Below are positions 1 to 64,000 of a DNA stretch of 64,000 bases, in pieces (position 1 is the first letter of the stretch; each line of letters starts with the position of its first letter). The notes beneath the pieces were generated by a model, which was given only the letters and a program-made list of their open reading frames with translations, made no database searches and was not told the origin of the DNA. The stretch comes from Paralichthys olivaceus (taxonomy: Eukaryota; Chordata; Actinopteri; Pleuronectiformes; Paralichthyidae). The stretch spans positions 10,737,001 through 10,801,000 of the forward strand of contig NC_091111.1 of NCBI RefSeq assembly GCF_024713975.1, given 5' to 3'. The position numbers and the translations under genes are program-made.

Positions 1-3000
1 ACTATTGGCTTTCCATTGGCTACATTAGCAGGGACAGATAGAACTGGAGTGTCTTGAAGGAGGCGTCCTGTTGAATGTCTTCCCACCCTCTCCTTTTCTC
101 TGGGACCCTCTGCGGGCCCTCCCTGTGTTCCCTGCCCAGCCCCCGCCAGGGGAGAGAGCAGAACAGGAAGGGCCCGATAGCCAGCCAGACCTCTCCTCTG
201 CCGAAGGAGCCTTATCTCAGACCTGCACACAGTGCACTGAGCGCATCCTTTTCCTGGGGTTCTGGGTCTGGGAGGGCGAGGAGGAGGAGGAGTAGACACG
301 GCTGGATATAGGTGTGTTCTCCAACCCTCCACTCGTCAACCCCACTGTCTTTTTCCACTCATTCTCCTCTTGTTCCAGCAATTATGTAAACAGATTTTTA
401 GTAAGTTTTTTTTGAGATGTAGATGGGAGTTTCAAATTCTTTAAAAGTGCATCAACAACTAAGCTGTGTAAATACGATACAGGTGTGTCATTACAATGTT
501 TGCACAGAAGAAACGGCACAAGAAGAGAAGAAGACGTGACTGATTGATCTACTCATATTTTGTTTATGTCTGAATACCCAAAGCAACTAACTACCTCAAA
601 TAACAACTTCAAATCAAATACTTTTGATGGTACACTGATTTGTAATAGGTAGTAAAGTGTCTGTTTTATTCCCAGTCTTTTCTTGCACTGTTACTTTAGT
701 GAGTATGAATGATCAACCATAATAAGTGCATAACTTAACAAGTAAAGTCAAACTGTACGTCAGTTAAAAATATTTAGAGTAGTTAAAAAAGAGCATTTAT
801 CTCTAACATTAGGAGAGGAAACGTTAATATTCACCACACAGTTTGGCACGTTTGATACAGAGACAACACTTCCATCATTCGGTCGTATTACAGCTTAGTG
901 GGTGGGACAAAGTAGTCAACGTTCTGATCAAGCAATTGCTTTGCTTTCCTAAATGAAAACTGCTTAACCTCCTGTACTCAGAGCCCTGTGTTTATTCTGC
1001 AGGAGGTTAAAGTCAGTATTACTTTCCAAACTCTTAAACCATTTTCTTATGTAAATATTGTGTTATGAAGCTTATAATGCTAATTTCTTCCGACTCTTAT
1101 CTACTGCATTCAACATGCAATGGCTTGTAGTCAGTTAACGCCAACAGTAATAGTGACTGATAATAACAGGCTGCAGAAAACAAAACACACACACAAACAC
1201 ACCCACACCTCTTTGGAAATCAAGAAACAAGATCTGAAGCATTACTGCTGAGTTGTTTCTTAGTGACACGTTGCCCTCGGCACTTGCCAAACAAAACTCT
1301 CCAGGGTTGCGAGTAATACTGACTGGATCTGTAGCTTTCTATCCACACTGCATGTGTGTGACCAGCCTGTGCTCAGCACAGCACTTTACCTCTGCCGGAT
1401 CAGAGTCTAATGGAGATCCCCAGGCAGTGAGGATGAGCCACATACCAAGTTCCAGCCACTTTCCCCAAATGAAGAAGATGTTTCTCTCTCAGTCACTTTC
1501 CTCTCATTCACCCTCTGCCTCTCCTGAGAGTAATTTCACAGGCAGCTCTAAAGTGGCCCCCGGCCATCTTCCCAAATCCCAGTTACATGTTGTTTGGCGC
1601 GGTCAGCTCTAAGCCCCATCGCCACTTTCCCTAGCAGAGTGGATGCCATTGTGCCGTAACAGGGAGTATAGATTTTCTCTGGGAAGTTGGAGAGTTTTGT
1701 TTAATGGCACCGCACCTGAAGGGCCTCGTCCCCCTTGTTAGAAGTTGAGGTACTTTCTAAAGAAAACTTAGTTGTGTCCTTCATAACAGTGTGAGGCTTC
1801 TGAATCTATCTGCTTTATATATGTTATCATGTCATGTAATCAGTCAAATCAGTTCAAGTCTTTTTCTTTATATTTCTTGTGTAAATTAAAGCTCAAAGAA
1901 AGATAATTTATGCCTTTTATATTGCAGAACAACCTTTTTTTTAAAGATCATATTAATCAATATATTATCCAGCAAAAACAATGGTTAATTTCCTTATGGA
2001 AATGTATTGACTTCTAGTGGGTTAAGACAAATGGCTTCTATGAAACAAGGTTTCAGGGATGTCCCTGGCGACTTCTTTTTATAAGAATTTTTTTTATCAG
2101 ACAAAATCCAATGAAGTGTCCTGAAAGCCCTGGTGGAGGCATAAAGCAAAAATCTCTATTTAAGTCTGTTTGTGTCCCACAAGACATGTTCAGATCTACA
2201 TCTACAGATCCACATTGTTTTCCCCATCCATCAGTCAGCTTGTCAATCTCAATCAGCGCTGAGGGTCAAAGTAGTGTAATCTGCTATGTAAAAGTTCAAA
2301 GGCCAAACCACCGGGTGACTTCGACACGACAGCATTTTTCAATTTATCTCTCTCAATTGTATAGTTTGAAAAATGCCATCCACTTGGTCATCTTGGTAAT
2401 ACACAGAGCAGCCGCATTGTTTAGTGCGATTCTCAGGAGGAGCCTCTGTATTCTTCTGGACGAATCATTATGCATTGAGTAGGCCATTAGGAAAATGAAG
2501 ACGAATGGGTCGCAGGGGCGACGTGACAAATTGTTCCTGCTGTAGAGTTAAAATCTGGATCATGTTCTGCTTCATAGTTGTAAAGTTGGTCTTGTTAAAT
2601 GTGGAGCCTAAAGGTCGGAGAGATGATTTGGGCAACAGACAACTCACGTCCCCAGGTTGGACACATTTTAACCAAAGGACTGAGCAGAGCCTTTTTCTCT
2701 TTTCAACCTTTACTGTCAGCGTAGCGATCGCCTCCAGACTGTAGAGCTTCCACTTTTAAAACAGCATAGACTATTTTCTCCAAAACAAAGGTGAAAAAGT
2801 GACATTGCACAATCAAGTCACGTTATCTGGGGAGAGATCTCATGATGACACATGCTTTCAGACATGCACTGAAGTCAGAATATTTTCCTGCAATTATCCA
2901 GAGAGGCTGTACATGAGAACGCGAATGTCCAAATCAGTTTTTCCTGCCAGCCACCTAGTAGAAATGGCCAGGGGAATGTCCGACTGAGCCAATTTGAGAA

Positions 3001-3932
3001 TGGGGCAGGAAAATATCCAGATTATTCACAGCAAGCCAGAGGTTGTGTTGATGTTTCTAACACATGACGGAGGCAAAACCTGAAAATGAAAAAATAAAAA
3101 ATCAAGATTCAATATGTAAACAAGGTGTCGCTCAGGTAGAAGATTAGGAAAGACGTCGAGATTGAAGAGCTTTTGATTATAAGAGCTGACGCCGGTGTCA
3201 AATGTGCGATTTCCGCAGCAGGATTTATATGTTCATGCATGCTCTACCCAGACGCCACCCTTCGCCTATAAAATATAGTGTATATAAAACTGCCAACACT
3301 GTAAAATAGAATTATTAAAAAAGAAACTGCAAAATAAACATTGAAAGAAAATAAACTTAAAAACTCCTATTTGATATTTATTGTAGAAATGTTGGGAGTG
3401 ACTAGTCTGTTTGTGTTTAACAACCAGGTTGCAGATTTTGTGTACAGACTGTGTTAATGGAGAATATTTTATAGGATTCAGTAATTTGCTGATTCCGATC
3501 TACGTAAGAGTGAGTGAAGCTGAAAACTGGCTCGTACCTGTTTTTTCATACTCCATAACAGACAAATATATATATTTTCATTCAGATGGGAAAGTCTCAG
3601 CTGTAGCTTTCTTTACTATTGAGGAGCAGTTACAGACGGACGCCACTTAAGATATTAATGTGCGAGGACACAGCTGCATGTGTAGGACTCTTCAGCGCTG
3701 CAAGAATAAGATGAGAAATGTCTTTGATGCTTATTTTAAGTCGATCCTTTTAACACCCTTTGTTACAGTAACATCCTTTTTCTCTTTTCACTCACTGGTT
3801 TGTCTTTTTTGTGTTGATTGACGATCACTTAAGCTTCTGGGCGAACCATTGTGTGCTGTCTATTTCTGTGTAGATTCTCTAGATGCTGCATTAAATCCTA
3901 ACTCTGTATTGTCATCTGTGTCTTTGGTGTAG
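1..3932 (+). other. pinx1: pinx1 intron (5' part outside the window)
   Basis: This stretch precedes the acceptor of the last pinx1 coding exon, an AG at 3931-3932. I looked in it for the conserved G-patch and middle exons of PINX1 and found none, so it reads as part of one long intron. The open frames present are short and have no recognisable motifs or coding-like codon use. The sequence is AT-rich apart from a GC-richer patch at about 80-300. A separate small gene here cannot be excluded from sequence alone. Confidence 0.6.
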
Positions 3933-4631
3933 GAGAGCAACAGCAGTGATTCTCAGGGAGAGACGGAGGAGAAGGTGACTCCTGCTGCTACCGAACTGGA
4001 TACGGAGTCCATCGCCAACACTGTGACCAGCACTCTCACTATGCAGGAGTACTTTGCGCAGCGAATGGCTCAGCTGAAGAAGGCTCGGGGACAGGACCCA
4101 AGTGCAACATCCAGGGCGGACGCAGAGACCAGCGAGACGTCAACTCCATCCGAGGAACCCATCCACAGTACTAACAATGATACGGAGGAGCCTAGGAAGA
4201 AAAAGAAGAAGAAAAAGAAAAAGGCTATGAATGAGTTGGAAGTGGTAGAAGACAATTGTAGTTCTCCCATTGTAGTGGAAGAGGACGAGAACCAAGAGCA
4301 GGAACGTTTAAAGAAAAAGACGAAGAAAAAGAGGAAAATGGCAGAAAACAAAGAAACTACAGATGAGAACTGCAGCTCCACCTCTGGTGTGGAGCAGAAC
4401 TTTGAGGAGCAGAACTGTGAGGAGCGGCCTCCCTCCAAAAAGAAAAAGCTTAAAAAGCACAAAAAGGAAACCGAGCTATTAAACGGCCACGAGCCATCTG
4501 AGGATCAAACTGTAAAATCAGAGGTTGTTCCAAAAAAGAAAAACAGAGAGGAGGAGGAGGGCGATGTTGTAGTGGTAGAGGAGAAGAAACCCAAAAAAAA
4601 CAAGAAAAAGAAGAAGAAACGCCAAGAATAG
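3933..4631 (+). CDS. pinx1: PIN2/TERF1-interacting telomerase inhibitor 1, last coding exon (C-terminal 232 residues)
   Basis: This is the terminal exon of pinx1. The AG acceptor ends at 3932, the exon enters in phase 0 and the TAG stop is at 4629-4631. The conserved block TMQEYFAQRMAQLKKARG lies at about 4039-4092 and corresponds to the family's (T/F)xIQEYFAKRMAALK segment. The rest is low-complexity, with Lys runs (about 4195-4225, 4310-4335, 4435-4470 and 4590-4622) separated by acidic Glu/Asp stretches. This matches the basic C-terminal tail of PINX1. In other vertebrates the protein is nucleolar, carries an N-terminal G-patch (outside this window), binds TERF1 and TERT, and has a role in rRNA maturation. 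The Lys clusters would serve as nucleolar-localisation signals (inference). Having sox7 next, on the same strand, matches the human PINX1-SOX7 neighbourhood. An open frame from GTG 3975 is not a real start. Confidence 0.85.
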   Translation, partial: ESNSSDSQGETEEKVTPAATELDTESIANTVTSTLTMQEYFAQRMAQLKKARGQDPSATSRADAETSETSTPSEEPIHSTNNDTEEPRKKKKKKKKKAMNELEVVEDNCSSPIVVEEDENQEQERLKKKTKKKRKMAENKETTDENCSSTSGVEQNFEEQNCEERPPSKKKKLKKHKKETELLNGHEPSEDQTVKSEVVPKKKNREEEEGDVVVVEEKKPKKNKKKKKKRQE

Positions 4632-5185
4632 GTGGAGTCAGGGGTATGGATTAGTAGTCTCCAAACTCATACTTATGGAAATGTCTTATGATCTAATCGA
4701 AACTAAAAACTTGTTTAATTTAAACCAACATGAAGAAAAAAGGTTTGATATTTGATCCCAATACCCAGTAAAGCCACTAAGTTGTACTGGTGGACACACC
4801 ATGGCAGTGCCTTTCTCATCTGTCACAGAAAACAAGCCTCTAAAATGTTGAACTATCCCTTAAATTTTCAACAAGCCTATTTCTGTAATGTAATGTCTAA
4901 ACTATATTAATAGAGAGACTGACAGATATTTAACAGTCTTTAAAACTAGAATGGCACCCGGTAGAACCTCTGTCAAGGCCGAACAATCTTAAAGTTAAGA
5001 AAATTCCGGATCAGCCCTTTAATCCAAATTCACACCAAAATTGAATTGGTTACTTTCAGGTGCAGGTCCCAACCCTCCACCAAGTTTTGTAGAAATTGGT
5101 CTAGTAGATTTTACATAATCCCGCAGACAATTTTATAAAAATCTGTGATACGTCATCTGAATAAACTAAAATTTCTAATATTCTA
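4632..5185 (+). other. pinx1: pinx1 3' UTR with poly(A) signal
   Basis: This follows the pinx1 stop codon. A canonical AATAAA lies at 5160-5165, so cleavage is expected around 5175-5190. The UTR end point is inferred from that signal only. The distal part contains a decayed interspersed-repeat fragment, listed separately. Confidence 0.55.
5030..5140. repeat. Fragment of a teleost interspersed repeat within the pinx1 3' UTR
   Basis: The text around CACCAAGTTTTGTAGAAATTGG, continuing into a 'taatcccgcagaca' end, reads as the antisense of a repeat I recall as abundant in teleost genomes (sense form: oligo-ACA, then 'ccaatttc', then 'aaacttggtgg'). Related pieces occur at 24062-24150, 27550-27900 and 50505-50645. 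The family assignment is from memory. Edges are approximate. Confidence 0.45.
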
Positions 5186-7940
5186 CCAACTGTTCTTCCA
5201 TCTTTCTTTTCTTTTTTTGCCAGCATGTTTTTATGTCTTTGTCAATTTCTTGAATCAAGAGATATCTCTTCATATTGTTAAAGCAACACAGTGAGTTTTC
5301 AGCTTTGGTAAAAACTGAAGCAGAAGCACATTGAAATGAATATTTGATGTTATGTTATGAACAGATATAATGTGATGGTGCTTTGCCCTCTCATCAGATT
5401 CATGAACTGTAGGCAAATCCACTTTTAAATAAATCCAAATGATTGTAAATGTTTGATTTTTTCTCCCCCTCTACATGTAGATGTTCAAAGAATATGTAGA
5501 AGAAAAATACTTGAGCTGAGCAGGTGTAAATGTAATCTATACAAATTCCAAGTAGGCCCACATACTGTATATCAATGTATCCGGCTTTCACAACAATCAC
5601 CATTTCAACTTCAGTGTGGTTGAGGTTATGAAATGTTTGACTTGACAAACTCTAACAACCAGTCATGTTCAGCAGCGACAGTGGCTGGTGTGAGTCAAAA
5701 GGAAACTATAGCCATCCAGTCTTGCACATTTGAAACAGCACAACATTCCTCTTTGCTATTTGGGGTTTTCTCAGTGACAATAACATGGGGGGATTAGACC
5801 GGTTCATTCGTCATCGTGTGACGACAATGGAATCTGACTGTCACTGTATGCATCTCACGTGTGAAGCTGGTTTTCCGTCTTGGTATACACTATAGTCAGC
5901 CGGAGATAACTAACCATCAAATAATCGCTGGACTCATTAGTCCATGCTTTGTTTTTATTTATCCTATATTTTAATGGGAAGGTCCTATGGATATACAATA
6001 TCTCTTTTACAATCAAGTGAAAGAGTTTCAAATATAACAAGCAGGGACAAATAACCCACAAAACACTAATACACAGCAAACCTTTAAAACAACAACCGTG
6101 CATAGAAACAAAGGAATCTGTAGCTAAAATAAATTATGAAATGAAAAGCACATGTCAAACCCACTGAAACTGTTCTATGAAAACTGATATTTAAAGATTT
6201 TAAACTTGCCAAGAAAGAGTAAAGATTTTTAGTTAATTTTAAGTTTCTGTATTTATGACTGTGAGAATATTCTCCGATGATCATGTATTGGTACGAAGTG
6301 ACTACAGAATAGATAAATATTGTGTTGCCCAGTAAAGGTTTTGCAACAGTTGGGGGGGTTCTTCTTAGAAGCAGTGATGTGCTTTGAACCATTTCATGTA
6401 AAAGACAGTGACGTTGCCGGTAACAAACCATAAGATCAACACAATGAACGAAAGCATCCACATTGTTTTCAACGGAGATTGAGAAGAAAAAGATGTAGAC
6501 GATGGATTAGATATTTCTAATGAACATATATTTACTGCAGTTAAATGGCTTGAGAATCTCCACCTTTATATTTTGCTAAAATAAAGTGCATTGATCAATC
6601 AATCCTTTTAAAATCACAACTACCACTGCCATTTACTGACTCACTTTTATTTTGAAAACTATGTCGACAGAATAAAGTTATCCTAAAAAAAGGAACGTTT
6701 TTCTAAATGCTTGTGAAATTTCTCTTCATACAGCATGCAGATGAAGATCACCCTCCTCTTCAAAACTCCAGTAGCCACATGTCTTCTAGACTGAAAAGCT
6801 GAATAACAGCAGGCAGATACAACTCACACCCACACAGTGATTAACACATACAGGCACTAGTCACTTCAGAACCCCCCAACACTGAGCTGCAATGTGTTTG
6901 ACTCCAAATTGTAAATACCATGTGAAACTCACACATATTTTCAGTCTGCTGTCTGACTGACTTTTCTGCTCACTCCTCTTGTTATGCTGACTTTCACTGA
7001 CGGCTCATCGCCCGATGGCCCACGTCAGACCCAGCAAGAGGAAGTGCAGCCCTATATATCACTGATGTGGCTGCTCCACGCACAATCTGTGGCTTCAGGT
7101 GCCGTATCCTCTTCCTGTGGGGGGGCAAGTCTCACACAAAGCTGGAGCTGACACTTCAGTTTGATGGGTGCTGGAGGCACAAGTGACCAAAGATGTGTAT
7201 TACAGCCCAGATGCATGATGGTGGTGGAATAAGTGGGAAAAGTGATTAGAAGCAAGGGTTGGAGCATGTGTGTGTGCAAAAGAGAGAAAGAGACTGAGTG
7301 TGTGTGAGCTACTTCATGGCTACAGCCCAAGAGTATCCTGTCAACAGGAACTCCTGGGTTTGATATGGCCACAGAAGGAAACTGATTTGTTTGTAGTGAG
7401 TGTTCAGTTTTATCTCTTCTCTCACCGGAGCTGTGTTCCAGAAATTGATCTGCACCCAAACTGTTAAATACAGAAGCCATTTTGGTTCTCTGACGTGTTT
7501 TTTCATTGAATGAAAGAAAGAGTTGAGGCTTAAAATGCCTGAAAAAAGTGTTTTAACAGGAATGGGAGTGTTATTGCTTGTTTGTGGAGACCATGACACA
7601 CTTGTGAGTGAGAACCTGGAAATGTGCAGTCACTGAGTGCACTGCAGAACAGGTTGGATAAGTTGTCAGATGAAGTTTCCTGTTGACAAGGAGACTGAAA
7701 TTAAGTTGCAGATTTCCTCTGTGTCACCACAAGAGCTTAACTTTATTTAGCAAAAGATTTCTATGTTTTCTTGTTTGACAAACTTTGATTCAATTATGTT
7801 TAATGTTTTTAATAAAAAGTAATTGATGTTTGACAGCTCTAAAAGAATCATGAACTGCTCTGGATTATGATGTTTGGTTGTAGTTGATCTGAGAGTGTTG
7901 CTTTGTTGTGGGGTCAGTTTTAGTAGTTAGTGTTGAAATT
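5186..7940. other. pinx1-sox7 intergenic region
   Basis: No coding exon can be supported on either strand. The longest open frames (minus strand 6084-6461 and 7052-7480) have no recognisable motifs and lie in AT-rich text with no splice context. The region could hold sox7 enhancers, but nothing specific can be claimed. Confidence 0.5.
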
Positions 7941-7944
7941 TCTC

Positions 7945-7998
7945 TCCCTCCCCTCTCTCTCTCTCTCTCTCTCCTCTCTCTCTCCTCTCTTCTCTTTC
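7945..7998 (+). repeat. CT-rich polypyrimidine tract upstream of sox7
   Basis: A run of (CT)n with interspersed CC spans about 54 bp and ends about 70 bp upstream of the sox7 TATA box. On the other strand it reads as (GA)n, the kind of tract bound by GAGA-type factors and able to form triplex DNA. It may simply be a promoter-proximal microsatellite. Confidence 0.7.
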
Positions 7999-8069
7999 AC
8001 GGGGCTCAACTTGCAATCAAGGAGGAGCTGAGAGTCCTCCGGGGTTTCTCCTGGAACCTGCTCCTCAAA

Positions 8070-8075
8070 TATAAA
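8070..8075 (+). promoter_or_regulatory. sox7: sox7 TATA box
   Basis: TATAAA sits in the context CAAATATAAAGCG, in a GC-richer stretch about 265 bp upstream of the sox7 ATG. Transcription would be expected to start around 8100. I see no ATG between there and the start codon at 8339, so the annotated start is the first one available. Confidence 0.6.
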
Positions 8076-8242
8076 GCGCTCCCCCCGCATCCACCAGGAA
8101 CGACTGAAGCATTACGCACAAGGAGGAGCCGCTGCCTGAGCCCGTCTCTGCTGCAACCTGCACAAAAACCCATCTGACTGCAGCCTGTAGCTCCAGTGAG
8201 TCAAACACCGCTGGATTTTATTTTAAAAAGCTGTGTGAGTAG

Positions 8243-10444
<2,202 letters not shown>

Positions 10445-11205
10445 GCTTAGTTACAGCACCCATCATACTTGTGACTGATCAGACACTACAGGGTTTGAAA
10501 TGGGTGAGAACATTTGGGATAATGTTGCACTTGGGTGCTGATAAAGATTTCTTGAGCTCATACAAGTCATTTCGTTATTAGCATCTATGGGCAACTTCAT
10601 TCCACCATGATTAAAACCGGAACTGATTACTGAGCAATATGATTGTCCAGAGCCGAGGAAAGAACAAAGAGCAATCGGAGGAATATGAAGAAGGGGAGAT
10701 GGACACCTCAGGGATGCAGACACAAAAACTATCGTATGCCACCTCCTGTTGTCGAGAAATTTCGAAACCAGAAGAACAATCGTAAAAAAAAAAAGACTTG
10801 TTGTCCACTTGTAAATGTCACCAGTTACTGTTGCCGCCTGGACGTGTACAGATGCTCCTTTGAAGCTAATTTAAGTCCTTCGATGTTTCGCTTAAACGCT
10901 AACTGTAATGCTATTATCAACGTTTTCCATTCGAATGTTTGTATTCTATGTTCTCGCTCTCATTAGTTTGGGAGTCTTACCTCAGTAGTTGTAATTGAAT
11001 GAGGTTTTAGTTGGACATTTCTTATGCAATTTAACAAGATGGTGTATAATGAAGAAAAAAAAGGCGTTTATACTTCTTCTCAAGTACTTAATAATATATA
11101 ATCATAACCTCTATGATGAAAAATAATAATGGTAACTATAACTGTATGCTGATTTAGGTTTGTGAAAGACAATAATTTAAAATAAAGGTCAATTTTTATA
11201 TTATT
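10445..11205 (+). other. sox7: sox7 3' UTR with poly(A) signal
   Basis: This is AT-rich sequence after the TAA stop, with AATAAA at 11181-11186 followed by T-rich text. Short open frames on both strands inside it lack motifs. The end position is inferred from the poly(A) signal. Confidence 0.55.
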
Positions 11206-14200
11206 GCAGGTCTGCTTGGATAATGTTCCCACAGACAAAACAACACTACAAATCATTTTTTTGTTTCACTATTTTACCCGAATATTGATGATAACTGATA
11301 AACTTAAAAGTCATTGTGCAGGAGCAGATACTTAATTGATACAATCACATTCCTTAATAAAAAACAATAAAAGAAAGTAGGACTCCTGCTTAGTAGTTTT
11401 TGAAAAGTGGCATGTGCTACTTGTCCGTCTTTGAATCCAGTGTCACACCACGTATTCTTCTATTTCGGGCTCTGTCTAGTATTTGACACCCACTCCCCTG
11501 CTCGCTTTTTTCCACCCTCCATCACATCATCCTTCTCCATCCGTCTCCTCTCGCTTTCATTTCATCCCGGTTCAGAGGATTAGTGTAAAACAGGGACAGC
11601 CGCCGCCGCCACTGCCGCCTCCGTCTCCACCGTCCTTTGTTTTCCAGAGTCTTATTCTGGGTGCCATTCTTAGGAGTCCTGGAACCCCCCCTCCCGTTTA
11701 TACCCCCACCCCTTCATCCCATGTTATATCTTGCTGATGCAGACCTTTCGTAATCTGTGCGAAATAAATAAATAAAATAAATCCTGGGCCTTCGTTGACT
11801 GTTTTACATGCTCCTCATTTTCTCTCCTTTTTTTTCTCCCCCCACGACTCTCCTTCTCCACTCCTCCCCTTCTCACCCGCTCTCTTCTCTTGAATTTTTC
11901 TTTTTTGATAAAAGGAATTCGGGGGGCTTTTGACAAATCCTGGAGTCTGGCTGGTCTTCCTGCATTTTTTGGGAACGGTTGAGTCGTGCTTCTTGTAAAA
12001 AGGATGTGGCAGAGGAGCGGTGTTTCCTGGCTGATAAGGAAAAAGCCTCTCTCCGTCAGGATGTTTGGGCCCTGGCTGGGCCCTGCATTAAAGAGCCAAA
12101 GTGAGGGAAGGGAACCCGCTGTTCAGTGAACGGGAGGAAACACGGGCTGTGCTGATTAGCATCTTACTTACTGTCTTTACTAACCCACCAGGGAAGAATT
12201 TTTCAACCTGGCCTGCTGTATCTTGACTACAAAAATCACAAAAATCCACAGTAATTAACATAAAATACGTTTCTTTCTCTGAAAACAGCGCTTGTGAACA
12301 AATGTACACAAAAATGACCTTTCTGTGGTTTCATATCAAAGCATGATCATGCTGCTTTGAAGCCCCTTTCGACACTGATTGTGATTAAACTGAACAGAAT
12401 GACAACATCTATCATGTACCAATGTTAGCAGCAGGCTGCATATTGGGCTTCTGTCTTTGGGGTTATATCATTACCCTTTGTGCCTGCAGGGGTTCGAAAC
12501 TCTGCGGAGGGTCCATTTGAGCGCGACCATATTTTGGATGAGGGAGTCGAACGGGTGGTGCCCCAGGCATTCGAAGGGTGAGCAAGTGCTCTGCAGTGCA
12601 GCATCAGCCCGAGAGATGTCGGGGGTCAGGTTAGGGCGCTGCTGCAGACTCCCTTGGTAAAGACGCTCTACGATGTCTCAACAATTACGTCCACCTCCTC
12701 AGGGTAGGACATGGTAACTGTGACAAGGACGGACGTTAGACGGCAAAACAAGAACCTCATGTCGGGCACGGGTTGAGGTGCTATACCTGAACATAAAGAG
12801 CTGAAAAGGCCAACGTCATATCACATAATTCCTATTTGATCTTATATTTTACAGTACTTTTCATCCACACAACTCAGAAAATCATTAAGGTCACTATGGA
12901 GATTGAGACAAGGACAAAATATTTCGACCAGACAAAACGCAATGAAGCAGTATAAATTATAATTTCACAAATATAAGATATATTTAACAGTGGTAATAGT
13001 AGCTATAATATATATACGCAGCAGGTTCCATTAAAAGAGTACTAACTAATGACTCGTACATTAATTAATAATACTTGTCTTTGGTAATAGCATCAAAATT
13101 CTTTATCTGAAATGCTCAAATGAGCTCCACAGAGTTTTGCTGATCCTCTGACTTTTTCCTTTTTGGGAAGTGAGGGCAAAACACTCATGTCAGCCTCAAT
13201 CCTTTCCTCCCTAGAAGTTGACTCATTGTCATCTTAACCTCAGACTCTACTAATGAAAACCAAAGACTGCAGCCGTTGCTTCACTTTTCCCTGCAATAAA
13301 TCAAGAAGAAAAGAAAGAGAAAATAATGTGTCAACAAGCAGCGCTGTGACATTATTTTGCACATAAACTTAACATTTTACACACATGGGCATTTGCAGGA
13401 ATTCCATGTGAAGGGAGCACATATTCTCTTCAATTTAATGAATTGAGTCTTTTACATGCTTGCAGGATCCAAAGATTTCCAATATTTGCGTATGTAAGGA
13501 TATTGGCTGAACAAACAAAAGAGCCACCTCTTGTTATTTCTCTCTGATTGCTGGCTGGCGCAGTTCCAGTCTCAGGTCAAGCCTGTGGAATGAGTCTGTC
13601 AGGTAGTCTGTTATGTTTCCTATTTCCTCCCCTGCAGTCATGTCACTTCCCTCGGCAAACAAACAAGTCGGCGGTCTAACGCAACACCAACTGTCAAAGT
13701 AGCGGCGTACGGCTCGGTCTGTGTGGACGGGGGCCCGGAACTTGCACAGCTGTGTAAAGTATTATCCATCTGCCTGGACTGAGGTGAGCAGTGATCACTT
13801 TAAATATCGTGTCGTCCGGAGGCACGGAGGAGGCCGACTGTCTGGTTGGTCCCGTATGCTATTGTGTAGCTGGCGAGGGAGCGTCCAATCACGTCATATA
13901 ACTGGTTGACCATTCGGGCTACATGACGTTCTTTGCGTATTAACTGTGGGTCAAAAGGAAGTGGCTGATTTGAACTACGTGACTAAGGCCTATCAGTGCA
14001 TATGATAGAGATGCCCTTTAAACCTGCAAACTATAGATATGCTATGGTGTGTGTGACTGAGCTGCTGCATTATGAAGACACTATATTGAAGCTGCATTCA
14101 TATCATAAATAACTATTTGCACCTGAATGCAGCAACGTGACTCTAATTATACCTTTTCCTGTGAAGCCCGGCAAACAGAAAACAACAAACCCATTACAAC

Positions 14201-17200
14201 ATCCTCATCACCCTACGAGCAGTGAACTTTACACCAAATTAAACTACTGTGTGTGACGGATGAAGACACACTTACATCAGTAAAACTGTGCATTTCCAGT
14301 TGGAGTATGTTACAGCAGCATAATAACCTGTTTACAATTTGTACTTGGCCCCGGAATCTGGCCAATGGAGGGAAAAGACAGCGAAATACACACACACACA
14401 CACACACTCACAGCAAGGGATTATGGAGTGCAGCTATTCTTCATCTCATTGTGGCTCAACAACAGGCAGAGTGTGGGGTGGCGGGCAGGCGTGTACGTCG
14501 CCGGACGAAGAATGGACCAGACTCGTCGAGGGACAGGTGCCATGTGGCAGAGGATGTGCGGGGACGCAGATGGGGACCCCTGGAAAACTTGGGGGACTGT
14601 GCGAGCGGCCAAGGGCCTCCCACCCGTACCTGTGCTGTGAATGCTGCAGCTGAACGGGATCCGGCACCTGTTCTAAGCAGATACAGGCGACCGGCAGAGG
14701 CACAGAGGGAGGCCAGCACATGGCTGCCAACCCGGGGAAGGAGAAGGCTAGATTTCCATTTGCCCATAAGCGCACCCTGATTACCAAACCAGTGCAGGCA
14801 GGAAAGCTTGTGCTCTGCAGCAGAATGTACAAAATAGGATTGAAAAATTTGCTTTCTTCCAGAAGCAAGTGCATTTTGGTATACTCCCCCATGTAAACAC
14901 TTCAATTACAGCTGTCTAGTTGTGCATTAATTTAACCCCAACTGAAAACAGTTTGAAAAACTTGGGTTTAAAAAGTTTTATAAAAACATTTAGGCTGGTT
15001 AACTATTTTTAAAACAAATGATTTAAAATCACAGTGCATGTCCTATTTTTACAGCCTGACCTGCATTGGTCTCCCTCTCTTTTTCTGATAGCATTGCCTG
15101 CACCAGTCTCCACTATGCTGCCGCACTATTTGGCTTGTTTTTGACTGCTCTAGATTCTCCCAGGGGTGGTGTAACTCTTCACCCCAATGTGGAGGAGGAT
15201 GCTCCTATTGTGCTTCCTAATTGCGATGTGGTGGCTCCATTTAAGAGAAAGAACATCCTTATCTGGTCCGTGTGTGATCTTGTATTGTGGGAATAACTGG
15301 AAGAGCCATTGTTCTATTTTGATTCATGTTTTAATTGAGCTAATTACAATATTTGATGTAATGTTTCCATATCCTGGCAGCGATGTTTAATCATTGTTAC
15401 GCTTTAAAACGTGCAAAGTGTGCGGGGCTTAATTTTAGTTGTCCCCTGAGATGATGTCGTTTTTATACATTTTACTAATCAATTCTTATTTTTTGCTGAA
15501 AGATATAATATGTAACAATTCTTCATTAAAATGTCTAAAGGCGGTAAGACATGGGTAAGACCTTTGTAATGAATTGTGTTGATTTGTGTACTTAATATTA
15601 GACCTAGAAAAATCTCTTTTAATTTAAGATAATGGGATGCTTCATTTTTGTCACCTTTTTATTTTTATATAGGTATTGATGAAAGCAAAACACACTTTTA
15701 GCCAGTTAGCTATTTTTTCCTTCCACTGTTTGTATTGGTCACTCGTAACGGATCAAGATCAATCATTGATGTTTGCTTATAAATCACATCAATTAGATTT
15801 TCATCTGCAATAGAGGTGATGACAACAATTCCCATGATAACATGCTGCTACTCAACTTCATCAAACTAGGTATGTTCTTCTATTATTTTGACTGAGAGAC
15901 CCCTAGTGGCCTAAGTTGCATATTGTACGTTTAATAAACACCACATTCCAAAGTTAACACATTACTCTTTTAAAATGGCTTAGATCATTAGTCACTCCTG
16001 TTCTTTTCCATTTTAGTGTGGTTACATACTGCCTTCACGGATCTGGCCTCATTGCCCTGCACCAGCAGACTTTACTCAGCATGCATCCTGCTAAAGCAGA
16101 CGCACTAATGATTTAGATGAGTGATGTTATAAGTTCGCCGGAGTGAGAGAGCCCCTTTTTAACAGCTACTGTGGAGGATAGACAAAGCAAACCACCCGGT
16201 CGTTTGATGACAGCTTCTGAGTCATATTGAGAGTCATTCAAATTTAAATTTTCAGCAAACGTCCTGAGATTCCTTACATTCTGGCGTAGATGTGGAAAAA
16301 TGGACAGGTACTATCTTTAATGTTATGAAACCTTTTTCTGACGTTTTCACTGATTTCCAAGGGAATATGATGATGAAAAATCTGCCATATTTTGAGTACA
16401 AATATCTCTGAGTGTGCAATTTTGAGTGCCACTCTAGTTAACAGTATTGTTCCCACATATCTGGAGTCAAAATCTCAATCACGCATGTTCTGAGAACTGT
16501 AAGACTGTGTAAGATCTTACAATGATGCAAGTTCCTTCATACAGGAACAACACAGCTCATTTACTGCTGCTTATTCAGAGATAAAGTACGTCAGCCATGA
16601 CACACACCATTTCCGCTGCCTTGATGTGTTCTGTTTACACTCAAAATTTCTGGTAAGAATGCTCCTGACTGACCTTGGCAACGGGTCACTCTGGCATAAT
16701 TTCCATGCTCACTCCCATTCCTCTGACCCTTACGTTATGGGTGTAATATTCGGGATGTTGTTGATGTCGGGGCTTGAAGGAATCCCTTCCTGCTGGATGC
16801 TCGGCCCAGTTTCCTTAAAGACTCAACATCAAAAATGAGACACATGGAAATGACTCACACTGTCGTCCCCAGAGTTCAGACACTTCAACCAAAGTACCAT
16901 GTTGACAGGTTCAAAACAGGATATAAGCTGGATGGGCCTATGTTTATTACAGATGGCGGAATACTTAAGAGCAGTGACAACTTAAAAGCTCTGATAAGCA
17001 AATCGAGCGGCAACAGTCACGTATCCACATTTTAACCTACATGCAGGCACACAATGACTAAACTCACATACCATTAGTGCTAACTTATGTGAGAACTACT
17101 CAGCTCTAACAACCAAAAAGAAGCAACCAAATTATACTGACTTGCAAACAGATAAGTGGACATCTCCCCTCCTAAAATAGCAAAACAGCAGCAATGCAGC

Positions 17201-18360
17201 ACGTGTAAGAAAATCATTTTCCAGATCACAACTCTTTTCAGCAGACTACTCACTGTGAGACTTGACCCCACCGTTTGGTAAATTCTGCTCCTGCAAATAT
17301 TACACATATCTGCACTTTCACAGGGCAGTTAACTAGGTTTCTAGAACTAAGACTCTATAAATACTCATTAATTACTTATCCTTACAGGTTAACTTTTATT
17401 AACTTAGTAGTGAGATAACAATTCTCCATACAAGAGTGCCATACAATTAAGCTACTAAATCAATATATACTATTACTTTCATCAACCTATGAAATGAGCA
17501 ATTAGCTAACCAGCACAAAATAAGAGACATTAAGAAATCATTATTAAAGATTAAAAATATTACCCTGAACACACTGAACACTTGAACAGTACAATAAGAA
17601 CTACCAGAAATGATAGAAACCTTCATCGAGATTTTTACATTTACTTATATTAACTAATATTTAATTTGGTCTATTAACTATCTGCTAACATGGAGCCGAC
17701 ACTTTGAATTCACTTTTGGGAGCCGTCATATTGTACGTATTTTTAATAATGCCACGTAATGTCACTGAAACATACAAACAACACAGCCTCAACAATAACA
17801 TGAAAGTGTACTGGTAATATTTTTCAGTGACTGAATACTTTTGTTATTTTTACTTTTGTACATTAAAGTACGGCTGCTAAATTTTACAGGCTTACAAAAA
17901 TGTAAAAGCTCAAAACTGTTTTATTTTCTAAAGTCATACAATTTTGGTGACAAAGTGTTAAAGCACAATAAACGACAACATTGCCTGAGCTTGATAGTTT
18001 GACTTTTCCGGACCTAGCGGCTGCGACAGGTACAGCAGCCTTCTGTTCTCTTAAATTAGCATCAAGCTAATGCCCAGACACGTGTTGTGACCACAGTCAG
18101 CAGATAAAATGTCTGTGACTGACTTTGACTCATGTTGTTTTTTCCCTGAGGAACAACACGCGCAGTCTGTGCTGTGTACTCTCTGTCTGTCTCTCTGTAC
18201 TCTCACACAGAAATCCGCCTGTGAAGCTCACGTTCAACCAAAAACATCCGCTTCCTGTTGCTCCTACTTCCGGGCTACCTGTCCTGACGCGTTGCCATGC
18301 CAACCAGTACACACCGGTACACACTATATGACCTACAATCGATCCCTATTAGTTTCACCT
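11206..18360. other. Intergenic region between sox7 and the tRNA gene
   Basis: About 7 kb with no supportable gene. It contains pyrimidine-rich GC islands at 11480-11720 and 11800-11890, a short (CA)n at 14389-14407 and otherwise unique AT-rich sequence. The frame at 14253-14780 runs through the CA repeat and shows no known motif, so I do not call it a gene. Unannotated regulatory elements of sox7 are possible but cannot be shown here. Confidence 0.5.
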
Positions 18361-18443
18361 GTCAGGATGGCCGAGCGGTCTAAGGCGCTGCGTTCAGGTC
18401 GCAGTCTCCTCTGGAGGCGTGGGTTCGAATCCCACTTCTGACA
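18361..18443 (+). tRNA. tRNA-Leu(CAG)
   Basis: This is an 83-nt type II tRNA. The acceptor stem GTCAGGA pairs with TTCTGAC (18436-18442), with A18443 as discriminator base. The A box TGGCCGAGCGG is in the D arm. The anticodon stem CTGCG/CGCAG encloses loop TTCAGGT with CAG at 18395-18397. A long variable arm (TCTCC...GGAGG) and a perfect T arm, GTGGG-TTCGAAT-CCCAC, follow. There is no intron. CAG reads the leucine codon CUG. All stems pair, so the gene looks functional. Confidence 0.96.
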
Positions 18444-18566
18444 AGTTTTTAATTTTCTGTGTTTTACATTTTCAAACTTAATCTGACACAACACCAAATG
18501 GATGAATGTAAATGGGTTATTGACAGCTTGAATTTATCAATTTTGAAGAATAAGTTAAACAAACCT
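18407..18566 (+). repeat. Direct repeat copy 1 (tRNA-Leu 3' half plus downstream flank)
   Basis: These 160 bp match 18949-19108 at a constant offset of 542 bp, with only a handful of substitutions and no visible indels. The copy begins in the variable arm of the tRNA and ends at AACAAACCT. The similarity includes 123 bp of non-tRNA flank, so this is a segmental duplication rather than retroposition of the tRNA. Confidence 0.9.
18446..18450 (+). terminator. RNA polymerase III terminator of tRNA-Leu
   Basis: A run of five T residues starts 3 nt after the discriminator base, the normal pol III stop signal. The same T run is carried in the downstream duplicate. Confidence 0.85.
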
Positions 18567-18948
18567 ACTGGACTAACAGTATGAGAGGAAATGGAGACAG
18601 ATAACGGAGCAGTCCCAACTCAGACTACTCGTTCAAACGACGTGACAACACACACACACGAGGTGAAATCCCTTCTAGGCTTAAACTGACGTCTTATAAC
18701 GTGAACAGAAGTGTATTAGATGTGTAAATACAAATACTCACCATGTCGACTGAACAGACGTGATCTTTTTCCTTCTCGTTTTGAACGCACCGCTCCTGCG
18801 CCGTACTCACGGCTCTAAACGCCCCCTGTCGGCCACGACGAATCCAATTCTCGTCCAACATTTCCGCCCTGTGATTGGTCAAATGTTGGCGAAATGATTG
18901 GTCGTTGAATGTTGGACTTGCGAATCCGATTGGCTGCTGAAGCGTCCG

Positions 18949-18985
18949 TCCTCTGGAGGCGTGGGTTCGAATCCCACTTCTGACA
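18949..18985 (+). pseudogene. Truncated tRNA-Leu 3' half
   Basis: These 37 nt are identical to the 3' part of the intact tRNA at 18361-18443: end of the variable arm, whole T arm and acceptor 3' strand. D arm, A box and anticodon are missing, so it cannot make a tRNA. The B box (GGTTCGAATCC) and the terminator T run remain. Confidence 0.9.
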
Positions 18986-19108
18986 AGTTTTTAATTTTCT
19001 GTGTTTTACATTTTCAAACTTAATGTGACACAAAACCAAATGGATGAATGTAAATGGGTTATTGACAGCTTGAATGTATTAATCTTGAAGAATAAGTTAA
19101 ACAAACCT
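18949..19108 (+). repeat. Direct repeat copy 2, containing a truncated tRNA-Leu
   Basis: This is the second copy of the segment at 18407-18566. The left junction falls abruptly inside the tRNA variable arm, preceded by unrelated sequence (GGCTGCTGAAGCGTCCG). The right junction is at 19108, where the flanks diverge. The 382 bp between the copies is unique. Confidence 0.9.
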
Positions 19109-19935
19109 GCAAATAGGTAAACACGACAGATCAGTAAATGTGGGGTTCTCCATAGTTTTTGTGCAGCAGTAGATCAGGAGGTGTCCAAAGTGTGGGCCTG
19201 CTGCTGTGGGATGGAAATAAATGTGTTCTGTGTGTAAGTGCTCCTTCTCTTGGTTTATATTTAAACTCCCTCAGCTGTGACTTCCCTGTGCCAGGTTAAG
19301 GTTAAAGAGTTATAGGAAGCAAAGCCTGTCTGGACACGCATTACCCTCCCATGGCACAGCACACGAGACATGAACTGTTTCTTATATTTATTCAGGATGT
19401 CTAATTTAACATGGAGGGGCACGTCTTTTCCTATTTTTTGGTGGATGTTTTCTTTCTTTTTTTAAAATAAGTCACATTTTTAAATGACTTCATGAAATTA
19501 GGATAGCTGCAGTAAAGGGTGAAAATATAAGTTGGTGTCAGATAAAAAAAATTATTGTATTCGTGAAGTAATTTTAACTCATAGAACCTTAATGTTATAC
19601 ATTTAATTACAACAATGGAAATAGTTGGTGTTTGTGTAATTGCTTTCTATAAATTTAATGATAATTCAAAACCTCAAACTGAATCGATAGCCAATTATGT
19701 TAGGTGGTACTCTAGTATGCAGCCTAATGTAATTGTGTGACCATAAGTGTAGGTTGCCCTTTAAATTTGAGGATTCACACATTAATATCACATCTTATAT
19801 CCAACTTTCAACTTGGGTTTAAAAATCATCCATCAAGGTCTCAACATTCGACTGCTTATGACTATGACTTAACATGGCAAAGCAGGTTGCACTCTAATAA
19901 GCCCTGATATTTTAACTGCAGCCGGGGGGGGTGTG

Positions 19936-20038
19936 TTAAGCCTGAGCATCAGCGTACACGTGCGAGCAGATGATGAGCTTGGGGGTGTCCTGCTGTGACT
20001 GTGATCCAGACTGCTTCCGCATGGTGCAGGTTGGTTTG
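19936..20038 (-). CDS. Candidate terminal coding exon, unassigned gene
   Basis: On the minus strand a good acceptor (TTTTTGCCTCCTGTCAG) precedes a 103-nt open exon ending in TAA at 19936-19938. It encodes 33 residues after one partial codon, beginning KPTCTMRKQSG and ending PKLIICSHVYADAQA. Third positions are mostly G/C and the codon choice is coding-like, unlike the flanks. On the minus strand AATAAA corresponds to TTTATT at 19387-19392, about 545 bp past the stop. I do not recognise the protein. From memory, human C8orf74 lies between SOX7 and RP1L1 on the strand opposite to both, so position and strand would suit that gene, but the residues do not obviously match it. I found no partner exon upstream (20.1-24 kb). 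A chance open frame is possible. Confidence 0.35.
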
Positions 20039-21354
20039 CTGACAGGAGGCAAAAATACGAATCAGTCTTTGAGAAACTATGTCAGTGTGGGCATTTAAAG
20101 CTCTGAGAGGCTGCAGAAGATGGTGGGGTTGTTTGTGTATTCATAAAGAGTTCCTGTGAAAAAAACCTATATCAATATTCAGACATTTCATTGGAAGATT
20201 AGTAATTTCTGTCTTCGTGACGACTCTGCACAGAGCTGACTCACGCTGATCATAAGCTCTTGTAAGTTTGCTCCTAAGGGGGGGATGGGCCTTCCTTGCA
20301 CAGGAAAACGCAACAGTCTGATCACCGTACCACGTCCTCAGCATTTCTTCTGACTCATTTGCAGTGTCATGACTCAGCAGGGGGCAGGGGGGGGGTCTAT
20401 GCTTTTTTCGCTCATGAGTCAGGACACCATAAATCCGTCCAACTCGAGTCAACTCCACCCCGCCATGACCTTCAAGCTCCTTAAGGCTTAAGAGAGATGG
20501 CAGCATGAGAGCTCACCCCTTGCATGTGTGTGTTGGATTGGTGGGAGTGGGTGCTCCTGTGATTAAGCACTTCTTGAAACCCTGCATCACCGGGGAGGGG
20601 TGGGCACGCCGCCTGTAAACCCCTGATAAGGGCGTCCCCTCATGGATTCCGTGGCAGCTCTTTTGTGCTCGAAAAGATTGAGATGACCCTGAGTAATATT
20701 CAGAAACGGAAAGCACATTATGAAATACCTTACACAAGTACAAAAGTGCGGGTAAGATATATGACTAGGCCTTTTTGACCTTATGAGTATTGCCTCAACA
20801 ATCTGTCTGACTTGAAGTCGGCCAATGACGGCAGTGCCTCTCTTGTTAGAATCATAGTGTCCTAAATATGAAAACAGGCAGTTTTAAAGCTGCCTTGTGG
20901 ATTTGATCCTTGTCACAACTTACTTATTATTTGTCTCTATTGTAGCTGCTCTTGTTCTGTGATGATGATTACAAGACATGACACAGGAATCAGAAGAGTT
21001 AGTGGAAAATGTGAAAGTGACGGTTTGACAACATATTGAGCAATCAGGCACATGACTGAGGCTGTGAAATATCCCCACTTAACAAAACAGCAGGTTTTAC
21101 TGAGTGGAACACGAACACAATATGACATTTCATATTGTGGGAAGGAGTCAAACAACTCACAATAATAATGATACTACTACTTCTTCTACTACCACTACAA
21201 TTAATAATAATTATAACAACAAAAAACAATATATTAGTACATTTGATTCATATAGCACTTTGAAAAGCTAATTTTCTTAGTGCATTACAATAAAAAGACT
21301 CAAGTAGAAGTACAAAAGCTAAACTAGAAAGAAGGGTTTTCTTATAAATATAAT

Positions 21355-21371
21355 TATTACTACTACTACTG

Positions 21372-21407
<36 letters not shown>

Positions 21408-21471
21408 ATAATAATAACAACAATAACAACAATGACAACAACAACAATAATAATAATAATAATAATAATAA
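21355..21471 (+). repeat. (TAC)n/(AAT)n/(AAC)n trinucleotide repeat block
   Basis: A compound microsatellite: TAC repeats to about 21407, then mixed AAT and AAC units ending in a run of AAT. A shorter degenerate block of the same kind lies at about 21160-21220. Confidence 0.9.
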
Positions 21472-24061
21472 ATGAGTTGATTTTCTTGATGTTAAACCAA
21501 ATAAATTTATTATTCTACTATTATGGTTCCGGCTCTCTTCAGAAACAAAACCTGAGATGTAAAAAGTGCAGTAAAATTTGTGGGAAATGCAGGAAATCAG
21601 TTACTAAATAATAATTGTAAAAAGTATTTTTCTTGTTAAAACACCAGGTGATTTTATCATATGTTGTAATATGTTGCTCAAACACATAAACCAACAGCCT
21701 AACTGATATGTACTGTTAGAGACAAACCCATAACTACAGCCACATAACGACGAGGGAAAGGACAAAAGGTTGCAGCTAAAAGAAGGAGCATTATGCCAAG
21801 TCATAGAATGTCCCTGTCTTCCACTGCTTTCTAAAAGTGTGTTTAACTCCCTTTATGCAATGGTGAAGTCCAAGTCATGTGTCCAAAGCCTCAGCAGATT
21901 TCAGTCCAATCTCTGAGTGATTAGCGAGGCTTTTCAGTCTATCCTTAGCTTCCCATGTACCTGATTAGAAGGTATAGGCCCGCTTCTGCTGGGAGGCTTT
22001 TGAACTGCTCTCTCGTTTCTCAGCCTGCGATTGCTGCCGTGTTTCCGTGGGAGTTTACAGCTCATACATTGTGTGGCTTTGGAAGTAACCATTTTCCCTT
22101 TGGTGCTCTTATTCTCTGGATCATCATTCTGGATCATGTAAGTATCAGACTGCATATACTGTAACTTTAGGATGCTTTATCTCTGCACTTTAACTGTTGA
22201 AACTGTTACCTGCACTTGACAAACCACAAATGAAATGACAGTTTCGAGCTCCTGTGCAGTAGCTTGTTCATTTGACTCACGCACAAAAGGATACAGTAGT
22301 CTGTGTTAAACTGGATGAACTCAGGCTGGCCTGTATGCAGGATGTGATTTTTATTTTCCTTGTTTGAACTCTTTTAGGAGCCTCGGTTGGCAAACATGAC
22401 ACCTCAGGGATAAAAAGCATTATTCTAAGGATTCAAGGACACATATGTTTCCTGGTTCTGGTGAATAACGCATGATACTTTTTGCATTTGAAATCCACAG
22501 AGTAGAGAAAGCAATTTAATTTCTATGGCAGCTGCTAATTTGCAGAATAACAGCAGTAAAAACCTTCCCTGTATCTTTCATTATTTACCCAACTCCTCCT
22601 TTGGCACCTATGAAATTGACAACCTGCATAAAAAATGTAAGATCATATTCTTACATATAAGTTTGTTGTCTTTACAATTTGTACCTATGCATTTCTGCAA
22701 TTTTATATCCATTGCCGTGGTCTGGCTCACTTGTACTTAGGGTCATAATCCATGTGAACAACTTCATGTATTCAGTGTAGGAAGTTCAAGTGCAGCGGGT
22801 TATACAGGTCAGAGCTTATTTACTGTAGGATATTAAATATATGATTTATATTATGCCAAAGAATGTATTCAAAGCTGATTAACTGATTTATAATTCACCC
22901 GCACGATCTTGCATTATGTTGTTTGAAATAAACTTAGTTATATTCTAAGATCATCAAAATGCATTTACAGACTAAACCGGTATTGGTTCAACTTAAGACG
23001 TTCGGATAAAAGTTGGCAGAATGACATAGAAGAATATTTGTAATGATCAATTGCTTACATGTTTGCGCCGTCAAAATCTTCAGCTAAAAAAATACTTCCT
23101 GCACAGCGACAATATTGTTAATACAAGAACAAGGAAAACAGCCAAACCAGTTCTTTATAGGCGTCAGTCAAGCTTGGCCTATTTCTGCTTGTGCTTCATA
23201 TTGGGATTGCATCCCCTTCCATCAAGCAACAATGATACAGAAGAAGAATACATCATGCTTATTGTAGACATTTCTGCTTTTTGTACGTAATCCCTGCATT
23301 ATTGACTGCAGGAATAAAAACAAACTGGCCAAGGATTCATTTTCTCCAGTGACAGCCACAATCACTGAGGTAATGTCCACTTTCGCTGCCATAGCAGAGA
23401 CTTAAGCTCGTTATTTAAAGTCACTTGGAGGATTTATTTGGGGCTCTATCCTCATTATCCCTGTCTCCATTTACTTCTTGATCTTCACAGCAGTCAGTAC
23501 ATATGTAATAACCATGTCAGACGTGTCTCTTCTTAAACATGCTTATGTGATTTCAACAGCTGTTAAAATAGAGATTATTGTTGGACTGGTTATTTTTGTC
23601 CTAAACTAAAACTATTCATAAATGTGGGTTAGAAAAAAAAATAGAAATTGTATGAAAAATGTTACTTGAATGTGCAAGTGTCTGACATAATCCCAGTAAA
23701 ATGATTACCCATAAGCATTTAGGTAGTAGGATAAGAATTAGACGTTATCTGATGATGTAACTGATTCATGGAATTTGAAGAATAAAACAGCAAATCCAGC
23801 CACAGCCTTAACGGAGTCTGTTGGATGTTCTTTTTCAGAAGAGCCTTATCTCAGCCCAGATCAAACATGTCATGGTGCTACTTTAGACTTAAGTGCTTTG
23901 GAGAAGAAGCCCAGGAGCCATGCTGAGCAACCAGGAAAAGCTAAACTGGGCATTAAATGTAAATGAAAGTTGATCGCCTGCACAGGTTAGCCAAGGATAA
24001 AGTTGCATGTTGAGAAAACGAGGCGATTTTCAACACATTTTTCTTTTTTTTGAATTAAAAA

Positions 24062-24150
24062 CGCCAAGAGGTCATGTTTTCACCCCTGTCTGTTTGTAGG
24101 TTTGTGAGCAAGGTTACACAAATATAATGGATTTCCATGAATCTTTTGTT
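24062..24150 (+). repeat. 5'-end fragment of a teleost TIR-type interspersed repeat
   Basis: This reads 'gccaagaggtcatgttttca' followed by a cccctgt-tgtttgtaggtttg stretch and 'gcaaggttacacaaa'. The same start is present at 27562 and in inverted form at 50610-50645. The family consensus is recalled rather than computed. Only one end is present here. Confidence 0.55.
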
Positions 24151-24179
24151 TGTTTTTTTATAATCTCTTTCAGCCTGGG

Positions 24180-24282
24180 ATGAATGGGAGCCATGCAGAT
24201 ATGCGGTGCACCACCTTCCCCTAGGCAGTTCAGGAGAAACATGACAACCTCCTTTCACCTCCCTCTACGTCTGCTCACGTGA
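24180..24282 (+). promoter_or_regulatory. rp1l1: Two short upstream ORFs in the rp1l1 leader
   Basis: Downstream of the exon acceptor (AG 24172-24173) an ATG at 24180 opens 14 codons and stops at TAG 24222-24224. A second ATG at 24241 opens 13 codons and stops at TGA 24280-24282. The second is in the same frame as the main start at 24319, so its TGA is the only stop separating the two. Such uORFs could lower translation of the main frame (inference). The second may instead be the relic of an older start. Confidence 0.5.
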
Positions 24283-24318
24283 GATCCTTCGTTGAGAGCA
24301 GAGCCGCTTCCTTTCACG

Positions 24319-27300
24319 ATGTCCTCCCACAAACGCAGCTTTCAGTGCTTCAACGCTGTTGGTGGTGAAGGTGTCCACAAGTCTGGTACCCGCCTCCCCA
24401 GGATCCCCCACCATGGCATGGTGGCCCACCATGAACCTCTGGAAATGTGCGGCCTTTGCTCTGAATATAGACACGCCCAGGCCCTGGAGGCACTGGAGAC
24501 GCAGGTTTTACCTTTGTATCAAACTCACACGCCGCATCACCACCACGCACACCGGTGTGTTCTTGGGAGGCCAGCCAGGCCCAATGAGGTGCATTCAGGC
24601 CATGGCCGACATAGTCATCATCACAGGTACAATAAGAGGGTGATACTGGTGAAGAACAGCGACCCCTCTGTCAGGAAGACCATCGTGTTGCACCACAGGA
24701 GTATACGCAGCTTCGGGCTTTTCTTAGAGGAAGTTTCTGAGCTCATGCAGTACCACATCAGGAAGCTCTACACTCCGGAGGGCCGCAAGGTGAGGTCATT
24801 AACACCCGGAACTAGTAGTACTATATAAAGATATGCTGGCATGTACTTTGATGTTCTCTTCCTGCAGAGTTTGGGAGTACTGTGCTTGAATGACATTTTA
24901 TTCAGCTAAATGATCAGGAAACTTGTTTTTCAGGGAGGAAGTTTAAACCTTCCCTCGTGGTTTAATGAACTGGAAAGGAAGGAAATCTGAAATAGTACTA
25001 TGAGTTTCGTTTATCTAAATAATTTAGCTTTAACACTAAAAAGTATGTTACTTTCAAGTATTTGTATTAATTACTGTTGCTGCCTGATTTTGAAAATTAG
25101 ATTAAAAAACAAAACAAAACAAAAACTATTTGAAAGCTTTGTCCCTAAACAATTTATACACCATATTTAAAAAAAAACTGTGTAAAACCATTGCTGGAAT
25201 ATTTAGGTATTATATTCTAAAATCCCAACACCTTATTATGACACCATCAAAATCTACATGATTTTTCTGCGCCATCTTCAGACATGTTCGCAAGAAATAC
25301 ACTCATACGTACACATGTTTCATATCGTTTTCACTTGGTACTTTGTTATAATGTAAATCTAGTTGGATAAATATTTTGAGTGTGTGCATGAGGGGATAAA
25401 ACAGGGATATTCCATCTCACACACATAAATACACACACGTTCAGATTGTGGGTATCTCTCAAAATCCCATTAATCTTGGTCAAATCAGAGCTATTTTTGA
25501 GGGAGAAGAAACAGGTCAATGTTGAAACTCCACTCTCCTGCTTTGATACCAGAGGTGTCTTAGAAATGTGTCTTCCACAGTGGTAATTAATTATGTTCAC
25601 CGTGGTCACACAAAGCCCAGGGTGAAGCCATTCATCTGCCTTTAGCAACAGTGGATTTAAAATTCAAAAACTGCACCATCATCAAAACTGAATACTCACC
25701 GTCGAAATCACTTCAACAGAACTATCAATATTTTTACTCTGTATGTGTTTCAGAGCTGTCAGTAGAAAAAAATAGTATTCAATATTAAGTGTCATGACAA
25801 AATGAACACAAACTTACATAAATGAAATAAAAAGAAATAGCAGTATTTTATACACACAAGTTTGAAATTATACGAACATTTTTATTTAATGTTTGATTAT
25901 CTATGCTTCCTGTAATTCTTATATATATCAATTTTTAATAAAAAAGTGTACTAATATTAGAACAAAAAAGGTGGCATGTTCTTTTAAAGCATCTGAAAAT
26001 GTAAAAAATCACCCACAGCGAAGATACGCAACCGTTAAATGATAAGAGGTCTAGAAATGGATGGATGGATATGTTTTTAAGCATGGAGGCAAAATACAGA
26101 GATACTTTTATTAGGCAAATGTTTGGAGACTTTAAAGAAACAAGTCAGTACACAAATGAACAGTTGGACAGCATGATAATTGAAAGAGACTCATTTCCCT
26201 CCTGCATGTCAGTAATCCACTTTTGTTTCTGTTGTATTATAAACTGTGAGAGTAGGAGTTGTCGAAAAAGCAAAAATAAAGCAATGTGATATGCTGTTAC
26301 AATTTTCAGACCACAGTGTTTCCTTGTCTGTCACATTCAGTCATCTAATTTTACACATTCACGCTTGCAAGCTTGCTGCAGCACTGAGCAATACCCACCG
26401 CTCCTGCTAGTGACAATGGAGAAAGAATGCATCGTCATCTGGTGAAGTTGCAGAGAGATCATCCTGGATTATCTGGTCCTGACTCACTGCTTGACTCAGA
26501 GCCTTCCTCTACAGGGATTTAGAGCCCTCAACAGCACAAATGAGAAGACAATACCTCGATTAAATCAACATACTGGCCTCATAACACATGTTCCTTGTAT
26601 GTTAGTCCTATGTTTTATGAAGCAAACAAGACTAAAAGTTGATTATTAGACACATAAAAAAACATTAACGCTTTAATTGATGCTATTTGGGTAATAAACT
26701 ATAGAATTACAGCCCTGCGGTTGTATTCCTCTGCCAACCGGTGCAGTTTCAGTCCTTTCAGGTGTTCTTGACATGTTGGATTGACAATAATATGAGGTCA
26801 CAGTGAACTTTGACCTTTGACTCCTGAAAGTAAACATTTGTGCCAAATTTAAAATAATTATCTCAAAGTGTTTCTGAGATGTGGGTTTTCACAAGGCCAA
26901 AAACATGTTTCATAAGAAAACAGTGACCTTGACTATTGACCACCCCTTTTACATTACAAATAGGTGTTTCTTTTACTTCCTTAGTGTTCTGTATTCAGTT
27001 CGCTCACACGGTGTGCCCAGATATGCTGACAAGGTACTTTTTCAAAGGTTGGTGAAGCAGTGTCTCTGTAAGAAAAACTTTATACAGACTGAAAAAAATA
27101 TAGTGCGAGGTTGGGAATGTCTGCATTTTTATATGACCACAACATTATCCAGCAATCTTCCTTCTAAAATCCCCGAACTGCTTCAATTATGCCAAGTCAA
27201 ATGTATTTAATCCAAACTGCTTCAAACCGCAATGTGTGAAAACATTTAGACTGTTCCTGTTCACTCAGTAAACTGACTCACTCTTCATTCATTTCTGTTC

Positions 27301-30300
27301 TTTTGTTTCAGATCGACAATGTTCAGAGTCTCCTTCAGTGCCCCAGCGTCCTTGTATGTGTGGGACGTGAGCCTTCTCATCCTTCCATCATGGAGAATTT
27401 TAGGAAAACATCTAATGACAAACTTCCGAAATTGAGTGGGAGGTCACGCGCCCATGGCTGCGACGAAGGACATGAGGGTAAGAGAAAAGATTCATTTATT
27501 AATTTAATTTTTGACATAATTCTGGATACAAATTCCTCTACATTGTTACTTCTGCCACAGGGGTTATGTTTTCGCCCCTGACCATTGGTTTGTTTGATTA
27601 TAAATGATTTCTAAGTGTGTGACATCTGGTACGGCTTCATTGACTTTAAGGAAACTGTTGGCACTGGTATGCACTCCATAGAGTGTCATTGCATAAAAAA
27701 AACTCTAGTACTAAACTCCCATCACAGTAAATATCATTTTTGTTGATAATTTGAGATAGGCTTTGACAGTAATATTCCTGCATTCCCCTTTTTATCTGAA
27801 TCCACTTTTTCTTCGTCATACCCCTCCTCTCTCTACCCATGTGGGATCTTGCTGCAAGTCAGACAGACAAACAACAATGAAAACATAACCTACTTGGTAG
27901 AACTGACTTAGTGCTTCTTAAGCTATATCTAAATGATTATTGTTTCATAATTTTATGGTAAACTATGAACAAAAGACATCTAATTCTATGTTCTTTTTTT
28001 TCTGTCTCTATTCCTATCCATTAACTAAATGGTAAATCAAGGACCAACAATGACAAGTGTCAACAATTCAAACCTGGAATCTGACAACAGATCTAACGGC
28101 CACTCAGTGTCATCTGATAAGTCATTACCAAATGAAACTAATTCTCCAGAGAATGTGGATTCACCCACTGGTGATGGACTGAGACATGATGATATAGAGA
28201 AAAAGGTTCGCGTCAATAAAGACGGGAGTTTGTCTATGGAAATGAAAGTGCGATTCCGACTCCAAAATGATGAAACATTACATTGGTCAACACGAGTAAA
28301 AAAGAAGCCAGACAGACCCTGTGAGTTCCTCCAAGGGCACAATAACTCATATTTTGCACATGTTAGTGATATAAGCTATTCAGAGTCAGAAAATCTCTCT
28401 GCTGCTGAACAAGATGCGGGTTACCTCACCAGGCGTTACCAAAGACATGCAGAGGAACCTCACTGCCCTCACTGCTATAGTCAATGTCAGGATTATGACA
28501 TCTGGAAAAATATCCCAGGTATGCATGGAGCGGGTCGCTGCATTCGAACATCCAGCTCGAGTGCATCCTCGCATACAATGGTCTCTAGAAAGATGGTGGT
28601 TGAAAGGCAAACTGTGTCTAGATCAAGTGATGACCATGCGGAACAAGTGGTGGAAACCCAGACTGTTGAAGCAGCTGAAACTGTAGAGTACTGCACCATC
28701 AGGAGAGGCACTTGCTCACCAAAGTGCAATGAGCAATCTTCCACATTAGACAACTGTGACGAGTGTGCTGATGGTTCCCCAAATGATCAGGTCAAATCCT
28801 TAGAGCAAGAAGAACGAGCAGGATCTGCTCCTAGTGCTTCTTCACAAATATTAACAGACCATGAGGAGGCTGAAAATGATGAAGTTGATGATGTCCCACA
28901 AAGTGCATCAAGAGGATCTTCTCAGAATAGTAATGTTGCAATGGATGAGACCACTGAGAGTGCAGGGTTAGATGAAGGCTCACCAACCCAGCAGTTATCA
29001 ACCAATTCATCAGTGACCTCTAACAAATCAGGTGACTCAAAAACCTTACACACTTGTCATTGTGGAGTATCAGAGAATGATACAAAAGGAAAAACCAAGG
29101 CCCAGGATGAGGAAGAAGATGAGACGCAAAGAGATCAGTCAAGTGCCATGTCTGTTATATCAAATAGGTCTGAAGAAAAACAGAATACAGAGTCCGAGGA
29201 TGTAGTGGAGAAAAGATCCAAAAGTGCCATGTCAGTTCGATCAAATACCTCAACAAAGTCCACATCTCACGGTGACACCGAAACACAAGCAAGACCTTTG
29301 AGTAGCATGTCTGTAAAATCATTGAAGTCAGAGGTGACAGCTGAAGAATGTAAATCAGAGGTTTCTGATGATGAAAGAGCATTGAGTTCCATGTCTTCCA
29401 AATCAAAAGCTTCTAATAAATCAAAGAGATCAGGAGTCTCTCCTTTACCAGATAAAGAACAAGATGAGGAAGAATCGGCGGAATCCAAATTAGAAGAATC
29501 TGCAGAGGAGAGCATTCAGAATCCAGCTGAAGTAAATGAGAATGAAACTGAACAGAGAGCACAAAGTGCAATGTCAGTGAAGTCAAATGTTTCTGCTAAA
29601 TCTAAAACATCGAGAACTTCCGAAGCTCCACCTAAAGATAATGATGAAAATCTTGAGGAAGAAGAGGAAGCTGAAGAGGCTGTTGGAGATCAAGACAGAG
29701 TTCCAAGTGTCATGTCATCTAAATCAAATACCTCCGCAAGATCTACACATTCAAAAGCATCTGAGCCTAAAGATGAAGAAACTGCAATGGATAATACTCA
29801 AGACAGAGCATTGAGTGCCATGTCATCAAAATCAGCGAAATCGAAACACTCTAATAAGGAGGCTCAACAAATAGCTGACGAAGAGCAAAATGCAGATGAA
29901 AGAACAACTAGTGATTTATCAGGAGTGTCCTCGAATAAAGCTGATGATGAGGAGGAAGTAGCGCAGACCTTGGAGAGAGCTCCAAGTACAATATCAGCAA
30001 AATCCATAAAGTCAAATGCATCAGCAAGCTCCCGAAAATCTAGAACCTCTGAAAGTCTTAAAAATGCAGACGAAAATTCAGAGGAAAATCAACACAGATC
30101 CAAAAGCAGCATGTCAGAAAAGTCAAATACATCTGAAAAATCAACAGTGTCTGCTCAAAATGAGGAAAGTGAAAGGGCACTGAGTGTAATGTCTGCAAGG
30201 TCTGTCAAGTCAAATGTATCTGCAACATCAGGAAAGTCAAAGGCCTGCGAGGACATGAGTAAAGTAAATACTGAGGATGTAGATGAGCACTCTGTAAGAG

Positions 30301-33300
30301 CAACTAGTGCAATGTCAGCTAGGTCTAATTTATCTGAAGGAAGACCACAAAGCACATTGTCAGTCAAGTCAGCAAAATCAGCAAAGTCAAACATTTCTGC
30401 AAAATCTAAATCTTCTGAAGTTCCTAATAAAGAAAATGATCACGAGGATCGAAATGATGTAGAGCAAACTGAAGAAAGTGCATCAAGCTGCAACAATGAG
30501 GCAGAAGAAAACTCCTGTGTTTCAGCTGAGGAAAGTCCTGACAAAAATGATGATGCTGAGGAAAGAGCATCCTGTGCCGATTCAGAAATATCAGTCAAGT
30601 CAAAATCTTCTGCAATGTCAAGCAAGTCAAACGCCTTTAAACATCAGTCTGAGGAAACCAACCATGAGAAAGAAATTGCAAAAAGAGCAACAAGCGCAAT
30701 GTCAGCAAAATCAACTAAGTCTACCGTCTCTGCAGCTTCTAAAAAATCTAAAACTAGTCAGGTTCTTCCCAAATGTAATGATGATGTTTGTGATGAAGGA
30801 GATGCTACTAGTGAGAGATCACCAAGCTGCATGTCAGATAAATCAGCCAAGTCAAACATTTCAGCACGATCAAGTGACTCAAAGTCCCACAACGGTTCAG
30901 GTAGAGAAGATGAGGAAGAGAGAGTAACTAGTGCTCTGTCAGTCAAATCTGCCAAATCAACACGATCAAATACTTCTGCCAAATCCAACAAGTCGAAGCC
31001 CAGTGACGTTTCAGCTGGAGAAAATGCTACGGATGATGCAGAGCATGGAGAAAGGGCTCAGAGCAATCTGTCAACTACATCTGTTAAATCTGCAAAGTCA
31101 AATGATACAGCAAGGTCTAAGAAATCTAGAGGTTCTGCAGCACCTTCTGAAACCTGTGGTGATGTCTCTGAAGAAACTGAGGAGGCTGAAGAGAGAGCGG
31201 CAAGCTCAGTGTCAGCCCGGTCAGCTGGGTCATGCATCTCTGCAACATCAAGTCAGTCAAAATGTTCTGCTCGAGGTCCAGCTGAAGAAGAGGAAACTGA
31301 AGAGAGAGCAGCAAGCAGCATGTCAGCCATATCAAACCAGTCACATGTTTCTGAAAGGTCCAACAAGTCTGCAGAGACAGCACTCTCAGTGAAATCTGCA
31401 AAGTCACATATGTCCACAAAGTCTGTGAAATCAACTGCTTCTGGAGCTCATTCTGCCAAAACTAATGGCATTCCTGATGAAGAAGACAGTGAAGAGGAAA
31501 CTCCAGACAGAGCACAGAGTGCAATGTCAGCCAAATCCACAATGTCTAATGAACTGGATGGCCCAGCTGAAGAGAGAGCTCCAAGTAATATTTCTGTTAA
31601 ATCGGTGAAATCAGCAAAGTCAAATGTTTCTACAACATCTAAAAGATCAACTATTTCTCAAGTTCCTTTGGAAGATGGTGTTGACCATTCTGAAGAGATA
31701 ACTGTGGAAGGGGAGAGTGAGGAGAGAGCAATGAGCTCAATGTCAGACCAGTCACATATTTCTGCTCGATCAAATAAGTCAAAATGTTCTATGGATGTTC
31801 CTGCAAAACAACACTCTGAGAAATCTGATGAGGAAACTGACAAAGAACTAACTGAGGAAAGAGCAGCAAGCAGCTTGTCTGTCTTATCAGTTCAGTCACA
31901 TGTTTCAAAAGTATCTGTTAAGTCTGCAGAGAGAGCACAAAGTGCTTTGTCGGTTAAATCAGCAAAGTCACATGCAACCTCAAAATCTGTCAAATCAAAT
32001 GCTTCTGAAGCTCATTCTGCCCAAACTAATGGCTGTCCTGATGAAGAAGATGGTGAAGAGGAAACTCAAGAAAGAGCACAGAGCGCAACGTCAGCTAAAT
32101 CTGTAAAGTCAACTGTTTCTAACAAATCCAACAAGTCCAAAGGACAGGATGGTCCACCTGAAGAAAATACATCTGATCACGAAGAGCGAGCTCCAACTAA
32201 TATGTCTGTCAGATCAGCAAAGTCTGCACGGTCAAATGTTTCAGTAGTATCTAAGCAATCAAAAGCCTCGGACATTCCCTCTGACAACAATACCGATACT
32301 CCAGAAGAGGTAAATGAAGACAAGGCAGATGAAAGCAGATCAGTGAGCTCCATGTCAATTCATTCACTCAAGTCAAATGTTTCCGCAAGATCAAGTAGGT
32401 CGAAACGCTCAGCTGACAAAAGCATTGCCAGACCCAGGTCACATAATTCTACAGTATCTATGACATCGAATGCTTCTAAAAATCCTGATAAAAATACTCC
32501 TGATGGGATTAATGATGAGGAAGAAGTTCAAAACAGAGCAGAGAGTGTAATGTCTGCAAAGTCAAATATTTCTGAAAAATCAGAAAACGCTCATGATTCT
32601 GATGATGTAAAAAGAGCTTCAAGCAATATGTCAGTTAAATCGGCAAGGTCAAATATTTCAAATAAATCTAAGAAATCAAAAGCTTCCGAAATCTGTTCTG
32701 AACACAGCACTGAAATTGCTGACAAAGAGCAAACCGAAGAAAGAGCTGCAAGCAGCATGTCAGTAAAATCAGTTCAGTCACATTTATCTGAGAGATCGAT
32801 GAAGTCTCACACCTCTGGTGTTAATATTGATGATACAGCTACATCTACTGAGAGAGCAGCTAGCGCCTTGTCAGCTAAATCAGCAAAGTCAAATGCTTCT
32901 GCAAAAGCAAAAGCCTCTGAAGTTTCTTCTGAAAAAAATGCTGGCCACTCTGATGAAGTGAATAGTGAAGATGATTGTCAAGTGAGACCACAAAGTTCAC
33001 TGTCAGATAAATCCACACAGTCAAACATGTCTGTAAAATCAAGTTGCTTGTCAACTAAGTCGGTCAAATCAAATATTACTATCAAATCTGTGACTTTCAA
33101 AGAAAACACTGATGATGCTGTAAAAATTGTAAAGCGAGCTTCAAGCGCAATGTCAGCCAAGTCAAACACATCTGCAAAAGCTTCTAAGGTTTCCACCGAC
33201 AATCATGATGAAGAAAATGCCAAAGTAAGTGAGGAGAGGTCATCCAGCGAAATGTCAGTCAAATCAAATATTTCAGTATCATCAAGAAGTACTGCATGTG

Positions 33301-36300
33301 AAGAACATAGCACCAATGAGGAGCAAACTGTGAAAAGACCAGCAAGTACCGTGTCAGCTAAATCAGCCAGATCTGTAAAATCAACACGCACAGATATTTC
33401 AAGCAAGTCAAAGTCCAGTAACTCGAAAGCCTCTAATGCTCAAGGGGAAGAAAATCATGAGGAGAATATGAAGCGAGCTCCAAGCAATAACTCCATCAAA
33501 TCAGCAAAGTCAGAAAAGTCCAATGTTTCAGCAGCATCAAAGAAATCCAAAGCTTCTGAGGTTCCTGCTGAGGATTGTGCTACTGAAGACAACAGTCCTG
33601 AAAATGTTAACAATGAAGACGATGCTGCAAGTGATGCTGAAAACAGGGCACAAAGTGTCAGATCAAATAAATCACTGAAGTCTAATGGAAAGTCAAGTCT
33701 GTCAAAAACCCCTGAAATTTCAGATGAAAAATGTGCAGCTGATTGCAAAGACACTGACGAGGGAACAGAAAGTTCAATGTCAATCAAATCATCAAAGTCT
33801 GATTGGTCTTTGAGGTCCAGGAAATCTAACATTTCTGAACAGGCAGCCGAAACGCACACCGAAGAGGTAGAGAGGACACCAAGTGTTTTGTCAATGAAGT
33901 CAAACATTTCTGCAAGAACCATTAAGTCCAACATGTCCAACATGACCTCTAGTGAAAGGACAAGGCAAGATGAAGAGGCTGACGAAAGAACAAATAGTGT
34001 CATGTCAATTAAATCAGCAAAATCCAATAATTCTTCAAAGTCAAACAAATTACTCCCTGCTGAAAATCCTGAGGTTCCCAATGAAGAAAATTGTGAAGAG
34101 AAATCGGAGATAGCATCAATTGCCACGTCAGGGAAGTCAGCTTTGTCTGTGAGATCCAAAATATCAAAATCCTCTGATGTGACAGCTGATGAAAATACCA
34201 GTGAAAAGGAGGGCAGAACACTCAGCTCTGTGTCTACAAAATCATATCAATCCGAAATGTTAAGCAGGTCCGAGTTCCCGGCTGTGACGGTTGAGGAAAC
34301 TGAAGACAGATCATCATCAACAAAGTCAAAGGTTTCAGTTCGTTCAAAAATGTCCACAACATCTGAAGTCAAACAAAATAAAAGTCGGCCTCACAGTTCT
34401 TTATCTGTCAAGTCAAATCTGTCCAATAAATCTCAAAGATCCAAAACAACTGATATTTTAACAGGTGAAGATGTGGAAAATAAAGAGGAACTGAACATGC
34501 CAACAGATATTCCTGAGGAGGACATGGTAAATCCTGAAAACAAGAGTACATCTAGTTTTCACGGGGACGAAAAACAAGCTACAATCGATAAAAGGAGTTG
34601 CCAATCTAAGAAAAGCAAGTCAAGCAGGGCAGACACAAAAACTCCTATCGCAGAGGATGTTGTAGTAACATGTCAGAGTGATCACAAATCCAGACATCCA
34701 GAGAAAGGACCCTCTGGTAGCAGGAGCATCACAGACAACAAAAGTGACAAAAGCAGCAAAAGCAGGTCAAAGAATGCAGATGAGTTTGAACTAGTGCCAT
34801 CTAGCCTTCCAAATGCATCCCCAACTGAGGTTGTCAACGAATGGCTGAAATCAATAACTACAGATGGAGATATGTACGAAATGGAGGAACTAAATGAGAA
34901 CTGCGATGGACAGAAATGTGTCACAGAGGGAATCAATGGAATAGAGCATAGTGAGAGCAATAATAACTCTGTGGCTGAGATTGCAAACGATACAAATGAA
35001 GGGATGAACAACGACTGCCAAACAAGCATAGAGGCACCAAATGCAAATACGAACTGTACTCAAAGTGATGATGGCTCAAAAATATTCCACTCTTCTGTAC
35101 ATGTGATGAAAGTACTTTTAAGCCCAAAGCTCGACAGATGTAACAGCTTACCAGAAGTTTCTCCAGTGTATGGACGTAAACTAAGCACTTCAGCCAAAGG
35201 TCTTCTGGACAGTCTTGTGAAGTTACAGTTAATCGACCACGATCCAAAAAATGCAAATGAAAAGGATGTACGATACCAAGAGCTGATGAATATTCTTAAG
35301 ACTCTTTGGCTTTGTGATCCACCAGAAAATGAAGATATTTTAAAGAAGGATGACCACCATTCTGTGGATGATGAGTTCAATCATGCGTCTTCCTCTGGTG
35401 TGGACGTCAACAGTGGCTCCACAGGCTCTGGGAAGAGTAGCGATGGTGCGAATGCAAGGAAAGTACAAGAAGTCTGTGAAGGTGAAGCCGACAAATGTCC
35501 ACAATGTACACCTGAGAGAGACATAGAGGGGATATATGAGGAAAAACAAAAGGAAGATGATCCAGAAACAGATGACACAATTAGAAATAATGATAGTCCA
35601 AGAGAACTACCTGAAACACCACCCTCCTCAAGCAAGAGTTCGGGAAATGACAGCAATGGCCAAAAGGTCCCTGAGGAAACTGAAACAGATTGCCAAGAGG
35701 ACTCCAGTTCTGGTAGTCCTCCCCTCACAGAAAGAGCAGAGTTAGCCAAGAGGATTTCTCAAGATCCTGATCCTGTTTGGGTCCTAACCTTATTAAATAA
35801 AATAGAGAAGCAGTTCATGATGCATTATATCAATGCAATGAGAGAGTTCAAGGTTCGATGGAACTTGGATAATAATGAACAGCTTGACATGATGATTAGT
35901 GAACTTAAAACAGAGGTCCACAGAAGAATCCAAACCAGTATAAACAGAGAATTGAGAAAAATCCAAGGTCGAGCAGGCCTCCCGAGACCTCCTAAAGAGG
36001 CGATGTCACGTACTTCGACGTCACAAGCAGAAGAGAGAAGACGGAGGCTGAAGATTATGCTCAAACAATCGGTTGATCAACAAGCAGAAAGAAGTGATGA
36101 TTCAGCAACAGGCACATCGTACAGTGACCAGCGCAGTGAGAGTGATGATTACTGTCCATGTGAAACGTGCATTAACAAAAAAATGACATTTAGGCCACCA
36201 CTTCCTGCAGAAGTTATGAATATCGCACCCCTTGCCATGGACTTTGATCTGAAGAGGATTCTGGTGATGAAGAACAATGCTCCTGGCAACACACAGGCAA

Positions 36301-39300
36301 TCAACTGTGCAAATCACTCTGATAATGATACTGACTCAAAGGATGCACAGACACTTGTAGAAAATGTTATTGCCAAAGCTGTACGAGAAGTGGAGGGGGA
36401 TGAAGCACACCTTGCTGCCAAGGAAAACCTTGCAGCTGCAGAAGAGGAAGAACCTGGTCATGCGTCTCGCCAGCCAGGTGAAGATGTTTCAAAAACTGAA
36501 CACCAGTCTGACAAAGAATCTGCAGATATGAACGATGATAGAGCCTCAGACCATGAATCAGCAAAAGGATCATTAACTAAAGATGAGATTGCAGACGTAA
36601 ATCAAGATGAACTTCAAGAGGAGACTGCAGACGCCACTACAGCTCAAGATGAAAATGCAGCAGAGACCACTGCAGCTGCTACAAGTGAACATGAATGCGA
36701 TAAAGATGAGGCTGTGGAAGAGGGGACAGTCGATGATGAAGAGATCCCTGCCACCACAACTCATGAATCTGTAGAAGAGAACTATGACGAATCATCAAAA
36801 GAACCAGATGAAGATGCAACACTGGAAGACCACATGGCTGTCACAGGTGAAGATGAAATCACTGATGAGAATGCTGAAGATAAAATTACAACAGAAGAGA
36901 CTGCTGAGCATGCATCTGACAAAGATGAGGCTGTGGACAAGCACGATGAAGAGGTGGTTGCTGTCACCAGTGAAGATGAACTGAAAGAAGAGACTGTTGA
37001 AGCCATAACGACAGAAGAAAAAGATGCAGACGAACATGAATCTGACAAAGAAGAAGCTGTGGTGGAAGAGGCAGATGAAGACTTGGAAGAGACTGCTGCC
37101 GCTAGTGGTGATGATGATTCTGCAGAAGATTTAGATGCCACCATATGTAAAGGCGAAGCTGCATTGAATAAGAATGAAGCCACGGATGATGATCTGCTAA
37201 AGGAACAAACTATGGAAGCATCAACAGAAGATGAGCTTGAGGTAGAAAAGGAGATTGCTGCTACAAGTGAAGATGAAGTTGAAGAAGAGGCCACCACAGC
37301 CGAAGAAGAAAATGCAGAAGAGGAAAAAAATGAGGATTTGGAGGAGGAAACAAAAAGTGATAAAGAAAAGTTTGCATCCACCAGTGCAGATGAGTCTGCA
37401 GATGAGAGCAATGACACAGCTGCAGTTAGCGATTTATCAAGAGAACCAACTGAAGATGCAGAAACTGAAGATGAGCCGGCTGTAGAAAAAGAAATCATCA
37501 GTGAAGATGATTCAAAGTTAGAGACCACTGAAGATGAAAATCAAGCAGAAGCTGTGGAACCAGGGATGGTTGACGATGGAGAAGAGACTCCTGTCATCAG
37601 TGATGATGATGACTCTGCTGAAGATGCCATCACAAATGATGAAGAAACCACAGCCGAGAATGATGCTGCAGGTGACGAAATTTCAAAGGAAGCAGATGAA
37701 GTGGCAGCGACTGAAGATGAGTCTGCGACTGAAAAAGAGGCAGAAGTCACATCAGAGCTTGCAGAGGTTGAAGATGAAAATCCTGCAGAAGAGTCTGATG
37801 TGGCTGCAACATCTGAAGGTGTGGCCACTGAGGCAGAGATGGTTGATGATGGACAAGAGACTGCTTGTACAAGTGATGAAGATGAAGCTACAGACAATGA
37901 TGAAGCAACATCAGCTGATGTGGCTGCAACATCTGAAGATGAATCTGGCAAGGATGAGGCCACTGAAGCGGAGATAGTTGATGATGGAGAAGAGACTGCT
38001 GGCACAAACGATGAAGATGAAGCTAATGACAACAGTGAGGCAACACCAGCCGAAGATGAAAGTGCTGTTGAAAGAGATAGTGTTGTCAAAAGTGAGGATG
38101 AAGCCGAGGATAACAGCGCAGAAGAGGAGGCTGATGTTGTACACGAATCTGACAACGATGAAGCAGTGGAAGAAGAAGAGATTCCAGCCACCAGTGGAGA
38201 TGAGTCTGACACTGCTGAAAAAGTAGAATCTGAAGATGAGATATCTGGAGAACAAGATGAAATGACGGAAGAAGCAGCTGAAACCACTGCAGCTGAAGAG
38301 GAAACAGATGTGGCAGATACAACTGAGGAAGCAGGGACAACAGAAGATGTGGAGGAAACTGCTGCCAGCAGTGAAGAGGATTCTGCAGAGGGCACGGACG
38401 CCCCTACAAATGATGATGAAACTTCACAGGAAATTGAAGCTGAAGCTGGCCAAACAACTGAAGATGCAGGAGAACTTGAAGAAGAGCATGATGATACAGA
38501 AGCTGATGCTGAATCTACAAGAGAGGAAAGCTCCAATGTTGTGACTCAAAGTGAATCAGAGGAGGAGAACGAGGAATCAGAATCAGATGATGATGAATCA
38601 AACAATGCAACAACAGATGCAAATGATACCGAAGGAGAAACAGAAACTAAGGAAGAAGCTGCTGTGGCCACTGAAGCGGAAGAGGAAAATGCATCAGATG
38701 TTGCAGACGCAACTGACCATGAATCTGACAAACAGGAAGGAGGGACAACAGAAGATGTGGAGGAAATTGCTGCTAGCAGTGAGGAGAAGGACAAGGATGA
38801 TGAGACTTCACAGGAAATAGATAACACAGCTGAAGCTGGCAAAGACAGAGAAGAACTTGAAGAAGAGCATGATGATGTTGAAGCTGATGCTGAATCTAGA
38901 AGAGAGGAGGAATCAGAGGAGGAGAACGATGAATCACCCACAGATGATGATGAATCAAACAATGAAACAACAGATGCAAATGATACCGAAGGAGAAAAAG
39001 AAACAAAGGAAGAAACTGCTGTGGCCACTGAAGCAGAAGAGGAAAATGCAGCAGATGTGGCAGATGCAAGTGATCATGAATCTGACGAGGAAGCAGAGGA
39101 GGAATCAGAGGAGGAGAACGATGAATCAGCCACAGACGATCATGAATCGAACAATGCAACAACGACTGCAAATGATACAGAAGGAGAAAAAGATGATGAA
39201 ATGAAGGAAGAAGCTGCTGTGACCACAGAAGCTGAAGAGGAAAATGCAGCAGATGTGGCAGAGGCAAGTGGTCATGAATCTGACGAGGAAGCAGGGACAA

Positions 39301-40664
39301 CAGAAGATGTGGAGGAAACTGCGGCTAGTGGCGAGGAGGAGGAAGATGAGACTTCACAGGAAATTGATAACGAAGCGGAAGCTGGCAAAGATGGAGAAGA
39401 ACTTGAAGAAGAGCGAGATGATATTGAAGCTGATGCTGAATCAACGAAAGAGGAAAGCTCCAAAGCTGTAACTGAAAATGAATCCGAGAAGGAGAACGAA
39501 GAATCAGCCTCAGGCGATCATGAATCAGTAAATGATGCAACAACAGATGCAAATGATACAGAAGGAGAAGAGGATTCTTCAACATATCATAATGAGACTG
39601 CAGATGAAACGGCACAAGAATACGAGGCTGGAGAAGAGGATGAAGTGGCTACAGATGAAAATGAGAATTCAAGTGAAGTTGAAGAGGCATCGGCTGAAGA
39701 GCCTCAAGAGACAGAAGCATCTGAACAAAATGCAGAAAACAGTGCCACTGAAGACTTTGTTAAAGAAGAAGAAGAAGAAGGTGAAGATGAAGATGAGGAA
39801 AAACTAGAAGAAGGTGAGGAGTCTGAAGAGGCTGAGAATGAAAGGGAGGAATCAGCTGAAAGTGGAGAGGAGTCTGGAGGTGAAGATGGCACAGAGGCTG
39901 CAACAACAGCAGATGAGACTGGAGAACGAGAAACAGCGCAGGAAGACTTGGGAGAAACTGAAGTAGTGGGAAATGAGATTGCTAAAGGTAACGGCGGAGA
40001 AGAATCTGGTGCAGACGATGACTCTGCAGGAGAAGAGGTTGGAGAAACTGCAGACAACACTGAGGATGAATCTGCACCAGACAGCAGACAAATTACTGGT
40101 GAAGAAGATGAGGAGGATACAGACAAAAATCCTGTTGAAGCCGAACAAACACAAGAAGAAAGTGACATTGCTGCAGAGCAGCAAGAAGATGTGGAGGAAA
40201 TATCAGAGAAGAATGAAGAAAATGAACCAGTGGAAGATGTTGATGAAGATAATGATGGACAGACAAATATAACACAGTGTGAAAGTGCAAACATGCCAAA
40301 TGGAAGCAATGGTAATGATGAAGACAACGTCCATGCCTTCGAAGAAGAGGAGGAGGAAAGTGAGACACCCAATCCAGACTGGAGAGCAAACCAGGGAGAG
40401 TCAGCTGATGGAGAAGATGAGGCTGAGGAAGATGAGGAGGAATCAGAGGAAGAAACTGACGCAGAGCAAAATTTGGGTCCAAGCAAGATGAATGATCGAG
40501 AGGCAGCTAACAGTGCCGCTCTGGAACCAACAACTTTAATTCCTCTTGATACTTTAGGGAGAGTGAAGGCAGAATCTGATGATGGTGCTTTCGCTGATGT
40601 TGAAGATTCTGAGACTGAAACCAACAACCGAGATGAAGTCACGAGCTTCGGGTCAAAGACTTAG
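24319..40664 (+). CDS. rp1l1: Retinitis pigmentosa 1-like 1 protein, giant form (three coding exons, 4419 aa)
   Basis: The coding exons are 24319-24789 (phase 0 exit), 27312-27477 (phase 1 exit) and 28042-40664. The sum, 13,260 nt, is exactly 4420 codons. A doublecortin domain spans about residues 106-180 (KRVILVKNSDPSVRK, then KLYTPEGRK / IDNVQSLLQCPSVLV), with a His-rich stretch before it. The family block KVRVNKDGSLSMEMKVRFRL is at about 267-286. About 43 Ser/Lys repeats follow (576-2356). A conserved predicted-helical segment comes next (VWVLTLLNKIEKQFM, REFKVRWNLDNNEQLD, RRIQTSINRELRKIQGRAG; about 2790-2960). The remainder is a Glu/Asp tail. RP1 and RP1L1 bind axonemal microtubules of photoreceptors and organise outer-segment discs. 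Human RP1L1 has about 2400 residues and two DCX domains. Here the first DCX is not intact. RP1 itself is less likely because of the 8p23.1-type neighbours and acidic tail. Which teleost rp1l1 paralogue this is cannot be decided. Confidence 0.9.
26708..26905 (+). repeat. Degenerate teleost interspersed repeat in an rp1l1 intron
   Basis: Runs such as GAGGTCACAGTGAACTTTGA, TGACCTTTGACTCCTGAAAG, 'catttgtgccaaatttaaa' and 'cagtgaccttgac' match a dispersed repeat I recall from many teleost genomes. This copy is strongly diverged. Edges are approximate and no terminal repeats could be identified. Confidence 0.5.
27550..27900. mobile_element. MITE-like element with terminal inverted repeats in the last rp1l1 intron
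   Basis: GGTTATGTTTTC at 27562-27573 is exactly inverted as GAAAACATAACC at 27879-27890, enclosing 329 bp. Extended outward to 22 nt, the two ends still agree at about 17 positions (CTGCCACAGG... against CTACCAAGTA...). The interior is AT-rich and non-coding. This fits a small non-autonomous DNA transposon. The same terminus occurs alone at 24062 and at about 50630. No clear target-site duplication was seen. Confidence 0.55.
29130..34470 (+). repeat. rp1l1: Ser/Lys-rich protein repeat array in rp1l1 (about 43 units)
   Basis: A degenerate unit recurs with a core like E-R-A-x-S-x-M-S-x-K-S-x-x-S-x-x-S-x-K-S-K. Its units are separated by acidic spacers of about 10-30 residues (for example EVPAEDCATEDN). 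By hand I count about 43 cores over about 1,780 residues (576-2356). Examples are ERAQSAMSVKSNVSAKSKTS (the first residue is Q in one copy), KRASSNMSVKSARSNISNKS and DRALSAMSSKSAKS. At DNA level copies have diverged, so the array is old and probably under selection for composition. Many S-x-K/R-S sites would suit basophilic kinases (inference). Confidence 0.85.
38331..39600 (+). repeat. rp1l1: In-frame tandem duplications in the glutamate-rich rp1l1 tail
   Basis: The string GGGACAACAGAAGATGTGGA recurs near 38334, 38742 and 39294, with unit starts 408 and 552 bp apart (136 and 184 codons). A nested unit starting AATCAGAGGAGGAGAACG recurs at 38554, 38911 and 39103, with a diverged copy at 39481 (spacings 357, 192 and 378 bp). 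All spacings are multiples of three and copies are nearly identical over long stretches, so these are recent in-frame duplications. Human RP1L1 also has a length-variable Glu-rich repeat in its tail, but of 16-residue units. Confidence 0.85.
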
Positions 40665-41515
40665 AAAAAGAAATTCACCATAAGTTGGCTGTGACTCTGC
40701 ATATGCTTGACTGACATAAGGTGAGAGTGAGTCTGCAAGAAATGCAAACACTTTGTTCCAGCATTTCTACTCTTGAGATTGAACACATGCACTACATTAT
40801 ACACTAAAAATAAATCTTAAAACTTGATTGTAAATACTTTATGTAGCAGGTTTGCATAGTTCAATGCAAATAAACAGGGCTTTTATTTTCATGAACTATG
40901 AACCATAGATTATTTCTTACACGTTATCTACTCAAATCCTCAGACAGAACATGGGAAGTTCACGAATGACATTTTGCTTTGAAATTACTTAATGAATGTA
41001 CTGTCATACATGCACATATATATACTGTAGTTTTCTCTTCAAATTACTGCAATATACTTATCATTTTTGCTGCTCAACATTGCAGGTTTGAAGATGTTAA
41101 TGTTTAAAATATATCAAAGGAGTATATATTTTTGTAGTTAATACTGTACTCTTCTGGAGAGCCAGAAAATACTGATAATATTCATTTTGAATGTTTAAAT
41201 TACTTTTGTGCAGATGCAGTATTCAGGGCAGTATCTTAGTGCTAGATCTAAAAAAAATGGATAACGGTTAACATCATTGTGCACATCATCACAATTCAAT
41301 TAGATAACTGCATTTCAACTTTAATTGATTTCCATGAGATGAACATGAACCTCTCTGTATGGTCATGGCAGGATTTCTCTGTATAATAACTGGCTCTCCC
41401 ATTTGGTATATTTCAAAAGTATTTAAGAAAATGCATTATTCTCTGTGGTACAGAGATTATTACCTTTGCTGAATGTACTGTATGAATTATCAATAAAAAT
41501 AAATGTATTTTAAAC
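40665..41515 (+). other. rp1l1: rp1l1 3' UTR with poly(A) signals
   Basis: AATAAA hexamers occur near 40809, near 40867 and at 41492-41497, followed by AAATAAA at 41498. The last is followed by the GT-rich TGTGTCGTTTTGTTGG, a good downstream element, so the main 3' end is placed near 41515. Earlier sites could give shorter transcripts. Confidence 0.6.
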
Positions 41516-42377
41516 TCTTGTGTCGTTTTGTTGGAAATATACCTCAGATTCCCACGAATCAAAAGTGTGACACTGACACGCCGTCATAAGCTGTAGCATA
41601 AGTTTGCAGTTGAAAGTAACTGTGTCAGTGTAAAGTGTGTCATCATGGTGAAAAAAGATATTCTTCTTGAATTACCGTAGATGGAAATCTGTTAAAACAG
41701 TATATTATGTTGGAAGGATGATAAACAGAATCATAACAATTAAAATAGTAAATAATCCAGTTCAACACAACAATTATTTTATTTTTATATAAATGTAAAA
41801 TATAATGTATATAATATATATAATATATCAATATTTTCACCAGAAGCGACATGGAGGGGTTAAAAACTACATATATGTATTTGAAGTCAGTGAACTAGTC
41901 ACATTATGATGTTTTATTTTATGGAGGGTTGGGTTGTGATTGGAACAAGAATGAATCGAGTCACTTCAGTCTTTACTATTTACTGAATTTTCCAAGATAA
42001 CTGAAAGCGTAATAGAATTCCCGAACACAAGTACAATCAACTGCGGTGTCAAGGTGTGTGAATGGGTGTGTGAGGCCGTCTGCTGAGACTTCCTTCAGGC
42101 TCCCTCTACAGTGAGCCCCATTAGATGGAGCTGATGGATGTGGTCCTCTCCCAGTCTCCGTTTGCAGTCTCCTGTGCTCATGTGACACACATAATTGGTG
42201 TCACTCTGATTGACTGCATAACACCAGGCCGAGGTGCAGGCCTCTCGTCTCAGGCTTCTGCATCGAGGCGAGAGCGTCTAATCGTTTGTTTGAATGACGC
42301 CACAATATCAACACCGGTTCCCACATAATGATCAATACTTTTCTTAAATTAATAAAATCTTTCTTCATAGCTGCCCT

Positions 42378-42379
<2 letters not shown>

Positions 42380-42418
<39 letters not shown>
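42380..42418 (+). repeat. (CT)n microsatellite
   Basis: An uninterrupted dinucleotide repeat of about 39 bp. Confidence 0.92.
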
Positions 42419-42421
<3 letters not shown>

Positions 42422-42769
42422 CTGACCCATAACACACACAAACCTTGTCATTGGACAAATGTGCAGACTCAAACTGGATAAAAATAACAGAACATGTAAA
42501 CTTAGGCAATGTATGGTGTAAAAATAAATGTTTGGTGTTTCAGATTTAGGGATGATTTGTGTCCGTTCTCTCGTATCATTTTCATCCTAGATTATTGTTT
42601 ACTCTCAGAAATCCCTCTTAGGATATTTTATATGTAAACTAGGCTAACTTTCAAATAAACAGGCTTGAATAAACTAGAGTTTGCTGTGATCATAATGTGA
42701 CATTGTTGCTCAGGGAGGAACAGTACTTAATATGACTATTGCTTAAATCAAGACCTGTAAAGGTTAAAC

Positions 42770-42772
<3 letters not shown>

Positions 42773-42808
<36 letters not shown>
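42773..42808 (+). repeat. (TA)n microsatellite
   Basis: An uninterrupted TA repeat of about 36 bp, followed by a short near-copy (CGATATATG). Confidence 0.92.
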
Positions 42809-42809
<1 letters not shown>

Positions 42810-43554
42810 GATATATGATACCTCTTATTTTAATTTATGAAAACCTCTTTAATAATAAAGCTTACTGTTTGATTTAGTGAGATATGACTGTAATCCTCAA
42901 GTCTTGTGGAAAAGTAGAGTGCTTTTTCGAGGAAGCACCTGCTTGCTGGCACAGAGTTATTTCCACGGTAAACACTGGAGGAGTGAGGAACGTCATCCGG
43001 AGCACAATAATAAGGGGCTTTCCCGGAGCCATGTTTACCCCGGAGCAACTTGCCACTGGAACAGCTGCGTGAAAGTTTGCTCCCAACTACATTAACCCAA
43101 CTGCTAATGTGTGCTTTAAACAAATAAGTCTTACAGGTAGCATGTAACTGGGGAGCATGTAGGGTTTTGTACTTTATGCAGATCATGTTAATGGCAGAAA
43201 GAAACACAAATAAAATAAAATATATATATATAAATATGCAGGAAACACTGAAATTATCCTGCATATTAAGCTCTAGCGTGTCCGACAGTCTAATGGAGGA
43301 AAAGTGAAGCTCACCTGAAGAGTCCCTTGAGGAAGAGCTGCAGCAACTGTTGAATACATCGAGGGGATTCAATTGTTCCTTGTTTATTGACAATCACTTT
43401 GTCTTTTTTGGGGCAAATGCAGGAGCGAGACCGTCTCTCACTCCATGTGTGACAGAGGATAGAAACGGTTCCCACAGAGACAGGAAGTCGAATAGGGGCC
43501 TCTTGTGATGCAGAGGGGGATCAAAATTGAGGAAAGTGTGTTTGTGATGATGTG

Positions 43555-43890
43555 TGCGTGCGTGCATGTGTGCTATTGTGTGTATGTCTTTGTGAGGACA
43601 AATGCCACGGATTGAGGACATTTTGGGAAAGTGAGGGTGTTGGGCTGAATGCATTATACCAATAGGTTTCCTAACTAAGATAGAAGTACAAGGTTATGTG
43701 CGGGTATGTGTATGTGTGCATGTCTCTCAATAGTTATGAGGGAAAATTCTGGTTCAATAGCATCATTGTGAGGACATTTTTTCTGGCCCTCACAAATTAA
43801 AGGGTCAGGGTGAGGGGCTAGGGAATGCATTATGTCAATGAGTGTCCTCAAAACTATAGAGAGACGCGCATGTGTGTGTTTCTTTGTGTG
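43555..43890 (+). repeat. Two diverged copies of a 'tgtgaggaca' dispersed repeat
   Basis: Blocks with TTTGTGAGGACA...GCATTATACCAATAGG (about 43555-43690) and TTGTGAGGACATTTTTTCTGG...GGGCTAGGGAATGCATTATG...GAGTGTCCTCA (about 43730-43890) resemble each other. I recall this motif as common in teleost genomes near GT microsatellites, and GT-rich text flanks both copies. Confidence 0.55.
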
Positions 43891-44390
43891 TGTGGTGTGT
43901 CCACTTTGTAATCAACACTTCTAATGCTTTAACTAGCACTTAGAATACAGCTTCTATATTCAAATTCTAATCTTCATGTTCAATATAATAAAAGCTCAAC
44001 CCACACACCCAAATGCAAAACACACACCCAAGCGCATGTACAGACATTTTGAGTCACACGCACTGCACACTCACATTAATAATGGGAGCTGAAAGCAGCC
44101 GTTGGTACCATGTATGCTTTTGGCACAGGGGTGGTCAGGACCGCGTTAGTAAAGGAGACCCACGCTCCCTTTCTTTCCCACTGTTGTTCAGGTTATCCTG
44201 TGGGGCCACTTATGACCCTTCTGCAGGCAGGATGCAATGTCTGGGGACCCCAACAGAGCTGTACACAAGCATCCGCAAAGCCCTGGGAAGAAAACAAGGG
44301 CTGATGGAAAACCAGAAGAAGGGAGCATAAAGAGAAACAGCAGTTAGTAACCAGGACGCACTCAATAACAATCACCATGCACCTGCAGCC

Positions 44391-44418
44391 TGTGTATGTG
44401 TGTGTGTGTGTGTGTGTG
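44391..44418 (+). repeat. (TG)n microsatellite
   Basis: A TG repeat of about 28 bp with one interruption. Confidence 0.85.
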
Positions 44419-46284
44419 CAGTGAAGTGAGGTTGTTCATTCAGAGAACTAGCACAACAGGGTCCCCACACACAGCCCAGGTGGTCCAAACAAAAACCTGT
44501 GAAGTCTTGCCCAGAGAGTAATATCCCCACATTGCGTTTTTATAAAGCCCCCCCATAGGAAACAAACACTTCCGGTGCTGTAAGATTTATTGTTCTCTGC
44601 ACTTATAGGCTACAACTTACTCTGAATGATATCTTCCTTATAAAATTGTTTCATTCATTTGATATCAAACAAGGGGGGGACTCATAAATACTCCGGGGCA
44701 TGAGTCATGGGTGAATTCCCTCTGCCTTTGCATTTCACGGTGACAATAGGAAAGAGCTGGTTAGCTGGTATGAAAAACCAAAGCATTGTTGTACTTTGAT
44801 AGATTGATCGCACAGCATCAGCTCGATTCCACATCCAGATGGTGCTGCACTTTACTGAATCATTTCTTTATCGTAGGGTCAATTTGTTTGTAATACTAGT
44901 GAACCATTATTCACTGATGGACATGGTGTGAGTTCAGGGAAAAGTGTCTTGAACTTGGAACTTGGAGTCACGGAATAAAATGTGACCTTCAGTGCCATCT
45001 AGTGTCATGTAAAGGGAACCTCAGAAACCAGACAACCTGTGGACTGCTTAATGGTCCTGGAGGTAAATTCAGTCTCCACATAAATTATACAAATCAAAGC
45101 ACTTGTGCTTAAGAGGAAATAAACCAGATCTGTCTTATAAGAATCGTTCTCATGGAGCATTAAAAAAAGGAGTGAGTATTTAGATACACAACGTCTTCTC
45201 AATACAAATACTTGACAGAAACTGATCTGTTGCCCACATATTCACACCACTAACATGTGTTTGTTGCATTAAAATGCATGTATTATGTATGAAGTACTTG
45301 TGGAGAATTAATGGATTTGCAAGTTTCCCAATATTATAGTGATACTAAAAAAAATATTTGAAAGCAATTCAATTCAATTTGAAAGTAAATATTAATGGTG
45401 TCTGTCCTTTACAATAAAGTACAGTAGCTCTTATAATAATAATACAAAGTATATGTATATTGATTATGCTGAACCGACCTCTACTTACTACTACTTAGTA
45501 CTACTAATAAATTATAGTTAGAGTATCAGAGTAATTTGAGTATTACTTCAGATTATACATGCAACTATGTGTATAATAAAGAGCTCTACATGATGTTATA
45601 GTCTATGTTCAGCAGGTAATAAAGGTCAAAGCAGGTTTGTAAGGATAAGAATCATTTAAATTGCATTAATATCTGCAACTTTTGACATTGCACATATATG
45701 AGAAAAATACGTCCTCTCTTCCCATGAGTACACACTGGCTCCCAATTTGACTCATTACTAGTCCACTAGTCCATCTAGTGGTGATGATATGTACTGCTTT
45801 TCTAAGTATTGTGAACGCATTGAGGTTTATTAGTAAGTTTAATTGTAGACACAAACAGAAAAGAGGAACTTAGACATACGCCATGGAAACTATTCTATCT
45901 TTGTGTTACACACGCCAACAATCACTCAGACACTTACACACATCACAGCACAGCCCCCTTTTTCCACTGCGATCGCATGTGACGTGCAAAATGACTTGTA
46001 GTAAAAGTAATAAACAAGTTGTATATTAACACAAATTATATGCTGTCCACACACAAACATTTTGAAATACAACTGTTTATAACAAATCAACAATTGTAAG
46101 CTTCTTCCTCTTTGGAATTTGATTGAGATGAGACAATATTCATTAATTTCACACATGAAGGTTTGGTCAGTCATTTAGGTTTGTCAGTTTGTTAGAAGAT
46201 CTGCAGGAGGGGGCAAGAGAAGGAATGACCAGACAACATAAACAAACTGTTATCTCTTTACTGTAACGTGAGTGTAGTTCTCCT

Positions 46285-46312
46285 GAGAGTGAAAGAGAGA
46301 GAGAGAGTGAGT

Positions 46313-46344
<32 letters not shown>

Positions 46345-46370
46345 GAGAGAGAGTGAGAGCGAGAGAGAGG
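46285..46370 (+). repeat. (GA)n imperfect microsatellite
   Basis: An 86 bp purine tract of GA units with GTGA and GACA interruptions. The minus-strand frame of Ser-Leu runs across it is a by-product of the repeat. Confidence 0.9.
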
Positions 46371-47449
46371 CTGACAAGAATTTTTTGATGAGGAACTTGA
46401 AGACATTTTAACATGTGGAGTACTTTTGACGACTGAAGCCTGGGGTCTCAAGGTACTGTACAATTATCTCACAATACAGACTGCAGACAGGGAGTAAAAG
46501 TAGGGTTACTGTAATGATATGGTGGTAAAAGGAACAGAAGAGAAATAATGTAAAATTTTGGGGACAAAAGGTGCACGTGTGAAAAGTGTTTATCAGAGAT
46601 ACAAGCTGTCACAGTTTTATACGTGAAAATAAATTGAGAGAGAGAAAGAGAAACACAATTCCTAGTGTGTGTGAAAATAGCACGATTCAAATATTTGTAA
46701 TATAAAGCTGATGCAGCAAAGGTCAGTAAAAAAATTGAGACACACTTAAACATTTAGTGTTACACTTAAATACAGATATTTTAAATTGTAATTTCTCAAC
46801 AGCAGTGCCACTTATAATATGACCACCATAGTTTAGTCACAATAATGAATAGTTAAGACAATGAAAGTACAACAAAAGATTGTCCTCATCACAGTGGCTT
46901 TTTTATGGCACATAAATAAAATAAAAAATATAGTTTTACATTATTCCTGTTATGGTGCTGACACATAGATGCTGACATCAAAAGTCCGTCAATGAACAGA
47001 AACAAATAACGTGTGACTCCAGTATGAAGTCCAAGCAAGTTTGGTTTGTGCTGAATATTGTTGACATTTAAGTTTAAATTAAACTTTGTGGTAAATCAGA
47101 TTAATTTCTGCTAAGTATTAAAACACTGAAATGTTCTCTCACAACTCTGGACCATTTCATTGAAACTCTGATCACTATTTATCATAAACAACAACTCAGA
47201 AACAGCTCTGAAAAACATGGTACTTTCACATTGACTCTTAAACATGAACAAATTCACAATACCCTTCCTCTATTTTTGACTCTGAAATGCTACTGTGGCT
47301 TTAACGGCATATGCAAAGGACACCATCTAAAGCTGTAAAATTATTTTTCCACTTCCTCATACGAGGGCTTATTTGTTATGTTCTTAGATAAACACACTAA
47401 CAACAGAGACTTCAGTAATTTTATTTTGCAGTTTACAGTGAGTTGAATT

Positions 47450-47529
47450 CATTTTTTGAACCGGGGATGAACTCAGAGACAAGGCCCTGCAGTGAGAGGA
47501 GTGGAGACTGAAAACATCTGCTTTATCAG
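47450..47529 (+). other. blk: Possible non-coding first exon of blk
   Basis: The first coding exon starts only 1 nt before the ATG, after an acceptor TATATTCAG, so the 5' UTR must lie upstream. A CAG|GTATCA donor at 47529/47530 would close an exon ending ACATCTGCTTTATCAG and leave a 98-nt intron, in keeping with the small introns of this gene. No promoter element was identified. Confidence 0.3.
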
Positions 47530-47628
47530 GTATCAACAGAAACAAACCAGCATGGATGTTGTACCTGTCTTTTTATTAGTATTTGGTTTAGCTGTAGAAG
47601 GTTATTAATTCCATGATATATATTCAGG

Positions 47629-52937
<5,309 letters not shown>

Positions 52938-53250
52938 AAGCAGAGAGAAAATGTTTCCTGGTGATAGAGACAGAAGTGAGACTTGAATACGTGGATGATC
53001 AAACAAACATCTTCACGATAGATCAAATTTTATTTTACATTTCGAGTGGACACATTTTTTTTCTTCTACTTCATGAGTGAATAGTAAAGCTTCTTATTTA
53101 TGGCTCCTTCCGTCTCTAGGAACTATGAGACTGAAAGAGTCAAATTCAGAAGACGTTTTATTTACTGACTGTCCCCCTGGTATTGATGGCTCCCATTCCA
53201 CTGAAAGTTATAAAGACACAATATGACTAATAAACAATGGATAAGTAGAA
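52938..53250 (+). other. blk: blk 3' UTR with poly(A) signal
   Basis: AATAAA at 53229-53234 is the first canonical signal after the TGA stop of blk. Cleavage would fall around 53250. The UTR extent is inferred. Confidence 0.5.
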
Positions 53251-53292
53251 ATAACAAAATAATAAGCATAAACAGCTTAATATTTGTATAAC

Positions 53293-53360
53293 ACAGAGAT
53301 AACCAGCCTGAAATTACAGGCATGATACAGAGATAACCAGCCTGAGATTACATGCACAAT
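53293..53360 (+). repeat. 34-bp tandem duplication
   Basis: Two adjacent copies start ACAGAGATAACCAGCCTGA at 53293 and 53327, differing at a few positions (AAATTACAGGCATGAT against GATTACATGCACAAT). Confidence 0.9.
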
Positions 53361-56300
53361 ACTTGCACTTTTTATTATTCCAGCAATTCAGTGGATGTAT
53401 AAAGAAACAGACTTTAAAAAGAGAATTTATATTGAGTGTTTTTCAAAATTTATAGAATTTTTGAATTTCATTTCTACTATCTCAATAACTGTATTAAAGA
53501 ATTTTAGTCACTTAAAAAAAATGTGTGTTTGACAGAACATTTTAGATTTTTAAGACTTCTGTGCTCAACAAAAAGTCAGTGAGATTATGAAGACGGCGAC
53601 ACTCTGAAGAGGGTCTGCATGAACAACAATACAACATTCAGATATCACTTTTCCAGCATAGACACCATGTGTTTTTAATCTAATTTCTGTTTGGAAGATT
53701 TTCAAACACAAAGTTACAGAAAAGAGGAACACCTGAATGCTTAGCAGAAAACACAAACTTTACAATGCATGTTCATCTCAGCAGAGAGTGTGAGAGTGAA
53801 CAGCAGCATACAGGAACCCATCGGCTGACTTTACTAAATGACTGTGGGTTTGATGGTCTGAAGAAAACCCTCCCTGGGGCTCAGACAGCGTCTTCGAGAT
53901 AAGAGAGTGAAGTAGCTGCATAGGGGAAGGATTAAACTCTGCCATTTCCTGAAACGAGCGGAAACAGGAAGTGTGAGTCAGCATTCCCCAAATGCCACAC
54001 AGCTGGAACGTACTCACACAAGAATCTTTTTTTGGTAGTTTAAAGACATTATGAAAAAGTTGTATCACTTGATATAGTTGATAAAGCGCCTTTGAATTGT
54101 GAGCGGGAAAGAGAGTTTTATGTTATTTGATATATTTAATAATAATATAAAGTGAGTAGGATGAAAATTAGTTTTGAAATAAATGACCTGAGCATCAGCT
54201 GGATCAACAGAAAGTGGAGCATCTTTAATTTCTTATATTATTAAACAAATTCTCTGCATCCCAGCATCAGATATCAGCCTGCACGATCACTATCTGTAGT
54301 ATGACTCCTATTTATATATATATCACCAATGACATTTTGAGCATTTGAAGCATATGCTGTCGAAACAGGAGTAACTATACTCCTATCGTCCTGCAGAGGT
54401 CAGTGTTATACAGTTTTAGATGATGTAAGCAGAGGATCATAAACTGCAATGAAACTGGTTTACTGCTTATTTAGAAAGGAGAAGAGTGGAGCTTTTTTAC
54501 AGTCATAGATAACAAAACATATGTCTCCTATTTAGAATATGGCTGACAGGGATATTATTTCTATTTCTATTTCTATTATTTATGTTTTGGACCATTTATT
54601 GACAGGAATTTGTGTATTTGGGTCACAGAGGTTATGATATCTGATCTTCTGATCCACATGGCTTTCATAGCACAGGTATTTTTTTTTACCATGTATTTTG
54701 TGACTCACTTTGTAACCTTGTATTGATAAGTGCTGTATAAATCTAGTTATTATTGTAATTATAACATACAGACAAATTAACAAAAAAGCAAAAGTATCAT
54801 TCCTTAACAAAAAATTGATAAAACCAGGACTGAAATATTGAATCCAACAAATACAGGAGAGCATGTTGTGAAAGATCTTATTGTGACTCACAGGCCATCA
54901 CCGCCCCAATCTGGATATATCAGGGATGATGCAGCTTCTTCCAAACCTAAAAGTTTCAGGAAATTATTCAGCCAATTGCATGAGTTACTTGACTTTCTAG
55001 TTCTGGCAGCTTAACCAAAAGGAGCAGTGATTGATTGTATAATCCATCTGTATAACAGAATCCATCTGTTGAGCACGAGCAAGTGAAGGTAGGAATTAAG
55101 GGATACACCTAATAATTGAATCACTGTTCTCAAAAGAACACAGGCCCAATCTGAGGGAATGACCATTAATACGCCTCACAGTGTAATATGACTGATAAGC
55201 AGCTCCGCTTGTCAGGAGCTGGGATGTTAACACCAGATGACAAGACGTGTGGGGTAAAGGTGGGGAGGCCTGATCACCCTCTCTCCTCCTCCTGCTCGTC
55301 ACGGCTGCCTCACAGAGGAATAATGACGGGAAACGCCGGCTCGTACACAGATTGATGACTGATTTTCGCAGAAGGCAACACATCATTAGCATCTTGTGAG
55401 GGTAAACCCCACACTGTCCTCTGGGATAAAAAAAAAAACAAGCACATCAACCACAGATGAAAAGAGATGCGCTTTCATCTCCGGATGAAGCTGCTGCTTT
55501 CAATAGTGTTTGCTTGACATCCTGCTCCTCAAAAACATGGCTTTCTCTCCTGGGCTTTGATGTCATTAAATGAATGGAGTCCATCAAGCAGAGTGTTTGG
55601 TCCAATAGATGTGAGGACTCTTGACACAGTGACAGGAGATGTCCGCACAACATTTTGCAAAATGAGCTGCTAAAGTAGATAAGCAACAAAAGGGAAGATG
55701 TTTTTTTGGAGGGAATTGAAATCTGTCGGGGTTGTCACATGATTCATGATTTCATATGACATCATCTCATATTGTACAAAATCAATGACTCTGTTCTCTG
55801 ACACAGACTCTAAAAGAACTAAACTAAACTAATCACACTTGATAAAGTTATCCTCTAAAGAGAGGTAAAGAGGTAAAAGTCTGTAAAATATCAAAATATC
55901 ATTGTGAAGTCATTTACATCATGTATACAGAGGCAATTTAGGTCATGTCTTGTTTTTTTAAGACGCACTGAGTAATCAAGTCCAGCAGGAAGCTGTTAAT
56001 AACAGCTCAGGATAACTGCATGCTACCAGTCCAGCACTAAAAAGCACACAAAGTTAGCGACTACCTGGTGAATAGTGGAGCAACTTTTTCTATCTATACC
56101 AAACTAAATTAAAAGTTGAGTGAGTGCTGGACCTCGGTTCACAGACACGTGATAACAAATGAATACCAATGATGCTCCATGTCCACAGAACCCTCAAATA
56201 GGCAACTGTTTTCTAAAATGTTTGTCACATGGACTGAAGATAAAGTAACCAAAGCATCTTGATCTGTAGTGGATGGGACATGGACAAAACTAAAAAGTCA

Positions 56301-59300
56301 AACTGCACTTCAAATAATCTAAGACAATTTAATTTGAGTCTTTAATTTTATATTTAATATTTGATGCCAATAAAACAGGGTGAAGTGTCAATACTGACTC
56401 CAAATGAACAAGATGGCAGCGTCAGTGGAGATGCACTGTCCACCATTATACACAGCCTATGGTTTATCATAACAACATTACATTTCTCTCATGACAAGTA
56501 ATGCACATGATAAGTTATTGCTTATTTAAAGATCCACAATTTTATGAAATCAGATTTGCCAAATGCTTCAGGCTTTAGTACAAATCCACCTACAACAGGA
56601 AAAAATTTATTTTATAAACTGCTCTACCACTGACGCAACCACAAAAAACATGTATTTTATGAAGCGATATATACTGAAAGTGTTCCATTCTAAAGTACAC
56701 ATCATTTCCATAGTATTGAGTCACTGGGCCAGACTTCTGCACTGTACATGAACTCACAGGGAAATCAATATGTAATAAACACGGCTGCCGGTCTCCTGAG
56801 TTCTGCTGGAGATTGATTGAAGCGGTCGGGATCAGGCCTGTGTCAGTCTTTGTGTCAAATGCTGAAAATGTAAAGCTTCTTCGGCGACTCCACGGATGTT
56901 ACTGCTGACACAAGTGTCCTTGACTCTGCAGTATGTTAATGTTTCCTGATCAAACACCAACCACATGCTGAACATAAAACTCAGGAAAACGATGGAGACA
57001 AGAAAGAGGGCGGGACGTCTACATTCATACATTTACTAAAATGACCTTTTGTGTGTTAAGGGTATTTTCTGTGATGAAGCCAGATGTGAAAGAAATCTGA
57101 GCGTACACTTTCTGGAGGCCTGCCACCTTTCTTTGGGCTGATTGGGAGGTTTTTAGGAAACCATCTACTAGATTGATTCCCCTGATGTATGACTCTCTAT
57201 GTGCATCTACTGTAAGGGAGCCTTAAAGCCATTTGAGGTAGCAAGAAGCCCAGCACACGCTCCAATTGTATCTGGTAATTGACTACTATGGTTGTGCTCA
57301 ATGATGAGCCAAGGGCACCGGTAACTACGGGGAAATCTAATTATATGTGCGCTGGTGCAGTAAAAAAGTACTGAAGGATACTGCTGGCCTACGCAATGTG
57401 GGCTGAAATATGGCCGACCAGTGCTGTCTTTAGACTCTACGTCTCCACTGGTAAGCGTTAAGGGATGGAATCTGATTAGCTTCAAGAGAACGGCCACTTA
57501 TGAAGAATTGGACCAATTGTGGAATCCCACAGTGCGTGCACGAAGATGCATCTCTCAGCTAAATGAACTCCGGGCACAGTCACATAAACCTTTCACTGGA
57601 CAGTAAAAGACTCATCTTCATTACGTTTCACACAGCTGTAACACCTGGCACCTCGAGTCAGGGCCCGCCTCGTGTGAGTCTTCTGTTAGGCCCCCCCCCC
57701 ACCCCACCCCAAACAAGACAGCTCATCATCCCTGATCAGTATGCAGCGCTGCATGTGCTCCTGCCCGCTCCAAGAGCCCAGCTGTCACCGTCTCCCTTCT
57801 CCTGGCGGTCTGTGTATCGAATGTCAACGCAAATATTCATATATGTTCCTTTGACCTTGAGCAGTTGTCTCATCTATTCTTTTCATCTGACATCAAAAAA
57901 GAAATGAAGAAGTGGAGAGAAGGTCTTCTGTCAACTGAGATTGAAAAAATACAAGGGGACCTTCTACAATGTTCAGAATCAGAATCAGAATGGTCGGTGG
58001 AATTATTTTTCAGTACAGCGTTGAATCAGCGGTGACATGGCACAATGACACTTGACAATAAATGGACAGGACAATATCATATAACATTATAGTACATTAT
58101 AGTATAGTTTCCCGGGAAAAACAGTCTCTGATTTGTAAACTTAGGAGTGATGTCATCGAATGTAATGTTCCAATCTTACACTGTAAGTACCTGGGAGTCA
58201 TCAGGGGGAAGAACAGTAGAACTTTAACCTGTCTGTGTCCACCTGAACTTATTAAAACCCTGTCGTCTCTCTGCCTTCTCATTACTAACAACCTTCTTTC
58301 ACTGGACTCTGAACACTGAGCAATTAACATTGTCTCACACGAGGTGAAGTTATTTCTGGCGTTTTTAACCCCGTCCTCTCTGGATCCTGCTGGAAAGTAT
58401 TAAACTGAATTCATGATTGAGGCTTTAATGTGAACTCGCCCAACCCCACCCCCCCACTCATTTTGAAAGGTCTCCCACTCCGCCACTCGACTAATTTATT
58501 CATTAAAACCGAGCTCTTTAAGGCACCGCCTGCATTAAATTGTTCCTCGCGTTGTCCACAGTGGTTGAGATTAATCCGGCAGTCCAGAAGGTGACACATT
58601 CCTTAATGTATACAGTGGGAGGTATAGGTGTGATATCGCTGGCTACCCTCATAGTGAGACAGTGAAGAATGGATCCCTTTGATTTTCATTACGCTCGTTC
58701 ATTTCTCAGGACAAGTTTACAACATGAACAATGAGATTAAGGGGGATTTTTAAAATAACAAGCAGAGTGTGTGTGTGTGTGTATGTGTGTCGAGGCCCTT
58801 GCCCTAACCTTAACGATCACAACTAAATGCCTTACCCTTACCCGAACCTAATTCTTCATAAATGAGGCCCGCAGTGTTAAAACTGGTCTCCCCACACTGA
58901 GAATAAAAATCAATTCATTATGGTGAACTGTATATTTGAGTCCCACAGCTTGAATTCAGTTACACAAGCAGGACACTGCCCTTAACCAGGTGACGCACCA
59001 AATAAAAGTAAACTCTCCCTTGTGCAATAAACAGCCAAGCGACAGGGGCCGGTGGTGCAGTCGAGCAATTATGTCGAAAACAAGCACTTTGGTCCAAATT
59101 TAGAATGAAGCAGGAAAGATGCAGAGCATGTTGAGTGCTGCTATGCAATATTAACAACCCATGAACCTGAATGCTGCTTGTGTAGATTAATTTATTTTAT
59201 TGCAAGTTGTTCAATTAATCCAATAAAGCACATTTTCTGTAATGTGAAGTTTCATACTTATCTTACACGCACTTACTCATTTTCCTTTTAATGCCGCTAT

Positions 59301-60421
59301 AAATCATTTCAAAGTCTCCACTGCTTTGATCAATTGTGAAATACTTTCATTTCTCACATCCCATCCTATTCTTTTCTTTCACAGGCCCTTTAAAATAACT
59401 TTAAATAATAAAATACACCCCATACTGTTAATCTTTAACAACGTACAGCAGCCTTCATTTGACCTCACTCCCACATAGGAGTGAGGGAGAGATGTATGAG
59501 TTAGAGACCCATAGATAAAACTAAAGAAAATGAAATAAAACAAATGGCGGAAGGACACTGAGGCACAATATCATTACCGAATCATATGAAGTCCAATCGA
59601 ACAGCTTTTAAATACTCAGTCCATTTTGACAAGATCTGATAGAACTTATCTTTATGCAATTTGAGGGAGAAAGACAACTTTTTCATAATGTAGATCTCAT
59701 AGACCACATCTATCCATTCCTATCCTTCATGAAGCACCTTGTAACAGTGTTCTCACTGGTGCTATACAAATTAAGTTTATTACTATTATTATCTTTATTT
59801 TTATTATTATTGACTGAAATATTTGTGTTGAGAGGTTTGAAGAAAGTCATGGGACACATCCTCAGTCATGTTGTATTCCAACCTGCGACTACTCTGACAG
59901 GTTTAAGCCTCTGGAATAACTGGACACACATAAGAACCAATTAAAGATGGGTTTCCTTTGCAATGAAACAAGCTATAATGTAACTATTATTGAACTGTAG
60001 AATGACCTTTACATTATGATCATTGGTTGACTGTAAGGAAGTTATGTTTGATATACAACTGAACCTCGATATCTCTTAACTTCAGGACAAAACATATATA
60101 AACGAATACAGTCAATATACTGAGTGCTAGCCACAATAACCCAGAGTTCCCTGTGTGTGCTGAGGACAACTGAAAAGCTTTTATTGAGATAAATGCCACA
60201 GAAATGTCAGCTACAAATAGGCAGCTGTCATGGTAACTCCAATATCTAATATCTGCTTTAACGTCTCTCTCATTCTCTTTTTTTTTTTAAAGCCTCTGTG
60301 TGTGTCTGCTCCGGCTCACTGAGGACCGATGTGCACATAGAAACCATGGCAACAACTCAGAGGGGGGGTCTTTTCTTGACCACTAAAAGGTTTGGAGAGG
60401 TTCATTTAGTTAGACTCAGCT

Positions 60422-60424
<3 letters not shown>
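53361..60424. other. Intergenic region downstream of blk
   Basis: About 7 kb with no supportable coding exon or RNA gene on either strand. Open frames are under 120 codons and lack motifs. It holds a poly-C run near 57690-57705 and a GT/CCTAACC-type repeat at 58768-58900. Regulatory elements for blk or for the gene starting at about 61.9 kb may lie here but cannot be shown. Confidence 0.5.
58768..58900 (-). repeat. GT microsatellite with adjoining dispersed repeat
   Basis: A (GT)n run leads into CCTTGCCCTAACCTTAACG and CCTTACCCTTACCCGAACC and then CTGGTCTCCCCACACTGAG. This resembles the inverse of the 'gaggaca ... agggttaggg' repeats at 43555-43890. The family link is by eye only. Confidence 0.4.

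Positions 60425-60425
<1 letters not shown>

Positions 60426-60458
<33 letters not shown>
60426..60458 (+). repeat. (CA)n microsatellite
   Basis: An uninterrupted CA repeat of about 33 bp. Confidence 0.92.
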
Positions 60459-60459
<1 letters not shown>

Positions 60460-60498
60460 GTTATAAAACTATATTGTAAGATCTGATTTCCTTCCACC

Positions 60499-60781
60499 GA
60501 TGATGATGATGATGATGATGACAACGATGATGGTGATGATGATGGTGATAATGATGGTGATGATGATGGTGATGATGAGGATGGTGATGATGACAATGGT
60601 TATGATGATGATGATGATGAGGGTGACGGTGATGATGTTGTTGTTGATGATGATGGTGACGGTTATGATGATGATGATGATGAGGATGGTGATGATGACA
60701 ACAGTTATGATGATGATGATGATGATGATGATGGTGATGGTTATGATGATGATGATGAAGATGGTGATGATGACAATGGTT

Positions 60782-60820
<39 letters not shown>

Positions 60821-60836
60821 GTGACGGTGATGTTGT

Positions 60837-60878
<42 letters not shown>

Positions 60879-60879
60879 C
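60499..60879 (+). repeat. (GAT)n-rich minisatellite, about 380 bp
   Basis: GAT units with GGT, GAC and GTT variants are organised in higher-order blocks (for example GATGGTGATGATGACAA recurring at about 60580, 60685 and 60760). The long methionine-rich frame across it is not a gene. Confidence 0.93.
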
Positions 60880-61432
60880 TTACTCATGTGTCAGACTGCA
60901 GTGGGGCTGCACGTGCTGGGAGCTGGTCCCATGTATAGAGTTCCAATCTGACGTGAACCGCCTGTCCCACGAGGCAATGCTCTCAGCTTATCAACATGAT
61001 TCATCCTCCTGATAACACGGTGTGTCTGGGGGAGCTGCACAGTGTATGATGGGCGAGGAGGAGGGGGAGGAGGAGGAGGAGGGTGTTGAATAAAACACTC
61101 CGGGCTTATTATACAAGCATCTATCATTTACCAGCTCAGTGACTATAAACAGGGCGTCAAATGTTGTGTTTGATGATGGCATCTCTCTCAGTCCCTCAAA
61201 CACAACACAATTCACTCCCTGTTGCACGACATCGCTCCTCACCACAACACTGCGGGTAAATATCATCACCTGCTGAAATATGAAAGCACTTTGGAGAGGC
61301 GTGTGCGTGCCTGGCGCACGGCGGCACCAGGTACAGGCACGCACAGCCGTCCAATGGAGAGCAGGGGATTAATCGAGGGTCTGGCTTAGCTGGGGGTGAG
61401 GCTACCGAATAGGAGGCGACTGCAGGATGACC

Positions 61433-61433
<1 letters not shown>

Positions 61434-61506
<73 letters not shown>

Positions 61507-61528
61507 CGCACACACGCACACACGCACA
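61434..61528 (+). repeat. (CA)n microsatellite with CACACACG units
   Basis: About 66 bp of pure CA is followed by four CG-containing variants. It ends about 460 bp before the signal-peptide ATG at 61988, in or near the promoter or leader of that gene. Confidence 0.93.
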
Positions 61529-61987
61529 GTCTGGAGGAGACGCGGATGGAGCCAGTCTGAGGCAGGGGAAACTTCCGAGGCGCTGTCCATGGTGCTGAAA
61601 CCGCCGCCCGGGCGTCCCCTCTGCTCATGACGGAGGGGACACACGACCTTAACCTCCACGTGAGCGTCACCTCCTTCCACCTCCTTCCCCCCTGTTCGCA
61701 CCTGCAGCTGGAGGATGATGGGAGTCGTCTCGGACCTCGTCTCTCAGTACGCATGATGGACGGATGGAAGGACTTGTGGATTTTAAAAAAAAACACCTCA
61801 TGCAGCGAATAATGCTCCTGCAAGGGCTGATTGATGTGAGCAGCTCGGGATTCAGCCACTGACCGATTCCTTCGTCAACATGTTATAAAAAAAATGAGCT
61901 TCACTGCCCTTCAAGCGTAGGAGACCTGCGTTTTTGTTAGTTTCTTTTGGGTTTTTTAACGAGAAGAGCAACGACGTACACAAAGAC

Positions 61988-62063
61988 ATGGCTCGTCTGC
62001 TTGTTATGGTCAACTCCGTGGTGCTGTTGCTTTTCGGCAGCGACGTGTTCTTGGTGGGAGCAA
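61988..62063 (+). CDS. Candidate first coding exon: signal peptide of an unidentified secreted or membrane protein
   Basis: The ATG at 61988 opens 25 codons plus one base before a consensus donor (GCAA|GTAAGT) at 62063/62064. The product has a short basic start (MAR), a hydrophobic core (LLVMVNSVVLLLFG) and a small-residue end (VGA), the layout of a cleavable signal peptide. A GC-rich leader with several upstream ATGs precedes it, for example a 13-codon uORF at 61589-61630 that overlaps the next ATG as ATGA. Nothing in the remaining 1.9 kb continues the frame, so the gene extends beyond the window. Signal peptides evolve too fast for me to name the family. Confidence 0.5.
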
Positions 62064-64000
62064 GTAAGTGTCAGTCACCTTATAAAAACCTTGTAAAATG
62101 CGTCATTGGCCACACACTAAAAAACAGAACCTGAGCAAGTCTTTGTGTTTGTTAGGGTTCAACGAGGCTTTTAATCTGTTTTCCTCTGCACAACTAGATT
62201 CTCTTAAATCTACATTTTCATTCAATCATGGCAAACTCATTATAATCGTCAAGTCTATTCACTTGTAAACCAGCGTTGATCCTATATGCAGCTCCACCAT
62301 GCACTTGTTTAACCATTATTCAGACTTTTCTTAACTTTCTGTGAATCAAAAACAAGTCACTGTCCTTAATTAAACATCCACTGGCTTTATTTTGAATTGA
62401 AAACTATAGAAAAAACTTAGCAGATTGATTTACTAATGCAACTAATATAAAAAGCAACTGCAGAGCAATAAAGTCTGGCAATGGGAATCATTACCATTAA
62501 CATTTGTGATTATTTTTCCACATCAGACAAAATCTTCACAGATTAATTTGAGTATATCAAATTAACCTGGAACAGCGAAGAAAGAAACAAAACATCCAAA
62601 ACCCAGTTAAAGACATGTACATATATACATACACATCCCCCCAAAAAATGCATCAATATGCCCACTTGTATATAGAAAAACAAAGTTTGTATCTATACAA
62701 CATGAAACCTGAAAAAATACATCTCTTGAATAGATGCATATCAGATCATTATTTGATATGAGAGAAAAGGGTTTTTAGTTGGAAGCGCCATAAGAACCAG
62801 ATACATAAGAGGGTACAGCCCCAATTTGAAATCGGAGTCATGTCACTTTTCTAAATCAATGCGCCACAGAAATACCAGTTGCAGTGGCAGCCTGTTAAAA
62901 TGGTCACCTGTGCTTTAAGCTGCATGATTTCATTTACACTGTTTCTGCAATGGATATGGTTTTGCACCATTATCATTACACGCCTGGATTCAGACTTGTA
63001 TTGTTCAAGTCTCGGTCTGTCACAGAAATCCTCTCTTGCTGCCTCAGTGTGCTTGCGTCTTATCTATCTGTCTACTTCTATCACTTCCTCCCCCGTTCTC
63101 TCAAAGGAACAGAGTCCTACATGTGATAGCTCCTTGAGAGAATCAGACTGGCACTCCATTGTTTCATGTGGGTGTGTACACTGAAACAAACACACAGAGC
63201 CTTTGTCACGTACTGCGATTACATGCGAGAAGCAAGAAGCATCTCTGATCTCAGTGGAGCTCTGCATGTGGGTCTGTCAAGAGCAAGATGGGCTTTGGTA
63301 TTAAAATAATAATAGACGTGGTGCTCATAAATATAAATATCAATCTGAATGAGCATTAAAGTGAACAAAAATAAACAGCGACTTCATCACTGCCATCCCT
63401 ATGCATGCAATGAGACTGTGGGATTCATGGTGACGGGTTATTCAGAGGAAGGTCTGAATTATTTGTTAAGCCTTAGGGTCATGGTGAGGTTTTCAATTAC
63501 GATAAAAACAGTCAGTGGGAGAAGTGTCTCCAAGGCAACACGATTAGTGACATTTAGTTAAATCTTTTAAAAGCGGCCTTAAATGGTGTATACACATCAC
63601 TGTACTTTTCAGCATGAGGCAGGATTACACAAGAATATGAGAGATTGCAGTTTAGCAGAAGAAATGATACTTGTAGTAAATTATTATGTATTAAATTGGG
63701 GATTAAGCATCTGATATTTGCACGTCATTGAGAAAAATCCCTCATGGAGCAAACCCACAAACTGTTTTTGAGTTTTCTCACTCTAACGTTGAGAAATACT
63801 GGAACGTGTGCCCAGGTATTTGCATTTACTCGGTCTGAAAACAAGCTCTGTGATGGAAAAACGAATCCAGCACGACATCTCAGCAGAGCTTCTGACGCTA
63901 AACAAATGCCAATTAGAGTTTTATTGAATTTATTTGGATGGCCAGGCTTGTGTTATTCTTCAAATTGGCAATCTGCTGTTCATAATTCTGATGGCACATT
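62064..64000 (+). other. Presumed first intron of the signal-peptide gene
   Basis: AT-rich sequence follows the GTAAGT donor. No second exon is recognised up to the window end, and the open frames at 62879-63184 and 63349-63561 have no motifs. Confidence 0.4.

Follow-up and report, generated by a model that had tools for sequence, protein, structure and literature searches.

A giant RP1L1-type gene of Paralichthys olivaceus that has lost a recognisable first doublecortin domain

Results

An RP1L1-type gene with an intact second doublecortin domain

The window, meaning the whole 64-kb stretch of DNA analysed (C19:10737001-10801000, within which positions are counted below), carries an rp1l1-type gene on the plus strand with an intact second doublecortin domain (DCX2) and a giant tail. 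Its start exon, counted here as exon 2, occupies 24174..24789, with an acceptor before 24174 and a donor at 24790 that score 7.5 and 10.8, respectively, on consensus values; the donor, AAG|GTGAGG, falls in the same codon as AAG|GTAAGA of a paralogue on C24. The first part of DCX2 is matched by Pfam PF03607 at 24685..24804 (C19:10761685-10761804, 37.1 bits, the last 15 nt lying beyond the exon end), and Pfam gives nothing besides this in the main and second frames of the start exon. The remainder of DCX2 lies in exon 3 (27312..27477, plus strand), whose donor was placed by eye and through which the frame is continuous. Exon 4 (28042..40664, plus strand, acceptor by eye) holds the giant tail, an open frame of 4,211 codons with a block conserved in the C24 paralogue (58% identity over 136 aa). 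A gene model running from Met 24319 (24319-24789 + 27312-27477 + 28042-40664) gives 4,419 residues with a single stop, the terminal one.

Two features of the RP1/RP1L1 family are present: the split of DCX2 at the exon 2/3 boundary (EGRK|ID), which is the same as in the C24 paralogue, and the conserved block after the DCX region, DIEK.V.VNKDGSLS.EM.VRFRLQNDETL.WSTR, with pN 0.16 against C24. The exon that carries this block is without a Pfam match, and the block may correspond to what PMC7600334 names the 'RP1 domain'. A third family feature, tandem DCX domains with an intact first one, is absent from the gene. These observations bear out an earlier note on this DNA, made from the sequence alone, in its description of an rp1l1-type gene with a degenerate first domain (DCX1) and an intact DCX2 in the exon; the coordinates and translations that it gave are as described.

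Paralogues and genomic neighbourhood

A Pfam DCX scan of the genome (588 Mb on 25 contigs, E<=0.001) returned at least 23 matches, and among those listed DCX2 of the window gene is the only one on C19. Three RP1-family paralogues, on C24, C17 and C16, served as comparators, each with a Met equivalent to that at 24319. The closest of the three, C24 (locus L009), retains both DCX domains, and the window gene matches it in DCX2, exon 3 and exon 4; the DCX2 domains are homologous, as are the exon 2/3 boundaries, the conserved blocks and the tails. They differ in DCX1, which in C24 is intact (67.6 bits by Pfam) and interrupted by an intron of 241 bp that places it on two exons; no such intron was seen in the window. 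The C24 intron is phase-0 and lies between DDLSQK and VPLPFG (L009 5931-5691, minus strand). It may be a gain, because on C16 and C17 the RP1-like genes lack it and encode DCX1 together with the start of DCX2 in a single exon.

The neighbours of the window gene on C19 include SoxF exons and SH2/tyrosine-kinase exons; the C24 gene has XK-related exons at a distance of 10 to 20 kb. These neighbours would fit the gene order around RP1L1 at human 8p23.1, which suggests that the two RP1L1-type genes identified, on C19 and C24, probably arose as a pair in the fish genome duplication. The SoxF gene has two exons (8243-8587 and 9407-10441), with an HMG box across both and Sox17_18_mid in the second. 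An open frame rich in lysine at 3933-4628 is Pinx1-like by eye and has no Pfam or NCBIfam match; an NCBIfam scan of three window proteins likewise gave no match. An open frame in the C24 flank, judged C8orf74-like by eye, gave no match in Pfam and was set aside. The window also holds a long imperfect triplet run at 60461-61012, whose four listed frames translate into poly-His, poly-Met, poly-Ile and poly-Asp.

Remnants of the first doublecortin domain

No intact DCX1 was found within the 64-kb window, and the profile searches located none on a separate upstream exon there, an arrangement that the earlier note had raised. With a profile made from DCX1 of C16 and C17, C24 being left out, the window gave no match at E<=1, and the same profile detects both DCX1 exons of C24 (best-domain E 5e-21 and 9e-14). 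With a three-paralogue profile the window exon reaches E=0.0038, partly owing to DCX2. With a C24-only profile, main-frame 24316-24486 ranks first of 2,017 six-frame window stretches, at E 8e-6 for the whole stretch, to which two stretches contribute, and 0.027 for the DCX1 stretch alone. The main-frame remnant by itself has no Pfam match. A PDB sequence search with the main-frame exon-2 translation (24283-24798) gave no match at E<=10 and missed the intact DCX2 too, and a single-sequence AlphaFold2 model of 24319-24786 had a mean pLDDT of 30.7 with all 156 residues below 50, DCX2 included, and is hence uninformative on the remnant. When the whole exon was aligned globally as DNA with MAFFT, the middle part could not be relied on.

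Thirteen 12-residue tiles of C24 DCX1 were each placed in the best of three frames and judged against 2000 dinucleotide shuffles. The clearest piece, MSSHKRSFQCFNA (24319..24357, plus strand), begins at the old internal Met that we propose as the new start: tile MSSHKRSFQCFN at 24319 was equalled in 0/2000 shuffles and the overlapping tile SFKCFDALLDDL in 4/2000. HKRSFQCFNA, which the earlier note had singled out, is a real DCX1 piece, with 34/43 nt identical to C24 (E=9e-5) and tile MAVHKRSFKCFD at 0/2000, and the C24 DNA match starts no more than 5 nt from Met 24319. A second piece, EMCGLCSEYRHA (24442..24477, plus strand; C24 counterpart GGCYLCSDRRQA), was equalled in 13/2000 shuffles as the best of three frames with 13 tiles tried, and its segment CYLCSDRRQAKP in 0/300. 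The remaining ten tiles were at chance, with 252 to 1729 of 2000 shuffles as good. Both supported pieces stand in the DCX2 frame and in order, and KRSF to CxLC measures 39 residues against 46 in C24, the 7 residues fewer being gaps of the alignment. By itself, with 13 tiles tried, the second remnant is modest, though its frame, order and spacing agree.

Between the two pieces, the middle of DCX1 (24358..24441, plus strand) has no recognisable similarity, its tiles being at chance, and is open in the main frame. It contains a small hairpin, CCACCAT-GGC-ATGGTGG, followed by CCCACCATG (24408-24433). Downstream lies a His-rich linker (24478..24639, plus strand) that in a blastp alignment is strongly diverged from the linker of the paralogue. 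A tandem duplication of ~57 bp was considered as the source of two LCS-like places, and the direct repeat was not found.

Beyond FNA, the main frame aligned to the rest of C24 exon 2 with a score of 40 (11/2000 residue shuffles and 16/2000 query shuffles as good), against 18 to 35 for the other five frames and 0/362 window control pieces reaching 40; the 35, with this longer C24 query, belongs to a plus frame broken by stops. With a DCX1-only query the main frame scored 35 (18/2000 and 12/2000 shuffles), a value reached by 1/362 control pieces, namely the start exon itself. Frameshift-aware alignment of C24 to 24170-24640 scored 91 at penalty 8 and 82 at penalty 12, each with 0/300 shuffles as good, unlike the C17 and C16 queries, which did not rise above shuffles.

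The region upstream of Met 24319

Stops break the main-frame reading solely upstream of 24319. The TGA that the earlier note placed in the DCX2 frame is present at 24280..24282 on the plus strand, overlapped by a possible donor, GTGAGA, at 24279 (score 6.1). Further upstream, a possible ancestral start ATG, now heading a 14-codon frame closed by TAG (24180..24224, plus strand), is suggested by a 60-nt global alignment to the C24 start (3/1000 shuffles). Local alignment of 24160-24318 to C24 was not significant (317/500 shuffles), and frameshift-aware alignment of 24170-24318 was weak (24 to 54 of 500 shuffles). From 24170 up to Met 24319 there are five ATGs, every one of them terminated by 24282. 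The DP directly after the TGA had been taken for a remnant of the Gly-Asp-Pro of DCX1, a view that the tiles of this region do not support: AKRITFYKSGDS and YKSGDSQFGGVR were at chance (562/2000 and 484/2000 shuffles, respectively).

Reading frames of the remnants

The earlier note had seen DCX1 as fragments in two reading frames. That the domain is lost agrees with our data; its distribution over two frames is not supported by them, since the second-frame landmarks are at chance and both supported pieces are in the DCX2 frame. FALNIDTPR scores 12 against FGVRTVTTPR (214/300 shuffles as good) and shares bases with LCSEYRHAQ of the main frame, which belongs to the second supported piece. For LLVVKVST, whose counterpart is LLDDLSQK, the best place anywhere scores 7, a value equalled by 296/300 shuffles. 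Tile VTTPRGTNTIRH was likewise at chance (1055/2000); the ALEALETQ and FYLC landmarks fared no better, with tile LEQLQDGGCYLC at 1293/2000. Neither the conserved block around YKSGD nor that around VPLPFGVR-TTPRG exceeds chance in any of the three frames. When the two frames are stitched into one read, Pfam returns no match at E<=10, against 67.6 bits for the C24 domain. As for a complete lack of DCX similarity in the two frames, Pfam finds no DCX1 in either, yet the main-frame pieces match C24.

The frameshift-aware check proposed in the earlier note, which we ran against C24, came out divided. An alignment at frameshift penalty 5 gave many shifts, and shuffle controls were run at penalties 4, 6, 8 and 30. 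The stretch from LEALE to FYLC (24484-24640) aligns better with frameshifts, at 43, 10 and 17 of 500 shuffles for penalties 4, 6 and 8 against 353/500 with frameshifts forbidden, and the penalty-6 result is the best remaining support for the two-frame view. The downstream part as a whole (24361-24640) becomes weaker relative to shuffles once frameshifts are allowed: the score is 42 with frameshifts forbidden (2/500 shuffles) and again 42 at penalty 8 (26/500), rising to 50 at penalty 6 (36/500) and 78 at penalty 4 (13/500). A DCX1-only query behaves similarly, at 11/500 without frameshifts and 33, 21 and 43 of 500 with them.

Constraint and openness of the remnant

Against C24, the first 14 codons from 24319 have pN 0.18 and pS 0.64, codons 15-105 (79 aligned) have pN 0.55 and pS 0.71, and the exon-2 part of DCX2 has pN 0.28 and pS 0.60, values to be read with synonymous sites saturated or nearly so between C19 and C24, 14 codons being a small sample and the alignment being biased to matching residues. 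The piece at the proposed start thus appears about as constrained as DCX2, and the remaining remnant largely diverged. The openness of 24319-24640 in the main frame is weak evidence, because 192/3000 shuffles are equally open, which makes it only mildly unusual, and because another plus frame and a minus frame are almost fully open there as well.

Discussion

The C19 copy has lost a recognisable DCX1, with remnants in frame, DCX2 and tail intact and the frame continuous. The domain was probably not broken into two-frame debris; rather, its beginning was destroyed and the rest stayed open and diverged strongly. The simplest reading puts the start at the old internal Met. Reading from the probable ancestral start would now end at a stop 14 codons on, and the beginning of DCX1 is no longer recognisable; translation would begin at Met 24319, an internal Met of the old domain, and a single frame would lead through the diverged DCX1 remnant and the His-rich linker into the intact DCX2 and the giant tail. 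The product, whose expression and function we infer, would bind microtubules or tubulin with a single DCX domain and presumably still belong to the photoreceptor axoneme. We lean somewhat towards this account as a whole, with the start at Met 24319 and a single-DCX protein of 4,419 residues. More tentatively, the gene may be a post-duplication RP1L1 copy whose start moved into DCX1 and whose remaining DCX1 became a new His-rich N-terminus, giving a giant single-DCX protein with the exon kept.

Splicing offers a different way around the TGA, which it would account for, since the GTGAGA donor overlaps it: translation could start at ATG 24184, with the donor at 24279 joined to 24402, 24471 or 24627, removing the remnant wholly or partly and turning the old domain into an intron. 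Each of these joins is in frame from 24184 to the gene end. The donor scores 6.1 and the three acceptors 7.3, 5.3 and 4.7, respectively, where the donor and acceptor of the exon itself reach 10.8 and 7.5, all from consensus values; the acceptor at 24627 lacks a clear pyrimidine tract, and the constraint on MSSHKRSFQCFNA is left without explanation. We consider such splicing unlikely. The chances are lower again for another upstream first exon that gives the start and splices into the exon or DCX2, leaving 24174-24640 partly untranslated. Several acceptor-like sites in the exon and the five ATGs before 24319 would suit it, but no candidate exon was identified, and among the 2,017 six-frame stretches no other beats E 0.13 with the three-paralogue profile, the one at that value lying in the linker.

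That several indels scattered DCX1 over two frames, the present frame being novel sequence over the old domain, seems to us very improbable: the frameshifted alignment of LEALE to FYLC at penalty 6 speaks for it, whereas the named landmarks at chance and the weakening of the downstream alignment relative to shuffles under frameshifts speak against it. We give hardly any weight to the idea that DCX1 is in fact normal and was altered by an error of assembly or sequencing. Small indel errors in the assembly are unlikely because the conserved blocks are at chance in all three frames and the stitched read has no Pfam match; there is one homopolymer of at least 5 in 24170-24640, and the 12.6-kb tail is open.

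Zebrafish Rp1l1 has 2,394 aa, against 4,419 aa by model for the C19 gene, and a formerly annotated zebrafish rp1l1b is described as lacking defining features and as nearly double the size (available text of PMC7600334). That text does not name the missing features; the C19 gene could be the counterpart of rp1l1b. One DCX domain, as in the C19 gene, is reported for the family members DCLK3, DCDC1 and rodent FLJ46154 in the available part of PMC1550402, where 'domain death' is also described; there the term denotes exon loss, whereas the C19 gene keeps the exon, the first half of which decays. In the titles and abstract openings covered, with most subscription papers outside this scope, we did not find DCX1 loss in fish RP1L1 described.

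RP1 binds microtubules via its doublecortin domain, and RP1 and RP1L1 jointly regulate how stable photoreceptor axonemes are (PMC12203965, as far as its available text goes). The separate contributions of the DCX domains are controversial: work cited in the accessible text of PMC8352597 found that isolated domains bind microtubules ineffectively, and single-DCX proteins are described in that of PMC1550402 as able to promote microtubule assembly. A natural single-DCX RP1L1 would help to test the role of each DCX domain. According to the available text of PMC7600334, the most frequent occult macular dystrophy mutation sits in the first DCX domain, so that the loss of DCX1 also matters for the choice of the fish rp1l1 copy with which to model human RP1L1 disease.
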